From Phycisphaera sp. (GTDB lineage: Bacteria > Planctomycetota > Phycisphaerae > Phycisphaerales > UBA1924), in contig CP098402.1 in assembly GCA_025916675.1 (NCBI GenBank), forward strand, positions 1,049,205 to 1,113,204: a DNA stretch of 64,000 nt, in the 5' to 3' direction. The position numbers were made by a program, and so were the translations under genes. Below, one piece after another: positions 1 to 64,000 of the stretch. A model generated the notes under the pieces. The model ran no database searches. It had not been told where the DNA came from and saw only the letters and a list, made by a program, of their open reading frames with translations. Position 1 is the stretch's first letter. Each line of letters starts with the position of its first letter.

Positions 1-1412
1 GCATCATCGATCCGCCCCGGTGTGAGCGGCACGACGCGGACCGACTCGGCACTGCCGAGCTTCTCAGTCACCGTGCTCCCGAGCCAGCCTTCCAGCGGGG
101 TGAGCGAGAGCGGAGCATCCAGGCCGTGGACTATCTCAGCAAGAGCGCGGCTGACACGATCGGTCCCCTCGGGCTCGGTCAGCGTCGCCGCGTTCACGGT
201 CTCTCCACCCGGCGAGAGCCAGCTCAGCCGCCACGGATCGCCCGCGTTCTGCTTCATCAGCACCGCCAGCCGCCCGGCTGAGAATGCCGATGCCGCCGAA
301 CGTCCCGCGGCCCCGATCGCGCTCACCAGACCCCGGCCGCTGCCGGGATCTGCGTGGAATGTGGCAACCGCTTTCAGCGTGCCCTCGCACCGCCAGGCTA
401 CCTCGGCCTGTTTCTCGAGCCGGCCGTGGGCCCGCCCCAGCCAGGCGTTGGCCTGCGAGATCGAATCCAGCAGCATCACCGGGCTGTGCGGGGTATCGAG
501 CCCAAGGTCCGTACACCGCTGCGACACGACCTCGTGCAGCCCGATGCCGATGTGTTGCATCTTGTCCGCGTTGAGGCCGTACTGCTTGGCCGTTCGTGCA
601 ATATCCGGCAGTGGGTCGCACTCTCCGCACCACCCAAGGTGCAGCGCCCGCGCGAGTTTGTGCCCCGCGCTCACGACACCCACGAGCGACTTGTTGCGTA
701 GCTCGGCCATGCCCTCGGGCGGCTGTCCATTGAGCCACATCGAGTCTTGGATCGTCAGCGGCAGGTCCCAGTGCTCGGCCAGCCGCTTGCCCGCGGTATG
801 GTGGTCGATGCCGATGATGCGTTGCGCCGCGGCGGCGGCCGTCAACCCGCGGTCTTCTGCTAACTGCATCACCTTGCCATACGTGCGGGGGAGGACCAGG
901 TCGAGCGCCAGCTTGCCTAAGTCGTGCAACAGCCCCGAGACGAACGCCTCGTCGGGCGATACCCGGAGTTCTTTGTGCGCCCGGGCGATCTCGTCCGCGG
1001 CGCACGCGGTGGACACGCAATGCCGCCAGAACGCCTCGTGCCGGAACCCCTCCGCGCCCTCGCGCTCCTCCAATTGTGCCGTGTGCCCGGCCATCGTGTC
1101 GTACACGGCAACGCTCAGGATCGCGGCCCGTACGGCCTCGAATCCCAGCATGACGACCGCCCGCTCCACCGTGGTCACGCGATCGCCCAGCCCGTGCTCG
1201 GCCCGCTGGCACATCGAGAGCACACGCCCGGTCAGAGCCGGATCGCTCTGGATGATCCGCACGATGTCCTCGAGTTCGGTTTCGGCCGCGCTGCCCATGC
1301 GCAAGACACGCTGGGCAACCGGCGACAGCGTTGGCAGGTGGTCGATCTGTTGGAGCACCAACTCGACCTGCTGCGCACGCTGGTCGGGACAGTTGCCGGC
1401 TGATGAGCTCAT
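1..1412 (-). CDS. HDOD domain signalling protein (3' end outside window)
   Basis: The frame is open from an ATG at 1412 to the left edge, so the C-terminus is missing. The N-terminal half reads as an HDOD domain: LPTLSPVAQRVLRM opening, IVRIIQSDPALTGRVL, TVERAVVMLGFEAVR, and SGLLHDLGK with HD at residues 163-164. HDOD proteins are non-catalytic relatives of HD phosphohydrolases used in signal transduction. Past about residue 290 there is a second mixed alpha/beta segment that could be a GAF-like sensor, but I cannot name it. The gene starts 23 bp after the response regulator at 1436-2047, so the two are probably co-transcribed and work in one pathway. Confidence 0.85.
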   Translation of the reverse strand, partial: MSSSAGNCPDQRAQQVELVLQQIDHLPTLSPVAQRVLRMGSAAETELEDIVRIIQSDPALTGRVLSMCQRAEHGLGDRVTTVERAVVMLGFEAVRAAILSVAVYDTMAGHTAQLEEREGAEGFRHEAFWRHCVSTACAADEIARAHKELRVSPDEAFVSGLLHDLGKLALDLVLPRTYGKVMQLAEDRGLTAAAAAQRIIGIDHHTAGKRLAEHWDLPLTIQDSMWLNGQPPEGMAELRNKSLVGVVSAGHKLARALHLGWCGECDPLPDIARTAKQYGLNADKMQHIGIGLHEVVSQRCTDLGLDTPHSPVMLLDSISQANAWLGRAHGRLEKQAEVAWRCEGTLKAVATFHADPGSGRGLVSAIGAAGRSAASAFSAGRLAVLMKQNAGDPWRLSWLSPGGETVNAATLTEPEGTDRVSRALAEIVHGLDAPLSLTPLEGWLGSTVTEKLGSAESVRVVPLTPGRIDD

Positions 1413-1435
1413 GCCACACCTCCCGCTTGTCGCGA

Positions 1436-2047
1436 TTATCGCTTGGCCGGGCTCAGGTCCAGCAGTCGTGAGATCTCGTCGAGCAATGCGCCGACCGTGA
1501 AAGGCTTCTTGAGGAAGGCGTTGCCACCCGCGCGAAGCAATCGATCGATGCGGTCCCGTTCGATCACGCCCGACACGAACAGGATCTTGGTGTCCTGCGT
1601 GTTGGGATTCTCGCGCACGCGCTCGCACACCACGTCGCCGTTGAGGTCGGGTAGCATGTAGTCCAGCACGATCAGGTGCGGGCGGAAGCGTTCGGTCAAC
1701 AGCCCAGCGTCATACCCGTTCGAGGCCGTTTCGATCTCGAAGCGGGTATCGCGGCGCAGCATCTCCTGCAGCAAATCCACGATCTGCGGATCGTCGTCCA
1801 CGATGAGCACCCGCCGGCGCGATCCCTCCAGCGCGTCGGTGGGAATGTTGTTCTCGCGCATGAAACGCAGCAGTTCGTCTCTTGGAATCCTCCGGAACTT
1901 CGAGCCCGGAACGCGGAAGCCCTGCAAACGCCCGTTATCGAAGCAACGGATGATCGTCTGCTGGCTCACGCGACAGACCGAGGCGGCCTCGCCGGTGGTA
2001 AAGACCTTTTTATCGGTCCAGTCTGGCTGTTGTTCTTGGGATGCCAC
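1436..2047 (-). CDS. Response regulator with N-terminal HTH and C-terminal receiver domain
   Basis: Residues about 15-68 form an excisionase/MerR-type helix-turn-helix (TTGEAASVCRVSQQTI, then a FRVPGSKFRRIPRDEL wing). Residues 78-198 form a receiver domain with acidic pair D84/D85, phospho-acceptor D129 in VLDYMLPD, S159 and K181 in KKPF. This order is the reverse of most DNA-binding response regulators. Translation starts at GTG 2047, with GGGAG about 9 bp upstream. It sits directly upstream of the HDOD gene. No histidine kinase is visible nearby. The HTH-17 plus REC layout occurs in planctomycetes; the target is unknown. Confidence 0.9.
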   Translation of the reverse strand: MASQEQQPDWTDKKVFTTGEAASVCRVSQQTIIRCFDNGRLQGFRVPGSKFRRIPRDELLRFMRENNIPTDALEGSRRRVLIVDDDPQIVDLLQEMLRRDTRFEIETASNGYDAGLLTERFRPHLIVLDYMLPDLNGDVVCERVRENPNTQDTKILFVSGVIERDRIDRLLRAGGNAFLKKPFTVGALLDEISRLLDLSPAKR

Positions 2048-2156
2048 AGTAATTCTCCCGACCGCACCTATGACCGGTCGAGTTGCCTATCGACGCACAC
2101 TTTGCCCAACTTCACAGCAATACGACCCGTGTACGCATGGGATCCCGGCAATCCAC

Positions 2157-2185
2157 ATATAAGTCCGATCCGGACGGTCCGAATT
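2157..2185 (-). promoter_or_regulatory. Possible promoter/operator upstream of the HTH-REC gene
   Basis: On the minus strand, a TTCGGA-like -35 is followed about 16 nt later by a TATATG-like -10. The spacer holds the dyad GTCCG-atc-CGGAC (2163-2175), which could be an operator for the HTH-REC regulator itself. It lies in the 150-bp gap after tsaB. Matches to consensus are modest, so this is tentative. Confidence 0.25.
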
Positions 2186-2198
2186 ACAAGCCCAGAAC

Positions 2199-2924
2199 CT
2201 ACGAATCGTCGCCTGGAGCCTTGCCATATCGGCGGCGCCACTGCGTCACCGCGTCGGGTTCGCGCGGGTAGATCGGGCGTAACGCTTCGACAGGAACAGC
2301 TTCGGCCGCCGATCGGTACGCTAAAAGTCCCTCTGCTGTAAGTTTCATCGGGAAGCACTCAGCGCCTCGTTTCGATGCGACTTCGAGCATCTGCTCGGGC
2401 ACGTGCCCCTCGTGGATGAGCACGTCGCCCGGTAACAACAGCGCGTCGAAATCTCTTGGACCGATAGAACGGCCTGGTGCGGAAAACTCCAACCGCGTGG
2501 TATCGAACCTCGCAACATAGGCCGAATCTAGTTTGCATGCCATCGCCACAACCACCCCGCCACGAATATCGCGAACTTGCAACGCAGTCTCAATCGCAAC
2601 ATTGACCGTGGGCACGGCCAGCACGCTCGCGCCGCTCACCTCGGCCAGCACCGCCGCGGCCACGCACACCAGCCGCGTGGCGGTAAATCCGCCGGGTCCG
2701 ATCGAAACCAGCACCTCGTCCAGTTCGGAAGGCTTGGCACCTACCTCCTCAAACAGTTCGGCGATCGCCGGGAGCAGGAGGTCATCGTGCCGCCCCTGCT
2801 GTCGCAAGGACCGTGTAGCCAGCACAACAGCCTTCCCTGGGGAAGCATCGTCGCCAGTACGCGCCAACAGCACGCCCGGCGAGGGCACGTTCGGGTTAGT
2901 TGCTTCAATGGCCAGGGTCAGCAC
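2199..2924 (-). CDS. tsaB: tRNA threonylcarbamoyladenosine biosynthesis protein TsaB
   Basis: TsaB is the non-catalytic ASKHA-fold partner of TsaD in making t6A37 on ANN-decoding tRNAs. The 241-residue product begins LTLAIEATN and carries ELDEVLVSIGPGGFTATR and LAVPTVNVA, the typical TsaB core. The C-terminal EALRPIYPREPDAV also fits the family. The start is GTG 2924. It lies 13 bp downstream of the arfB-like gene on the same strand, giving a small translation-related pair. Length is close to the usual 220-240. Confidence 0.9.
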   Translation of the reverse strand: MLTLAIEATNPNVPSPGVLLARTGDDASPGKAVVLATRSLRQQGRHDDLLLPAIAELFEEVGAKPSELDEVLVSIGPGGFTATRLVCVAAAVLAEVSGASVLAVPTVNVAIETALQVRDIRGGVVVAMACKLDSAYVARFDTTRLEFSAPGRSIGPRDFDALLLPGDVLIHEGHVPEQMLEVASKRGAECFPMKLTAEGLLAYRSAAEAVPVEALRPIYPREPDAVTQWRRRYGKAPGDDS

Positions 2925-2937
2925 GGGCGAGGGTAGA

Positions 2938-3414
2938 TCACCCCTCGGGGTCGGGCCCGCCGCGACGGCGTTTCCGCTGGCCGGTCCGCCGCTTGGCCTC
3001 CAGCCGCCGCTCGTTCGATCGCCGGGACGGCCTCGTCGGGATCCGCCGCTTGGGCTCGACCATCGCCTGGCGGACCAACTCCTTCAGCCGATCGAGAACC
3101 TCCTCTTGGTTCCGCCTGGCCGACCGCGTCCGTTCGCACACCATGATCAGAACGCCGTCGGCGGTCATCCGCTCGCCGCCCAGTTCCCGCAGCCGCTTGC
3201 GGGCCCGGACGGGCATCCGGATGTCCAGCAGCCCAACCCGGAGTTCCGCCCGGGTGTGCCTCCGGTTGACGTTCTGCCCGCCGGGGCCCGAGGCCGGGCT
3301 CTGGCGGAACCGCAAGGCCGACTCGGGCACGCTCGCTCCGGGCGCCAGGACCACCTCGCCGGCGGCGTCGCCGGAGTGGTCGGGCTGGGGTTGGTCCGGT
3401 GGTCGGGTGCTCAT
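2938..3414 (-). CDS. arfB: ArfB-like peptidyl-tRNA hydrolase (ribosome rescue)
   Basis: The 158-residue protein holds one class I release-factor catalytic domain with SGPGGQNVN (GGQ at 45-47) and no codon-recognition domain. It has a strongly basic tail (RRSNERRLEAKRR, then GQRKRRRGG). That is the layout of ArfB/YaeJ, which inserts its tail into the empty mRNA channel of stalled ribosomes and hydrolyses the peptidyl-tRNA. I chose ATG 3414 because upstream in-frame sequence runs antisense through the next gene and has no family similarity. It heads a two-gene unit with tsaB. Confidence 0.85.
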   Translation of the reverse strand: MSTRPPDQPQPDHSGDAAGEVVLAPGASVPESALRFRQSPASGPGGQNVNRRHTRAELRVGLLDIRMPVRARKRLRELGGERMTADGVLIMVCERTRSARRNQEEVLDRLKELVRQAMVEPKRRIPTRPSRRSNERRLEAKRRTGQRKRRRGGPDPEG

Positions 3415-3523
3415 GGTGTTTCGGCGGCGCTCGACAGGCAAGGCTGCGGGCTGTCCGAGGAGATGGTACCCTGCGGCTTGGGCGATCCGACCCAGAGGCA
3501 ACCACCAACGCCAAGGAGCCGGC

Positions 3524-4447
3524 GTGATCTGGCAACTCCGAACCATCATCCTGAGTGCGACCGTGGTGCTCGCTGGACTGCCCGCCCAAGCCCAGCAGCA
3601 GCCCCCGCTCCGGTTCGTCCACGGGTCGCTCGCGTTCCAGGATCTCCAAGCCACCCAAACCGAAGAAGGCCCCCAGCAACGCCGCGACCACCGTACCAAC
3701 TGGCACGTGCAGGTCGAGGTCATGGCCCGCTACACCGCCCCGGCCGGCGAGATCCGCTTGCCCGGCGGCTCGGCACGAGGCTCGCTGGTCGACCTCGAAG
3801 ACCTCGACGTCAACGGCCCACGACTGATGCCGGGGTTCGATATCAGCCTGCGTAAGGACGAGTGGCGCATCAACGCGATTGGCCTGTTCTACGACATCAA
3901 TGATCGCGTCGCGACGGCCGAGGAGGACTTCCAACTCGGCCGGGTCTTCATCGCCGATGGCCAGCGGTCGAGCGTCTCGCACACCTACGCCCAGCTCGAC
4001 TTCCGCCTCGCCCGGACGATCCTCGACACGCCCATCAGCCCGATCACCGACCGCCACGGCCACAAGGTCCGCTTCCGCCTCGACGCCGAGGTGGGTCTAC
4101 GCATTTATGACTTCGAGTTCGAGGTGGCCAACCTCGACACCGGCGGGGCGACCTTTACCGACGATCGCACCTTCTTCGAGCCCCACGCGGGCTTCAAGGC
4201 GGCTTTCAACATCTACGAGGACATCACCGTCGATCTGTACACCAACTTCGGAGCCTGGCCTTTCGACACACAGGCCTTCAGTTGGGACATCGGCGTCGGA
4301 TTCCAGTGGCGGCCGGTTGACTATTTCGGCGTCCAGATCGGCTATCGCAGCACCATCTTCCGCCTCAATGAGGGCAGCGGCGTGAACGAGTTCGAGTGGG
4401 CGGGCTCCTACCAGGGCCTCCACGCGGGCCTCCAGTTCCGCTTCTAA
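3524..4447 (+). CDS. Outer-membrane beta-barrel protein with signal peptide
   Basis: GTG 3524 follows an AAGGAG Shine-Dalgarno at 3513-3518. The 307-residue product opens with a signal peptide ending LPAQA|QQQ. The rest is strand-rich with alternating aromatic and charged residues (KDEWRINAIGLFYDIND, FGVQIGYRSTIFRL) and ends in GLHAGLQFRF, the C-terminal phenylalanine expected by the BAM machinery. I do not recognise a specific family; a porin-like or small surface barrel is likely. It is divergent from arfB and is followed 56 bp later by leuS, with which it may share a transcript. Confidence 0.75.
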   Translation: MIWQLRTIILSATVVLAGLPAQAQQQPPLRFVHGSLAFQDLQATQTEEGPQQRRDHRTNWHVQVEVMARYTAPAGEIRLPGGSARGSLVDLEDLDVNGPRLMPGFDISLRKDEWRINAIGLFYDINDRVATAEEDFQLGRVFIADGQRSSVSHTYAQLDFRLARTILDTPISPITDRHGHKVRFRLDAEVGLRIYDFEFEVANLDTGGATFTDDRTFFEPHAGFKAAFNIYEDITVDLYTNFGAWPFDTQAFSWDIGVGFQWRPVDYFGVQIGYRSTIFRLNEGSGVNEFEWAGSYQGLHAGLQFRF

Positions 4448-4503
4448 TTCGGGCCGCTCACGCCCGTCGCCTCCCTACCATCCCGGCCCGAAAGAGGCCA
4501 CCC

Positions 4504-7500
4504 ATGACCGAGACCGCGTCCCCTAATCCTGCACCGAGCTCTACCACGCCCGCCCACCGCTACAACGCGGGCCTGGCCAACGCCATCGAGCCCAAGTGGC
4601 AGAAGCTCTGGCTCGACGGGGGCGTCCACCATCGCCCCAATCCGGGCGAGCGCGGCTTCGATGCCTCCAAGCCCAAGTACTACGTGCTCGACATGTTCCC
4701 CTACCCTTCGGGAGCGGGTCTGCACGTGGGCCACCCCGAGGGCTATACCGCCACCGACATCCTGGGCCGCTACAAGAAGATGGCTGGTCACAACGTCCTG
4801 CACGTCATGGGTTGGGACGCCTTTGGATTGCCCGCCGAGCAGCACGCCATCAATACGGGCGAGCACCCCGCCCGATTCACCCGCGGCACGATCGACACGT
4901 TCCGCCGCCAGCTCCAACGCTTCGGCTTCGCCTACGACTGGTCGCGCGAGGTCGCGACCATCGACGAAGATTTCTACCGCTGGACGCAGTGGATCTTCCT
5001 GAAGCTCTACAACTCGTGGTTCGACCCCTGGCTAAAGAAGGCCCGGCCCATCGCCGAATTACGCAGTGAGTTGGAAAACGGCGACCTGCGCATCGCCGGC
5101 GATGGCTCGCTCATGCACGTCGGCCGCACGAGCAAGACGCTCATGGCCATCGGCGGCGAGCCCGGCACCCAGCGCCGCTGGCACGAGCTGAGCCCCCAAG
5201 ACCAACGCGCCGCCATCGACGACCAGCGCCTGGCCTACGTCGGAGAGCAGACCGTCAACTGGTGCCCCAAGCTGGGCACCGTGCTGGCCAACGAGGAGGT
5301 CATCGACGGCCGCAGCGAGCGTGGCAGCCACCCGGTCTACCGCAAGCCACTCAAGCAGTGGATGCTGCGCATCACGTCGTACGCCGACCGCCTGCTCGAA
5401 GGCCTCGATACCGTCGATTGGCCCGACGATACCCGCAGCAAGCAGCGCCACTGGATCGGCAAGAGCGAGGGTGCCGAGGTCGACTTCGCTCTCGATATCG
5501 ACACGGACGATCCCGACATCGACGCCGACCTGCCGCCGGCCATGCGCGTCTTTACAACCAGGCCCGACACTATCTTCGGCGCGACCTTCATGGTCATCGC
5601 CCCCGAGCACCCGGTGGTCGATGCCGTGCTCCGCACGCCCCGCCCCGAAACACCAACAGATGAGCTCCGTGCTTACGCCCAGAAGGCCCGTAACACTGCC
5701 GACGTTGATCGCCAGGCCGCCAAGGACAAGACCGGCGTCTTCACCGGCCTGCACGCCATCAATCCTGTAACCGGCGACCGCGTCCCGGTCTACGTCGCCG
5801 ACTACGTCCTGATGGGTTACGGCTACGGCGCGATCATGGCCGTCCCCGCCCACGACGAGCGCGACTTCGCGTTTGCCGAGAAGTTCGGGCTGACCATCCG
5901 CGACGTGGTGTACCCGGTAGCTATCTCGGCGATGGCCTATTACGTCACTCACGCCGCTCCGGCCGAAACGGGCGACGCATATTGGCTTTCGACCCTGGCG
6001 GACATGCTGGGCTATGTCACCAGCAACGACCTTACCCCAAAGGACTTTGGTCACGCCCTCTCCCATGTGCGCATGAATCGACGGGGCGATCAGCCCGTGC
6101 CAATCGAACGCAAGCAACTCGTCGAAGCAAGCCCGGCAGACCTCGCCGATACCGAACGATGGCGCGGGGCCGTGCGGCACCAATGGATGGATACGCTCGA
6201 GAGCCTCTTCGGCCAGAGCTTCGACAAGCTGCGTGAGACCTTCGCCAATGGCGGGTACTACGCCAGCCAGGGCCAGCCCTACGACGGCAACGGCTATGCT
6301 GCCAACTCCACGGCAACCGTCGAGGGGTCCACGGTCTCACTCGACGGCATGCCCACGGGCAAGGCCAAGGCGACCATCACCAACTGGCTCGACCAGACCG
6401 GCATCGGCCGCCGCCGCACGAACTTCAAGCTGCGCGACTGGCTGTTCAGCCGCCAGCGCTACTGGGGCGAGCCCTTCCCCATCGTCTTCACCGAGGACGG
6501 CGACCACTACCCCGTCGACGCCGACGCGCTGCCCGTCAAGCTGCCCGACATCGCCGACTACGAGCCCGCCGAGAGCGAGACACCCCAGCCCCTACTGGCC
6601 AAGGCGGCCGACTGGGTCCGCACCACCGCGGGTGACGCCGGCTGCTCGGCCCTCGATTCCGACACGATTGTCTATCGCGAGACCAACACCATGCCCGGCT
6701 GGGCCGGAAGCTGCTGGTACTACCTGCGCTACGCCGACCCGCACAACGACGACGCGCTGGTGTCCAAGCAAGCCCAGGCCTACTGGTTGGGCGAGCGTGG
6801 TGTTGATTTGTACATCGGCGGCTCCGAGCACGCCGTGCTGCACCTGCTCTACGCCCGGTTCTGGCACATGGTGCTGTACGACCTGGGCCACGTCGACTCG
6901 CCCGAGCCGTTCCGCAAGCTCTACCACCAGGGCATGATCACGTCCTTCGCGTATCAGCGCAAGGACAAAACCTTGGTGCCCATCGACCAGGTCGAGAACA
7001 CCGGTACGGAAGACGCACCCAAGCATGTCGAAAGCGCGACTGGTGAATCTGTTGTCCAGATTGTTGCCAAGATGTCCAAGGCTCTCAAGAACGTTGTTAA
7101 CCCCGACGACATAATCGCTGAGTACGGGGCCGACACGTTTCGCCTGTACGAGATGTACATGGGCCCGCTGGAAGCCAGCAAACCCTGGAACACCCGCGAC
7201 ATCATGGGCCTGCACCGCTTCCTGCAACGCCTGTGGCGTCTGATCATCGACGAAGAAACCGGTCAGCCGCGCATCGCCGATTCGGCTGACACCGAGGTCG
7301 ACAAGCAGCTCCACCGTACCATCGCCAAGGTCGAGGGCGATATCGAACGCCTGAGCTTCAACACCGCCATCGCCGCGATGATCGAGCTGGTGAACCTCGG
7401 CACGAGCAAGGCCGGCACGAGTGGGGGCGTCTTCACCCAGCAGCAGGCCCGCCGCGTCGCCGCCATGCTCGCGCCCTTCGCGCCCCACACCGCCGACGAG

Positions 7501-7791
7501 CTGCACGAACGCCTGGGCGGCGTCGACCACGCCGGCCAGCAGGTCCAGACGCTCTACAACAGCGTGTGGCCCAAGTACGACGAGAGCCAGCTCGTCGACG
7601 ACGAGGTCGAGATCGCCGTGCAGTTGCTGGGCAAGGTCAAGGCACGCATCATGGTGCCCGCCGACGCCGACGCGAAGAAGCTCGAGGCCATCGCGCTCGA
7701 CCACCCGGAGATCAAGCCCCTGCTGGAGGGCAAGACCGTCCGCAAGGTCATCGCCGTCCCAGGCCGGCTCGTGAACATCGTCGCGAACTGA
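4504..7791 (+). CDS. leuS: Leucyl-tRNA synthetase with enlarged editing region
   Basis: It charges tRNA-Leu. The HIGH-type motif is HVGH at residues 74-77 (PYPSGAGLHVGHPEGY), the editing-domain signatures are TTRPDTIFGATF and GAIMAVPAHDERDFAF, and the catalytic loop is KMSKALK at 856-862. At 1095 residues it is far longer than the common 860-880. The extra length is mostly a helical block of about 135 residues (roughly 465-600) between the editing core and WLFSRQRYWGEPFP. The KMSKS loop reads KMSKA, so the second serine is alanine. ATG 4504 is preceded by AAAGAGG. The stop abuts the convergent pheT stop with no spacer. Confidence 0.97.
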   Translation: MTETASPNPAPSSTTPAHRYNAGLANAIEPKWQKLWLDGGVHHRPNPGERGFDASKPKYYVLDMFPYPSGAGLHVGHPEGYTATDILGRYKKMAGHNVLHVMGWDAFGLPAEQHAINTGEHPARFTRGTIDTFRRQLQRFGFAYDWSREVATIDEDFYRWTQWIFLKLYNSWFDPWLKKARPIAELRSELENGDLRIAGDGSLMHVGRTSKTLMAIGGEPGTQRRWHELSPQDQRAAIDDQRLAYVGEQTVNWCPKLGTVLANEEVIDGRSERGSHPVYRKPLKQWMLRITSYADRLLEGLDTVDWPDDTRSKQRHWIGKSEGAEVDFALDIDTDDPDIDADLPPAMRVFTTRPDTIFGATFMVIAPEHPVVDAVLRTPRPETPTDELRAYAQKARNTADVDRQAAKDKTGVFTGLHAINPVTGDRVPVYVADYVLMGYGYGAIMAVPAHDERDFAFAEKFGLTIRDVVYPVAISAMAYYVTHAAPAETGDAYWLSTLADMLGYVTSNDLTPKDFGHALSHVRMNRRGDQPVPIERKQLVEASPADLADTERWRGAVRHQWMDTLESLFGQSFDKLRETFANGGYYASQGQPYDGNGYAANSTATVEGSTVSLDGMPTGKAKATITNWLDQTGIGRRRTNFKLRDWLFSRQRYWGEPFPIVFTEDGDHYPVDADALPVKLPDIADYEPAESETPQPLLAKAADWVRTTAGDAGCSALDSDTIVYRETNTMPGWAGSCWYYLRYADPHNDDALVSKQAQAYWLGERGVDLYIGGSEHAVLHLLYARFWHMVLYDLGHVDSPEPFRKLYHQGMITSFAYQRKDKTLVPIDQVENTGTEDAPKHVESATGESVVQIVAKMSKALKNVVNPDDIIAEYGADTFRLYEMYMGPLEASKPWNTRDIMGLHRFLQRLWRLIIDEETGQPRIADSADTEVDKQLHRTIAKVEGDIERLSFNTAIAAMIELVNLGTSKAGTSGGVFTQQQARRVAAMLAPFAPHTADELHERLGGVDHAGQQVQTLYNSVWPKYDESQLVDDEVEIAVQLLGKVKARIMVPADADAKKLEAIALDHPEIKPLLEGKTVRKVIAVPGRLVNIVAN

Positions 7792-9912
7792 CTACGAGCG
7801 CACTTCCGCGCTCACCGCGTCACGCAACGCCGCGATCGTCCGCTCCATCTGCGGGTCGACCTCCTCGTGCCGCAGCGTCCGCTCCGCATCGCGGAAGCCC
7901 AGCCGGAGCGTGACGCTCTTCTTGCCCTCACCCACCTGCTTGCCGCTGTAGGTGCCCACGAACGCCACGCCCTGCAGGCGTTCAAGCCCGAGCCCCTCGA
8001 CCGCCTTCTCGATCGTCGCCCACGGTGTCGCGCTCGCCACCACCACCGACAGATCCCGCTCGATCCCCGGGAACGCCGGCAGCGCGCTCACCTTCGGTGT
8101 CGGCGGGTACGCTTCGAGCAACGGCTCCAACTCCAACTCCGCGACAATCACTGGCCGCTGAAGATCGAACAACGCCAGCGTCTCGCTCGTCGGCAATCCG
8201 AAGTAGCCCAGCTCGACCGAGCCACCCGCACCATCCACGAACACCCGCCCGGCATTGGCCGAGTCCATCGCCGCCGGCAGGTCGCCGCCCGCCTCCACGC
8301 GAACCTTGGCCTCGTGCCCAAAGCACAACGCCACCATCGCCTCGATACCCGCCCGCGCGACGCGAACCCCGTGCTGCACGTCCTCGGCCTTCGCCTTGGG
8401 CCCCTCGCCCCCGGCATCAACCACCATCGCGATCTTCCGAGATTCCTCGTTCGTCCCCTCGCGCATCGACCAGAACGTGGCCGACACCTCGAACAGCCGG
8501 ATGCCGCCGTCCTGATGCACCTGCGCATCGCGATTCACCCGCCGGCACGTCAGCAAACTCGGCAGCACGCTGGGCCGCAGCGTCGGCTCGGCCCCGCGTC
8601 GATCGTCGTCGACGTTCACCAGCGAAGCATTTTTTGGTAAGAACGGCGTGGCCTTGTCCGGGCTCGTGAAGCTGAAGGTCACGGTCTCGAAGAACCCAAG
8701 GGCCGTCAGCGCGCGGGCGATGCCCTCCATCGCTCGCTCCTCGGGCTGGGGCGGCTGCGCCTTGATCGCTAGCCGCCTCGCCAACGGCACCGCGTCGAAC
8801 CCGCGCAGTCGAGCCACTTCTTCGATCAGATCGGCCTCACGCGTCACATCGTGCGAGCGTTGTGGTGGGGGGGTGCATGCCAACGCGTCGTCCTGCACGC
8901 GCACCTCGACGTCCACCGAACGCAGCAGCCGCACGATCTCGTCCGCCGGCGTCTCGATGCCCAGCACCTTCGCGCACCGCTGGGGCCGCAGCGTGATCGC
9001 CTTGCCCTCGGGCAGCGGAGCGCCCTCAACGAGCGCCCCCTCGCACAGCGTGCCGCCCGTCAACTCCGCGATCAACCGCGCTGCCACCTCCGCCGCCGGC
9101 AGACACGTCCGCGCATCGACCACCCGCTCGAACCGGTGGCTCGCGTCCGTCCGCACCGCGTGCCCCCGGCTGGCCTGCCGCACGCGCTCGGGGTCCCAGG
9201 TGGCGACCTCCAGCACGATGTTCGTCGTGCCCTCGTTCACTTGAGAGTTGGCTCCGCCAATCACGCCCGCCAGCGAGGTCGCCTTCGCCCCATCGGCCAC
9301 CACGATCTCGCCCGACTTCAGCTTCCGAGAGACCCCATCCAGCGTCGCCAGCGGCTCGCCCTCGGACGCCTCGCGGATGACCAGCGTCCGGCCTTCCAGC
9401 GTGTCCAGGTCGAACACGTGGCTCGGGTTGCCGTGCTCCAGGTTCAGCCAGTTCGTCACGTCCACCGCGCTGTTGATCGACCGCTGCCCCACGCTCTCGA
9501 GCAACTCCCGCAGCCACGCCGGGCTCGGGCCGATGGTCGCCCCCAGGATGACGTGGGCCGTAAAGGTTGGGCACGCCGGCCGATCCCCGCCGCTGCACCG
9601 GTTCTCCAGCTTCAGGTGCTCGCCAACCGCCGGCCCCCGGGCGACCTCGCCGATCTCACGCGGCGTCACCACCCGCCCGGTCATCGCCGCGATCTCGCGC
9701 GCCAGCCCCAGGTGGCTCAGGCAGTCCCCCCGGTTGCTCGTCACCTCGACGTCCAGCAGCGCGTCGGCCCCCTTGGGCTCGATGCCGTCCAACGGGAAGC
9801 CAGCCGCCGTCAGCGCGGCGTCCACCTCCTCGACCGTCAAAGGCGAATCGGCACCCTCACCCCCCATACCTCTGTCGAGAAGGGAGGCGAGCCATGTGAG
9901 GCTTGCGTCCAT
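7792..9912 (-). CDS. pheT: Phenylalanyl-tRNA synthetase beta subunit lacking the tRNA-binding OB domain
   Basis: Domains in order are a short B1 piece (residues 1-45), then directly DVEVTSNRGDCLSHLGLARE, the B3/B4 region (QRSINSAVDVTNW, LAGVIGG), B5, the synthetase-like core (GFFETVTFSFTSP) and a C-terminal FDX-ACB domain (FPGIERDLSVVV). In most bacteria an EMAP-like tRNA-binding domain of about 110 residues sits between the first and second pieces. Here it is absent, giving 706 instead of about 790 residues. I chose ATG 9912 because it gives the conserved N-terminal TWLASLL helix; the frame upstream is a shadow. pheS is not in the window. Confidence 0.93.
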   Translation of the reverse strand: MDASLTWLASLLDRGMGGEGADSPLTVEEVDAALTAAGFPLDGIEPKGADALLDVEVTSNRGDCLSHLGLAREIAAMTGRVVTPREIGEVARGPAVGEHLKLENRCSGGDRPACPTFTAHVILGATIGPSPAWLRELLESVGQRSINSAVDVTNWLNLEHGNPSHVFDLDTLEGRTLVIREASEGEPLATLDGVSRKLKSGEIVVADGAKATSLAGVIGGANSQVNEGTTNIVLEVATWDPERVRQASRGHAVRTDASHRFERVVDARTCLPAAEVAARLIAELTGGTLCEGALVEGAPLPEGKAITLRPQRCAKVLGIETPADEIVRLLRSVDVEVRVQDDALACTPPPQRSHDVTREADLIEEVARLRGFDAVPLARRLAIKAQPPQPEERAMEGIARALTALGFFETVTFSFTSPDKATPFLPKNASLVNVDDDRRGAEPTLRPSVLPSLLTCRRVNRDAQVHQDGGIRLFEVSATFWSMREGTNEESRKIAMVVDAGGEGPKAKAEDVQHGVRVARAGIEAMVALCFGHEAKVRVEAGGDLPAAMDSANAGRVFVDGAGGSVELGYFGLPTSETLALFDLQRPVIVAELELEPLLEAYPPTPKVSALPAFPGIERDLSVVVASATPWATIEKAVEGLGLERLQGVAFVGTYSGKQVGEGKKSVTLRLGFRDAERTLRHEEVDPQMERTIAALRDAVSAEVRS

Positions 9913-9975
9913 AGGGGCCAAGGGTATGGCCCCAACCCCCACGCCCACCATTCCCCCGCCCGCGTACGCTCCGCC

Positions 9976-10539
9976 ATGCTCCATCGGGCCCTCTTGCTGA
10001 CCCTTCTCGCCTTTCTCACCGCCTGCGGCTCGGGCCGCCCCCAGCGCACCGTCGAGCCCACGGCCTCCACCGCCGCCCCCGCCGGCCTGAGCGTCCGGGC
10101 CGAGGTCTACGTGTGGAGCGCCTCCGCCGCCGCCCGCTTCACCCCCGGCGTCTACCTCCTCGAGCCCGACGGGACGCTCCGCGTCGGGGCGGGGCAGGCC
10201 AGGACCGACGGCCAGCCCATGCCCCCGATGCCCGGCTACCCGCCCATCCTCCGCCGCCTGCCGCCCTCGGAGGTCGATCGCCTCTGGCGCCTCATCGGCC
10301 CGACCACCCTGGCCGACCCGGGCAACCCCGAGGCCATCCGCCCCACCGAGGACTGGTCGCCCCCCCCCCCACGGACCAACCGCAGCGTCGCCCTCATCGA
10401 CATCCACGACCACAACGGCGCCCGCCGGTTCGCCGTCTCCCTTACCGGCGCCACGCCCGCCGCCATCGACGCCCGCGCCCTGGTCGAGCGCCTACAGGCG
10501 TTGGCGTGGCGGACGCCGCCGCCGGTGGCCGGCCCATAG
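9976..10539 (+). CDS. Hypothetical lipoprotein
   Basis: The 187-residue product starts MLHRALLLTLLAFLTAC, a clear lipoprotein signal with lipobox LTAC, so it should be lipidated after export. The mature part is proline- and alanine-rich with EVYVWSASAAARFTPGVYLL and PSEVDRLWRLIGP; I do not recognise the family. It is divergent from pheT with only 63 bp between starts. A strong hairpin follows the stop. Confidence 0.7.
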   Translation: MLHRALLLTLLAFLTACGSGRPQRTVEPTASTAAPAGLSVRAEVYVWSASAAARFTPGVYLLEPDGTLRVGAGQARTDGQPMPPMPGYPPILRRLPPSEVDRLWRLIGPTTLADPGNPEAIRPTEDWSPPPPRTNRSVALIDIHDHNGARRFAVSLTGATPAAIDARALVERLQALAWRTPPPVAGP

Positions 10540-10541
10540 AC

Positions 10542-10578
10542 AACCGGCAATCGGGGGCCTCCCCCCCGATTGCCGGTT
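10542..10578. terminator. Perfect 16-bp stem between convergent genes (bidirectional terminator candidate)
   Basis: AACCGGCAATCGGGGG (10542-10557) is the exact reverse complement of 10563-10578, with a 5-nt loop. It lies 2 bp after the lipoprotein stop and 30 bp before the end of the convergent gene at 10609-11256. There is no clear U-tract, so a barrier or mRNA 3'-end stabiliser is as likely as an intrinsic terminator. Part of the motif (CCCGATTGCC) is repeated just after it. Confidence 0.6.
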
Positions 10579-10608
10579 GCCAACTCCCGATTGCCAACGC
10601 CCGATCCC

Positions 10609-11256
10609 CTACGCCGCCGCGACGCCCAGTTGCCCATTTCCCACGCCCAGGCGCACCGTCACGATCGGCCCCTCGGCGACCTTGTCGGTCTGCTGGGCCT
10701 TGATCTGGTAGAGCACCTGGTCGGTGCCGAAGGGCAGCGTGCTGTCGGTAAAAACCTTGTCGGTCACGGTGGCGATCGTCGTGAAGCCGCTCTCGCCGGT
10801 GAGCTGCCGCGTGACGATGTAGAACGTCCCCTGCGGCCCCTTGCCCTTCCAGCGCAGCTCCAGGCTGCCGCCGGGCTGCAGCGTCGTGCGCACGTCGCCG
10901 GGGGCATCGGGCGCGGGCGTCTCGCTCGGGCTGTCCGCCGGGCTGATGCCGCTGAGCACGTACACCTGGGGGTCGTCGCTGCTGGCGGCGAAGGCCTTGA
11001 TTTGTAAGATAAGATCCCGCGCGCCGTCGATGGCGAGCAGGGCCTTGTCGTAGTAGTCCAGCGTCGCGTTCTTACTCGCCGCGCGCGCCGCGCCAGCGGC
11101 CGAGCGTGCGTTGGAGGCCGTATTCGTCGCGCTCGCCACGGCCGCCACGTCGGCGGCCTGCACGCCGATGGCCGCGGCGTTGTCGGTCCAGAGGCTGAGG
11201 CGGTCGGTGATCCAGTCCAGTGCGTCCCCCCGGTCGGAGGGCAGATTGCGTCCCAT
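10609..11256 (-). CDS. Hypothetical planctomycete-type protein with fibronectin-III-like C-terminus
   Basis: 215 residues from ATG 11256. The first half is alanine-rich and helical (AAAIGVQAADVAAVAS, KNATLDYYDKALLAID), followed by LQIKAFAASSDDPQVYVLSG, a proline-rich linker and a beta-rich end (GSLELRWKGKGPQGTFYIV, then TIATVTDKVFTDS) that looks like one Fn3-type sandwich. I have the impression this helix-linker-Fn3 pattern recurs in planctomycetes, but its role is not known to me. No signal peptide is visible. Confidence 0.7.
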   Translation of the reverse strand: MGRNLPSDRGDALDWITDRLSLWTDNAAAIGVQAADVAAVASATNTASNARSAAGAARAASKNATLDYYDKALLAIDGARDLILQIKAFAASSDDPQVYVLSGISPADSPSETPAPDAPGDVRTTLQPGGSLELRWKGKGPQGTFYIVTRQLTGESGFTTIATVTDKVFTDSTLPFGTDQVLYQIKAQQTDKVAEGPIVTVRLGVGNGQLGVAAA

Positions 11257-11789
11257 GGTCGGGCTCCTGTTCTGCGTGGGCAACCCGGCCTTGGCCGCAC
11301 CGCCCCGGTTTTCCATCGGCCGGGCACCCGCCCGACCCAACCGGTTGATCGACGGGCCGCCGGGGCGGCTTTTGTCCAATTCGAATGGTTTCGGAACATT
11401 TTTATAAGTTTTGTCCAGGCAGAAACTTACGTTCCTCCAAAAAACCACGCCCGGGCCGCCCCAACCCACGCCCGCCGTCCGAAAACGCGATGCGGGAAGG
11501 CTTCCGACCGCGATGGGAGGCGTTCCTGACGCGGTGGGAAGGGTTCCCGACGCGGTGGGAGGGGTTCCCGACGCGGTGGCGGGCCTTGCGGACGCGATGG
11601 AAGGGCCGGCCGACGCGATGGGCGGCCCCCCTGACGCGATGGCAGGCCCGCCCGACGCGCTCGGAAGCGTTCCCGACGCGGTGGGACGGGCACCCACGCG
11701 GCGGGCGGCCCGAACGTCGGCCCGCGCCCACCAGACCCCCTTGCATTGCCGCCAGGTTTCCGGTATGCTGGCCGCAGGAGGCACCCACC
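11257..11789. other. 533-bp divergent intergenic region with AT-rich island and repeat array
   Basis: No credible gene was seen. The region holds an AT-rich island at 11370-11420, with two direct copies of TTTTGTCCA (11370-11378 and 11409-11417) flanking a TATAAG box at 11403-11408. That is unusual in this GC-rich DNA and promoter-like. The 21-bp repeat array follows. All six frames across the array are open because the repeat contains no stops, so open frames here are not evidence of coding. Confidence 0.7.
11484..11715. repeat. Degenerate 21-bp tandem repeat array, about 10-11 copies
   Basis: The unit is close to GACGCGRTGGGARGGGTTCC. Units begin near 11506, 11528, 11549, 11570, 11591, 11612, 11633, 11654, 11675 and 11696. 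The period is 21 bp for nearly all units and 22 bp for the first two. Copies differ at several positions but keep GACGCG and often an internal GGGA...TCCC dyad. It lies just upstream of the GC-type dockerin gene, whose own RBS and ATG come 75 bp after it. Confidence 0.85.
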
Positions 11790-12614
11790 ATGCCCACGCC
11801 CGCCGCCACGCTCGTTCTGCTCGCCGCCGCCGCCCTCGGCCTCGCTCCCGCCGCCGCGCGGGCCCAGGTGCGGCTGTCGCACAGCGTGGAGGACGTGGTC
11901 CACGCGGGCGGTGGTGTCGCGTGCTATTACATTGAAGGCGGCCAGCAGACCACCACCGACAACCGCTGGTCCAAGTCCTTCACGCTGGCCGACTTCGGCG
12001 TCGATACGGGCCTGGCCGTCCACACCGTCGAGTTCGGCGTGGAGTTCGTGGCGCTCGAAGCCCTGGACGCGATCGACGTCACCATCAACCTGTACCAGCT
12101 CCCCGCGGGCAGCCCGCCGGTCTCGGGCGCCGACCGCATCGGCTCGACGGTCGTGACGTTCCGCCCGCCCGACCTGCCCCGGCTCGAGATCGTCGCGGTG
12201 GCCGTGGACGCCACCGTCGAGGCGGGCACGGCGCTGATGGTCGAGGTGTCCGTCCAGGATTTCGCCGTCCTGGCGGGGGGGCTGTTCGGCGACCAGTTCT
12301 TCATCGGCGGCAACTTCCTGGGCATCACCGGTCGCAGCTATATTGCCACCGATGGGTGCGGCTTCCCCGAGCCGATCTATGCCGATTGTGGTTTTGTTGG
12401 CGAGTGCAACTGGGTCATCGTGGCCGAGGGCCGGCGGCTGGAGGCCTGCCCGGCCAATCTCGACGGCGACGGCACGCTCACGCTCTTCGACTTCCTCGCC
12501 TTCCAGAATCGCTTTGACGCGATGGATCCCATCGCCGACTTCGACGGTGACGGCGACTTCACACTCTTCGATTTCCTCGCCTTCCAGGACGCCTTCGACG
12601 CGGGCTGCGAGTAG
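11790..12614 (+). CDS. Secreted GC-type dockerin domain-anchored protein
   Basis: ATG 11790 follows AGGAG at 11776-11780. The 274-residue product has a signal peptide (LVLLAAAALGLAPAAARAQ) and a beta-rich body with two Cys pairs. Two C-terminal calcium-loop repeats follow, NLDGDGTLTLFDFLAFQNRF and DFDGDGDFTLFDFLAF, ending GC plus one residue. This terminal pair is a Phycisphaerales hallmark and is thought to act in surface anchoring or assembly. The body (YIEGGQQTTTDNRWSKSFTL) resembles an adhesin-like jelly-roll, but I cannot name it. The same C-terminal module recurs at 50638-51276. Confidence 0.85.
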   Translation: MPTPAATLVLLAAAALGLAPAAARAQVRLSHSVEDVVHAGGGVACYYIEGGQQTTTDNRWSKSFTLADFGVDTGLAVHTVEFGVEFVALEALDAIDVTINLYQLPAGSPPVSGADRIGSTVVTFRPPDLPRLEIVAVAVDATVEAGTALMVEVSVQDFAVLAGGLFGDQFFIGGNFLGITGRSYIATDGCGFPEPIYADCGFVGECNWVIVAEGRRLEACPANLDGDGTLTLFDFLAFQNRFDAMDPIADFDGDGDFTLFDFLAFQDAFDAGCE

Positions 12615-12668
12615 AGGACGTTCCCGGCCCGGCCCCAAGGAGCGTGAGCCAACCCCTAACCTCTCCCA

Positions 12669-14657
12669 ATGCCCCAGCACGACTCGAACACTCCCGACAC
12701 CATCTCTCCGGTCATCGGCATCGACCTGGGCACAACGAATTCCCTGGCCGCCTACGCCGGCGACGCGGGCCCGCGCATCCTGGGCGACAACGCCCAGGGC
12801 TCGGGGCTGGTCCCCAGCGTCGTCCGCTACGAGCCCCGGCCCGATGGCACGCTGGCCACCATCGTCGGCCTGGACGCCCGCGAGCGGGCCGTCGAGTTCC
12901 CGCTGACCACGATCGCCAGCGTCAAGCGGCTGATGGGCCGCGGCCTGGCCGACGCGGCGGGCGATGCGCCGTACCTGCCCTACAGCATCGTCCAGGGCCC
13001 GCGCGACATGGCCGCCGTCGCCATCCCGACCCCCGATGGCTCGGCGACGTTGCTCACCCCCCAGGAAGTCTCCGCCCAGATCCTGAGAGCCATCAAGGAC
13101 AAGGCCGAGCAGGCCCTCGGCACGCCCGTCCACAAGGCCGTCGTCACCGTCCCCGCCTACTTCGACGACGCCCAGCGCCAGGCCACCCGCGACGCCGGCC
13201 GCCTCGCGGGGCTCCAGGTCGTCCGTATCGTCAGCGAGCCAACGGCGGCCGCCCTCGCCTACGGCCTGGGCTCTGCCCAACGCGCCAAGGCCGAGCCCAC
13301 GACCGTGGCCGTCTACGACCTGGGCGGGGGCACCTTCGACATCTCGATCTTGAGGATCACGCCCGGCCCAAACCCGGAAACACCCGCCATCTTCCAGGTC
13401 CTGGCCACCGACGGGGACACCCGCCTCGGTGGAGACGACGCCGACCACGCCCTCGTCGCGATGTTCCTGACCGAGGCGAACGAGCGGTTCAATCTCGGCC
13501 TGCCCGACCAACTCGCCGACGCCCTTGGTACGCTCCCGCCCCAAACCCGCCGCGCCCTGCTCACCTTCGCTCAGAACGTCAAACACCGCCTCAGCGACGA
13601 GCCCACAGCCGCCATCTCCATCGACCTGGGCGAGGGCCGCACCTACGACCGCACGATCACGCGCGAAGAGTTCGAGGCCCTGGTAAAACCCTGGATCGAC
13701 CGCTCCATCGCCGCCTGCGATCGCGCCAAACGCGCCGCCGCCAAGCAGCCCGGCGGCGACGCCATCGACGCCGTCGTCCTCGTCGGCGGCTCTACCCGCG
13801 TGCCCGCCGTGCGCCACGCCGTTGCTGAGTTCTTCAATCTCGACCCCTACACCGCCCTCGACCCCGATCGTGTTGTTGCTCTCGGTGCTGCCGTCCAGGC
13901 GTCCACCCTCGCCGGCCGCAGCCGCAACAGCCTGCTGCTCGACGCTATCCCGTTGAGCCTGGGCATCGAAACGGTGGGCGGCGCGGTCGCCAAGCTCGTC
14001 GTCGCCGGCGCCACCGTCCCCGCGCGCGCCAAGGAGACCTTCTCCACCAGCGTCGACAACCAGACCGCCATCGAACTCAAGGTCCTCCAGGGCGAGCGCG
14101 AGATGGCCGAGGACTGCCGCGAGCTGGGCACCTTCCACCTGCGCGGCATCCCGCCGATGCCCGCGGGAGTGCCGCAACTGGAAGTCGAGTTCCTCGTCGA
14201 CGCCAACGGCGTGCTGAACGTCTCGGCCGTCGAGAAACGCTCGGGCCAGACGGCCACACTCCAGGTCATCCCCAACCACGGCCTGACCAAGGACGAGGTC
14301 GACGCCATCGAGGCATCCGCCATCGAGCACGCCCGCGACGACATGACCCGCCACCGCATCGTGGACCTCGTCGCCCACGCCAGCCTCGACACCAAGTGGA
14401 TTACCGAAGCCATGGACCGCGTGGCCGACCAACTCCCAGCCGACCTGCGCGACCAGATCCGCACCTCGGTCGAAACGGTCCGGGACATGGCCACCAAGGC
14501 AAAGGAAGACTGGCGATCGGTCGACCCCGAGGCCTTCGCCAAAGCCAAGCAGGCGATGGACGAGGCCAGCGTCCCCCTGCACGAGGCGGCCATCTCCGCA
14601 TCCCTCAAAGGCATGCCAAGCCAGACAACCGGACCACGACCCGGCACGCCTTCCTGA
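12669..14657 (+). CDS. hscA: HscA-like Hsp70 chaperone
   Basis: 662 residues. The nucleotide-binding domain opens with [15 protein letters not shown] (from residue 17) and has [59 protein letters not shown] and VGGSTRVP. The substrate-binding domain has [17 protein letters not shown] and [15 protein letters not shown]. Several of these, notably [11 protein letters not shown] and AYFDDAQRQ, match HscA, the chaperone for Fe-S scaffold IscU, better than housekeeping DnaK. No isc genes or hscB are adjacent, so the Fe-S role is inferred from sequence type only. Confidence 0.85.
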
Positions 14658-14709
14658 CGGACGCCCCGATTCCAGGCATCCCGGTGGGTGGATCGAGAAT
14701 CGAGGTTCT

Positions 14710-14734
14710 CCCCCGGCTGCCCTTAAACCGGGGG
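14710..14734 (+). terminator. Weak terminator-like hairpin after hscA
   Basis: CCCCCGG (14710-14716) pairs with CCGGGGG (14728-14734) across an 11-nt loop, about 50 bp after the hscA stop and before the secretion operon. The tail is not T-rich, so termination is uncertain. Confidence 0.35.
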
Positions 14735-14793
14735 GAATCTGACACCAAAGACCATGGCCTCGCGCAATCAGCCGGCGCTCTCGCGCCCAGGGC

Positions 14794-14821
14794 TTGCGGT
14801 GTGGCCAGAACGCACTAGACT
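14794..14821 (+). promoter_or_regulatory. Putative sigma-70 type promoter for the secretion operon
   Basis: TTGCGG (14794-14799) and TAGACT (14816-14821) are separated by 16 nt, in the gap between hscA and the gspF start at 14902. It is the best -35/-10 pair in this gap, judged by eye. Confidence 0.35.
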
Positions 14822-14901
14822 CTTGTGGAGGTCGCCCGATACCGGCTGGGGCTGTCGTCATGCCCCCGCGTTGGTCGATCAGGGGAACGAACGGAATACG
14901 A

Positions 14902-16107
14902 ATGTCCAGAGCAGCCAAAGGACCAAACCCATACCTCTTCCTGGCGTCGGGCCCCAAGGGCGGCAAGCGTCTCGGTGTCCGCAGCGCCGCCAGCGAGCGG
15001 GCCTTGGCATCCGTCCTGGGCCGCGAGCGGCGAGTCCTTGTCTGGTCGCGACGCCTGCCGGGCTGGCTGGGCAGCACGGGGCAGATGGGCCTGAAGGACC
15101 AGGCCCAGTTCAACGCCGTGCTGGGCCAGCTCGTCTCGCGAGGCGTGCCGCTGGTGGAGGCCCTGGAAGTCACCGCCTCGGCGGTCGACGCCGCCCATAA
15201 GGACCGCATCCGCCGTGTCCGGGCCCAGGTGGCCGGCGGGGCCATGTTCGCCGACGCCTGCGCCCGCGTGGGCATCGTCGATCCGGTCACCTCGGCCGTG
15301 TATCGCGCGGCCGAACGCACCGGCGACCTCGGCGGTGCCTGTGCGCAGATCGCAAAGACCGCCGAGCGGCAGGTCAAGGTCCGCAGCCAGGCCATCACGC
15401 TCATGTTCTACCCCATCATCGTGCTGGGCGTGAGCGTCCTGGCCGGATGGGGCATGCTGACATTCATCGTGCCCATGATCGGCAAGAGCCTGTCGAGCAT
15501 GGGGAGCGAACTGCCCTGGTTTACCGTCGCGCTCATGACCGCCGGCCAGACCATCCGAAACAACCTGGGCGTGTTCTTCCTGATCGTGCTGGCGTTGCTC
15601 GTCGTCGCGATCATCCTGCGCAAGGCCGTCATCGCGATCATCTGGAACGTGGTCCGCCGCCTGCCGGGCATGCGCGAGCTGGTGCTGGCCCAGGAAACCA
15701 CCCGCTTCTTCTCGGTCATGGCCGCCATGACGCGGTCGGGTGTCACGCTGGCCGACGCGCTGGTGGTGAGCTACCGCACGGTCAGCCACGCGAAATTACG
15801 CAAGGAACTGCAAACCCTCCAGCGAAAGCTGGTCGAGGGCGGCCAACTCGCACGGCTGATCGAAGACGTGACCGCGTTGCCGCTGCCCGTGCGCAAGCTG
15901 CTCATCGCCGCAGAGCGTTCGGGCGACCTCGAAGACGCGTTCGACGGCCTGGCCGACGACATGGCCGAAGAGGTCTCCCGCCGCAGCACACGCGCTCTTG
16001 CCGTACTCGAACCGGGGCTGATCATCTTCATGTTCCTGATGATCGGGTCGATGGTGCTGGCGATCATGCTGCCACTGTTCACGGCAACGGCCAATATGGA
16101 CTTCTAA
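14902..16107 (+). CDS. gspF: Type II secretion inner-membrane platform protein GspF
   Basis: 401 residues from ATG 14902 (an in-frame ATG at 14860 is an alternative). It has two GspF repeats: LKDQAQFNAVLGQLVSRGVP with AAERTGDLGGACAQIA, and TRFFSVMAAMTRSGVTLADA with LLIAAERSGDLEDAFDGLAD. Each is followed by transmembrane helices (ITLMFYPIIVLGVSVLAGWG; LIIFMFLMIGSMVLAIML). GspF/PilC proteins form the membrane core that couples the ATPase to pseudopilus assembly. It leads an operon running to 23178. No GspE ATPase or GspD secretin is in the window. Confidence 0.92.
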   Translation: MSRAAKGPNPYLFLASGPKGGKRLGVRSAASERALASVLGRERRVLVWSRRLPGWLGSTGQMGLKDQAQFNAVLGQLVSRGVPLVEALEVTASAVDAAHKDRIRRVRAQVAGGAMFADACARVGIVDPVTSAVYRAAERTGDLGGACAQIAKTAERQVKVRSQAITLMFYPIIVLGVSVLAGWGMLTFIVPMIGKSLSSMGSELPWFTVALMTAGQTIRNNLGVFFLIVLALLVVAIILRKAVIAIIWNVVRRLPGMRELVLAQETTRFFSVMAAMTRSGVTLADALVVSYRTVSHAKLRKELQTLQRKLVEGGQLARLIEDVTALPLPVRKLLIAAERSGDLEDAFDGLADDMAEEVSRRSTRALAVLEPGLIIFMFLMIGSMVLAIMLPLFTATANMDF

Positions 16108-16190
16108 CCACGGAAATTCGGCCACGACCGACGACGAAGCAACAACCGCGCATCTGGGTGATGCACGCGAGAGAGTACGAGGAAATAGCC

Positions 16191-16604
16191 ATGAACAACA
16201 ACACGTATACGCACCAACGCAAGGCCCGACGCGGCTTCTCGCTGCTCGAGCTCACGCTGGTGATCCTCATCATCGGCGTGCTTATGGGCGTGGCCGCAGT
16301 CGCGTTCGCACCCGCGCTCTTGCGCGGCCGGACCACAGGCACCGAGGCGAGCATGACCACCATCAAGCGCGCCATCCTTGAGTACCAGGGCGTCAACAAC
16401 CAGTACCCGTCCCAGTTGGCCGACCTGTCGCCCAACTTCATCGAGAGCGTGTCCCTGGATGGTTGGGACAACCCCTTCTACTACGCTGTGCCGGGCCAGA
16501 ACGGCCAGCCGTTCGACCTCATCAGCGCGGGTGAGGACGGCGACTATTCCACGCTCAACGACAACATCAACATCTGGACCATGAACCAGCCGACCAATCA
16601 ATAA
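16191..16604 (+). CDS. gspG: Major pseudopilin, GspG-like
   Basis: 137 residues from ATG 16191. The class III prepilin signal is RRGFSLLELTLVILIIGVL, cleaved after the glycine by the prepilin peptidase. The globular part fits GspG: TIKRAILEYQGVNNQYPSQL, then SLDGWDNPFYYAVPGQNG and SAGEDGDYSTLNDNINIW, where acidic residues would bind calcium. It would polymerise into the pseudopilus. The upstream in-frame ATG at 16161 would lengthen the leader by 10 residues. Confidence 0.9.
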   Translation: MNNNTYTHQRKARRGFSLLELTLVILIIGVLMGVAAVAFAPALLRGRTTGTEASMTTIKRAILEYQGVNNQYPSQLADLSPNFIESVSLDGWDNPFYYAVPGQNGQPFDLISAGEDGDYSTLNDNINIWTMNQPTNQ

Positions 16605-16610
16605 AGAGCC

Positions 16611-17192
16611 ATGAGCACCCGCCGCGTCCATCCTGGTTCCAGCCGACGGGGCATGACCTTCCTTGAGGTCGTGCTGGCCTCGGCCCTGCTGGGTATCGTG
16701 GCCTTCGGCATCTTCGGCGCGCTCAACTATCTGGTGCTCCAGCAGAAGCGTGCCGAGCAGATCGCCGGCGCGAGCGAAGTCGCCAACCGCGTCGTGCTCA
16801 TGTACCTGGACAGCCCCGATGCGATGCCTCCTGGTGGGCGGCCCATCCCCTACGGGCGCAACCTCTACCGCTGGACGTACGAGGCCTCACCGATCGAGGT
16901 GTACGATCCCAACGCCACTGATGAGGCAACCCCGCTCTCGCTGACCCGCTTGAGTGAACTAAGCGTGAGCGTGTGGCTGCATGAGGACAGCGGTGGGGCG
17001 TATTCGCCGAATCCCGGAACGCCGGGCATCCTCGTGCGGCGCATGCTCGACCCGCTGGCCAGCCGAAACCCAGACTCGTTCTCCCGAGCGGTTGAGGACG
17101 GGACACTTATTCGGGGGCTCACCGGCGGTGACGGCGCGGCGCGATCGGGCGGCTCGCAGACGCCCGGCGGCGGCCTCTCGGGGGGCAACTGA
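16611..17192 (+). CDS. Minor pseudopilin (GspI/GspH-like)
   Basis: 193 residues, six bp after gspG. The N-terminus carries a prepilin signal, RRGMTFLEVVLASALLGIV, with E5 of the mature form present. The rest is poorly conserved, with RAEQIAGASEVANRVVLMYL and a glycine/serine-rich C-terminus. Position after GspG and before a GspJ-like gene suggests the GspI role in the pseudopilus tip complex, but sequence alone does not fix which minor pilin it is. Its TGA overlaps the next ATG by one base. Confidence 0.8.
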   Translation: MSTRRVHPGSSRRGMTFLEVVLASALLGIVAFGIFGALNYLVLQQKRAEQIAGASEVANRVVLMYLDSPDAMPPGGRPIPYGRNLYRWTYEASPIEVYDPNATDEATPLSLTRLSELSVSVWLHEDSGGAYSPNPGTPGILVRRMLDPLASRNPDSFSRAVEDGTLIRGLTGGDGAARSGGSQTPGGGLSGGN

Positions 17193-18247
17193 TGTCTTCC
17201 CCGATGCGCCAGGGCTTCACGCTCATCGAGCTCACGATGGCCATCGTCATCGGCTCGATCATCCTGTTCGCCGCGATGGGCATGTTCCAGACCATGGAGC
17301 GTGCCGATTCGATCGCCGACGTGAGGGCCGAAGAGAACTCCCAGCTCCAGCGCACACAGCGTGTGGCGAGCCGGGCGATGGGCTCGCTCTTGGTCATGTC
17401 TCGCCAGGACCAGCAGACCGCCTCGGCCGCGCGTACGGCCCAGGAGCAGGCCGAGCAGGCGGTCGCCGATGGCCGCGGATTGGGGGGTGGGCAGGACGAG
17501 GCCAGCGAGCAGGAAACGCTCGATGGGCTCGCGGACACGGTCCGCCAATTCAGGCCTCGCGTGCTCCTCGAACCCGACCCGCGTTTGCAGGGCGTGCAGA
17601 TGGTGCGTCGTGTGCGCATCGGCGACGAGGGCCTGGGCGCCCCCGAGAGCACGACCCCCCAGCGCCTCGAACTGGCGCTCAGCGCGCCCTGCGTGATCCC
17701 GTCGTACGCCGACGAGCAGCGGCGGCTGGCGATCGCCAGACTCGGCTTGCGGCCGATCGAGATCGGCTCGTCGGTCGACGAGGAGGGCGCGGTTCGGGGG
17801 GCGTTCGTTTTTCGGGACGAACGCCGCGTGAACCAGCTCGGCCTGCGTGTGTTCAGCTTCTGGTGGCTGCCCATCGCGGGCGATGCCGACGATGCCGAAG
17901 CGATCGAGGCCGAGCAGCTCGACCCAGCGATCATCGATGGCGCGGTTATGCTCATGGACAGCGTGGTGTGGGCCCGCTGGCGATTCTTCAAGGAAGCGCA
18001 GTGGCGCGACGAGTTTCAGGTACTCGGCGAGCTCGACCTTGCTGCGTACGGCGAGCTCGAAATGACCACGTCCCAGAATGTCACGGTGTCCTGGCTCTTC
18101 GAACTGGCCTGGACCATCGGCACCGACTCCGACGACGAGGGCGATGGTGACGCCGAAGGCGAGGAAGAACTCGACCTCGATCCCGAATCGGGCGGCGGGA
18201 CAACCAGTTCGGGCGATGGCTCGACACGCCAGGGGAGCGTGAACTGA
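17192..18247 (+). CDS. Minor pseudopilin (GspJ-like), large acidic C-terminus
   Basis: 351 residues with prepilin signal MRQGFTLIELTMAIVIGSII. It is longer than typical GspJ (about 200). A helical, charged middle (EEQAEQAVADGRGLGGGQDE-type composition) and an acidic tail rich in D and E (about residues 310-335) are unusual. It is translationally coupled at both ends, by ATG overlap with the gene before and a 1-bp overlap with the gene after. Tip-complex role is inferred from order and signal peptide. Confidence 0.8.
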   Translation: MSSPMRQGFTLIELTMAIVIGSIILFAAMGMFQTMERADSIADVRAEENSQLQRTQRVASRAMGSLLVMSRQDQQTASAARTAQEQAEQAVADGRGLGGGQDEASEQETLDGLADTVRQFRPRVLLEPDPRLQGVQMVRRVRIGDEGLGAPESTTPQRLELALSAPCVIPSYADEQRRLAIARLGLRPIEIGSSVDEEGAVRGAFVFRDERRVNQLGLRVFSFWWLPIAGDADDAEAIEAEQLDPAIIDGAVMLMDSVVWARWRFFKEAQWRDEFQVLGELDLAAYGELEMTTSQNVTVSWLFELAWTIGTDSDDEGDGDAEGEEELDLDPESGGGTTSSGDGSTRQGSVN

Positions 18248-19113
18248 TGGCCCGCGCGCCGCAACATCACGCTCACCGGGCGAGGGCGTTCGCGCTGCCC
18301 CTTGTGGTGCTGCTGTCGATGGTGGCCACGATGGCGATCGCCGTCATGCTCGAACGCCAGGGCCAGCAGACCAGGGCGACCGTCCGGCAGATGCGATGGA
18401 CGCAGGACCGGCACCTCGAACGTGGCGTCCGTGAGATCGCAGGCTCGTGGCTTACCGGTGCCAGCCGGCGGCTGAACGAGATCGCCAAGGAGGGCGGGCA
18501 CGCGCTCGACCTCAACATGGAAGACGGGCGGACCATCCGGCTGGACATCGAAGATGCTCAGGGCTCGGTGCTGTCGGTGTTCGACGGTGTGTCCGAGAAT
18601 GAACTGCCATTCGCTCAGGGCGCGTACGACACCATCCAGCTCCGCGCGGGCGATCAGGAAACACTCGACCGCTGGACCCGCACCGTTGGGCCGGCGGCCA
18701 TCAGCGCCGTGACCGCCCCCGAAGAGGTTCTCGCGGCCGCGGCGTCACCGATGATCGGCGATGGGCAGGCCTCGGCCATGGCCCGCGACATCGTGCTTGC
18801 GCGGGAGGGCGCCGCCGACTCGGTCGGCACGCAGTGGCTGCGGCAGGTGATCGCCGAATACATGACCGAGATGGAAGACCGGCGGATCATGCAGCGCTTG
18901 CTGGTGGCCGAGCCGGACCTGTGGCGTCTGCGGATCACCGTGCTTGACGGCCGTGGTCGCGTTGGGTCGATGTACGAGGCGGTGGTCCATGTGGACGGGC
19001 GGGAGATCCGCCAGCGCGCCGATAGCGGGGCGTTTACTCCTTTGGGGCCGTTCTTGCTGTGGCGGCGGCTCGACGAGGCCGAGATGGTCGCGCAGGCGGC
19101 CGGCGGACGCTAA
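18247..19113 (+). CDS. GspK-like secretion protein
   Basis: 288 residues. The N-terminus (RAFALPLVVLLSMVATMAIA) is a prepilin-like hydrophobic segment without the usual Glu at position 5. Loss of that Glu is typical of GspK, which caps the pseudopilus. The body has EIAGSWLTGASRRLNEIAKE and WLRQVIAEYMTEMEDRRIMQ. Operon position after a GspJ-like gene supports the call; the sequence is divergent from proteobacterial GspK. Confidence 0.7.
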   Translation: MARAPQHHAHRARAFALPLVVLLSMVATMAIAVMLERQGQQTRATVRQMRWTQDRHLERGVREIAGSWLTGASRRLNEIAKEGGHALDLNMEDGRTIRLDIEDAQGSVLSVFDGVSENELPFAQGAYDTIQLRAGDQETLDRWTRTVGPAAISAVTAPEEVLAAAASPMIGDGQASAMARDIVLAREGAADSVGTQWLRQVIAEYMTEMEDRRIMQRLLVAEPDLWRLRITVLDGRGRVGSMYEAVVHVDGREIRQRADSGAFTPLGPFLLWRRLDEAEMVAQAAGGR

Positions 19114-19152
19114 ACTCTGGGCCGCTCCGGCGGCAGATAGGGGATATTGCTC

Positions 19153-19965
19153 ATGGCAACGAAGCACAGCCGGACCAGCACACTCCAGCAGCGGCGCCTG
19201 ATCCAGATCGGGACCGCCGCCGCGTGCGTCGCGTTCGTGGGCATGGCGGTGGGCGCGGTGGTCGTCGACCGATCGGTGGCCCCCGCGCCGGATCCGGTCA
19301 TTCCGCCCGCGCCGCCGCCCGCCACATCGGGTGGATCGGGTGGCGGCTTCCCGCCGTCCCCGCCGTTGATCGCGACGGGGTTGTCATCGGTGTTCGAGTT
19401 GGATCCGGTGACCGAGCCGGTGAAGCCCGATACGGGAGATGGAGACCCCGAGCTTCCACCGCAGGACATCGTGCTGGTGGCGGCGATCGGCCAGCCGGGC
19501 TCGATGATGGCGGTCATCCGCGAGGGCGCGGCGCAGACGGCCATCGCCGAGGGCCAGCGGGCCGGCTCGGTAGACGTGCTCGAGGTCAAGCCCGGTTGGG
19601 CGCGTGTTCGGCACCGCGGCGTGGAACGCGAGCTGACCATTGGCAAGCCCACGCTGCTGGTGAGCGACATGGGCGCGGGTGGTGCGGCCCCGATGGGCAG
19701 CCAGATCATCCAATCCCCGGGTCAAGGAAGCATGATCGAGACCGCGGAAGAACGCGGCATAACCCGGACACGCACGCCAACGGCCATGCAGCGTGCTCAG
19801 TCGGGCGGGAACTCAGGCGGGCCCGGGGGCCCGGGCGACCGTGGCGGAAGCAGCGGCAATCCTGGGAATCGTGGCAACCGAGGTCTTGGGAATGGGAACG
19901 GCAACGGGAATGGCAACGGCCAACCGGTGCCGGGTGGTCCGAAGCAGCCCGAGGAAGACCGGTGA
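19153..19965 (+). CDS. GspC-like inner-membrane protein with Gly/Asn-rich tail
   Basis: ATG 19153 follows GGGGA about 8 bp upstream. Residues about 15-40 form one transmembrane helix (IGTAAACVAFVGMAVGAVVV). A proline-rich periplasmic linker follows. Then comes a GspC HR-like beta domain (DIVLVAAIGQPGSMMAVIRE, IAEGQRAGSVDVLEVKPGWA, VRHRGVERELTIGK), which in known systems contacts the secretin. The C-terminus is low complexity, with NGNGNGNGNG and GGPGGPGDRGG. The stop overlaps the next GTG by 4 bp. Confidence 0.75.
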   Translation: MATKHSRTSTLQQRRLIQIGTAAACVAFVGMAVGAVVVDRSVAPAPDPVIPPAPPPATSGGSGGGFPPSPPLIATGLSSVFELDPVTEPVKPDTGDGDPELPPQDIVLVAAIGQPGSMMAVIREGAAQTAIAEGQRAGSVDVLEVKPGWARVRHRGVERELTIGKPTLLVSDMGAGGAAPMGSQIIQSPGQGSMIETAEERGITRTRTPTAMQRAQSGGNSGGPGGPGDRGGSSGNPGNRGNRGLGNGNGNGNGNGQPVPGGPKQPEEDR

Positions 19966-21545
19966 GCGAACGCGTCTGCCTCATCGAGCGCGACGAGCGC
20001 GGTGATCGCGTTCGCGCGGTCCGGCTGATCGGCCAGCACGCTGAGGCCGCATGGACGAGTCCACGCGTCGATGGTCGCTACGCCTCCGACGCGGCCGAGG
20101 ACGCGCAGGCGGCGGCCGAGTGGATCGCCAACCGGCTCTCGGTCGACGGCGACAAGCTCGGCATGCTGGTGGTCGACACGGTGGGCGCGCACTGCGCCTG
20201 GGTGCAGGCGGCGACGGCCGACGCTGGCGCAGTGCGCAGCGCGTTCGGCCATGGGGGCGATGCCCCGCTCGATGAGTTCGAGGCCGACCTTGGGTTGGAC
20301 GACGAGCACGAAGATACGGACGTGCTGGGCAGCCGGCCGACGCCTATCGAGGCGGCCATCGAGCCGCTGGGGCCGGCGTATGACTCCGACACCGGGCTAC
20401 GGGTGGGCGTGATGGTCGCGCCCGACGCGATCGTTCGCCTTTTGATTGACGCGCTGGACGAGCAGGGCGTGGACTTCACCGGGGTCACCAGCCTGTGGCA
20501 CGTGCTCGGGTGGACGGCGAGCCCCGATGCGCTCGATTCGGCCGCGTCGTCTCGCGTGGTGGCCGACAGCCCGACGGTGATCGGTGGCGTGTTGGTGCAG
20601 CCCGATGGCCGGCTGATCTGGTCGTGGTGCCGCGATGGCGCGGTGCTTGCCGCCGGCTCGCAACGCGTGGCGCTGCACGACGATGGCCCGATCGTGACGC
20701 GGCATGACGTCGCGCGGCTGGTGAACGACTGGGTGTCGTGGAGTGCGCAGGTAGGCGTCGCGCCGGGCCGCATCCTGGTGGTTGCATGCCCCTTGGCGTG
20801 GGAGAAATCGACCGGCGATCCTGAGTCGCTCACGGCCCCCTCGATGGCGTCGTCGATCTCGGACCTGTGGCCCGACGCGGTCCTCGACATCGACGTGCAA
20901 GACGACCCGGTATTGGCCCTGCTGCGCCGGGCCGAAACGCTGGCCGGGGACACCCTGGAACCCGGGCACGCGATGGCCTCGCTGGCGACCCGCCCCGGCC
21001 GGTCGCTCCGGCGTGGGTATCAGTTGATGGGGCTCGCGTTTGCCGCCCTCGGTTTCGCACTGGCGGCGATAGGCTGGCGATGGCAGAGCCAGGTGGAGGG
21101 CGTGCGTGAAGACGCCGCCCGGGTGGAGCAGGCGTACCTGGCCGACATCACCAATGTCGAGAACGAGTTGGGTAAGCCCGGCGAGATCACCGGGGCGATG
21201 GTGCCGATCCTGAAGCTCAATAGCGAGGTCGACCAGGCGACGCGTGGGAGCGAGATCGATCGGCCCGAGGGCAAGCCGATGCTCACCGAGTTGGAGGGGC
21301 TCTCGTTCCTCCTGAGCGAGCTCGGGGACCGCGTTGAATTACAAGACATCAAGATGGGTGCGGCTGCGGTGACGGTCACGATGGCGACCGACGATGCTTC
21401 GGTGGTCGGTGAGATCAACGCAAAACTGATCGAGTTGGATCTCAACGGTGGCGCGCTCCGGTGGCGGACGAATTCGACGGGCACCGGTTCGCGGTACACC
21501 GTTCGGATGATCGGCACCTGGCAATCGCAGGAGGGCGAGCGGTGA
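19962..21545 (+). CDS. GspL/PilM-N-like cytoplasmic-periplasmic assembly protein
   Basis: 527 residues from GTG 19962. The large N-terminal part resembles the actin-like cytoplasmic domain of GspL (GMLVVDTVGAHCAWVQAATA, LRVGVMVAPDAIVRLLIDAL, GRILVVACPLAWEKS). A single transmembrane helix lies at about residues 345-370 (GLAFAALGFALAAIGWRW). A PilN-like periplasmic domain follows (LEGLSFLLSELGDRVELQDI). Such proteins link the assembly ATPase to the membrane platform. It overlaps both neighbours by 4 bp, so subunits are probably made in fixed ratio. Confidence 0.75.
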   Translation: MSERVCLIERDERGDRVRAVRLIGQHAEAAWTSPRVDGRYASDAAEDAQAAAEWIANRLSVDGDKLGMLVVDTVGAHCAWVQAATADAGAVRSAFGHGGDAPLDEFEADLGLDDEHEDTDVLGSRPTPIEAAIEPLGPAYDSDTGLRVGVMVAPDAIVRLLIDALDEQGVDFTGVTSLWHVLGWTASPDALDSAASSRVVADSPTVIGGVLVQPDGRLIWSWCRDGAVLAAGSQRVALHDDGPIVTRHDVARLVNDWVSWSAQVGVAPGRILVVACPLAWEKSTGDPESLTAPSMASSISDLWPDAVLDIDVQDDPVLALLRRAETLAGDTLEPGHAMASLATRPGRSLRRGYQLMGLAFAALGFALAAIGWRWQSQVEGVREDAARVEQAYLADITNVENELGKPGEITGAMVPILKLNSEVDQATRGSEIDRPEGKPMLTELEGLSFLLSELGDRVELQDIKMGAAAVTVTMATDDASVVGEINAKLIELDLNGGALRWRTNSTGTGSRYTVRMIGTWQSQEGER

Positions 21546-22117
21546 GCGAGCAGGGCGACAGGGGCATCGTTGCCAGCCGGGCCGAGTTGGCCGGGCGTGC
21601 AGCGGCGCAGGAGCAGCGCAACAAGCCGCGAGGTGTGTTGTACATTGGCGCCTTGGTGCTGGTGGCCGGGCTGATCTACCTGATGGTGGGGCGTTCCTCG
21701 CTGGCCAGCGCCGAAGCCCAGCGTCGTAGCGAACTCAACACCGCACGTAACGTGAAGATGCAGGCTGCGCGACTGGAGCGCCACCGCCTGGAGTCCGAGA
21801 CGAGCGGGGCCCAACGATTCAAGCCGGTGCCGAACTTCACCAGCCTGGCCGATTCGGCGGCGCAATCGATCGGGTTGACGCCGGTGCCGACACTCTCGCG
21901 TCAGACGCAGGAAACGCCCCCGACCCAGCCGGGCTTGATTGAGCGGATGTACTGGTACGATCGCGTGACCAGCCGGGATCTTGAGGCCTTGATTGGTTGG
22001 GTTGCGCAGGTGGAAGAAATGATCCCCGGGGTTGAGATTTCCCGATTGGACCTGACTCCCCAGCGGACCCAGTGGCAACTGTCTATCACGTTTGTAAAGC
22101 CGGAGCTCGCCCCATGA
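21542..22117 (+). CDS. GspM/PilO-like membrane protein
   Basis: 191 residues from GTG 21542. It has a short cytoplasmic N-terminus, one transmembrane helix (GVLYIGALVLVAGLIYLMVG), a coiled-coil stretch (AEAQRRSELNTARNVKMQAA) and a small C-terminal domain with IERMYWYDRVTSRDLEALIG. This layout and the position after the GspL-like gene suggest the GspM/PilO partner. It overlaps the next gene by 4 bp. Confidence 0.7.
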   Translation: MSEQGDRGIVASRAELAGRAAAQEQRNKPRGVLYIGALVLVAGLIYLMVGRSSLASAEAQRRSELNTARNVKMQAARLERHRLESETSGAQRFKPVPNFTSLADSAAQSIGLTPVPTLSRQTQETPPTQPGLIERMYWYDRVTSRDLEALIGWVAQVEEMIPGVEISRLDLTPQRTQWQLSITFVKPELAP

Positions 22118-22740
22118 CCAACCGTGTGTTGGCTGTTGTCGCCCTTTCGTTTGTTGTGTTCGCCTTCGGGTGCACCAAGAACAATACCGATCAGTTTGTG
22201 ATCGATCTCCAGCAGATGACGCCGGACGACACGGCACAGAAGCGTGAGGCCGTCATGCTGGTGAATCGTGCGTACGAGGTCTACCACGACAACGATCGCA
22301 GCGAAGAAAAGCGCGTGCGAGAGGCCGCGAGGATGCTTGAAGAAGCCGTCCGGCTCGATCCCGGTTTTGCCACGGCTCACATGAACCTGGGCGTGCTGCA
22401 CCTGGAGCAGGACAACCTGCCAACGGCGGTCGTAATGCTGCGGGACGCGCAGCGGCTCTTGCCAAGCGATTCTCGGCCTAGTTACTTCCTTGGTGTGGCG
22501 TATTACAAGATGGGGCACGCCAAAGCGGCAGTCGATTCGTACCTGATGGCGATCCAGATCGATCAAGCGGATGTACGGGCGGTGCGGGGGTTGACGCTGG
22601 CCTGCCGGAGCATCCATTACGCGAACGACACGACTCTCGAGGTGCTCAAGCGTTCACAACTGCGTGAGCCCGACGAGGAGTGGCGGCACATCATCGATCG
22701 CGAGATCATCCGTCAGGAACGCCAACTGGACATGGGCTGA
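22114..22740 (+). CDS. TPR-repeat lipoprotein of the secretion operon
   Basis: 208 residues. Lipoprotein signal ends FVVFAFGC. At least two tetratricopeptide repeats are visible (AARMLEEAVRLDPGFATAHM and SYFLGVAYYKMGHAKAAVDS). TPR lipoproteins such as PilF/PilW help secretin assembly in related machines, so a pilotin-like role is a reasonable inference from context. It is coupled to the gene before by ATGA overlap and followed 6 bp later by a small membrane protein. Confidence 0.75.
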   Translation: MTNRVLAVVALSFVVFAFGCTKNNTDQFVIDLQQMTPDDTAQKREAVMLVNRAYEVYHDNDRSEEKRVREAARMLEEAVRLDPGFATAHMNLGVLHLEQDNLPTAVVMLRDAQRLLPSDSRPSYFLGVAYYKMGHAKAAVDSYLMAIQIDQADVRAVRGLTLACRSIHYANDTTLEVLKRSQLREPDEEWRHIIDREIIRQERQLDMG

Positions 22741-22746
22741 GTACGA

Positions 22747-23178
22747 ATGACTGATGCCAAGAAGAAGCCCGGGGCCGTGAGACAGGCCGTCACATTGCTG
22801 GTTGCCATGGGAATCCTCATCGCCGCGGCGGTGGTCATCTATCCCAAATTCCAGTCTCGGACCGAGGGGCCCGTGCGGCTGGACATCCTGAACGCCAGCG
22901 AGGCATCGATGATCGATCCTTCGGTATCGCTCCGCGTACCCGCCGACCAGACTGTCGGGGCGTTGCGGTCGGTGATCTCAGCGGGATTCCTGGTTACGGC
23001 GTACGAGGGGATGGGGCCCGTTGAGATCGAGTCGGTTACGTTCACAGCTGGTGAAGACGGGCAACCCGTGACGCACGAGATCGACCAGACGCTCGAGCCG
23101 GGTGGGGTGATGGTACTGCGTATCACGGCCGATAGCGTTGAGGTTGACGCGAGCGAGTTGGCGCCCGAAACGCCCTGA
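22747..23178 (+). CDS. Small membrane-anchored hypothetical protein
   Basis: 143 residues with one N-terminal transmembrane helix (VTLLVAMGILIAAAVVIYPK) and a short beta-rich extracytoplasmic domain (PVRLDILNASEASMIDPSVS; EPGGVMVLRITADSVEVD). I do not recognise the family. It is the last gene of the secretion operon and converges on the PhoH gene with a 12-bp gap. Confidence 0.65.
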   Translation: MTDAKKKPGAVRQAVTLLVAMGILIAAAVVIYPKFQSRTEGPVRLDILNASEASMIDPSVSLRVPADQTVGALRSVISAGFLVTAYEGMGPVEIESVTFTAGEDGQPVTHEIDQTLEPGGVMVLRITADSVEVDASELAPETP

Positions 23179-23190
23179 GTAGCCGTTGAA

Positions 23191-24645
23191 TCACAACCGT
23201 TCGGCGGCGAGGCTGGCTAGGTGTGACCGCTCGCTGCGCTGCAGCATGACGTGGCCGACGAGCCCAAGGCCCTTCATCTTCTCGACGGCGTAGGACAGGC
23301 CGTTGGACGAGCTGTCGAGGTACGGGTTGTCGATCTGGCCGATGTCGCCGGTGAGCACGAGCTTGGTACCCTCGCCGACGCGTGAGGCGATGGTCTTGAC
23401 CTCGTGGGGCGTGAGGTTCTGGGCCTCGTCGACGATCATGAACTGGTGGGGAATCGAGCGGCCGCGGATGTAGGTGAGCGGCTCGAGCACGAGCTTGCCG
23501 TCGGCGATCATCTTGTCGATGCGTTGCTCGTTGGTGTGGCTGTCGGCGGTCTGGCCGTGGGCACCACGGGTGCTGAGCAGGTACTCCAGGTTGTCGAAGA
23601 TCGGTTGCATCCAGGCGAACAGCTTCTCGTCCTTGTCGCCAGGCAAAAAGCCGATGTCGCGGCCCATGGGCATGATGGGGCGCGCGACCAGGAGCTTGTC
23701 GAATCGGCCCTCTTGGAAGACCTTGGCCATGCCAGCGGCGAGTGCCAGGAGCGTCTTGCCCGTGCCCGCGCTGCCCAGCAGGGTGATCATCTGGATCTCG
23801 TCGTCCATGAGCAGGTCGAGGGCCATCGTCTGCTGCACGTTGCGTGCGAGCAGGCCGAAGATGGGCTTGCGCGGTGGGGTGATTGGGATGAGGTGCTCGG
23901 TGTCGGCCAGGCGGCGGGCGAGGCCCGTGTGGTTCTCGTCGCGTTCGTCCTTGAGCAGCACGAAGGCGTTGGGTTGGACTTCCTCGGGCAGCGCGGGCAG
24001 CGTCGGATCGTCGGTGTCGTGCTGGGCCGAGAGCGCGTCCTCAATGGGTTCGAGTGGGAGCATGCGCTCGTCGTAGAGCTGGTCGATGAGGTTGCCCTCG
24101 ACCGAGACTGTGACGTAGCCCATGTAGAGGCGATCGGCGTCGATCTTCTGGTTCTGGAAGTCTTCGGTGGGGATGCCCATCGCGTCGCTCTTGATGCGCG
24201 CGTTGAGATCCTTGGACACGAACACGGTTCGGTTGCCCTTGTCGTGCAGCTCCCACGCGACGGCGATGATGCGGTTGTCCTTGGTGTCTTCGGCGATGGC
24301 GTGCGGGCGGTCGCGGTCGGAGATGACCACCTTGATGAGACCCGTTGCGCCGTTGGCCGTCGAGGCGGCCGCGCCGGCCTGCGGGCTGGTGTCCCCCCAG
24401 CGGACGCCCTCAATGAGTGTGCCCTTGGCACGCAGGCGGTCGAGGCGGCGGATGACCTCGCGTGCGTTGCGGCCGATGTCGTCCTCCTGCCGCTTGAGCT
24501 TATCAAGCTCTTCGATGACGGCGAAGGGGATGATGACGTTGTTGTCTTGGAAGACGAACAGGGCATTGGGGTTGTGCAGCAGGACGTTGGTGTCGAGTAC
24601 GAACTGCTTGACGCCGGTTGTTTTGGTAGTTGCGGTGCTTGCCAT
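23191..24645 (-). CDS. phoH2: PIN domain-PhoH ATPase (PhoH2 type)
   Basis: 484 residues. An N-terminal PIN nuclease domain starts KQFVLDTNVLLHNP, with acidic D18 (LDTN) and DRDRPHAIAEDTKDN-type acidic residues further on. A C-terminal PhoH domain carries Walker A GSAGTGKT, then LLVARPIMPMGRDIGFLPGD and Walker B MIVDEAQNLT. PhoH2 proteins are RNA unwinding and cleaving enzymes, sometimes linked to toxin-antitoxin activity. It is preceded by an RBS GGAGAG and by the DUF456 gene with a 26-bp gap. Confidence 0.92.
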   Translation of the reverse strand: MASTATTKTTGVKQFVLDTNVLLHNPNALFVFQDNNVIIPFAVIEELDKLKRQEDDIGRNAREVIRRLDRLRAKGTLIEGVRWGDTSPQAGAAASTANGATGLIKVVISDRDRPHAIAEDTKDNRIIAVAWELHDKGNRTVFVSKDLNARIKSDAMGIPTEDFQNQKIDADRLYMGYVTVSVEGNLIDQLYDERMLPLEPIEDALSAQHDTDDPTLPALPEEVQPNAFVLLKDERDENHTGLARRLADTEHLIPITPPRKPIFGLLARNVQQTMALDLLMDDEIQMITLLGSAGTGKTLLALAAGMAKVFQEGRFDKLLVARPIMPMGRDIGFLPGDKDEKLFAWMQPIFDNLEYLLSTRGAHGQTADSHTNEQRIDKMIADGKLVLEPLTYIRGRSIPHQFMIVDEAQNLTPHEVKTIASRVGEGTKLVLTGDIGQIDNPYLDSSSNGLSYAVEKMKGLGLVGHVMLQRSERSHLASLAAERL

Positions 24646-24671
24646 AAATCTCTCTCCGAATTCTCTCTAGA

Positions 24672-25187
24672 TTACCACGTAGACCATGCGGCGATGATGA
24701 GCAGCGTTGCGCAGATGATGGCCAGGGTGAGCTTGACGAGGATGGCCGCGAACCAGCCGGCAGAGGCGCCGGCCCCGACCTTGGCCGATTGCTTCCAGGT
24801 CTCTTCCGGCCCAGTCCGGTGGACCAGTGTGGCGCACAATCCCGCGCCCACGGCTCCGCCGAGCAGCGTGCCGACGATGGGCAGGACCATCGTGCCGGCG
24901 ATCGCCCCGACGATGCCGCCAAGGAACGCGGCGATCATCGCCCGACGCGTGCCACCCATGCGTTTGGCACCCACGACACCGGCCGACCAGTCGACCACGT
25001 CGGAGATGAGCGTGCTGCCCAGGATGATGCCGAAGATCCACCAGGACACGATCGGATCGCCCAGCACCCAGTAGCCGAGCAGTGCGCCAGACACGTTGAC
25101 CAGCAGCGTGGCCAGCGTGAGCAGCCACAACCCCGGCAGGCTGACTAAAACGATGGCCGGCCCGATGAGGGCGGCCAGGGTCAGCAC
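24672..25187 (-). CDS. DUF456 membrane protein
   Basis: 171 residues from GTG 25187; no ATG or other standard start exists between that codon and the stop of the upstream gene. It has several transmembrane segments and the small-residue signature RRAMIAAFLGGIVGAIAGT with LPIVGTLLGGAVGAGLCA, typical of the DUF456 (YqgC-like) family of unknown function. It lies between a membrane protein and phoH2 on the same strand. Confidence 0.8.
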   Translation of the reverse strand: MLTLAALIGPAIVLVSLPGLWLLTLATLLVNVSGALLGYWVLGDPIVSWWIFGIILGSTLISDVVDWSAGVVGAKRMGGTRRAMIAAFLGGIVGAIAGTMVLPIVGTLLGGAVGAGLCATLVHRTGPEETWKQSAKVGAGASAGWFAAILVKLTLAIICATLLIIAAWSTW

Positions 25188-25253
25188 GATGGCAAAGGCG
25201 ATCCAGATGCGTGCGCTCCGGCGTGTGCGGTGGGCAGCCTGTCCGAGAGCTGG

Positions 25254-26147
25254 TCAGGGCTTGCTTTCTTGTTCGGATTCGCTCGCGTCGCCGTTCGGTT
25301 CGTCTTCCACCGAGGTCGTGGTGTCGTCCGGGGTTGCTTCGGCCTGCTCGGGGAAGCGTTCTCGTTCCATTTCCAGGATCCAGTCTTCGACGCCCCGGTG
25401 GCGGTAGAGGTCGACCTTGATGCCCTTGCCGGCGTGGGTGGGGTGGTCCTCGGCCAGGTTGAGCACGACGTAGAACTTATGCCACTGGCTCTTGTCGAAC
25501 TCGTCGACCTGGTCGGGCTTGACCTCGATGCCGCCGGGCAGGGTGATGCGCTTGGTGCCGGGATCCCAAGCGTATCGCGTGCCGACGGCACGGAACAGGC
25601 CGTACCCAAAGTAAAGAGCGAGCCCCGTGCCGATCAGGAAGATCGGATACTGGGCCATGATGTCGAAGCGGCTGCGGCGCTTGGGGGCGTTGCTGCGGTC
25701 GACGTCGCCCCAGGTTTCTCGAAGGGTGGCCAGGTGCTCGAAGGCCGAGCCCACGGTGCCTTCCTTCTCGTTCTTGCGCGGGTACTCCGTGTACTTCGAG
25801 TCGAGCATCCCGGCAATGCCCAGCGCGTCGAGCCAGTTGCCGCGGACGTCGGCGAGCGTCGCGGGGTTGCGGTTGTAGTCGGGATTGCCCAGGCGTTCGT
25901 ACTCGTCGACCGGGTCGGGAATGCTCGCGACACCGAGGTTGGCACCGGCCGAGGCACCCGGCGGCGGGCTGTCGAGGAAGTCGAGGTACTCCCACTCGCT
26001 CCACTGGGCGAACCTGACGGCATCAGCGGGGTACCAGACGAACCCGTCCATGAAGCCCCAGGCGCCCAGGGCCGCCACGACAACGATGATGACAACCTGC
26101 TTGATCCAGTAGCGCGGGCTGAGCGAAGCGTTCTGAGTTTCGGCCAT
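25254..26147 (-). CDS. Hypothetical two-TM protein
   Basis: 297 residues from ATG 26147. One helix is near the N-terminus (WIKQVVIIVVVAALGAWGFM) and a second is mid-protein (YPIFLIGTGLALYFGYGLF). Between them is a charged extracytoplasmic domain (YERLGNPDYNRNPATLADVR). After the second helix, a small domain reads YAWDPGTKRITLPGGIEV and HKFYVVLNLAEDHPTHAGK, which looks PH-like (bPH), followed by an acidic tail. No family recognised. Confidence 0.7.
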   Translation of the reverse strand: MAETQNASLSPRYWIKQVVIIVVVAALGAWGFMDGFVWYPADAVRFAQWSEWEYLDFLDSPPPGASAGANLGVASIPDPVDEYERLGNPDYNRNPATLADVRGNWLDALGIAGMLDSKYTEYPRKNEKEGTVGSAFEHLATLRETWGDVDRSNAPKRRSRFDIMAQYPIFLIGTGLALYFGYGLFRAVGTRYAWDPGTKRITLPGGIEVKPDQVDEFDKSQWHKFYVVLNLAEDHPTHAGKGIKVDLYRHRGVEDWILEMERERFPEQAEATPDDTTTSVEDEPNGDASESEQESKP

Positions 26148-26181
26148 GAAGACTCCGTCGAACGGTGGAGCGGGTGGGTAA

Positions 26182-26517
26182 TCAGTGGGTGCCAGCGTCG
26201 GTTTGGTTGGTGTCCAGCGTGTGGAAGGTGTCGTGCCACCATTGCTCGGCCCACGAGCGGCCGAGGGGTGAGTCGGTGAGTTGATCGAAGCCGCCGGCGT
26301 CAACACGGATCGACGGGATGGTCGGGTAGCGGCGGGGGTGGTTGACCGCTCGGTTGAGCCACCGCTCGTGCGTGAGGCGGAAGGCTTCCCCCAGCGAGTA
26401 CGGGCGGACGCGTCTTGGAGCGGGATCGGGCTTCATCTCGTTGGCATTGTACCGATAAAGCGGTGGGTGGTTGGTGCCGGCTGGGGCCTGCTCAGGCCTT
26501 GTCCTGACATCGACCAT
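26182..26517 (-). CDS. Small hypothetical protein
   Basis: 111 residues, 34 bp upstream of the two-TM gene and on the same strand. The part from YSLGEAFRLTHERWLNRAVN to RSWAEQWWHDTFHTL looks like a real small helical protein, and composition is not repeat-like. The true start could be ATG 26517 or the internal Met about 27 residues later. Function unknown. Confidence 0.5.
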   Translation of the reverse strand: MVDVRTRPEQAPAGTNHPPLYRYNANEMKPDPAPRRVRPYSLGEAFRLTHERWLNRAVNHPRRYPTIPSIRVDAGGFDQLTDSPLGRSWAEQWWHDTFHTLDTNQTDAGTH

Positions 26518-26639
26518 ACGGCTAGGGAGCGCCCAGCGGAATGGCGGTTGGCCTTGGTACCAATGGCCGGGCGTCCGGGTTCGGGTGGTCCTGGGCCGTG
26601 CGGGATCGCTCGCCCGAAAATTGTCCGATAACTATCGAA

Positions 26640-28187
26640 TCATGTTCCGTCCACGGCATTGCCGACCCCGGCATCTTCGCACGCGAACCGGGCTGCGGCA
26701 ATGCCGCTGAGAAGCACCTTGGGCACGCCAGCACCAGGATGGACACTACTGCCAGCAAGATACAGGTTTGGAAGGACCTTGGAACGGTTGCCCGGCTTGG
26801 TGAGGCCCTTGAGGCGGCCGTGGGATGCGTGGCCGTAGATCGCGCCGCCGGTGGCGTTGTATGTGTGCTCGATCTGGGGTGGGGTGAGGTATCGCTCTAC
26901 GGCGATATGGCTTTCGATATCTTCCATGCCCAGGCGCTTGAGCTTCTCGATGACGATCTGCCGGTAGTTGGTGAGCGTCGAGCCGGGCTTGCCACCGCGT
27001 TGCAGCCACCGATGCTCGTCAGAAAGGGCTGGAGTGTGGACGAGGATCGAGAGCGACTCGCAGCCATCGGGAGCCTGTGAGGCGTCCGTGCGCGAGGGGG
27101 CGGTGATGTGGAGCGTCGGATCGCGAGCAGGGATGCCCGTGCGATAGATGTCGTCATACTCCTCGCGACTGTCTCGGGAGAGCACGAAATTGTGGTGGGC
27201 GAGCTGGTCGTATTGCGTGCGCAACCCCAGGTGGAGCACGAATGCGCTGCAGGATGGTTGGAAGTTTGCCGCGATGCGGCGGTGTTCGAGTGCGGCACCA
27301 TCGGTGCCCTTGAGCAACTCGCCGTAGGTCCGCCGCACGTCACAGTTTGAAACGACACCCGCGGCCATGATCTCGCGGCCGTCGTCGAGCTTGACGGCGG
27401 TGGCGCGACCACCTTCGGCGAGGATCCTGGTCACGCGGCGGCCCATGACGCGCTGGACGCCAAGTTCATCAGCGATGCGTCCGAGCGCGCGGGCGACCAT
27501 GTGCGTGCCGCCCATGGGGTACCAGCAGCCGTGGTCGAGCTGGGCCGCAGCCAGGTGGCATAAGGTGGCGGGGGCGATGGAGTGATCTGAGCCGGTGGCA
27601 TGCAGGAAGCATTCGCACACCCGGCCGATGTGCGGCTCGGGGATCATCTTGCGGATCGTTGCGCCAGCGGTGGAATAGAGGCGTAGGGCCAGCAAGTGCT
27701 TGATGTTCGTGCCGGGGCCGAAGGCGTGCTGCTCGTTAAGTTCGTGAGCGCGCTGGCTGAACTGGTAGAAGTCGAGGAAGTTCTGGCCGGGCTTCGTATT
27801 GGGGAACTGGGTGTCGATCTCGCGTGCGAACTGGTGGGGATCGCGGTGCAGATCGATGCGGGCGCCGTCGTCGAAGAAGCAACGCGATTGGGGATCGAGT
27901 TCAACCAGGTCGAGATAGTCCGAGGCATCGCGACCGGTGCGTTCGATGATGCCTTTGAGCACATGGGGCATCGTGATGGTGGTCGGGACCGTATCGAAGG
28001 TGTAGCCATCGGCTTCGATCGCGGCTGCCATGCCGCCGAGGTAGGGGTTGGCTTCGACGATGGTGACCGGGATGTCCTTGTAGGCGAGTTCGATGGCGGC
28101 GGCGAGCCCCCCGAGCCCGCCGCCGATGATGACCATGCCGCCGTCGTGGAAGCTATCGCCCGACCGATGTGGCGCTGTCGTGGTCAA
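26640..28187 (-). CDS. CrtI-family FAD-dependent desaturase/oxidoreductase
   Basis: The FAD-binding Rossmann motif is MVIIGGGLGGLAAAIELA, and the C-terminal dinucleotide motif is NLYLAGSSVHPGAGVPKVLL, both typical of phytoene/carotenoid desaturases (CrtI/CrtN/CrtD). YPMGGTHMVARALGRIADEL is also family-typical. As the longest frame it starts at TTG 28187, overlapping the TolC stop by 4 bp; ATG 28136, just before the FAD motif, is the alternative. No phytoene/squalene synthase gene lies nearby, so substrate (C30 or C40 carotenoid, or another polyene) cannot be assigned. Confidence 0.88.
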   Translation of the reverse strand: MTTTAPHRSGDSFHDGGMVIIGGGLGGLAAAIELAYKDIPVTIVEANPYLGGMAAAIEADGYTFDTVPTTITMPHVLKGIIERTGRDASDYLDLVELDPQSRCFFDDGARIDLHRDPHQFAREIDTQFPNTKPGQNFLDFYQFSQRAHELNEQHAFGPGTNIKHLLALRLYSTAGATIRKMIPEPHIGRVCECFLHATGSDHSIAPATLCHLAAAQLDHGCWYPMGGTHMVARALGRIADELGVQRVMGRRVTRILAEGGRATAVKLDDGREIMAAGVVSNCDVRRTYGELLKGTDGAALEHRRIAANFQPSCSAFVLHLGLRTQYDQLAHHNFVLSRDSREEYDDIYRTGIPARDPTLHITAPSRTDASQAPDGCESLSILVHTPALSDEHRWLQRGGKPGSTLTNYRQIVIEKLKRLGMEDIESHIAVERYLTPPQIEHTYNATGGAIYGHASHGRLKGLTKPGNRSKVLPNLYLAGSSVHPGAGVPKVLLSGIAAARFACEDAGVGNAVDGT

Positions 28188-30004
28188 GGCTCGGTGATGT
28201 TGCCCATGCCGGGAAGGGGCAGGAGTTGGCCGTTGCGGCCGACGCGGAGCTGGCCCGTGTCGCGGAGGTATCGCAGGATGGCCACGCGCAGGTCGGTGAG
28301 TGCCGCGTCGCGTGCGTTGCGGGCGTCGAGAAGCTCGGCCTGCGTGTCAACGAATTCCTGGGGGGTGATCTCGTCCTTGCGGATTTCCTGCTCTTCGAGT
28401 CGCAACTCGTTGATGCGGACCTGGCGCTCGGACAGGATGAGCTGGAAGCGGGCGACCTCGATGCTGCGCAGGCGGCTTCGCGCATCGACGACGACCTGAT
28501 CGCGTGACCGCTCGAAGTTTCGGACCGAGCGCTCGAGGGCGATCTGGCTGGAGCGCAGGCCGAGGCGTTCGATCTCGCGGTCGAGCGGCAGGCTGAAACG
28601 CATGCCCGCCAGATAGCGCATGCTGTCGGGGTCGAAGGCCAGGCCACCCTCGCGTTCGTCCGGATCGGTGGGCAGGCCGACTTCGGCGAAGGCGTCGAGG
28701 TCGGGCAGCAGGTCGTTGCGGCTGTTCGACACGCTCCGGCGGGCGTCGAGCACGCGGTCTCGGGTGGTCTGGAGGTCGAGGCGATAGAGCAGTGCGAGTT
28801 GGGCAGCCTCCACGGGCGTGGCGACCGGGTCGTTGAGTTCCAGCGTGAGCGGCGCGAGGGCCACGGGCGTCGTCGGGTCGAGCCCGAGGCGGATCTTGAA
28901 GCTGTCGAGCGAGACGACGTAGTTCTCGAAAGCGCCCTGGAGGCGGTTGTTGGCGCTCAGCACGCTGCTCTCGGTGATGGAGAGCTCGAAGAGCGCGATC
29001 TCGCCGGCCTTCTGGCGTTCGATCTGGCGTTCGAGCGTCTTGCGGAGGCTCTCGAGCTGTTGCTGCTGGTTGCGGATGCTCGCGGCGGTTTGCAGCAGAT
29101 TGAAGTACTGCGAGGCGATGTCGACCATGTAGCTGCGGCGGAAGGCCTCGAACTCTCGGGCGGCGTACACGAGGTCGCGTTCGGCCTGGATGAGGCTCTC
29201 GCGCGCCACCGAGCCCGCGCCGCGGAGCAGGGGGATGTTGCCTTCTAATACGAGCTGGGACGACTGGCGGTAGTCCTCGGTGGCGCTCGATCGGAGCTGT
29301 TCGGTGGCGTTGACGATCCATCGGGCCGCGACGTCGCCGCCGCTGGGCAGGCGCTGGGTGAGGCGGAGCTCGTTGATGAGCGTGGCGGCGCTGTCGAACG
29401 CGCCGTCGTCGCCCTGGCCGGCGACCTGGAGCGTGGTGTCGTTGAAGAACCGCGGGCCCCAGAGGTGGCGCTCGCGCAGCAGCGCGATGGCCGAGAGGAT
29501 GTAGTCCTCCTGGGCGTCGAGGAACTCGCGGCCCGTGGCCTGGCTCTGGGCGAGGACGGCGGCCAGGTCGAGCACGACGACGTCGTCGGGGATTGGTGGC
29601 GGGGCGGTCGATTCCTCGCCGTCGCCTTGCTCATTGGAGTATCCCGCGGGCGAGCCGAGTATGCTCGAGTAGTCGGCGTAGTAGGCGTTGAGGCGTTCCT
29701 CGACCGAGGCCGCTTCCAGCCCGGCGGCCTCGGCCTTCACGTAGAACAACTCGCCAGCGTCGGGGTTGCGCGTGTCGGGAGACTTGTCGAGTTGGGCGCT
29801 GCGGGCCTCGTCGTCGACAGGTCCCGTGCGGAAGCGACGGTCGGCCGGCGCGGCGTCGGCACCCAGGACGGCCGACTGGTCGAGCACGAGCCTGTCGATA
29901 TGCCGATCGATCCGATCCATGCCCCCGCAGCCGGCCAGGAGCACGAGCGCGGCGGCGCTGGGCAGTGCGAGAAACCGAGTTCGTCCGTGGCGGCGTTGTG
30001 GCAT
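28184..30004 (-). CDS. TolC-family outer-membrane efflux lipoprotein
   Basis: 606 residues from ATG 30004. The lipoprotein signal is AALVLLAGCGG. The protein is dominated by long amphipathic helices typical of outer-membrane efflux proteins (IASQYFNLLQTAASIRNQQQ; ISSs-like FELSITESSVLSANNRLQGA). Two OEP repeats are present (about residues 140-360 and 380-590). It would form the outer-membrane channel of a tripartite exporter, but no RND or MFP partner is adjacent. The stop overlaps the start of the CrtI-type gene. Confidence 0.88.
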   Translation of the reverse strand: MPQRRHGRTRFLALPSAAALVLLAGCGGMDRIDRHIDRLVLDQSAVLGADAAPADRRFRTGPVDDEARSAQLDKSPDTRNPDAGELFYVKAEAAGLEAASVEERLNAYYADYSSILGSPAGYSNEQGDGEESTAPPPIPDDVVVLDLAAVLAQSQATGREFLDAQEDYILSAIALLRERHLWGPRFFNDTTLQVAGQGDDGAFDSAATLINELRLTQRLPSGGDVAARWIVNATEQLRSSATEDYRQSSQLVLEGNIPLLRGAGSVARESLIQAERDLVYAAREFEAFRRSYMVDIASQYFNLLQTAASIRNQQQQLESLRKTLERQIERQKAGEIALFELSITESSVLSANNRLQGAFENYVVSLDSFKIRLGLDPTTPVALAPLTLELNDPVATPVEAAQLALLYRLDLQTTRDRVLDARRSVSNSRNDLLPDLDAFAEVGLPTDPDEREGGLAFDPDSMRYLAGMRFSLPLDREIERLGLRSSQIALERSVRNFERSRDQVVVDARSRLRSIEVARFQLILSERQVRINELRLEEQEIRKDEITPQEFVDTQAELLDARNARDAALTDLRVAILRYLRDTGQLRVGRNGQLLPLPGMGNITEP

Positions 30005-30121
30005 GTGCGGCGATGGTACGGCCAAGGGCGGGCGAGGTTGCGAACGAGTAGGGATGGCGGAAGTCCGACGCGGAATGCCTCGGTGAAAGACGCGAGGATG
30101 CGCGCGGTTTGCTGGCCATTC

Positions 30122-30139
30122 GCGTTCGTGCGGTCTAAT
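30122..30139 (+). promoter_or_regulatory. GCGTTCG-CGGTCTAAT motif upstream of the GH35-like gene
   Basis: GCGTTCG (30122-30128) is followed 2 bp later by CGGTCTAAT (30131-30139), about 108 bp before the GH35-like start. The same two words occur at 36672-36691 ahead of the ECF sigma gene. It may be a shared promoter element, but this rests on two occurrences only. Confidence 0.25.
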
Positions 30140-30246
30140 ATCTCGGTTCATCCGATTTTTGGAGTTTTGTTTGGTATTTGCATGGCCAATGTGCCAGGAA
30201 GCCAGCAAGAGCCAGCCGCCGGTCGTCCCACAGGAGCCCAGCCGAT

Positions 30247-33033
30247 ATGCCCACAGTCACCTTCGATAGCCGCAGTTTCATGCTCGATGGCCGGCGGATC
30301 TGGATCGTCGGTGGGACGGTCTCGTACGCCCACACGCCGCGGGCGCAGTGGGCCGACCGGCTGCACGCGGCCAAGCTGGCCGGGCTGAACACGGTGATGG
30401 TTCCGCTGCTGTGGTCTCGCCACGAGCCGCTGCCCGGGCAGTTCGACTTCACCGGCGACGCCGACCTCCGAGCGTTCGTGGAGCTGGCGCACGAGGCCGG
30501 GCTGTACGTGATCTTGCGGATGGGCCCGGTGCTGGGCGACGACCACGACTTCGGCGGGCTGCCGACGTGGCTGACCCAGTTGCCGGCGCACGAGCTGCGG
30601 TCGAACAGCGGGCCGTTCCTCGAGGCGTGCTCTCGGTACGTCAGCGCGGTAGCCGACCAGATTCGAGATCTGCAGATCAACGCGGCAGGCAAGGGCGGCC
30701 CCATCTTGCTGGTGCAGAACGAGCACCAGTGGACGTGCGGCGACGGCGATCTGGCTCCGAAGTATCTGGGCGAGCTTTACCGCTACATCCGCGAGGCCGG
30801 CCTGAGCGTGCCGATCATCAACGCGAATAACTTGTGGGCCGGCGAGGAGGCCGAGATCGACTGCTGGGTGGGCAGCGAGGACCTGCTCGCCTCGCTCCGC
30901 CAGCTCTCCGAGATCCGGCCCGATCGGCCGCGCATGGTGCTCGACCTGGCCGTTGGAGATCCGCCCACATGGGGGCAGAAGCCCGAGCCGCAGGACGGCC
31001 CGGCGCTGCTGCATCGGATCGTCGAGATCCTCGCGGGTGCGGGGCAGTTCACGCTGGCGCGGTTCGCGCCGGGCAACCACCTGGGCTTCTCGGCCGGGCG
31101 TTTGGCCAACCGAGTGGACTCGTACGCGGCGACCGACCGTGGCGGGCTGGTCGACGCCGCCGGGCGCGCGACGCCGGCGATGCTCGTGGCGCGGCGGGCG
31201 TGCCAGTTTGCCAGTTCGTTCGCGCGGGTGCTGGCCCACCTGAACCCCGAGCTTCGGCCCATGGTCGTGCATCCGGGCGAGCCGCCGCGCGATGCCAAGG
31301 GTCAGGTCTCGATCGTGCAGCTCAACGGCTCGCAGGGCGGCGTGGCGCTGGTGTTCGATCTCGGCCGTGTCGGTGGCTCGTCGAGCAAGACCAAGGCATC
31401 CTGCACGCTGCTGCTGGCCGATGGCACGACGCTGCCGGTGAGCCTGGGTGAGCAGGGCGTGGCATGGCTGCTGCACAACATCAAGCTGACCAGCAAGCAC
31501 ACGCTCGATTACACCAACCTGAGCGTCTTGACGAGCTCCGGCTCGATGCTGGTGGCCTTCGGGCCCGCAGCCAGCGAGGGCATCGTGTGCGTCAACGGTT
31601 CGCCGCTGCACGTCACCGTGCCGCGCGGCAAGAGCCCGCAGGCGCTCGAGCACGAGGGCGTGCTGGTCATCGTGTGCAACGAGCAGCAGGTTGACGAGTG
31701 CTTCGTGCATGATGGTAAGGCGTACTTCGGCCTGGCGGGCGTGAAGGCCGACGGCTCGCCCATCGCGCTGCCCGGCTTGAAGACCTACATGAGCGTCGAG
31801 ACCGACGGCACGATCAAGACGCACACGCTCGAAGCTCCAAAGAAGGCACCCAAGCGCATCGCGCTCGACTGGTCGAGCGCCGACACCGAGGACTATTGCA
31901 CGGGCGAGAGCGCCAAGTACGCCAGCATCGACGGGCCCGCCGACCTGGCGACGCTCGGTGCGCCCTCGGGCTATGGCTGGTACCGCGTGACGGGCAAGCT
32001 GAGCGGCGACAAGGCCAAGCTGGCCTTTCCCGAGGCGGCCGATCGCCAGCACGTGTTCCTTGAGGGCAAGCCGCTCGGGCTGGCCGGCTTCGGCCCGGGC
32101 GCCAGCGACCGCGTCGACGCGAAGCTGCCCAAGGCCGACACGTCGATGGTCATCCTGGCCGAGAATCTGGGCCGGGCGGCGGCGGGCATCCTCTTCGGCG
32201 AGCGCAAGGGTGTGTTCGGGCACGTGTTCGAGGTCGAGCCGCTCGAGCTCGATGGCCCGGTGGTCGAGCAGCACACGCCCACCGATTTGCTGGCGTTCCG
32301 CAGCCCGATGTGGCTGGTTCACCAGAACGACCACACCGCGCCCTTCCGCTTCGTGTGGACGTTCACGCACCGACGCAAGAGCCCGCTGTTCTTGTCGATC
32401 AACGGCGGTCTGGGGCGCGGGCTGCTGCTCATTAACGACGAGCCCATCGCGTGCTTCGACGACGCGGGCTTTACGGGCCTGAGGCTCGAGCCCGAGGAGA
32501 TCAAGCGCGGCGTGAACGTGATGCACCTGGCGCTGCACGACGACGGCGTCGTCGGCCCGCAGACCGCCGAGCAGGGCGAAGAGATGCTCGCGACCATCGC
32601 TGCGGCGATGCACATCGACGAGGGCACCAACGAGGTGAGCGGCAAGGCCGATTGGGCCTTCGCCAAGTGGGAGAAGCCCGCCCCGAGCGCGTACGAGCCG
32701 GTGGCCAAGGCCAACATGAAGGCCCAGGCCGGCCCCACGTGGTGGAAGAGCGCATTCGAGTCGGTCGGACCGGGCGGCACGGACCTGCCGCTGATGCTCG
32801 ACCTGACCGGCATGACCAAGGGCCAGGCTTACATCAACGGCCAGCACCTGGGCCGGTACTTCGTGGCCACTGCCGACAAGAAGCCGACTGGTAACGAGCA
32901 CACGATGGTGGTGCCCGCGAGCTGGCTGAAGAAGGGCAAGCAGAATGAGTTGGCGCTGTTCGACGAGCACGGGGCTGCTCCGGCGAAGGTGAAGCTGGCC
33001 TACGACGCGAGCGGTGCGGTGCTGGTTGGTTAG
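30247..33033 (+). CDS. GH35-like (beta-galactosidase family) protein, catalytic nucleophile position altered
   Basis: 928 residues from ATG 30247 with AGGAG upstream. The N-terminal TIM barrel matches GH35: FMLDGRRIWIVGGTVSYAHT, WADRLHAAKLAGLNTV, SRHEPLPGQFDFTGDADL, GLYVILRMGPVLGDDHDFGG. The acid/base Glu appears at E159 in VQNEHQ (usual NEYG). In the nucleophile stretch the sequence is PRMVLDLAVGDPPTWG, aligning D233 with the Glu of the usual E-W-x-G-W-F. Beta-sandwich domains follow. There is no signal peptide, so it is cytoplasmic or non-classically exported. Activity as a galactosidase is doubtful. Confidence 0.8.
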   Translation: MPTVTFDSRSFMLDGRRIWIVGGTVSYAHTPRAQWADRLHAAKLAGLNTVMVPLLWSRHEPLPGQFDFTGDADLRAFVELAHEAGLYVILRMGPVLGDDHDFGGLPTWLTQLPAHELRSNSGPFLEACSRYVSAVADQIRDLQINAAGKGGPILLVQNEHQWTCGDGDLAPKYLGELYRYIREAGLSVPIINANNLWAGEEAEIDCWVGSEDLLASLRQLSEIRPDRPRMVLDLAVGDPPTWGQKPEPQDGPALLHRIVEILAGAGQFTLARFAPGNHLGFSAGRLANRVDSYAATDRGGLVDAAGRATPAMLVARRACQFASSFARVLAHLNPELRPMVVHPGEPPRDAKGQVSIVQLNGSQGGVALVFDLGRVGGSSSKTKASCTLLLADGTTLPVSLGEQGVAWLLHNIKLTSKHTLDYTNLSVLTSSGSMLVAFGPAASEGIVCVNGSPLHVTVPRGKSPQALEHEGVLVIVCNEQQVDECFVHDGKAYFGLAGVKADGSPIALPGLKTYMSVETDGTIKTHTLEAPKKAPKRIALDWSSADTEDYCTGESAKYASIDGPADLATLGAPSGYGWYRVTGKLSGDKAKLAFPEAADRQHVFLEGKPLGLAGFGPGASDRVDAKLPKADTSMVILAENLGRAAAGILFGERKGVFGHVFEVEPLELDGPVVEQHTPTDLLAFRSPMWLVHQNDHTAPFRFVWTFTHRRKSPLFLSINGGLGRGLLLINDEPIACFDDAGFTGLRLEPEEIKRGVNVMHLALHDDGVVGPQTAEQGEEMLATIAAAMHIDEGTNEVSGKADWAFAKWEKPAPSAYEPVAKANMKAQAGPTWWKSAFESVGPGGTDLPLMLDLTGMTKGQAYINGQHLGRYFVATADKKPTGNEHTMVVPASWLKKGKQNELALFDEHGAAPAKVKLAYDASGAVLVG

Positions 33034-33221
33034 GTAGAGGCAATGGGCGGTAGGGTGTAGGGAAGGGTGACAGCGTTCAGCGAGCCCGCACGCGTCTCGA
33101 TATTGGAATCTCTACTCCACGTGTCCCCGCTCGCGGGCCATTTGCATCAAGCCGTGCTTCGCCGGCTCCCTTGGACTCGGTGGCGGACTCGTGCGCGGTT
33201 CCTCGTGCGTGGTGGTTCGTA

Positions 33222-33974
33222 TTACCCACGATCCATCGCCGCGAGGGTCTCCTGCGCGAGCGCCGAGGCCCGCTCGATGCAGTCGATGGCCTCATCGTCG
33301 ACGGCATCGGCGGCGGCCGACCAGGCGCGGTTGATCTGGCGTTCCATCGCGGCAAAGCGGTCCATAATGGCGGCGTAGCCCGACAGGCCGTGCTTGGAGA
33401 CGAGCCGCTCGCGACCGTCGACGAAGGCGGGCACGTGGACCGACTGGGTCTCGCCAAAGCGTTCGATGATGGCCGCTTCTCGGTCTTGCTCGGTAGTCAT
33501 GTGTGGCAGGTCGCGGCGGAGGCCCTCGATGGTATCGATGATGGCCGCCAGCGCGCCCTCGGGCGAGCTCTCATCGGCGGTGGCGTCCTCGCGCGAGGCA
33601 GCCAGGCGCTTGCGTGTGTCCACGCGGACCAGCGCCGCACCCACGAGCAGGCCGGCGGCGGCCAGCAGGAACCACCACCTGCCACTCCAGCGTGCGAAAG
33701 AGAACTCCTTGACGCGGACACGATCGACGTTCGCGGCGCGTAGCTCGGCCAGCAGCTCGGGTGTGAGTTCGGTGTCGGGTGCGGCGATGGGTTCGCCGGG
33801 CGCGGCGGGGTCTTCTGGTGGTTCTTCGGGCGTCGTCTTGCCGGCGGGCGCGTTGAGCGTGAGGCCGATGAGTTGCTCATCGGGCAGGTCGAGCCGCGGC
33901 AGGTAGGCCGTGGGCGCGATGGCGACGCCTAAGACGAGTGCGGCGGTCATGATCAGGAAGCCGAGTAACTTCAT
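33222..33974 (-). CDS. Hypothetical two-TM protein linked to OPT transporter
   Basis: 250 residues. The N-terminal helix (FLIMTAALVLGVAIAPTAYL) and a second helix at about 95-118 (WWFLLAAAGLLVGAALVRVD) flank a proline/glutamate-rich extracytoplasmic loop. The C-terminal cytoplasmic part is helical (DRFAAMERQINRAWSAAADA). It begins 12 bp after the OPT transporter stop, so it may be an accessory subunit. No family recognised. Confidence 0.7.
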   Translation of the reverse strand: MKLLGFLIMTAALVLGVAIAPTAYLPRLDLPDEQLIGLTLNAPAGKTTPEEPPEDPAAPGEPIAAPDTELTPELLAELRAANVDRVRVKEFSFARWSGRWWFLLAAAGLLVGAALVRVDTRKRLAASREDATADESSPEGALAAIIDTIEGLRRDLPHMTTEQDREAAIIERFGETQSVHVPAFVDGRERLVSKHGLSGYAAIMDRFAAMERQINRAWSAAADAVDDEAIDCIERASALAQETLAAMDRG

Positions 33975-33986
33975 GGTTCTGCTCCC

Positions 33987-36563
<2,577 letters not shown>

Positions 36564-36671
36564 GGATCGCCTCCCACAAGGACCACGCCAAACATATGGC
36601 GGCCGGGGCGTCGGGTCATCCCGAATCCGATGCTTCGCAGAATGATTTTCTTTCCCGGCGGCAAACCGAGG

Positions 36672-36691
36672 GCGTTCGCGAGCGGTCTAAT
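36672..36691 (+). promoter_or_regulatory. Candidate ECF-type promoter motif ahead of sigma factor
   Basis: GCGTTCG (36672-36678) and CGGTCTAAT (36683-36691) end 36 bp before the sigma factor GTG. The GTCTAA part resembles the -10 region of some ECF promoters, so autoregulation is possible. The same words occur at 30122-30139. Confidence 0.3.
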
Positions 36692-36727
36692 CGTGGAGAC
36701 GGTCCTTGTTGCACGTTGAGATCCGAT

Positions 36728-37282
36728 GTGGAAGCAGCACAACGCCAACCCGCGATCGAGTCCGCCTCCGATGAGGCCTTGTTGTCACGATTCGCTCGGT
36801 CTGGTGCTCGGCCGGCACTGGAAGAACTCGCCGGCCGCCACGAGCACCGGCTGCTTGGCTTGGCTCTTGGCCTGTGCAACGGGCGTGAGGACCTGGCCCG
36901 CGAAGCCGTGCAGGAGACCTGGGTGCGTGTGATCCGGCACGCGGGGACGTTCAGGGGCAAGAGCAGCTTCGCGACGTGGGTGTATCGGATCGCGGTGCAT
37001 CGGTGCCGGGACGTGATGGCCAAGGAACGGGCGGTAGCCCGGCGGGCGAGGCGTGCGAGCGAGGGGTTGCCGGGTGGTGGTTCTGCTACCGACCTGGATT
37101 GGGCGCGGGGCGTTGTTGGTGGCCTGCCCCAGCGTGAACGCGAGGTCGTGCTGCTGTGCCACATGCGTGGTATGACGCACGAGCAGGCGGCGGCGGTGCT
37201 GGGCATCCCGCCGGGCACGCTCAAGACGCGGATGACCAGGGCAATGAAGCGGCTGCGGGAGACGATGGGAGGCGACGCGTGA
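36728..37282 (+). CDS. ECF-type RNA polymerase sigma factor
   Basis: About 184 residues from GTG 36728 (a TTG at 36716 is an alternative). The sigma-2 region has EDLAREAVQETWVRVIRHAG and SSFATWVYRIAVHRCRDVMA. The sigma-4 region has LPQREREVVLLCHMRGMTHE and AAAVLGIPPGTLKTRMTRAM. The small two-domain form is typical of extracytoplasmic-function sigma factors. The stop overlaps the start of the DUF4349 membrane protein, its likely regulatory partner. Confidence 0.92.
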   Translation: MEAAQRQPAIESASDEALLSRFARSGARPALEELAGRHEHRLLGLALGLCNGREDLAREAVQETWVRVIRHAGTFRGKSSFATWVYRIAVHRCRDVMAKERAVARRARRASEGLPGGGSATDLDWARGVVGGLPQREREVVLLCHMRGMTHEQAAAVLGIPPGTLKTRMTRAMKRLRETMGGDA

Positions 37283-38322
37283 ACGAGCTACCGAACGAAC
37301 TGGAATCACGGCTCGAGTCGCTGACCACGTGGCCCGCCGAGCACGATCCGACGCTCTGGGAGAGCGCGCTCCAGCAATCCAAGCAGCCACGGACGGGCGA
37401 GCCGTGGACGCTGCGCATCGCACCGAAGCACATGGCGGGCATCGCGGCCACGGTGACGATCGCGGCGGTGGGGGTCTGGGTGTCGATGGGGATGCTCGGT
37501 CAAGCCAGGTCGGCAGCCCCCGTGATGTCGTACGATCGGTCGGGCGCCTCGAGTGAGATGGAACACGCCGTGGCGCATCCATTCCAAGCCAGCGGACATG
37601 CATTCATAACGGGCCAGGACATCCGAGCATTCGAGATCGAACCCCGCGCCATCCAACGCTCCGCCGCGATGGAATGCACCACCGATTCCATCCGCCCGCT
37701 CTTCGATCGCGTGACCGCGCTGGTCGATGCGGGCCTGGGCGAGTTTGTCGAGAACGCCTCGGCCTACGGGGACCGTGCCGAAGCGACACTCCGCGTCTCT
37801 GCCCAGCGGCTCAACGCCGTGATGCGGTCCATCCGCGAGTTGGACGGCGTGGCCGAGGTGGTCCGCGAGGAGCTGTCTGCGGTCGACGCGACCGATCGGC
37901 AGGCCGACCTCACGGCGCGGCTGGCCAACGAGCGACGCATCGAGGTCGAGTTGCTCGAACTCATCGACAAGCGGCCGGATGCCCCGCTGGCCGACGTGCT
38001 GCGGGTGCGTGAGGCCCTCAGCGAGGTCCGGCTGAACATCGAGCGCCTCGATGCCCAGCGCTCGACGCTGAACGAGCGGGTCGCGCTGGCCACGCTTCGT
38101 GTCAGCATCGTTCAGATCGACGAGGAAGAACAGCCCGAGCCCGACGCCAGCGGCTTCCTGCACGACCTCGGCGACGCGTTCACTCGCGGTGGCCAGACGC
38201 TGGCCGACTCGGCCTCGTGGATCGTCGAGGCCCTCGTTGGCGGCCTGATCGCGTGGGTGGTTCTCGTGGTCGCGGTGGTCTGGGCCTACCGTGCGGCGCG
38301 GTGGCGGGCGACGTGGGCCTGA
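37279..38322 (+). CDS. DUF4349 membrane protein, probable anti-sigma partner
   Basis: 347 residues from GTG 37279, overlapping the sigma factor stop. It has a short cytoplasmic N-terminus, a transmembrane helix at about 52-72, and an extracytoplasmic region with long coiled coils (LTARLANERRIEVELLELID; LNIERLDAQRSTLNERVALA). The C-terminal helix is GLIAWVVLVVAVVWAYRAAR. The coiled-coil plus C-terminal TM layout matches DUF4349. A role in sequestering the adjacent ECF sigma factor is inferred from gene order. Confidence 0.8.
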   Translation: MNELPNELESRLESLTTWPAEHDPTLWESALQQSKQPRTGEPWTLRIAPKHMAGIAATVTIAAVGVWVSMGMLGQARSAAPVMSYDRSGASSEMEHAVAHPFQASGHAFITGQDIRAFEIEPRAIQRSAAMECTTDSIRPLFDRVTALVDAGLGEFVENASAYGDRAEATLRVSAQRLNAVMRSIRELDGVAEVVREELSAVDATDRQADLTARLANERRIEVELLELIDKRPDAPLADVLRVREALSEVRLNIERLDAQRSTLNERVALATLRVSIVQIDEEEQPEPDASGFLHDLGDAFTRGGQTLADSASWIVEALVGGLIAWVVLVVAVVWAYRAARWRATWA

Positions 38323-38336
38323 GCGGTACTCCCAAG

Positions 38337-39650
38337 TTAATTGACGAACCACGTCACCACGAACACCACCGCAAACACCGCCCAGAACGCCACGCCCGTC
38401 CAACTCAAGACCACCAGCCACCGCGCCGGCCTGTGCTCTACCGGAATGTCCCTCGACGTCATCGCCCGGTGGTTGAAGAATGCCAGCAGGGGCGTACCCA
38501 GGAAGCTCAGCGTGGTGGCCAGGTCGATCATGTCCTTCAGCGACGTCACGAACACGGCGAGGATGACCACGGCTCCGGTCGCCAGCACGCCAAGCCAAAG
38601 CCAGTACCCCGGCAAGCCGGCTTCTTCTTTCCCCACCGCTTCGCTCACCAACGCCGACATGGTCCGGGGGATCGCGTCGAGCACGGTGATCGTCGTGCTG
38701 AACATGACAGCGATGGCGCAGGTGGCGATGAGGGGGCGGGCCCATTCGCCCAGTGAGTCTGTGTAGAGGCCCACGAGCTGGTTCGCGAAGGCGCCCGCCG
38801 TCGCGGCCGGCTCGGTGCCGCTGCCGTAGAGGAGCGAGGCCCCGAGTACGACGAACGCGAGCGCCAGTACGACGCACAGCGCGAAGCCGACGTAGAAGTC
38901 AAGCTCGCACTCGCGCTTGCTGGCGGCGTGGCCGGTCTGCTTGTTCTTGGCGAGGCTCCACAGGCTGTGCCACACGGTGATGTCCAGCGGCGCGGGCATC
39001 CAGCCGACCAGGGCGACGGCGAACAGCAGCAGGGGCAGATTCCACTCGGTCGGCCACAGCGGCGTCGCCGAAAGATCGAGATTCGGCAGCTGCATCGCCG
39101 CCGCGACGACGGTGCCGATGGCCATGACGAGCATGAGCCCCTTCACCACCCGATCGAGCCACTTGAAGCCGCCAGCGGCCAGCAGCGCGACGCACACCGC
39201 GAGGATGCCCGCGGCCACCATCCACATCGGCGCGCTCTCGCCTTCCTCCAGGGCGCCGGCCCAGAAGAGTATGGGGTCGAAGACCAACGGCCCCACCAGC
39301 GCCGCCGTCACGGCGGTGATCGCCGCCTGGATGGTGAACATCGTGCCCACCTGGATGGCGGCGAAGGCCCCGAGCGTGATCGGCCCCTGCCGCTTGTACG
39401 CGTGCAGGAGGCTCCGCCCGGTCGCCGCGGCGTAGCGGGGCCCGAAGAGCATGGCGGGCAGCTTCATGGCGTGGGCCAGGACAACGAGCAGCACCAGCGA
39501 CAACCCATAGAGCGCCCCCGCGCGCGTGGACTGGACCAGGTGGCTCACGCCGATGGCCGCGCCGGCGCAGAGGATGCCCGGGCCGAGGGCCTTGAGCACG
39601 CTTCGCGTGGGGGTGGGCACACTCCGTGTGGGGGTGTTCGGGGGCGGCAT
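38337..39650 (-). CDS. Nramp-like divalent metal transporter, divergent metal site
   Basis: 437 residues and about 11 transmembrane helices. The N-terminal GPGILCAGAAIGVSHLVQST sits where canonical Nramps have GPG...DPGN, so the Asp/Asn metal ligands are not present. GWMPAPLDITVWHSLW occupies the TM6 region, keeping Met-Pro but replacing the usual His. General fold and family assignment look sound; metal choice does not follow from sequence. The N-terminus has a TRSVPTPTRSV repeat. It converges with the DUF4349 gene. Confidence 0.75.
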   Translation of the reverse strand: MPPPNTPTRSVPTPTRSVLKALGPGILCAGAAIGVSHLVQSTRAGALYGLSLVLLVVLAHAMKLPAMLFGPRYAAATGRSLLHAYKRQGPITLGAFAAIQVGTMFTIQAAITAVTAALVGPLVFDPILFWAGALEEGESAPMWMVAAGILAVCVALLAAGGFKWLDRVVKGLMLVMAIGTVVAAAMQLPNLDLSATPLWPTEWNLPLLLFAVALVGWMPAPLDITVWHSLWSLAKNKQTGHAASKRECELDFYVGFALCVVLALAFVVLGASLLYGSGTEPAATAGAFANQLVGLYTDSLGEWARPLIATCAIAVMFSTTITVLDAIPRTMSALVSEAVGKEEAGLPGYWLWLGVLATGAVVILAVFVTSLKDMIDLATTLSFLGTPLLAFFNHRAMTSRDIPVEHRPARWLVVLSWTGVAFWAVFAVVFVVTWFVN

Positions 39651-39701
39651 GGCTGTCAGGATAGCGGCGGCAAGCCTTGGCCGCCCGAAGGGTGCGTCGC
39701 G

Positions 39702-40016
39702 TCAGACCGCTTCGACAAAGGAAACGAAGTGGCTGTACCCTCCCCAGATCGTTGCGCCCGCCATGGCGAATCCGATCATCAGCACCGCGGCCAGCGGCGG
39801 TGGCTTGCGACTGAGCAACCTGATGATGGACCACACGGCGGCGGCCACCATCACCGCGCCCCACACGAAGTACGGGACGCTGCTGCGATGCCACGCCAGC
39901 GGCAGCCACCCGAAGAAGTGCATCGCCATGATGATGAGCTGGCACACGAACACCAACGCGACCGCGCCGATCGCCAGGTGGAAGGCGTCGAACGATCGGT
40001 CTCGCGTCGCGGTCAT
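39702..40016 (-). CDS. Small three-TM hypothetical protein
   Basis: 104 residues with three hydrophobic helices (LAIGAVALVFVCQLIIMAMH, VPYFVWGAVMVAAAVWSI, AAVLMIGFAMAGATIWGG). No family recognised. It lies 51 bp upstream of the Nramp-like gene on the same strand and could be co-transcribed. Confidence 0.6.
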   Translation of the reverse strand: MTATRDRSFDAFHLAIGAVALVFVCQLIIMAMHFFGWLPLAWHRSSVPYFVWGAVMVAAAVWSIIRLLSRKPPPLAAVLMIGFAMAGATIWGGYSHFVSFVEAV

Positions 40017-40348
40017 GCAAGGAGCCTAGCACGCCGACGCCATCGGCCGGAGGCCGTGTCGGGTGCTCGGAAACGAGCCAGCGCCACCCCCCACGAGCCC
40101 CTCGCGCGAGCGAGGGGAATGCGCGTCCAAGATCCAGGTGTTGTTCGACCCGTCCTGATCGCCGGGCGTCCATTCCCCTCGCTCGCGCGAGGGGCTCGTG
40201 GGGGGTGGCGTTCGACCGAACAAGCTCGGCTCCTGGTTTCGTGGCGTGCGGTCCCTAGGTCTATTAGAACGCTCAAGGCGGCTTTCGTGTTGTTGCCTGG
40301 GATCCACGCACGCAGCCACAGGGCGGCCCCGCCGGCGAACAATCCCCC
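40017..40348. other. 332-bp intergenic region holding a long inverted repeat
   Basis: No gene was seen. The central 40082-40210 is a perfect 40-bp inverted repeat (listed separately). The remaining flanks hold no recognisable element apart from CTAGGTCTATTAG at about 40254-40266. Confidence 0.6.
40082..40210. repeat. Perfect 40-bp inverted repeat with 49-bp spacer (BIME/MITE-like)
   Basis: The left arm at 40082-40121 (starting CGCCACCCCCCACGAGCCCC) is the exact reverse complement of 40171-40210. Each arm contains its own smaller palindrome, CCCCTCG-cgcgag-CGAGGGG. Paired palindromic arms with a unique spacer resemble REP/BIME or miniature mobile elements. No transposase or target-site duplication was identified. 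Confidence 0.85.
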
Positions 40349-40717
40349 ATGACCATCCTCCGCAACCACTACGTCCTCGCCGTCCACGACCTCGACCGCA
40401 CCCGCGACTGGTACGAGCGGGTGCTGGGCTGCACGGCCGAGGAGGTCGACCCGGGCAACTGGGTGTTCCTGGCCCGCGACGGCGTCACGTTCATGTGCGG
40501 GCGATGCCCCGACTCGATCAGCCCGATCGAGGCCGGCGACCACGCGTACTTCGCGTACCTGGTGGTCGACGACGTCGACGCCTGGCACGAGCGGGCCCGC
40601 CGCGAGGGCGCCGAGATCCTCAAGGCCCCACGCGATGAGCCCTGGGCCATGCGCGAGATGGCGCTGCGGACGTGCGACGGGCACCGGATGATGGTGGCGA
40701 CGAAGCTGGATTCATAG
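40349..40717 (+). CDS. VOC/glyoxalase-fold protein
   Basis: 122 residues: HYVLAVHDLDRTRDWYERVL, GNWVFLARDGVTFMCGRC, AYFAYLVVDDVDAWHERARR and a final EMALRTCDGHRMMVA. The paired beta-alpha-beta-beta-beta units are those of the vicinal-oxygen-chelate superfamily (glyoxalase, dioxygenase, resistance proteins). H7 and a C-terminal acidic/His pattern could bind metal, but substrate is unknown. It is convergent with fabG. Confidence 0.8.
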   Translation: MTILRNHYVLAVHDLDRTRDWYERVLGCTAEEVDPGNWVFLARDGVTFMCGRCPDSISPIEAGDHAYFAYLVVDDVDAWHERARREGAEILKAPRDEPWAMREMALRTCDGHRMMVATKLDS

Positions 40718-40764
40718 GTCTCGCGGCCACAGAGAGGCTTGAGAAAACCTCGCCGCGGAGCGGA

Positions 40765-41511
40765 CTAGCACATGGTCAGGCCACCATCCACACAGATCAC
40801 CTGCCCGGTCAGGAACCCCGCCTCATCGCTGCTCGCGTACGCGACGGCGGCGGCGATGTCCTCGGGGGCGCCCAGGCGGGGCACGCTCATGGCCTTCAGC
40901 ACCGTCTGGCCGACTTCCTCCGGAAGCCCGGACGTCATGTCGGTCTCGATGAAGCCCGGGGCGACGACGTTGGCGGTGACGCCCTTGGAGCCGAGTTCCC
41001 TGGCCAGCGTTCGCGTGAAGCCGATGAGGCCGGCCTTGGCGGCGGCGTAGTTGGCTTGGCCGGCGTTGCCGACGACGCCGCTGGTGCTGGCGATGTTGAC
41101 GATGCGGCCGAAGCGGTTCTTCATCATCGGGCGGGCGGCCGCGCGGCAGGCGGCGAAGGCGCTGGTGAGGTTGACATTGATCACCTCGTCCCACTGCTCG
41201 TCGGTCATGCGCATCAGCAGGCCGTCGCGGGTGATGCCGGCGTTGTTGACCAGGACGTCCAGGCGGCCGAGTTCCTTGATGACGCCCTCGATGGCGCTGC
41301 CGAAGGCGGCGCGATCGCCCACGTCGACGGCCAGCGCGGTGGCTTGGCCGCCGTTGCCCTCGATCTCGCCCTTGAGTTCATCCAGTGGCCCCTGCGAGCG
41401 GGCGGCCAGGACGACGTGGCGGCCATCGGCGGCCAGGCGGGTGGCGATGGCGCGGCCGATGCCGCGGCTGGCGCCCGTGACGAGGGCGACTCGGGTCGGA
41501 AGGTCGGACAT
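40765..41511 (-). CDS. fabG: 3-oxoacyl-ACP reductase
   Basis: 248 residues from ATG 41511. The NADP-binding motif is TGASRGIGRAIA. NNAGITRD and the active-site YAAAKAGLIGFTR, with the preceding Ser in ASTSGVVGNAGQ, complete the SDR catalytic set. It reduces 3-oxoacyl-ACP in fatty-acid elongation. It is the last gene of the rpmF-plsX-fabHD cluster. acpP, which often follows fabG, is not present. Confidence 0.94.
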   Translation of the reverse strand: MSDLPTRVALVTGASRGIGRAIATRLAADGRHVVLAARSQGPLDELKGEIEGNGGQATALAVDVGDRAAFGSAIEGVIKELGRLDVLVNNAGITRDGLLMRMTDEQWDEVINVNLTSAFAACRAAARPMMKNRFGRIVNIASTSGVVGNAGQANYAAAKAGLIGFTRTLARELGSKGVTANVVAPGFIETDMTSGLPEEVGQTVLKAMSVPRLGAPEDIAAAVAYASSDEAGFLTGQVICVDGGLTMC

Positions 41512-41595
41512 GCGAGGAGTCTCCAGAGCGAGAAAGAAAGCGGGGCGCTCGCCGCGCCCCGTGGGAGTCATGAGTTTAGGAAGCGGCGTGCGGCC

Positions 41596-42681
41596 TTAGC
41601 CACCACCCGGGATGGTGATGGGCCCGCGGGGCGTGCGGCGGACCGTCTCCTTGGGCTTCTCTTCTTCTTCCGCTTCCTCCTCGGGCTCGGGTTCGGGCAC
41701 GCCCAGGGCGGCGGGGCGTGCGTCGCCCGAACGGCTGAGGGCGGAGAAGTCGATGGCGAAGGTGTGCGCGCCGACGGTGCCGTCGAGCTCCGAAGCGCGG
41801 GCGACGGCCGGGGCGTTGGTGGGTGCGCCACCAAAGACGTACGAGCCGCCAACCGGTGTGACCGACCAGCCCAGGACGTAGGCCTCGCCGGGCGTCTGGA
41901 TGGCCAGGGCGACGGCGCCGAACGCGTCATCACCACCGGGAGCCATCGCATCGGATACCAAACCCGCGTCGGCGGTGATCTTCTGGTTGAGGGCCTCGAT
42001 CTCATCCATGGTGCCATCTTCGCGAAGCTTCTCGATGAGCGGCTCGAGTTCTTCGGGCACGTTGCCCGATGCGATGCGTTCGGGGCTGAGGTTCTCGGCC
42101 ATGCTGGCGTCGAGTGGGATGTTCAGCTCGTTGGCGGCTTCCATCACCTTGACGCCGATGCTCATGAGCGCGTCCTCGTGCTCGGCCATCGCGCTCATCA
42201 TGTCGTTCATGGAGCCGAAGTCTGAGGCAGGGCTCGCGCCGGGCGCCATGAGCTCGATGCCCTCGCTCCGCGCATCGGCGGTCATGTACACCACGCGCAC
42301 CTGCTCGATGTTGCCCACCGCGTCGTACCACTGCCCGCCGAAGCGGAGGTCGTCGAGGATCGTGCGGGCGTCGGCGCTCAGCATGCCCTCGAGCGCGGCG
42401 TCATTGCCCCTGGCGAACGCGTCGGCGAACTGGATGGCCGCCCGGACCATCGGCTCGTGCTCCTCGAGCACGCTCAGCCCGCCGGTGGCCTGCACGCGGG
42501 CGTCCACGCCGTCCATCCTGGCCAGCACCGATTCGACGTCGACGCGCGCGGGCGGCGGTGGCGGCGGTGGGGGCGGCGGTGGGGGTGGCGGCGGTGCGGG
42601 CTCCTTGCAGGCCGTGAGAACAACCGGGATGGCCAGGAGCGACACCTTGAGTGCCTGTCGCGCGATCGTGCGGGTCTTCAT
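41596..42681 (-). CDS. Lipoprotein with 15-proline run inside the fab cluster
   Basis: 361 residues. Lipoprotein signal ends IPVVLTACKEP, then 15 consecutive prolines (complement of about 42551-42595). A helical domain follows with AAIQFADAFARGNDAALEGM, which resembles SnoaL/NTF2-type scaffolds, and a beta-rich end (YVLGWSVTPVGGSYVFGGAP). The tail is acidic then basic (EPEPEEEAEEEEKPKETVRR). No known role. It sits between fabD and fabG with gaps of 156 and 84 bp, so it may have its own promoter. The proline run would need EF-P for translation. Confidence 0.75.
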   Translation of the reverse strand: MKTRTIARQALKVSLLAIPVVLTACKEPAPPPPPPPPPPPPPPPARVDVESVLARMDGVDARVQATGGLSVLEEHEPMVRAAIQFADAFARGNDAALEGMLSADARTILDDLRFGGQWYDAVGNIEQVRVVYMTADARSEGIELMAPGASPASDFGSMNDMMSAMAEHEDALMSIGVKVMEAANELNIPLDASMAENLSPERIASGNVPEELEPLIEKLREDGTMDEIEALNQKITADAGLVSDAMAPGGDDAFGAVALAIQTPGEAYVLGWSVTPVGGSYVFGGAPTNAPAVARASELDGTVGAHTFAIDFSALSRSGDARPAALGVPEPEPEEEAEEEEKPKETVRRTPRGPITIPGGG

Positions 42682-42837
42682 GTGGAGCTCCGTCTTGGTG
42701 GAATCCCAGGTCTTGATACGGGCCGAATGCCCTGATCAATGGTTCGTATGGGAGCCGCGGTCGGTTCGGGCGGCCCACAGGCAGCTTAGGGCGGGCGTGA
42801 CCCGCACGTTACCCAGCCGGGCGTGCCGGAACGGGCG

Positions 42838-43782
42838 TCAGGGCGTGTCGTGGATGGTGACGGCGACCGAGCGATCGATCCGTTTCATCATGCCCGCCAG
42901 GCTCTTGCCGGGGGCCAACTCGTGCCACGAAGCGCCCTCGCCCAGCCCGGCACTGACCATATTCTGGCAGCCCTGGGCCCAGCGGACGGGATGGGTAAGC
43001 TGCTCGGCCAGGCGGCGGCGGATGCTGTCGGCATCCTGCTCGTGGGGCTCGGCCGTGACGTTGGAGTACACCGGGCACGCCGCGAGGGCTCCGGCGTCGA
43101 TGGGCGCGGCGGCCAGGGCCTCGGCGAGGCGGTCGGCGGCCGGCTCCATGAGCGGGGAGTGGAACGCGCCGGCGACTGGCAGCGGCGTGGCCCGCACGCC
43201 CGACTCCTTCGCGACGGCTTCGGCGCGGGCGATGGCTTCGGCGTTGCCGCTCAGGACGACCTGGCCCGGGGCGTTGAAGTTGGCGCACACAAGGACGCCG
43301 CCCTGGCGCGCCTTCTCGCAGACCTCGTTGGCCTGGTCCTCGTCACAACCGATGAGCGCGAGCATGCCGCCGGGCGCGGCCTCGGCGGCGTCTTGCATGG
43401 CGCGGCCTCGCAGCGTGACGAGCTTGAGGCCGTCCTCGAACGAGAGCACGCCGGCCAGGTGCAAAGCGGTGTACTCGCCCAGGCTCAGGCCGGCGGTCGC
43501 TTTCAGGGCGAGCGCATCGCCGCCGGCGAGTTCGGCCATGCCGGTCCATGCCGCGATCGAGCAGACGTAGATCGCCGGCTGGCTGACGTCGGTGCGATTG
43601 AGCGTCTCGGGCGGGCCGTCGAAGCACAGGGCGCTGAGTGGCGCGCCGAGTTCGCCGGCCAAGAGCTTGTCAGCCCTCTCGAACGTGGCGCGGGCGTTGC
43701 CGCTGGCATCGGCCCAGGCGCGTCCCATGCCGACGGCTTGCGAGCCCTGGCCGGGACAAAGAACAATGGCGGGCTCGCTCAT
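42838..43782 (-). CDS. fabD: Malonyl-CoA:ACP transacylase
   Basis: 314 residues from ATG 43782. It opens IVLCPGQGSQAVGMGRAW. The nucleophile is S100 in GLSLGEY (usually GHSLGEY, so the His before Ser is Leu here), and the catalytic His is in VAGAFHSPLM. It loads malonate onto ACP. It follows fabH by 34 bp and belongs to the conserved plsX-fabH-fabD order. Confidence 0.94.
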   Translation of the reverse strand: MSEPAIVLCPGQGSQAVGMGRAWADASGNARATFERADKLLAGELGAPLSALCFDGPPETLNRTDVSQPAIYVCSIAAWTGMAELAGGDALALKATAGLSLGEYTALHLAGVLSFEDGLKLVTLRGRAMQDAAEAAPGGMLALIGCDEDQANEVCEKARQGGVLVCANFNAPGQVVLSGNAEAIARAEAVAKESGVRATPLPVAGAFHSPLMEPAADRLAEALAAAPIDAGALAACPVYSNVTAEPHEQDADSIRRRLAEQLTHPVRWAQGCQNMVSAGLGEGASWHELAPGKSLAGMMKRIDRSVAVTIHDTP

Positions 43783-43816
43783 ACGCAAGGCTCCAGAAAA
43801 AGAAGTCGAGGGTTGT

Positions 43817-44881
43817 TTACAGCCGCCAGAGACTGCTGCCCCATGTCAGCCCCGCGCCGAAGCCCAGGAACATAACGAGCTGGCCGGGCTTGATGCGGTT
43901 GGCGGCCTTGAGTTCGGCAAAGCACAGGCACACCGAGGCGGCCACCGTGTTGCCGTAGCGGTCGATGTTGATGTGCAACTTTTCTTCGGGCAGGCCGAAG
44001 CGTTCGCGGGCGGCGTCGAGGATGCGTTTGTTCGACTGGTGGCAGACGTAGTGGTCCACGTCCTCGGGCTTGAGGCCGACCTTGTCGAGCGTTTCCTGGA
44101 TGAGGTCGCCGAAGGTGCTGACGGCGAACTTGAAGACGGCTCGGCCGTTCATGTGCAGGCAGTTGATGTCGACGCCGTGGCCCTCGTGGTCGAAGTCCGC
44201 GGGGTAGTCCTCGTCGATGCGCGGGATGAACAGGTCGGGCCAGCGGCCGCCGTCGGTGTGCATGGCGCGGGCGAGCACGCCGTGGTCGGGGTCGTCGCTG
44301 CCGGCGATGACGAACGCGCCTGCGGCGTCACCAAAGAGGATACTCGTGCCGCGGCCGCGGTTGGAGTAATCGACGTGGCGGGTGATGACGTCGGCGCCGA
44401 TCACGCCCACGGTGCGGGAGACGCCCGAGCGGATGAGCGCGTCGACCGTGTTGAGGGCGAACACGAAGCCCGAGCACGCCGCGTTGAGGTCGAATCCGGC
44501 GATCTGGCCCGCGCCAAGGTTGGCGGCGACCTGGCAGGCCGTGGCTGGCGTGGGCATGTCCGGGGTGGTGGTGGCCACGACGATCTGGTCGAGGTCGGTA
44601 GCCTTGAGGCCCGCGTCGTCGAGGGCTGCTTGCAAGGCGCGGGTACCCAGGCTCGCGGTCGTCTCGCCGAGTTCTCGCTTGGCCACGCGCCGCTCGGTGA
44701 TGCCGGTGCGCTGGCGGATCCACTCGTCGGTGGTGTCGATCATCCGCTCAAGGTCGGTATTGGTCAGCGTGGTCTTGGGCAGGGCCATGCCCGCACCCAA
44801 GATGGTGGCACCCACGCGGGCCCCGCCGGCGGTGTGCACCGTGTCCTTGTCGACTCGATTAGACATGTTGGTATCGCTCAT
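43817..44881 (-). CDS. fabH: 3-oxoacyl-ACP synthase III
   Basis: 354 residues. The catalytic Cys is C136 in DLNAACSGF; His and Asn follow in VCHQSNKRILDAA and RYGNTVAAS. DEWIRQRTGITERR is a strong FabH signature. It starts fatty-acid synthesis by condensing acetyl-CoA (or branched acyl-CoA) with malonyl-ACP. The ATG overlaps the plsX stop by 4 bp. Confidence 0.96.
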   Translation of the reverse strand: MSDTNMSNRVDKDTVHTAGGARVGATILGAGMALPKTTLTNTDLERMIDTTDEWIRQRTGITERRVAKRELGETTASLGTRALQAALDDAGLKATDLDQIVVATTTPDMPTPATACQVAANLGAGQIAGFDLNAACSGFVFALNTVDALIRSGVSRTVGVIGADVITRHVDYSNRGRGTSILFGDAAGAFVIAGSDDPDHGVLARAMHTDGGRWPDLFIPRIDEDYPADFDHEGHGVDINCLHMNGRAVFKFAVSTFGDLIQETLDKVGLKPEDVDHYVCHQSNKRILDAARERFGLPEEKLHINIDRYGNTVAASVCLCFAELKAANRIKPGQLVMFLGFGAGLTWGSSLWRL

Positions 44882-45945
44882 GCTTTGATCGACTCGCGCA
44901 TGACGCCGGCATCGATGCTGGCCTCGACCTCAACGATACGCTGCAGCAGCACGTCGTTCAGGCCAAGCCTCAGGTACTCGAAACCATTCCGGATGCTCGC
45001 GCAAATGGTCTTGGCCTTGCTCGAGCCGTGGGCGATGATGTAGGTGCCATTCACGCCCAGCAGCGGCGCGCCGCCGAGTTCCTCGTAGTCGCTCTTGCTG
45101 TACAACGCTTTAATGGCCGGCTCGATCCGCAGAGCGAGCTCAGGATCCTCGGCGAAGATTGCCTGGGCGATCGCGCTGAACAGGCTGCGGGCCAGGCCCT
45201 CGGCCATCTTCAGCACGGTGTTGCCCACAAAGCCATCGGTCACGACGACGTCGGCGGCGCCGTCGAAGAAGTCCCGGCCCTCGATGAAGCCGGTGAAGTT
45301 GATGCCCGGAGTCGCGGCGATCAGGTCGCGCGTCTTCTGAATGAGTTCGGTGCCCTTGCCCTCTTCGGCACCAATGTTCATTAGCGCCACGCGAGGCTTA
45401 TCGATGTGCAGCATGGTGCGGGCGTAGGCCTCGGCCATCACGCCGTACTGCCACAGGTGCGTGGGCTGGGGCTCGGGGTTGGCCCCGGCATCGCACAACA
45501 CAATGGGGCCCTGGAAGCCCGGGATGGTAACGGCGATGCCCGGACGATGCACGCGGGGCAGACGCTTGAGGTGCATGATGGCCGCCGACACGCACGCGCC
45601 GGTGTTGCCCGCGCTCAGGATGGCGTCGACGTGCTCGGGCGTGCCCTTGGTCTTGGGCGATCCGAGCCGGGCCGAGCGCACGATCGATGAATCGGCCTTG
45701 GAGCGGACCGCCTTGGCCGGGCTCTCGCCCATGGCGATGACCTCGGTGGTTGCCACAAGGTCGAAGGTCGAGGGATCGACCCCGTGTTCTTTGGCGATGT
45801 CGAGGATGGTGGCCCGGTCGCCCACGAGCACGAGGCGACCGCCCTCGGGGATCGCTCCCGATTCCGGATCAAGGGCGCGAAAGCACCCCGCCAGGATGGC
45901 GTCGGGCGCGTGGTCGCCGCCCATCACGTCGACCGCCAAGCGCAT
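44878..45945 (-). CDS. plsX: Phosphate acyltransferase PlsX
   Basis: 355 residues beginning LAVDVMGGDHAPDAILAG, the family signature. KRLPRVHRPGIAVTIPG and DGFVGNTVLKMAEGLA also fit. PlsX converts acyl-ACP to acyl-phosphate for phospholipid synthesis. It lies between rpmF and fabH, the usual bacterial order. Confidence 0.96.
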   Translation of the reverse strand: MRLAVDVMGGDHAPDAILAGCFRALDPESGAIPEGGRLVLVGDRATILDIAKEHGVDPSTFDLVATTEVIAMGESPAKAVRSKADSSIVRSARLGSPKTKGTPEHVDAILSAGNTGACVSAAIMHLKRLPRVHRPGIAVTIPGFQGPIVLCDAGANPEPQPTHLWQYGVMAEAYARTMLHIDKPRVALMNIGAEEGKGTELIQKTRDLIAATPGINFTGFIEGRDFFDGAADVVVTDGFVGNTVLKMAEGLARSLFSAIAQAIFAEDPELALRIEPAIKALYSKSDYEELGGAPLLGVNGTYIIAHGSSKAKTICASIRNGFEYLRLGLNDVLLQRIVEVEASIDAGVMRESIKA

Positions 45946-46011
45946 CAGTTGGTCCCTCGGGCGCTACGCGTCAGCCGAGCCACAAATGTGTCTGGGAAGA
46001 GGAGCGGACGC

Positions 46012-46212
46012 TCAATCACGCTCGACGCCGATCCCGAGCTTGGGAACGACGATGGTCAGGCCCGGGCGGTAATACCCGGACTGACGGCAGGCTCGGTGGT
46101 GGTTCTTGGGCATGCTCGTGACCGGGCACAGCGTAACGGTGAGCCCCTTCAGCGAGTCGTGGGCCCGGCGGCGACGCGTCCGACCGTGCGACTGGCGATG
46201 CGTAGGAAGCAT
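46012..46212 (-). CDS. rpmF: 50S ribosomal protein L32 with altered zinc ribbon
   Basis: 66 residues from ATG 46212, with AAAGGG upstream. It reads HRQSHGRTRRRRAHDSLKG followed by LCPVTSMPKNHHRACRQSGY. Canonical C+ L32 has two CxxC pairs; here each pair keeps only its first Cys (CPVT and CRQS). The position directly upstream of plsX is the classic rpmF-plsX arrangement and supports the call. Confidence 0.9.
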   Translation of the reverse strand: MLPTHRQSHGRTRRRRAHDSLKGLTVTLCPVTSMPKNHHRACRQSGYYRPGLTIVVPKLGIGVERD

Positions 46213-46323
46213 GGCAATAAACCCTTTCGAGGGCGTCCGCGACCGGTGGAAGCGAGCCCAATCCAGAACCGGACACGGGGCGTACAACCACCCCGCCTGC
46301 CCGGATGAGAATCCAGACCCACA

Positions 46324-46352
46324 CGATAAGCGCCAAGCCCCGTCCCGTCAAC
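46324..46352 (-). promoter_or_regulatory. Sigma-70 type promoter for rpmF-plsX-fab operon
   Basis: On the minus strand, TTGACG (46347-46352) and TATCGT (46324-46329) are separated by exactly 17 nt, about 110 bp before the rpmF start. It is the best promoter match noted in the window and is correctly oriented for the fatty-acid operon. Confidence 0.5.
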
Positions 46353-46392
46353 GTCCCAAGCCCCCCCCTGACCACTCGCATAGCCTCTGGGC

Positions 46393-48315
46393 GTGCCTGA
46401 CGGAACCTGTACAACGACCCAGCCAGAACTCCCCGAGAAGGCGATGGACGCCCTGCGAGAGGTCTGGGGTTTCGACAGCCTCCGCCCTATGCAGGCGGCG
46501 GCGGTCCGGGCCGCTTTGGATGGCCGCGACGCCCTGGTCGTCCTGCCCACGGGCGGCGGCAAGAGCCTGTGCTACCAACTCCCGCCATTGGTCAGCGGCA
46601 ACGCCACCGTCGTGGTCAGCCCGTTGATTGCGTTGATGCGGGATCAGGTACGAGGACTGGAACTCAACGGCTATGCCGCCGCCGCGTTGCACTCGGCGGT
46701 GGACTTCGACGACGTCCGGGCGATCGAGAGCCAGCTGGTCTCGGGTGAGATCAATCTGCTGCTGGCCGCACCCGAGCGGATGGTGACCACGGGCTTCCGC
46801 ACGCTGCTGGCCCGGCTGGCCGACGCCGGGCGGCTCGGCGCGATCGCCGTCGACGAGGCCCACTGCATCAGCCAGTGGGGGCACGACTTCCGCCCCGAGT
46901 ACCGCCGGCTGGCCGAGCTGCGCGACGTCGTGCCCGGCACCCCAATGCAGGCCTTCACCGCGACCGCCACGCCGCGCGTGCGGCAGGACATCATCGAGCA
47001 ATTGGGGCTGAAGGAGCCCGAGGTGCTCGTCGGCACGTTCGATCGCCCGAACCTGACCTACCACGTCCGCGCGCGGCAGCCCGGCGCTCGGGCCATCCAG
47101 CAGGCCGCCGAGGCCATCGCTCGGCACAAGGACGCCGGCGAGGGCGGGGCGATCGTCTACTGCATCAGCCGCAAGGAGACCGAGGAGTTCGCCGACGGTC
47201 TCCGCGGCATGGGGCTGGATGCCCAGGCCTACCACGCGGGCTTGAAGCCCAACCAGCGCGACAACGTCGAGCGCGCGTTCACGAACGAGCAGCTCGACGT
47301 GGTTTGCGCCACGGTCGCATTCGGCATGGGCATCGACCGTAGCAACGTGCGGCTGGTCGTCCACGCGGCGTGCCCCAAGAGCGTCGAGGCATACCAGCAG
47401 GAAGCCGGCCGCGCGGGCCGGGATGGCGAGCCCGCCGAGTGCCTGCTGCTCTATGGCCCGGGGGATGCCGGTCGATGGACGCGGCTGATCATGAGGGACC
47501 AGTCCTTCGACGAACAGGTTGCCGAGTCGACACGTGCCCAACTCGAACTCATCCGCGAGGCAACCCGATTTGTTGCGCTGATGGAGTGCCGGCACAAGGC
47601 GCTGAGCACCCACTTCGGCCAGGAATACGAACCCCCGCCCGGCCGCCACAACTGCGGCGCGTGCGACGTGTGCCTGGGCGAAACCGAAGTCGAGCAGGAC
47701 TCGGCCCGCGTCGCCCAGATCATCATGAGCGCCGTCGCCCGGCTTGACCAGCGGTGGGGGGCGGCCCACGTAGCCGACGTGCTGCGGGGCGCGAACACCG
47801 AGAAGATCAAGAGCAACGGCCACGACCAACTCAGCGTCCACGGCATGCTCCGCGAGCACGCCAAGGGCGAGGTGCAGATGTATATCGAGCAGCTCGTCGC
47901 AACCGGCGCACTGATGCGACACCTGAGCGACGGCGGGTTCGAGACCCTCCGCTTCGGCGAACTCGGCAACGCCGTGATGAAGGCCGAGCAGCCCATCACG
48001 CTGGCCCGCCCGATGGGCTCGGGCACGGTGCGTCAGGAGAGGACACGAAAGTCCTCAAGACGCCCCGCCGAGGTCGTCATCCTGGACGCCGACGAGAAGG
48101 AATTGTTCGAGAAGCTGCGGGCCGTGCGCCTCGAGATCTCGCGTGAGGATTCAATCCCGCCCTACATGGTCTTCAACGACGCGACCCTGCGCGAGATGGC
48201 CAAGCGAAGGCCCTCGACCGACCGCGAGATGCTGTCGATCAAGGGCGTTGGCCACGCCAAGCTGGAGGCTTTCGGGCGGCAGTTTCTCGAAGCAATCGAT
48301 CGAGGCGGCCAGTAA
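46393..48315 (+). CDS. recQ: ATP-dependent DNA helicase RecQ
   Basis: 640 residues from GTG 46393. The helicase core has Walker A LPTGGGKSLCYQLPPL (K57), DEAHCISQWGHDFRPEY, FTATATPRVRQDI and QEAGRAGRDGEPAEC. Then come the RQC zinc site (MECRHKAL and HNCGACDVC), a winged helix and a C-terminal HRDC domain (LREMAKRRPSTDREMLSI, then GVGHAKLEAFG). RecQ unwinds DNA in recombination and repair. It is divergent from rpmF. Confidence 0.96.
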   Translation: MPDGTCTTTQPELPEKAMDALREVWGFDSLRPMQAAAVRAALDGRDALVVLPTGGGKSLCYQLPPLVSGNATVVVSPLIALMRDQVRGLELNGYAAAALHSAVDFDDVRAIESQLVSGEINLLLAAPERMVTTGFRTLLARLADAGRLGAIAVDEAHCISQWGHDFRPEYRRLAELRDVVPGTPMQAFTATATPRVRQDIIEQLGLKEPEVLVGTFDRPNLTYHVRARQPGARAIQQAAEAIARHKDAGEGGAIVYCISRKETEEFADGLRGMGLDAQAYHAGLKPNQRDNVERAFTNEQLDVVCATVAFGMGIDRSNVRLVVHAACPKSVEAYQQEAGRAGRDGEPAECLLLYGPGDAGRWTRLIMRDQSFDEQVAESTRAQLELIREATRFVALMECRHKALSTHFGQEYEPPPGRHNCGACDVCLGETEVEQDSARVAQIIMSAVARLDQRWGAAHVADVLRGANTEKIKSNGHDQLSVHGMLREHAKGEVQMYIEQLVATGALMRHLSDGGFETLRFGELGNAVMKAEQPITLARPMGSGTVRQERTRKSSRRPAEVVILDADEKELFEKLRAVRLEISREDSIPPYMVFNDATLREMAKRRPSTDREMLSIKGVGHAKLEAFGRQFLEAIDRGGQ

Positions 48316-48362
48316 ACCCGGCGGCTACCCTTGGGCTCGACCCGAAGTTGGAGATCTTGACC

Positions 48363-49130
48363 ATGCCATCCGCCGTCACCAGCAAGCAAGTCCCCACTGC
48401 CGCCGAGGCCTTCCGGGACCTCAAGGACAAGGGCATCCTCTACGACGGCTGCACCATTCACGTTGGCGGCTTCGGCCTCTGCGGCATCCCCGAGCAGCTC
48501 ATCATCGCACTGCGTGACACGGGCGTGAAGGACCTGACCTGCGTCAGCAACAACGCGGGCGTGGACGACTGGGGCCTGGGCCTGCTGCTCCAGACGCGGC
48601 AGATCAAGAAGATGGTCTCCAGCTACGTGGGCGAGAACGACACCTTCGCCAAGCAGTTTCTCTCGGGTGAACTGGAAGTCGAGTTCAACCCGCAGGGCAC
48701 GCTGGCCGAGCGGATCCGAGCCGGTGGCGCGGGCATCCCGGCGTTCTTTACCGCGACAGGCGCGGGCACGCAGATTGCCGAGGGCAAGGAGACACGCACC
48801 CTCATGCCAACGCCCGCCCAGGCACGTGTGAACAAGGACGTGTTCCAGGAGCGCGAGTTCGTGCTCGAGACCGGCATCTACGCCGACCTCGCGCTCGTGA
48901 AGGCCGAGACGGCCGATCCGTTTGGCAATCTGATCTACAACAAGACCGCCCGCAACTTCAACCCCATGATGGCGACGGCCGCCGCATACACGATCGCCGA
49001 GGTCGACAAGGTGGTCGAGTTGGGTGAGATGGACGCCGACCAGATCCACACGCCGGGCAGCTTCGTGGATCGTGTCGTGCTCAGCAAAAGTGAGAAGCGG
49101 ATCGAGCAGCGGACCACGCGCGAAGGCTGA
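48363..49130 (+). CDS. 3-oxoacid CoA-transferase, subunit A
   Basis: 255 residues from ATG 48363 with GGAG 9 bp upstream. IHVGGFGLCGIPEQLIIALR is the ScoA/AtoD signature, followed by SNNAGVDDWGLGLLL, SYVGENDTFAKQFLSGELEV and PAFFTATGAGTQIAEGKE. The partner B subunit, which carries the catalytic Glu and usually follows immediately, is not here; the next gene is an unrelated membrane protein. Function therefore depends on a B subunit elsewhere. Confidence 0.92.
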   Translation: MPSAVTSKQVPTAAEAFRDLKDKGILYDGCTIHVGGFGLCGIPEQLIIALRDTGVKDLTCVSNNAGVDDWGLGLLLQTRQIKKMVSSYVGENDTFAKQFLSGELEVEFNPQGTLAERIRAGGAGIPAFFTATGAGTQIAEGKETRTLMPTPAQARVNKDVFQEREFVLETGIYADLALVKAETADPFGNLIYNKTARNFNPMMATAAAYTIAEVDKVVELGEMDADQIHTPGSFVDRVVLSKSEKRIEQRTTREG

Positions 49131-49142
49131 GGCCCGCAATCC

Positions 49143-49883
49143 ATGATCGTGCTGTTCTGGATCCTGGGCATCGTCGGCGGACTGTTGGTGCTGGTCTATG
49201 CGGTCCTGGTCTGGATGACCATCAAGGTTTCCCGGCTCGAGCCATCGAGCGCGATCTCGCTGCTTGACGACGAGGCCTCGGACGAACTCGTCGAGAAAAT
49301 GCCGTCGATCTCCGACTATGCCGGCGCGAGGGGTCTGCCGTTGGTGATCGCGATCCAGGCCAAGGCGCCCGGATTCGAGGTCCGTGAGGCGACCTGGGAG
49401 ATCGCCCCCGACCACAGCTACTTCTCAGCAACCGAACGGCCAAGCGGCACCCCTCGCGCGAATTTCACGACTGCGCTCCGAGCTCGAGCGACCGGCGAAC
49501 GCGTTTTCATCCTCACTTCGAACAACGGCGATCTCGCCAACGGGTATCCGGCGCTGGGCGTCTTTACCGAGGTGTTCCGGACCGAATCGCTGGCCGAACT
49601 CGAGCGTTGGCACGAGCACGCCGTCGGGTATATGCAGCGCGAGGGCTACTGCGAGCCACTGGTCATCCGACGCCCGCTGCTGGACGTTGCCATCGAGCAG
49701 GCCGAGCTCCAGGTCAACGAGATCAAGGGCAAGCCGCTCAAGATCCTGGTCTTCCCGATTCGATACTTCGTCGGCATGTCCACGAAGTTCGGTCGCACGA
49801 TCGAGCAGCGGTATCCCGTCCGCAACAAGCACATGCGACGCCTCCGCGGCGAGATTATGCACTCGCCGCGAGGCTACGCGTAG
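49143..49883 (+). CDS. Hypothetical single-TM protein
   Basis: 246 residues starting with one membrane helix (VLFWILGIVGGLLVLVYAVL). The rest is a soluble alpha/beta domain: SDYAGARGLPLVIAIQAKA, SNNGDLANGYPALGVFTEVF, LERWHEHAVGYMQREGYCEP. The end is basic. No family recognised. It lies 12 bp after the CoA-transferase subunit, so the two are likely co-transcribed, and it converges on rplI. Confidence 0.7.
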   Translation: MIVLFWILGIVGGLLVLVYAVLVWMTIKVSRLEPSSAISLLDDEASDELVEKMPSISDYAGARGLPLVIAIQAKAPGFEVREATWEIAPDHSYFSATERPSGTPRANFTTALRARATGERVFILTSNNGDLANGYPALGVFTEVFRTESLAELERWHEHAVGYMQREGYCEPLVIRRPLLDVAIEQAELQVNEIKGKPLKILVFPIRYFVGMSTKFGRTIEQRYPVRNKHMRRLRGEIMHSPRGYA

Positions 49884-49902
49884 GGCTATCGATTTGTCTT
49901 AG

Positions 49903-50496
49903 TTACTCGGCGGGGGTCTTGGCGGCTTCGGCAGGCGCTTCTTCGCCCTTGGGCTGGCGCTCGCTCTTCTTGCTGCCCGGCTCGATCAGGTTGCCCTCGT
50001 TGTCGAACTCCATCTCGTCGCGATCGTCGCTGTCCATCGTGCGGTCGGGCTCGACGAACACGCGGATGTGGCTCTCCAGATCGGTGGCGAACTTGAGCAG
50101 CACCTCGTAGTTGTCCAGCCGCTTCATGGCATAAGGCAGGCGCACTTCGCGGGGCTTGACCTCGAAGCCGAGGGTCTGCAACGCGCTGGCGATGTCCTGC
50201 TGGGTAACAGCACCGTAGAGCACACCCTGGTCGTTGCAGGCGCGCACCATGGTGATCTCCTGGCCGTCGAGCTTGCCGGCCATCTCCTCGCGCTCGGAGC
50301 GATGGGCGGCCACGTCCTTCTCGGCCTGGGCCCGCTTGGCCGAGAGCTGCTTGATAAGCTCGTCGTCGGGCGTCGTTGCCAGCTCGCGCGGCAGCAGGAA
50401 GTTGCGGGCGTAGCCGGCCTTCACCTTGACAACGTCGCCGACGATGCCGAGGTTGTCCACGTTCTCAAGCAGCAGCAGGTTGATATCACGAGCCAT
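49903..50496 (-). CDS. rplI: 50S ribosomal protein L9 with C-terminal extension
   Basis: 197 residues. The N-terminal domain is textbook L9 (NLLLLENVDNLGIVGDVVKV, AGYARNFLLPRELA), and the C-terminal domain follows a connecting helix. Beyond residue about 150 there is an extra charged tail (DSDDRDEMEFDNEGNLIEPG and KKSERQPKGEEAPAEAAKTP) not found in E. coli L9. It belongs to the rpsF-ssb-rplI group, but a dockerin gene separates it from ssb and no rpsR is present. Confidence 0.95.
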   Translation of the reverse strand: MARDINLLLLENVDNLGIVGDVVKVKAGYARNFLLPRELATTPDDELIKQLSAKRAQAEKDVAAHRSEREEMAGKLDGQEITMVRACNDQGVLYGAVTQQDIASALQTLGFEVKPREVRLPYAMKRLDNYEVLLKFATDLESHIRVFVEPDRTMDSDDRDEMEFDNEGNLIEPGSKKSERQPKGEEAPAEAAKTPAE

Positions 50497-50637
50497 GGTC
50501 GCTGTCCTTTCCGCCCATGGGTTGGGCCGGAGAGTTGAGGAGCCAGCCGATCCAGGTTCGATCAGCGGTGGCCCCAGCGTATGTGGTGCCCGGCAGAAAG
50601 CCTGCGGGGCGAGCAGAGAGTTTAGGCGGCCTCTAGT

Positions 50638-51276
50638 TCAGGGGCAGCCGGTATCGAACGCATTTTGGAAGGCCAAGAAGTCAAGAACGGTAAACTCACC
50701 GTCGCCGTCGAAGTCGGCGAGTGGATCTTGGACCTCGAACAAATTGATGAACGCCAGGAAGTCAAAGACGTTCAATTCCCCGTCGCCATCAAGGTCGGGA
50801 TCGCAAACAAAGTCGATCCGATCGGCCACCGCGCGATCAATCGCGGCGGCCCCGCCCACGGTGACGAACCGTGTGCCGAACAGCAGTTCGCCTTGTTCCA
50901 GATCCACCGCGGCCGTGCCCTTCCACACCAGGGTTTCGTCCCCGCTGGCGGGGATCCAGTGCGTTGTGACTGGCCAGAACGAGTATGCGGCCCAATCGGC
51001 GCCGGCCGACGAGGCATAGTCGTCCCACGGCCCGACAGGCAACGAGTCCGGGTCGCCGAACCAGTCCGTCAGCGTGGGCCACGGAGCCCCAATACCGAAG
51101 ACTACATGGGCCCATCCCATCCCCGGTTCCCAGCCATCGTCCGGGCTTAAAAAGAACCGGTACTCGTAGATCCCGCCGCCGATGTCGGAAACCGCGTACT
51201 CCAAGTCCAGGCCCTGTCCAATGGCCGCCCCGGTGGAAAGCAATAACGTGGCAAGAGTCTTCTTGAGGTTGTTCAC
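50638..51276 (-). CDS. Secreted GC-type dockerin domain-anchored protein
   Basis: 212 residues from GTG 51276 with GGGGAG upstream. The signal peptide is LKKTLATLLLSTGAAIGQG. The body is beta-rich and tryptophan-rich (VSDIGGGIYEYRFFLSPDDG; SFWPVTTHWIPASGDETLVW). The end carries two DxDGDG loops (DPDLDGDGELNVFDFLAF, DFDGDGEFTVLDFLAF) and terminates GC plus one residue, as in the protein at 11790-12614. Its position between ssb and rplI in a ribosomal-protein cluster is unexpected. Confidence 0.85.
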   Translation of the reverse strand: MNNLKKTLATLLLSTGAAIGQGLDLEYAVSDIGGGIYEYRFFLSPDDGWEPGMGWAHVVFGIGAPWPTLTDWFGDPDSLPVGPWDDYASSAGADWAAYSFWPVTTHWIPASGDETLVWKGTAAVDLEQGELLFGTRFVTVGGAAAIDRAVADRIDFVCDPDLDGDGELNVFDFLAFINLFEVQDPLADFDGDGEFTVLDFLAFQNAFDTGCP

Positions 51277-51363
51277 GGGATACTCCCCTTACTCCGCTCC
51301 GTCATTTCGCTCAAGAGCGATCAAGATACGCGAGGCTAAGTGTACCTTGCCATGGCCGCCGGC

Positions 51364-51837
51364 TCAGAACGGGATGTCGTCATCCGGCGGCACCGGGTCG
51401 CTGTCGTAGCCGCCACCTCCGCCGCCCCCGCCCTGGTTCCCGGACGAGTAGCCCCCGCCCCCGCCTCCGCCTCCGCCGCCACCCTGACCGCCTTGGCCAC
51501 CTTGGCCGCTGTCGATGAACTGGAAGCTCTCGATGACGACCTTGAGCTTGGAGCGGTTGTTGCCCTGCTGGTCCTGCCACTGGTCCAGCTTCAGGCGGCC
51601 CTCGATGAACACCGGGCGGCCCTTGCGGAGGTACTGGGCCATGACCTCCGCGGTCCGGCCGAAGGCGTCGCAGTCCACGAAGGTCGTCTCTTCACGCTGC
51701 TCTCCGCTCTGGGTCTTGAACTTGCGATTCACCGCCAGGCCGATCTTGGCGATCGCCATGTTCTGCGGCGTGTGCCGCATCTCAATGTCGCGCGTCAGGT
51801 TGCCCATGAGGAACACACGGTTGAAGTTGCCGGCCAT
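51364..51837 (-). CDS. ssb: Single-stranded DNA-binding protein
   Basis: 157 residues. The OB fold reads NRVFLMGNLTRDIEMRHTPQ, VNRKFKTQSGEQREETTFVD and GRPVFIEGRLKLDQWQDQQG. A long glycine-rich linker leads to the acidic tip DDDIPF, the docking site for SSB-interacting proteins. It follows rpsF by 50 bp, the usual rpsF-ssb order. Confidence 0.96.
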   Translation of the reverse strand: MAGNFNRVFLMGNLTRDIEMRHTPQNMAIAKIGLAVNRKFKTQSGEQREETTFVDCDAFGRTAEVMAQYLRKGRPVFIEGRLKLDQWQDQQGNNRSKLKVVIESFQFIDSGQGGQGGQGGGGGGGGGGGYSSGNQGGGGGGGGYDSDPVPPDDDIPF

Positions 51838-51887
51838 GGCGGGTCTCCCGGGAGAAGGCGGATCTGGAATCGGGCGAGGCTAGGGGC

Positions 51888-52460
51888 TCAGGCGTTGGCG
51901 GGCTCGGTCGAGTCGCTCTTCTCGGTCGTGTCGCCGTCGTCTGAGCCGCCATCACCATCACCATCACCATCGGTGTCGCTGTCGCTATCACCGGTCGACC
52001 GGCTCTCGGAGTGGTCCGAGGGCGTGTCCTCGACGGGGCGGCCCATGCGGACGCCGGTGTCCTTGCCCTCTTCCTCGGCCTCGTTGGCCTTGTCGGCGCG
52101 GAGCTTGGCCTCACCCATGAGGGCCTCGCGGCCGTCGGCGGCCTGCATCTCTTCGAGGGTCAGGTGGTCGGCCCGGGTCAGCAGCAGGCGCATGATCGTC
52201 TCGCTGAGCTGGCAATCGCGATCGAGCTGTGAGATCTTCTGCGCGGGGGCCTCGATATACGCGATGATGTACAGGCCGCGCTTCTGCTTGTCGATCTCGT
52301 AGGCCAGACGTCGCTCGTCCCACTTGGCCATGGAGATGAGCTTGGCCTCCGAGCGAGCGAGCAGCTCGTCGATGTGGGTGATGACCGACGCCAAGTCGGC
52401 CGCGGTCGACTGGCCGATGAGGAACATGGCTTCGTAGTTGAAAGTACGCTCTGGGGGCAT
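51888..52460 (-). CDS. rpsF: 30S ribosomal protein S6 with long acidic tail
   Basis: 190 residues, where the core is about 100-110. The core reads YEAMFLIGQSTAADLASVIT, RRLAYEIDKQKRGLYIIAYI and LSETIMRLLLTRADHL. The C-terminal 75 residues are low complexity and very acidic (STGDSDSDTDGDGDGDGGSD). Starts 2 bp after the pth stop, so it is coupled to pth. The tail may be species-specific. Confidence 0.93.
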   Translation of the reverse strand: MPPERTFNYEAMFLIGQSTAADLASVITHIDELLARSEAKLISMAKWDERRLAYEIDKQKRGLYIIAYIEAPAQKISQLDRDCQLSETIMRLLLTRADHLTLEEMQAADGREALMGEAKLRADKANEAEEEGKDTGVRMGRPVEDTPSDHSESRSTGDSDSDTDGDGDGDGGSDDGDTTEKSDSTEPANA

Positions 52461-52462
52461 GG

Positions 52463-53224
52463 TCAGATGTCCTTTGCCGATGCGTTCGGCGGTTGGTGAC
52501 CGGCCGGTGCGGTGTCGCCCGGGCCATGGGGTTGATCACTGGGGGCCTCGCGCGAGGCATCCCCGGGACGATTCGTGGTATTGGTGTTGGTTTGAGAACC
52601 GTTGGTCTCGGAATTCTGGTCGGCCTTGGGCTTGGTGCCCTTGGCCTTCTTTTCTTCGGGCGTGTTGAAGCGGTTCATCGCTTCGGTGATGCCGCTCTTG
52701 ACCCAGCACTCGGCCGCGTCGGCGGCCTTCTTGAGCGCGGGCTGGAGCGCGTCGCTCTGCTCCAGCGTGAACCGGCCGAGCACGTAGCCCGACTGGCTCG
52801 CGCCCTGCGGCTTGCTGTCGACGCCCAGGCGCAACCGCGCGTAGGCATCGCCCCCGGCCGCCCGGGCCACATCGGCCAGGCCATTGTGCCCGCCGTCGCC
52901 GCCCTTAGGTTTCAGCCGGAGGGCACCAAGTGGCAGGTACAGGTCATCGACGACGACGAGCATGTCCTCGGCTGGCTCGAGCTTGTAGAAGCGAAGGGCT
53001 TCTCCAACACTCAGACCGCTCTTGTTCATGAACGTCGTGGGCTTGGCCAGCATCACCTTCTCGTTGCCGATCATGCATTCCAGGGTGGCCGCGTGGAACC
53101 GCCCGCGCGCCACCGCCCCCCCGGCGTGCCGCCGGGCGAGTTCGTCGAGCACCATGAACCCCGCGTTGTGGCGGGTGTTCTCGTACTCGCTTCCTGGATT
53201 GCCAAGACCGACAATGAGCTTCAT
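52463..53224 (-). CDS. pth: Peptidyl-tRNA hydrolase with C-terminal extension
   Basis: 253 residues. MKLIVGLGNPGSEYENTRHN shows the catalytic N9 and H19. VVVDDLYLPLGALRLKPKGG and GGHNGLADVARAAGG-like segments complete the active site. After residue about 195 there is a polar extension (KKAKGTKPKADQNSETNGSQ and beyond) absent from typical 190-residue Pth. It recycles tRNA from dropped-off peptidyl-tRNA. It follows rplY by 8 bp, the common rplY-pth pair. Confidence 0.95.
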   Translation of the reverse strand: MKLIVGLGNPGSEYENTRHNAGFMVLDELARRHAGGAVARGRFHAATLECMIGNEKVMLAKPTTFMNKSGLSVGEALRFYKLEPAEDMLVVVDDLYLPLGALRLKPKGGDGGHNGLADVARAAGGDAYARLRLGVDSKPQGASQSGYVLGRFTLEQSDALQPALKKAADAAECWVKSGITEAMNRFNTPEEKKAKGTKPKADQNSETNGSQTNTNTTNRPGDASREAPSDQPHGPGDTAPAGHQPPNASAKDI

Positions 53225-53232
53225 GGTGCTGG

Positions 53233-53892
53233 TTAGTCCTTGTCCTTATCGCCGTCGTCCTTCTTCTCGGTGATGACCTCGGGCGAGGCGGCGGCGTCGA
53301 CCTCGCTGCTCTCGGAAGTTTCTTCCTCGATCTCCGCCTTGACAAAGATGCTCACCACCCGGGTGTCGGCGGGCGTCAGCAGCTTCATCGTCTCCTTGGG
53401 CAGGGGGATCTGGCCCGCGGTGATCATCTCGTCGACGCCCAGGTCGGAGATGTCCACCTCCAGCACGTCGGGCAGGTTGGTCACGGCACACTCAAGCTCG
53501 AGTTCGGTCACCGGGTGGGTGAGCACCGCGCCCGCGGTCTTGAGGCCCTTGGCGTTGCCCACGAACTCCAGCGGCACCGTCACCTCGACACGCTCGGACA
53601 GGTCCACGCGGCGGAAGTCGGCGTGGATGATGTCGGTGCCCAGGTGGTCGAATTGCAGGTCCTGGAGCAGCACCAACTCGTCCTTGGCACCCTCCATGGC
53701 CAGCACGAACACCCGCTCGCCCTTGGCAAAGTGAAGGTTGGCCTCGTGGGCATTGAACTCGACCGACAGCGGGTCCTGGCCGTGGCCGTAGACGATGGCG
53801 GGCAGGTGACCGCTCTCGCGTAGCCGCTTGGCGTAGCGCGTGCCGACACGGTCTCGTGTACGGGCGGTCAGGGTTGGTGAATCTTCATGCAT
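53233..53892 (-). CDS. rplY: 50S ribosomal protein L25 (CTC type)
   Basis: 219 residues. The 5S-rRNA-binding N-domain has RTRDRVGTRYAKRLRESGHL and PAIVYGHGQDPLSVEFNAHE. The C-terminal TL5/CTC beta domain has VTVPLEFVGNAKGLKTAGAV and NLPDVLEVDISDLGVDEMIT. An acidic tail ends the protein. It is encoded between prs and pth, a frequent bacterial order. Confidence 0.94.
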   Translation of the reverse strand: MHEDSPTLTARTRDRVGTRYAKRLRESGHLPAIVYGHGQDPLSVEFNAHEANLHFAKGERVFVLAMEGAKDELVLLQDLQFDHLGTDIIHADFRRVDLSERVEVTVPLEFVGNAKGLKTAGAVLTHPVTELELECAVTNLPDVLEVDISDLGVDEMITAGQIPLPKETMKLLTPADTRVVSIFVKAEIEEETSESSEVDAAASPEVITEKKDDGDKDKD

Positions 53893-53936
53893 GGCGGACT
53901 CTCCTACGCGATGCGTCGCATCGCTTCATTTCTCGG

Positions 53937-54917
53937 TTATCGCTTGGCGCCGGCGGCATCGCGCAACAGCGCGCTGACCGATTGATCGTGGTGGATGTTG
54001 TGGATGGCGTCGCCCAGCAACTCGCCCAGGCACAGCTCGACGAGCTTGCCGTCCAGCCGCTTGGCGCGATCGCTCAACGGAATCGTGTTCGTAACGATGA
54101 CCTGGCTGATGGGGCTCTCGATGAGCCGGTCGATGGCCGGGCCCACGAGTACCGGGTGCGTCGCGGCCACCAGCACCTCGGTCGCGCCCTCTTCCATCAC
54201 GAAGCGGGCCGCCTCGCACACGGTGCCGGCGGTCGAGATCATGTCGTCGAACATGAGCACGGTCTTGCCCTTGACGTTGCCGATGAGCGAGTCGGTGACA
54301 ACCTCGCTGCCGCTGACGCGCTTCTTGTTGATGATCGCCAGGTCGGCACTCAGCAGGTTCTGCATGGCCTCGGCCATCTTCACGTTGCCCACGTCGGGGC
54401 TCACCAGGCACAGGTCGCCCAGACGTTCGCGCCGCTCGCGGAAGTAATCGAGGAACACCGGCGTCGCCGAGATGTGGTCGGTCGGCAGGTCAAAAAAGCC
54501 CTGGATCTGGGCGGCGTGCAGGTCGATCGCCAGCACGCGGTCGGCTCCGGCAGCAGTGATGAGGTTGGCCACCAGCTTAGCTGTGATGGGCACGCGGCCC
54601 TCGTCCTTGCGATCCTGGCGGCCGTAGCCGAAGTAGGGAACCACGAGCGTGATGCGCTTGGCCGAAGCCCGACGCAGGCAGTCAATGAAGATGAACAGCT
54701 CCATCAGGTTGTCGTTCACCGGGTGGCACGTCGACAAGATGACGTAGCAATCGCGGCCCCGCACGTCCTCGTCGAGCTTGACCAGAAGCTCGTCGTCGGG
54801 GAAGGCCATCGTGCGCGCCTTGCCAAGCGGCAGGTCGAGGTGGTCGCACACACGCTCGGCCAGTTCCTTGCTATGCCGGCCGCTGAAGATCTTGAGCTGG
54901 TTCGGATCGATCTTCAT
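53937..54917 (-). CDS. prs: Ribose-phosphate pyrophosphokinase
   Basis: 326 residues. PYFGYGRQDRKDEGRVPIT, DLHAAQIQGFFDLPTDHI and the PRPP loop VLMFDDMISTAGT identify PRPP synthetase. It supplies PRPP for nucleotide, His and Trp synthesis. The ATG overlaps the glmU-type gene stop by 4 bp, so the two are translationally coupled. Confidence 0.96.
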   Translation of the reverse strand: MKIDPNQLKIFSGRHSKELAERVCDHLDLPLGKARTMAFPDDELLVKLDEDVRGRDCYVILSTCHPVNDNLMELFIFIDCLRRASAKRITLVVPYFGYGRQDRKDEGRVPITAKLVANLITAAGADRVLAIDLHAAQIQGFFDLPTDHISATPVFLDYFRERRERLGDLCLVSPDVGNVKMAEAMQNLLSADLAIINKKRVSGSEVVTDSLIGNVKGKTVLMFDDMISTAGTVCEAARFVMEEGATEVLVAATHPVLVGPAIDRLIESPISQVIVTNTIPLSDRAKRLDGKLVELCLGELLGDAIHNIHHDQSVSALLRDAAGAKR

Positions 54918-55711
54918 GCTCGGGCCCCTTGCGCGGCGTTCTGCCGCTGGCGATAGATCCGGTCCACGACGGCCAATTGCTCGGGCGTGTTGATGCTCAG
55001 CACGTCTTCGGCGGGCACGGCCTCGACCACTTCCACCCGGGCTCCGCCCGCCAGCAGCAGCGCCGGCACATCGGTCAGGTAGTACTCGCCGGTCTTAGGA
55101 TTGCGCTCGACGTTCCGCAGGGCGTCCATCAGCGGGCCAAGCTTGAAGCAGTAGTAACTGGGGTTGATCTCGCGGATGGCTAGCTCGTCGGCGGTCGCGT
55201 TCTTCTGCTCGACGATGCGGGCGAATCGGCCCTTGGCGTCTCGCACGACGCGGCCGTAGCCGGTGGGGTCGTCGACGGCCGCGGTGGCCAGCGTGGCGGC
55301 GGCATTGGCCTTACGGTGCGTGTCGAGAAGCGTGCGGATCGTGTCATCGCGGATCAAAGGGCCGTCGCCACAAAGCACCAGGACATCGGAATCCGGCGAG
55401 GCGTCGTTCAATTCCGACTCGGCGGCCAGCACGGCGTGGCCGGTGCCGAGTTGCTCGGCCTGCAGCGCGTATCGGATGTCACCAGAAGCATCGACAAGGG
55501 CTCGCTCGACGTGCTCTCGCCCATGGCCCACGACCGCGACAATCGGCGTGCACCCGACCGCATGGCACGCCTCGGCCACGATCGACACCATCGGCCGGCC
55601 GCCCACGGGGTGGACCACCTTGGGCAGGTCGCTGCCCATGCGCGTGCCCTTCCCGGCGGCGAGGATGATCGCGCAGGGGCGGGGGTCCGACTGAGGAAGG
55701 GTGTCGTTCAC
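54914..55711 (-). CDS. GlmU-type nucleotidyltransferase, uridylyltransferase domain only
   Basis: 265 residues from GTG 55711, with GGAG about 7 bp upstream (GTG 55759 is a less likely start). The nucleotidyltransferase signature is IILAAGKGTRMGSDLPKVVH; QLGTGHAVLAAE and CGDGPLIRDDTI follow. This is the UDP-GlcNAc pyrophosphorylase half of GlmU. The left-handed beta-helix acetyltransferase half (about 200 residues) is missing, so acetylation of GlcN-1-P must be done by another protein. Coupled to prs downstream. Confidence 0.88.
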   Translation of the reverse strand: MNDTLPQSDPRPCAIILAAGKGTRMGSDLPKVVHPVGGRPMVSIVAEACHAVGCTPIVAVVGHGREHVERALVDASGDIRYALQAEQLGTGHAVLAAESELNDASPDSDVLVLCGDGPLIRDDTIRTLLDTHRKANAAATLATAAVDDPTGYGRVVRDAKGRFARIVEQKNATADELAIREINPSYYCFKLGPLMDALRNVERNPKTGEYYLTDVPALLLAGGARVEVVEAVPAEDVLSINTPEQLAVVDRIYRQRQNAAQGARA

Positions 55712-55766
55712 GCTGCTCCAGGGAAAGGGAAGGAACCAACGTGGCAGCAGGCGGGGCACCGGGAAA

Positions 55767-55837
55767 CTACCCGACCAGGATTCGAACCTGGACTTTCAGT
55801 ACCAAAAACTGAAGTGCTACCATTACACCATCGGGCA
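55767..55837 (-). tRNA. tRNA-Gln (anticodon UUG)
   Basis: Acceptor stem TGCCCGA/TCGGGTA, D-arm GTG-TAATGGTAG-CAC, anticodon stem TCAGT/ACTGA with loop TTTTGGT (anticodon TTG), a 4-nt variable loop and T-arm CCAGG-TTCGAAT-CCTGG. The CCA end is not encoded. It reads CAA (and by wobble CAG). Confidence 0.95.
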
Positions 55838-56194
55838 GTGAATGTCTGCTCGGTGCGCCTGCGACCAGCGGGCTCCTGATCCAAAACGTGCGAATCGCAC
55901 TCGACCCATGCCGGACTCACGCCGGGACCCTCCCGACGCGGCGGTGGCACGGGGCGTGGCAATGGGACACAACCGGCCCGGGGCCGCTGCCATCCCGCTC
56001 ACACGCTGGCTCTTAGAGCTGGATCACCGATCGGGGCCATCAGGCCCGCCGGCAACCCCTGCCTGCGCCTCGCCGCTGGAAATCCCGAAGGGACCACCTT
56101 GGCTCATCGCAGCCGGCTCCCGTCCTGCCGCTGAACGAGGGGGATGATAGCACCCAGGCCGACACGGCTCCAAGCCGGTTCTATCCTGAGGGCC
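55838..56194. other. 357-bp region without a recognised gene
   Basis: This lies between tRNA-Gln and the endonuclease-family gene. It is GC-rich with several short inverted repeats (for example GGCTCTTAGAGC near 56009-56020). I looked for SRP RNA, tmRNA, RNase P and riboswitch cores and saw none. Short open frames here lack family-like sequence. It may contain the promoters for the divergent tRNA and the gene at 56195. Confidence 0.5.
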
Positions 56195-57433
56195 ATGATG
56201 CGTACCGGTCCCATCCCCATCATGATCCTGGCGGTCCTGGCCCTGGGAACGGCGGCCGCGTGGGCGCAGGAGGCCGAGCCTCCCCCGGGCGCCATGCCCA
56301 TCCGCGTGGCCACCTTCAACATCCAGGACGTCTCCACGACCGACCTGCTCGTGAACGACCAGCCCCGCGTCCAGCGGCTGGCCAGAGTCATCCAGCGGCT
56401 CAGGCCCACGGTGCTGCTGGTCAACGAGATCGCCTACGACCAACACGGCGTGCCGGGCGTGCCCACGGACGAGCCCGAGGGCTCCAACGGCCAGCGTTTT
56501 GCGAATCACTACCTTGAAATCAGCCAGGGCGAGGGCCTCGAACCCCTCCGTTACAGGGCCGTGATGCTGCCCACGAACACTGGCCGGGCCAGCGGGTTTG
56601 ATCTGGACAACAGCGGCGATGCAGTGACAACCTACCCCCGACCGGCTCGGGCGAGCCTCGATGGCCAAGCGCCACCACAGACCGACCAGGGACGCGAGTT
56701 CGGCAACGATTCCTGGGGTTTCGGGACCTACCCCGGTCAGTACGGCATGGCCTTGCTCGTCGATGAGCGGCTCGACGTGCTCGATGACCAGATCCGCACG
56801 TTCCGGCTGCTGCCGTGGAGCGCCATGCCCGACGCCCGCCAGCCCACGAACGAGGACGGCACGCCCTGGTACAACGACGAGGAGTGGGCCGCCATGCGGC
56901 TGAGCTCCAAGAGCCACTGGGACATCCCGGTCAAGCTGCCCAACGGCGCGATCGTCCACTTCCTGTGCAGCCATCCGACACCTCCGGCGTTCGATGGCCC
57001 CGAGGGCCGCAACAAGGCGCGCAACCACGATGAGATCCGGTTCTGGGGCGACTACCTCAACAACCGTGGCTGGATCGCCGACGACAACGGCACGCCCGGG
57101 GGTATCCAGCGGGGCGAGGCGTTCGTGATCCTCGGCGACCTGAACGCCGACCCGAACAAGGGCGGCGATGTCGGCGACCCGATCGGCCGGCTCATGAAGA
57201 ATCCCCGCCTCCAGAGCGTGGCGGCACCCGCCCAGGAACCCCCCCTGGAGGGGCTCGAGCCCCCCGACACCGCGAGTTTCGGTCTCAGGGTCGATTATGT
57301 GCTTCCGGGGAAGCGTATGGACGTGTTGCGGAGCGGCGTGTGGACCCTGGAGCCGGCATCGATTGGCGGGAGCACCGGGTTTCCGAGCGATCATTTCCCG
57401 GTGTGGGTTGAACTGTCGGTGCCCGGCCGGTGA
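56195..57433 (+). CDS. Secreted endonuclease/exonuclease/phosphatase family protein
   Basis: 412 residues from ATG 56195 (ATG 56198 also possible). The signal peptide ends GTAAAWAQEA. EEP-fold motifs: PIRVATFNIQDVSTTDL, TVLLVNEIAYDQHGV (metal Glu), FVILGDLNADPNKGG and the final FPSDHFPVWVEL (catalytic His). Substrate may be nucleic acid or a phosphoester. It is exported, so a role in nutrient scavenging is plausible. The stop overlaps a GTG of the following reading frame. Confidence 0.88.
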   Translation: MMRTGPIPIMILAVLALGTAAAWAQEAEPPPGAMPIRVATFNIQDVSTTDLLVNDQPRVQRLARVIQRLRPTVLLVNEIAYDQHGVPGVPTDEPEGSNGQRFANHYLEISQGEGLEPLRYRAVMLPTNTGRASGFDLDNSGDAVTTYPRPARASLDGQAPPQTDQGREFGNDSWGFGTYPGQYGMALLVDERLDVLDDQIRTFRLLPWSAMPDARQPTNEDGTPWYNDEEWAAMRLSSKSHWDIPVKLPNGAIVHFLCSHPTPPAFDGPEGRNKARNHDEIRFWGDYLNNRGWIADDNGTPGGIQRGEAFVILGDLNADPNKGGDVGDPIGRLMKNPRLQSVAAPAQEPPLEGLEPPDTASFGLRVDYVLPGKRMDVLRSGVWTLEPASIGGSTGFPSDHFPVWVELSVPGR

Positions 57434-57537
57434 GCGTGGCGGCGGGTGAGGCCGGGGTGGATTCGTTGCGGCCACACCGCAAAGATTCTTGTAGGACAGA
57501 ATCGAGCGTTCCCCCTCATCCGGAGTCCGAGTTGCAG

Positions 57538-58503
57538 ATGACCCGTATCGAGTCGGCGGCCGCTTCGGCAGCCATGGCCGTGCCGCGAGCGCAGGGCATC
57601 AGCTTCGCTGCGCTGTACGAGACCACCAAGCCCCGTATCACGCGGCTCGTGACCATCACGAGCGCAATGGGGTTCGGGCTGGCGGCTCTGGCATACCGGC
57701 CGGCGGCGATCGATCTCGTGTCCGGTTTCATTGCGGCGATTCTGGGATCAGGGCTGGCGGCGGCCGGCGCCAACACGCTCAACCAATGGATGGAACGCTC
57801 GCGCGACGCGCGCATGCCCCGAACAATGACGCGACCGCTGCCCACCGGCCGCGCTACGCCCACGGCGGTGCTGATGCTGGGCATCGAGTTGTGCCTGCTC
57901 GGCATCGTCCTCGCGTGGGCGCTTGTTGGCGTCGTGCCGGCGGTGCTGATCGCGGCGACGGTGCTCAGTTATCTCTTCCTCTACACGCCCAGCAAGCCTG
58001 GGCTGTGGAGCAGCACGTGGATTGGTGCCGTGCCGGGCGCGCTGCCGCCGGTCATCGGCTGGGCGTGCGTCGAGGGGTCCTGGGCATCCATGGCCGAGAT
58101 CGGCCCCTGGGCGCTGTTCACGATCATGTTCGTGTGGCAGATCCCGCACTTCCTGGCCATCGCGTGGATGTACAAGGACGACTACGCGGCCGGCGGTTAT
58201 CGCGTGCTGCCCGTCGTTGACACCACCGGCCGCTGGACGTGGGCCATGATGGTGCTGTGGGCGGCGATCCTGCTGCCCGTGACCGTGCTGCCGCCGCTGG
58301 TGATGGACGTGACGCCGGGCTTCGTGGCGGTCCCCGTGGCCGTGGTCGCCGGGGCGTGGTTCCTGTGGCTGACCATCAAGGTCACCCGCTCGCGCACCCG
58401 GACCGACGCGCGCCGGGTGCTGATCGGCTCGGTGATCTACCTGCCGATCCTGCTGGCGGCCCTGGTCGCCGACGCGGGCATCGGGGCCGCGCTGGGGTGG
58501 TAG
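57538..58503 (+). CDS. ctaB: Protohaem IX farnesyltransferase (haem O synthase)
   Basis: 321 residues from ATG 57538 (a coupled GTG at 57430 would add 36 residues). It is a UbiA-fold membrane prenyltransferase: LYETTKPRITRLVTITSAMG, the Asp-rich NQWMERSRDARMPRTMTRPL, LYTPSKPGLWSSTWIGAVPG and WQIPHFLAIAWMYKDDYAAG. It makes haem O for terminal oxidases. The adjacent ABC exporter and SCO1 genes point to a cytochrome-oxidase assembly cluster. Confidence 0.94.
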   Translation: MTRIESAAASAAMAVPRAQGISFAALYETTKPRITRLVTITSAMGFGLAALAYRPAAIDLVSGFIAAILGSGLAAAGANTLNQWMERSRDARMPRTMTRPLPTGRATPTAVLMLGIELCLLGIVLAWALVGVVPAVLIAATVLSYLFLYTPSKPGLWSSTWIGAVPGALPPVIGWACVEGSWASMAEIGPWALFTIMFVWQIPHFLAIAWMYKDDYAAGGYRVLPVVDTTGRWTWAMMVLWAAILLPVTVLPPLVMDVTPGFVAVPVAVVAGAWFLWLTIKVTRSRTRTDARRVLIGSVIYLPILLAALVADAGIGAALGW

Positions 58504-59402
58504 GCAACTGCGACTGGCTCGTGCGCATCAGCGGCGGCGTGGTCGAGCACCGTGCCCGCCGATCAAAGACCATCCGAGCTCTCGACAACGTCGAGTTTAC
58601 AGTCGCGCCGGGCGACTCTGTGGCGCTGCTTGGGCCCAACGGCTCGGGCAAGTCCACGCTGCTGAGAGCCATCATGGGCGTGCAACGCCTGGCGTCCGGG
58701 TCGATCGAACGAGACGACCACCTGCGCCTGGGCGTCGTGTTCCAGAGCCCGGCCCTCGATCCGCTGCTCACGGTGCGCGAGAACTTGCGGTTACAGGCGG
58801 CGCTGTTTGGTATTGCAGATACCGACGAGCGTATCGAGCGGCTGTGCGCCGACCAGGCGATCGATGACCGCCTTGGTGATCGGGTGCGAACGCTCTCGGG
58901 CGGGCTGGCCCGGCGAGTCGAGTTTGTCCGGGCCATCCTGGCCGAGCCCGACCTGTTGCTGCTGGATGAGCCGACGGTGGGGCTCGATCTGCCCTCGCGC
59001 GCGGCCTTGCTGGGAGCCCTCGACTCGCTGCGCGCCCAGCGGCCCGATGTCGCGGTCGTGATGAGCACGCACCTGATGACCGATGCGGAACGGTTCGATC
59101 GCGTGGCGATGATGTCGGCGGGCCGGTTCGTCTGCGAGGGCTCGCCGCGAGAACTCGTCGACGAACTCGGGACGGTATTGCTGGGTGTGCCAGCGGAAGC
59201 GTCGATCGAGGGTGGAGCCGTGCCTTGGGAGATGCAGGCCGATGGGTCGCGTTTGGCCAAGCCCGCCGATGAGGCCCAGCTTGCCGAGTGGTCTGCCGAA
59301 CTCGTGGCTGTTGGCGCGCCGTTCTTTGTACGGAAGCCAACGCTCGCCGATGCCTACCTGCACCGGGCCCAGTCGCCGCTGGAAGCCGAGGTGCCGTCAT
59401 GA
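58497..59402 (+). CDS. ABC transporter ATP-binding protein
   Basis: About 301 residues. There is no ATG; GTG 58497 overlaps the ctaB stop, and GTG 58521 is an alternative. Walker A is LLGPNGSGKSTLLRAIMG, the signature is RTLSGGLARRVEFVRAILAE, Walker B is LLLLDEPTVGLDLP and the H-loop is STHLM. It is a DrrA/NatA-type exporter ATPase with a C-terminal regulatory piece. Its ATG-overlapped neighbour is the permease. The context suggests export of something needed for haem-copper oxidase assembly. Confidence 0.9.
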   Translation: MVGNCDWLVRISGGVVEHRARRSKTIRALDNVEFTVAPGDSVALLGPNGSGKSTLLRAIMGVQRLASGSIERDDHLRLGVVFQSPALDPLLTVRENLRLQAALFGIADTDERIERLCADQAIDDRLGDRVRTLSGGLARRVEFVRAILAEPDLLLLDEPTVGLDLPSRAALLGALDSLRAQRPDVAVVMSTHLMTDAERFDRVAMMSAGRFVCEGSPRELVDELGTVLLGVPAEASIEGGAVPWEMQADGSRLAKPADEAQLAEWSAELVAVGAPFFVRKPTLADAYLHRAQSPLEAEVPS

Positions 59403-60166
59403 ATGCGATGCGCGCGGCCCTCGCCCTGGCGTACCGAGAAGTGAGGCGGCTCGTACGCCAGCCGCTCCGCATCGCGGTGGCGATCGCCACGCCGGCGATG
59501 ATGTGGCTCTTCATCGCGAGCGGTTTTGCGAGCAGCATCCGGCCCGAGTCGCTCGGGGATGAGAGCGGGACATCGCTCACGATCTACCTGCTGCCGGGCA
59601 TGGCCTCGCTCGTTGTCCTGTTCAACGCGATCTTCGCGTCGATCTCGTTGATCGAAGATCGCCACGAGGGCTTCCTGCAGGCGGTACTCGTCAGCCCCGC
59701 GCCGCGATGGTCGATGGCTGTTGGCAAACTCCTCGGCGGCGGGCTGCTGGGATTCGCGCAGGCGATGGTGCTGCTCGTGTTCTCGCCACTTGTTGGGGCA
59801 ACCCTGAGTGCCGAGGGCCTGCTCTCTGCGATCGTTGCACTGGCGTGCTTGTCGCTGGGCATCACCGGGCTTGGCCTGGCAACGGCGTGGAAGGTCGATT
59901 CGTCCTCGGGCTTCCACGGCGTGATGAACCTGGTCTTTATGCCCATGTGGCTGCTGAGTGGGGCGATCTTTCCCGTCGAGGGCGCGAGCGGGTGGTTGCG
60001 GGCGCTCGTCATGGTGAACCCCATGGCGTGGTGCCAGCGCGTGGTGGGGGCCGGATTGCAGGGTCAGACTGACGCGGCGGCGCTGTTGCTGTCGCTGGTG
60101 TTCGCGGCGATGGGGGTCACACTGGCTATGCTGACAATGGGCTGGGGAAGAGCGCGAGGAGGCTGA
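59399..60166 (+). CDS. ABC-2 type transporter permease
   Basis: 255 residues and about six helices, with LAYREVRRLVRQPLRIAVAI at the N-terminus, the ABC-2 region YLLPGMASLVVLFNAIFASI, IEDRHEGFLQAVLVSPAPRW and FMPMWLLSGAIFPVEGASGW. It pairs with the upstream ATPase (4-bp overlap). Substrate unknown. Confidence 0.9.
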   Translation: MNAMRAALALAYREVRRLVRQPLRIAVAIATPAMMWLFIASGFASSIRPESLGDESGTSLTIYLLPGMASLVVLFNAIFASISLIEDRHEGFLQAVLVSPAPRWSMAVGKLLGGGLLGFAQAMVLLVFSPLVGATLSAEGLLSAIVALACLSLGITGLGLATAWKVDSSSGFHGVMNLVFMPMWLLSGAIFPVEGASGWLRALVMVNPMAWCQRVVGAGLQGQTDAAALLLSLVFAAMGVTLAMLTMGWGRARGG

Positions 60167-60167
60167 G

Positions 60168-60848
60168 TTGGCTCAAAAGAAGCAGTTCATGGCGATCGTG
60201 ATTGTCGGGTTGGCCTTGCTGGGGTTGCTCGGCACGCTGGTGATGATGATGCCGCGGTTGTCTTCGCCTGCCGAGATGGTGGATGCGAGCGACCCGCTCC
60301 AACCAGACGAGATGCTCGTCGGCTACACCATCCCAGAATTCGAGCTCACCGATCAGGATGGCCGCCCCGTCGACCAATCGATCCTCGACGGCGAGATCAC
60401 CATTCTGGACTTCATCTTTACCAATTGCCCGTTCGCCTGCCCCGGCATGACCGCCGAGATGCTCGAGCTGCAAAGCGTTCTCGAGGGTACCGGGGTGCGG
60501 TTCTTGAGCATCAGCGTCGACCCCGAGCGCGACACGCCGGCGGTGCTGCGGGAGTACGGCGACAGCCGCGGCGTGGACTTCGAGCGGTGGGCGATGCTGA
60601 CCGGGCCATTCGAGACGGTGCGCTCGATCGTGCGCGACAGCCTGAACTTCCATGTCGGGCAGGACGATAGCCGCGAGATCCCCCTCGAGGACGGCAGCAC
60701 GATGGCAAACGTGAGCCACCCTTCGCACCTGATCCTGGTCGGACCCGAGCGACAGGTGTTGGGTATCTACCTGTACTACGAAGACGAGAAGATGGCCGCG
60801 CTGCGCGGCCGAGCACGAGCGGCGGCCGCGGCGTCCGAAGGGCTCTAG
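60168..60848 (+). CDS. SCO1/SenC copper chaperone
   Basis: 226 residues from TTG 60168, chosen because GAGGAGG lies 6 bp upstream; ATG 60189 is the alternative. One N-terminal membrane helix anchors a thioredoxin-like domain with the copper-binding Cys pair C87/C91 (NCPFACPG) and conserved H184 (VSHPSH). SISVDPERDTPAVLREYG is family-typical. SCO proteins deliver copper to the CuA site of cytochrome oxidase, consistent with ctaB upstream. It overlaps the convergent SDR gene by 4 bp. Confidence 0.92.
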   Translation: MAQKKQFMAIVIVGLALLGLLGTLVMMMPRLSSPAEMVDASDPLQPDEMLVGYTIPEFELTDQDGRPVDQSILDGEITILDFIFTNCPFACPGMTAEMLELQSVLEGTGVRFLSISVDPERDTPAVLREYGDSRGVDFERWAMLTGPFETVRSIVRDSLNFHVGQDDSREIPLEDGSTMANVSHPSHLILVGPERQVLGIYLYYEDEKMAALRGRARAAAAASEGL

Positions 60849-62341
60849 TCGGCCTGCTCCGCGGCACGCTTCATGCCGTTGAGCATGCCGTTGAACACAA
60901 AGTGGTGGAGCGGGAGTACGGCGTACCAATAGGCCAGGCCCAGCAGGCCTCTGGGTTTGAAGCGGGCCGTCATGTGCAGCGTGCACGCGTCGCGCGTGTC
61001 GTTCGGATCGATGCAGAACTCCAGGGTGGCCTGGCCCGGTAGGCGCATCTCGGCGAGCAGGTGCAGGTGGCGTGCGTGCTCGACGCCGATGACACGCCAG
61101 AAGTCGAGGGCCTCGCCATACGCCACCTGTTGCGGATGGCGGCGCCCCCGACGCAGACCGGGGCCGCCGGCGATGGTGTCCATCCAGCCGCGAAGGCGCC
61201 AGAGCACGTCGGCGGCGTACCACCCGTGGCCGCCGCCCACCCTGCACACGGCCTTGAAGACCGATTCGGGCGATGCCTTGATCGTGGTGGTACGCGCATC
61301 GGTGAACACTCGACCGCCCGCCCAGTCGGGATCGCCCGGAACGGTGCCCGCGGCCGACCAAGAGGTCTCGACTTCGGCCAGGCTCGTGCGTTCCAGAGCG
61401 AGAGCGATCGCCTCCTCGGGCGTCTTGGCCTTGTGTGGCATGGCCTCTTGCACGGACGAGTCGCCAACCACGACAGGATTGCGAAGCCCCTCGGCCAGCG
61501 GCCTGGCGATGCGTGTGTTTACCGGCGTGACCAAGCCAATCCAGCGGCTGCTCAACTCGGGCGTGAGCACGGGCACGGGGATGATAATCCGACGCGGAAG
61601 GCCGAGTTCGCGTGCCATTGCATACATGAGCTGCTTGTAGGTGCGCACACCGTCCCCGCCCACATCGTAAGTCTGGCCAGTGGTTTCGGGCTCGCTTAGA
61701 CATCGCACGAGCCAGTGCAGGATGTCGGCAATCGCGACTGGTTGGCATCGCGTACTGACCCAGCGGGGTGTGATCATGATGGGCAACCGCTCGACGAGAT
61801 ATCGCAGGATCTCATAAGAAGCCGAGCCCGAACCGATGATCATCGCCGCGCGAAACACGGTGACGGGTGTGGATCCATCGGCCAGAACCTCTTCGACCTC
61901 TCGGCGAGAACGAAGGTGGTCGCTAAGACCATCGCCCATCTCGCCGAGACCGCCGAGGTACACGATGCGATCGATGCCTGCACTCTCGGCAGCGGCGGCG
62001 AAGGACCGCGCCAGGTCACGATCTCGCTCGGCGTACTCCGAACCAGCGGAAACCATGGAATGGACAAGATAGAAAGCGGCACAGCAGCCTCGCAATTGCT
62101 CTGCGAGGGCGTTCGTGTCTTCCACGTCACCCCGGACGACTTCACATCGCTCGTGGCGGGCCCACTCACGATTGTCGAGTTTTCTCGGATCGCGTGCGAC
62201 GCAACGAATAGCGTATCCCGCCTCGAGAAGGCGCGGCGCAAGCCGACCACCAATGTACCCGGTCGATCCCGTCAGCAAGACGCGGGCAGGTTCGTCCGTG
62301 GCTTCCGCGGGGGGCAAGTGTTCCTGGGGTAAGGCGTTCAT
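60845..62341 (-). CDS. SDR-family NAD(P)-binding protein fused to DUF2867
   Basis: 498 residues. The N-terminal Rossmann domain opens RVLLTGSTGYIGGRLAPRLL and continues with YLVHSMVSAGSEYAERDRDL and FRAAMIIGSGSASYEILRYL, the atypical-SDR pattern of the family. The C-terminal part (TTTIKASPESVFKAVCRVGG; GHGWYAADVLWRLRGWMD) is DUF2867, a START-like fold. Proteins of this architecture are widespread; their substrate is not known to me. Confidence 0.88.
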   Translation of the reverse strand: MNALPQEHLPPAEATDEPARVLLTGSTGYIGGRLAPRLLEAGYAIRCVARDPRKLDNREWARHERCEVVRGDVEDTNALAEQLRGCCAAFYLVHSMVSAGSEYAERDRDLARSFAAAAESAGIDRIVYLGGLGEMGDGLSDHLRSRREVEEVLADGSTPVTVFRAAMIIGSGSASYEILRYLVERLPIMITPRWVSTRCQPVAIADILHWLVRCLSEPETTGQTYDVGGDGVRTYKQLMYAMARELGLPRRIIIPVPVLTPELSSRWIGLVTPVNTRIARPLAEGLRNPVVVGDSSVQEAMPHKAKTPEEAIALALERTSLAEVETSWSAAGTVPGDPDWAGGRVFTDARTTTIKASPESVFKAVCRVGGGHGWYAADVLWRLRGWMDTIAGGPGLRRGRRHPQQVAYGEALDFWRVIGVEHARHLHLLAEMRLPGQATLEFCIDPNDTRDACTLHMTARFKPRGLLGLAYWYAVLPLHHFVFNGMLNGMKRAAEQAD

Positions 62342-62395
62342 GGCGGTACCGCGGCCCCAAGTAGGGTAAGAAGTCAGATCAATACCGGCTGGGGC

Positions 62396-62853
62396 TCAGA
62401 CTCGAACCCGGAAGCTCGGCAGCCAGCCTAGGTGGACACGCACGGGCACACCAAGGCGCGGCACCGGGAGCCGCTTGGTCGCCCGGCGGGCACGCCACAG
62501 GTTGAGTACCGACGAGAGCCCGAGGGCGCCGTACACGTGGGCCGCCCCATCTTCGAAGCGGATGGTGAACCGCGTCGGGCGTGGTCCATCGCCGGCATGC
62601 GCCATGAGCTCGCCGGCGATCAGGATTTTGGGTCGGATGCGCCCGTTGCGCCGTCGCGCGTGCGGATGCGAACGGTGCCATCGAGCATCCAAGACGCATG
62701 GTTGGCCCGATCGCCGGTGCCGCTCGGCACGCGGACGTTGAGCTTGTCGAACTCGTACGCGATCTCGGCACCCCGGCCGGTGAGGCGGTCGTAGAGGCCG
62801 ATGGCCAGGTCGGGCCAGGTGGTCGTGTGGTCTGCGTCGTTCGTTTGGGACAT
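62396..62853 (-). CDS. Hypothetical protein, product of a candidate -1 frameshift
   Basis: The zero frame starts at ATG 62853 (GGAG upstream) and stops at TGA 62620-62622 after 77 residues. The -1 frame continues to TGA 62396-62398. Shifting at CCCAAAA (62626-62632) fuses GDGTVRIRTRDG-type strands with ILIAGELMAHAGDGPRPT, giving a 152-residue protein with one consistent beta-rich, Arg/Val-rich style. Family not recognised. Alternatives are a single missing A in the AAAA run (mutation or sequencing error), or a separate second cistron starting at ATG 62605. Confidence 0.65.
62588..62632 (-). promoter_or_regulatory. Candidate programmed -1 ribosomal frameshift signal
   Basis: In mRNA sense: slippery heptamer C CCA AAA (62632-62626), a 5-nt spacer TCCTG, then a perfect 9-bp stem ATCGCCGGC/GCCGGCGAT (62620-62612 with 62596-62588) and a 15-nt loop. 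The zero-frame TGA spans the spacer/stem junction. Heptamer type, spacing and stem match the known layout of bacterial -1 sites. Confidence 0.6.
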
Positions 62854-63077
62854 GGTGGATCTCCAGAGATTAGGGTTAATCGGGATTCTGGCAACGATTG
62901 GGGCGGCCTCGGCCCGCCGCGAGGCCAAACTTCGATTGTTCGGGGCAATCACGTCACGCGGGGGGGAGCAGCCCCAGCGCCGGGCGGGAATGCCCGTGAG
63001 GCCTGACCGAGAGCTGTCCCGCGGTCCGGGCGCGAGGGCGGTCGAAACCCAGCACACCGGCTCGCGTACAGCTGCTT

Positions 63078-64000
63078 GTGCAATGCCCCGATTGCCAGTA
63101 CGAGCTCTGGAACCTGAACACCCCGGTCTGCCCCGAGTGCGGGCGCGACTTCGAGCTGGGCGAGTGGGATTTTTCCAGCAGCGACGCTCGGTTCGCGTGT
63201 GCCTCGTGCGGCGAACGATTACCCGGCACGACGCCCCGAGAGCTGCCATGGGCGTGCCCGGCGTGCGGCGAGGCGGTCAATGCCACGGCGGCCATGGTCG
63301 TGCCGGGCGAATCATGCAAAGACGTGCCGCGGGTTGCGGATCCCGACCGGCTGACGGTCATCGGCGGCGTGTTCTGCACCGGGGTGATGGTATTGTCGGT
63401 GTGCTTCGGCGGGCTCGTGCTTCTTGGCATGGGAAGGAACGGCGGCCATGGCGCGGGCATGCTGTTGTTCTTCGCGATCATCGGCACGATGGCGGGTTTC
63501 GCCGGATTCTGGCCAAAGGTCGAACGCCGCCGCGCCGTTCTCGTGTTCTTCTTGCTGATCTCAATGTGCGTGGCCTCGATCATCGCGACCGATATCGGCA
63601 ACACGCGACATCGCCAGCGGACGCGCTCGTTCAGGTACTCGACGATGGCCCGAAGCCTCATCCAAGCCGTCGAGATCTACCGCCAGAACAACGGATCATT
63701 CCCCAGCAACCCCCAGCCCCTCGTCGATCAGGGTTACATCCCCGCCGAGATGTTCTACGAACCCAACGCTCCGGCCCCCACGCAACTCACCTGGACCCAA
63801 CTCCAGGGCGGCTGGATCGAGATCGGCATGTTCCGCATCGACTGGAACGAGCCATCGTGGCTCGCGCTGAGCAACCCTTCGAGCGGTGTGACCGCCGTCA
63901 TCATTGCCGCACCAGCGCAGAAGCTCCCCGGCACCTCGGTCGGCTTCGCCGACATGCACGTGGAGTACTACTCCTGGGGTGCGTGGCCCGCGACCGTCCA
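63078..64000 (+). CDS. Zinc-ribbon membrane protein with pseudopilin-like tail (3' end outside window)
   Basis: Open from GTG 63078 to the right edge, at least 307 codons. Two zinc ribbons start the protein (CPDC...CPEC and CASC...CPAC). About four hydrophobic helices follow (VFCTGVMVLSVCFGGLVLLG; AGMLLFFAIIGTMAGFAGFW; AVLVFFLLISMCVASIIATD). After the last helix comes MARSLIQAVEIYRQNNGSFP and QPLVDQGYIPAEMF, closely resembling the globular domain of GspG-type pseudopilins. Combination unusual; function unknown. Confidence 0.75.
   Translation, partial: MQCPDCQYELWNLNTPVCPECGRDFELGEWDFSSSDARFACASCGERLPGTTPRELPWACPACGEAVNATAAMVVPGESCKDVPRVADPDRLTVIGGVFCTGVMVLSVCFGGLVLLGMGRNGGHGAGMLLFFAIIGTMAGFAGFWPKVERRRAVLVFFLLISMCVASIIATDIGNTRHRQRTRSFRYSTMARSLIQAVEIYRQNNGSFPSNPQPLVDQGYIPAEMFYEPNAPAPTQLTWTQLQGGWIEIGMFRIDWNEPSWLALSNPSSGVTAVIIAAPAQKLPGTSVGFADMHVEYYSWGAWPATV

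Follow-up and report, generated by a model that had tools for sequence, protein, structure and literature searches.

A bacterial-type phenylalanyl-tRNA synthetase β subunit without the B2 domain in a Phycisphaera genome, and the occurrence of the short form in other bacteria

In published domain maps of bacterial phenylalanyl-tRNA synthetase (PheRS), for example in PMC3275996, B2 is drawn as a standard part of the enzyme; according to the same text, tRNA is bound by the PheS coiled coil with the catalytic module, and its anticodon loop by B8. The absence of B2 has already been published for the PheRS β subunits of CPR bacteria, such as OGE14653.1 (excerpt of PMC5370408), and according to an excerpt of PMC12494982, M. 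pneumoniae survives when its PheT is divided into B1-B2-B1 and B3-B8.

The gene analyzed here, pheT, is located at 7792–9912 on the minus strand of the window, that is, the whole 64,000-nucleotide stretch of Phycisphaera sp. DNA, and encodes a phenylalanine–tRNA ligase β subunit of 706 amino acids plus a stop codon, as its translation, Pfam and TIGR00472 indicate. An earlier sequence-only reading of this DNA had proposed that the OB domain is missing from this PheT and that its other domains are intact, and both statements were confirmed. PF01588 (tRNA_bind) was not found in the protein by Pfam even at E ≤ 1, nor in the pheT locus and the open frame upstream of it by a six-frame search of the genome. 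TIGR00472 (bacterial PheRS β) matched with 439.3 bits against a cut-off of 402.65, spanning profile positions 158–798 only, and the score with the archaeal-type profile TIGR00471 was below the cut-off (77.3 vs. 282.65 bits). B3_4, B5, tRNA_synthFbeta and FDX-ACB, all four, exceeded their Pfam cut-offs, in agreement with the AF2 model and the structural alignment described below. The start codon at 9912 agrees with the alignment to other short PheTs, which begins at residue 1; the in-frame stretch preceding this position is antisense to a plus-strand ORF.

All domains lie on the minus strand. The first half of B1 (residues 1–47, 9772–9912) was delimited by alignment to residue 1 of other short PheTs, by the AF2 model and by structural alignment to T. 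thermophilus β from residue 1. It is followed by a hinge (residues 48–49, 9766–9771; occupancy alignment and AF2 model), where B2/OB of about 100 or more residues sits in other bacterial PheTs. Here the B1 halves join at about residue 48/49 and the sequence reads LDGIEPKG-ADALLDVEVTSNRGDCL; E. coli PheT has about 100 extra residues at this point. The second half of B1 with the DVEVTSNRGDCL motif and the linker to B3 (residues 49–112, 9577–9768; alignments) leads to the B3/4 editing domain (residues 113–286, 9055–9576; Pfam B3_4 and alignment), B5 (residues 306–372, 8797–8997; Pfam and six-frame genome search), the catalytic-like B6/B7 module (tRNA_synthFbeta, residues 382–595, 8128–8769; Pfam) and the anticodon-binding B8 domain (FDX-ACB, residues 612–705, 7798–8079; Pfam). 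As to the surroundings, the plus-strand leuS ORF ends at 7791 and is convergent with pheT, the two stop codons directly abutting. Farther along the window, an ORF at 11385–12614 carries near its start about 10 seven-residue (21-base) units of EGFPTRW type (about 11496–11705, seen by eye in the translation) and ends in two DGDG-type dockerin-like repeats.

The AF2 model, for which 39 short PheTs including the window's own were aligned, had a mean pLDDT of 91.7 and a pTM of 0.63; a prediction without alignment was poor (pLDDT 37.1) and was left aside. In the model, strands 41–47 and 50–55 flank the hinge with a tight turn between them. Compared with T. thermophilus PheRS β (1pys_B), 653 residues covering residues 1–706 were aligned with a Z-score of 47.9, an rmsd of 8.7 and 33% identity, and the T. 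thermophilus β chains altogether matched along the length with Z-scores of 47.9–48.2. The rmsd of 8.4–10.0 Å against bacterial PheRS β chains, obtained with a model of a single chain without PheS or tRNA, is taken as a different placement of domains. B2 is an insert in the B1 hinge, which in its absence would close as a short hairpin, and because of this position its absence would leave the rest of PheT unchanged.

The domain had been said to be present in most bacterial β subunits, and this agrees with the PDB chains matched, whose 11 distinct sequences measure 785–845 amino acids, the length of B2-bearing chains. The absence is no peculiarity of the window PheT. In an alignment of 161 PheTs, the stretch corresponding to residues 45–147 of E. 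coli PheT was occupied by fewer than 10 residues in 84 proteins and by at least 100 in 77. The rows comprised 80 loci found when contigs were scanned with 20 aligned short PheTs, the earlier loci, and the PheTs of the window and of E. coli; L151 was left out, and L172 was typed as B2-bearing by its occupancy. Since occupancy is bimodal over the 161 PheTs, a chance absence is excluded. Short forms among the named loci belonged to Planctomycetota (22), Acidobacteriota (7), Omnitrophota (4), Nitrospinota (1) and Nitrospirota (1), and three had no phylum label, two of them being titled Aminicenantes; most named loci come from metagenome-assembled genomes labeled by their depositors.

Profile searches extended this distribution. 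Among the best 150 matches from 248 genomes of the window's class, 130 begin at profile positions 145–161 and the other 20 at position 1. For Planctomycetota (294 genomes), the 150 listed matches comprise 76 short forms, 10 of which are from genomes of the window's class, 73 long ones and one left unclassed (G358, start at 104); G341 (start at 191) was counted as short and two matches starting at 24 and 32 as long. Both tallies are hand counts of the 150 best matches, and the window's own genome, a weaker match, falls outside both lists. In the group of the acidobacterium G529, which includes the Aminicenantes genome G527 and is called here the Acidobacteriota group, all 68 above-cut-off matches in 80 genomes begin at position 146 or later; one of them starts at 207 and has an additional piece at 157–192. 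Eleven of the 80 genomes had sub-cut-off matches only (five starting at 154–160, four covering only about 342–692, and two fragments or traces), and one had no match. In several genomes of this group a separate piece covers profile positions 1 to about 40 directly before the main match, which means that just the B2 stretch is missing from those PheTs. TIGR00472 accordingly fails to match about the first 150 positions of short PheTs or matches them as a separate piece, and the lack of an OB domain in a PheT does not indicate that a part is missing. In some long PheTs of the class, B2 is too divergent for PF01588 to reach its cut-off (E 0.00163 in G080, L003; 0.00103 in G022, L023; 0.37 in G124), and in those of G002, G038 and G059 B2 gave no PF01588 match even at E ≤ 10. 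A PheT without B2 is a known kind, and no printed account of how widely it occurs in the Acidobacteriota group and Planctomycetota was found: a literature search judged by titles and abstract beginnings, with incomplete listings and few subscription journals covered, returned no report of B2 loss in either phylum.

The short state is probably an old inherited property of many bacterial PheTs, not a recent accident. A tree was built by a quick method from 131 of the 161 rows, retained after filtering at 62% identity and by length, with the B1/B2 part left out. On this tree the B2 state changes six times (mean of 43.8 when shuffled), the starred branches force only one change, and the deep branches are weak, the two halves being separated at a support of 55. 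Nine B2-bearing rows fall among the short ones (E. coli, four Verrucomicrobiota, L160, L177, L178 and L179), and the short L188 is placed on the B2-bearing side. Planctomycetota have two bacterial types of PheT, short and long; 25 long rows form one group with a support of 99, and five more long planctomycete rows (L003, L005, L033, L037 and L057) are placed outside it. A third type in this phylum is archaeal, as TIGR00471 scored above its cut-off in all 16 low-scoring genomes tested. Ten of these 16 archaeal-type sequences served as the root of a second quick tree, of 71 chosen rows, with 61 bacterial-type PheTs.

On an alternative account of the short form, B2 was never present in it: short bacterial PheTs would keep the archaeal and eukaryotic arrangement, and B2 would have been inserted in the other bacterial lines. 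The grouping of most short PheTs on the 131-row tree speaks for this, as does the alignment of human FARSB (3l4g_B) and the Pyrococcus β chain (2cxi_A) to the model from residue 1. In the rooted tree, however, the group of short planctomycete PheTs (13 rows) is placed next to B2-bearing Verrucomicrobiota with a support of 83, the starred branches force at least two changes of the B2 state, and there is no firm branching order at the base of the bacterial part. On these sequence data repeated loss of B2 appears to suit the rooted tree somewhat better, and we consider an original absence a minor, though real, possibility.

The archaeal-type PheTs of Planctomycetota show a further state of this position. 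In 13 of the 16 examined (among L192–L205), B1 carries a CxxC...CxxC zinc-ribbon-like insert where B2 sits in bacterial enzymes, and L197, L206 and L207 are without it. Two of these inserts, scanned with Pfam, gave only weak rubredoxin- or zinc-ribbon-like matches below the cut-off (E about 0.005), and our literature search, by titles and abstract beginnings, did not find the insert described. The B1 hinge might be an evolvable slot that within one phylum is either empty or filled by an OB domain or a zinc-ribbon-like insert, and whose empty state is ancient and stable in at least the Acidobacteriota group and much of Planctomycetota, tRNA capture for editing being solved without B2; this generalization could equally well hold or fail.

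Another explanation concerns the consequence of the absence, namely that enzymes without B2 edit Tyr-tRNA-Phe less well and that the host bacteria tolerate this. Roy and Ibba, in a work of 2006, reportedly found B2 to be dispensable and to contribute to editing, as the title has it, and if B2 does help editing, the reaction may be weaker in the short enzymes. Against this, N154, H165 and E235 of the window PheT align to T. thermophilus N250, H261 and E334, which we take to be the editing-site residues, and all three are invariant in the 84 short as well as in the 77 B2-bearing PheTs. The editing domains of Mycoplasma, by contrast, are degenerate according to an excerpt of PMC7373986. Conservation of residues is no measure of rate, and we think weaker editing rather unlikely. 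The partner subunit is likewise present: a single PF01409 gene, pheS, was found in the genome (E 6.1e-90) about 22 kb from pheT, and its product can be aligned with E. coli PheS over the full length, the segment preceding the catalytic core included. Given the invariant editing residues and the intact PheS, an ordinary PheRS without a dispensable module is most likely. In such an enzyme, PheT would pair with this single, normal PheS, charging would proceed via the tRNA contacts of the N-terminal coiled coil of PheS and of the C-terminal anticodon-binding B8, both of which are present, and post-transfer editing would take place at the intact B3/4 site; normal charging and editing by the window PheRS are what we infer.

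The sequence-only reading had also raised the possibility that a free-standing OB protein substitutes for B2. A stand-alone tRNA-binding protein does exist in this genome, as that reading had suggested looking for, yet it is of MetRS-β type and not a part of PheT. This protein of 131 amino acids (C1:2450551–2450847; L001:1414–1809) is the sole OB protein of the genome and passes the cut-off of TIGR00399 (MetRS β; 126.3 vs. 116.65 bits), scoring only 29.7 bits with TIGR00472. The best PF09334 (MetG-type) gene is a 542-amino-acid frame without an OB domain (C1:1772698–1773780; L063/L064), and the two genes are unlinked. MetRS of this bacterium thus appears to be split into the MetG-type frame and a separate MetRS-β-type OB protein. 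The OB fold of Trbp111, according to an excerpt of PMC11286949, reads the 3′ CA end of tRNA.

That the 131-amino-acid protein acts in trans as the B2 of PheRS is suggested by the finding of no other PF01588 domain in the genome and by the frequency of small OB frames in the class, and it is contradicted by other genomes besides the profile scores. Nine of the 16 genomes tested combine a short PheT with an OB domain found only in a frame of 670–693 amino acids, and KMSKS stood in the same ORF as the OB in all six loci read. In four of these nine, G056, G018, G063 and G069, single-contig genomes of the same class with a PheT match from profile positions 146–157, the only PF01588 lies in a frame of 673–690 amino acids, with KMSKS in the OB ORF in three of them (loci read). 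No OB match was obtained at E ≤ 10 in G186, which has a short PheT, and G002 and G038 have a long PheT plus a small stand-alone OB protein. Among the 18 genomes behind the short named PheTs, an OB match was present in 16: in 12 within frames of 632–768 amino acids (KMSKS seen in eight of these loci; one genome has a second, small OB), and in four, which would suit action in trans, only in small frames. The two genomes with no OB match are both small and perhaps incomplete. As the occurrence of the small OB protein does not follow that of the short PheT, the OB protein of this genome most likely belongs with MetRS on the evidence of these sequences, and its service to PheRS is very improbable.

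A broken or mis-assembled pheT, or a second full-length copy elsewhere, is practically negligible as an explanation: the genome is one contig of 3.6 Mb and 99.97% complete, the four other domains are above cut-off, and G090, G209 and G217, the three other members of its family among the matches listed, also start at profile positions 157–158. The two finds named by the sequence-only reading as refuting it, an OB domain in this gene by profile search and a second full-length pheT, were both looked for and neither was found. The six-frame search returned one PF01588 place at E ≤ 0.001, away from pheT, and one B5 domain, that is, one pheT.

Considering these results together, the window PheT is very probably an ordinary, functional PheRS β subunit without the dispensable B2, in an old inherited state shared with the Acidobacteriota group, much of Planctomycetota, Omnitrophota and others, and with no replacement in trans. 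It would be a complete bacterial-type chain, short of the auxiliary B2 (OB/EMAP-like) module only, for which no OB protein would stand in. As whole groups of bacteria lack B2 but keep the editing site, natural short and long enzymes can be compared directly to test what B2 does.

Compared with known systems, the chains of human FARSB (3l4g) and Pyrococcus (2cxi), which we take to lack the OB insert, align to the model of the window PheT from residue 1, and the match of 3l4g_B ends near residue 600, so that the C-terminal B8 part is not covered. Among free-standing OB proteins like MetRS β and Trbp111, the genome has the one of 131 amino acids, MetRS-type by profile and no part of PheT. The CPR PheRS β subunits (OGE14653.1), likened here by the description in an excerpt of PMC5370408, are bacterial-type and lack B2 like the window PheT, in other phyla. 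The β subunits of T. thermophilus and E. coli (1pys, 3pco) have the B2 OB insert of about 100–110 residues in B1, which the window PheT has not, and share with it the order B1, B3/4, B5, B6/7 and B8, the same three editing residues and a structural match along the chain.
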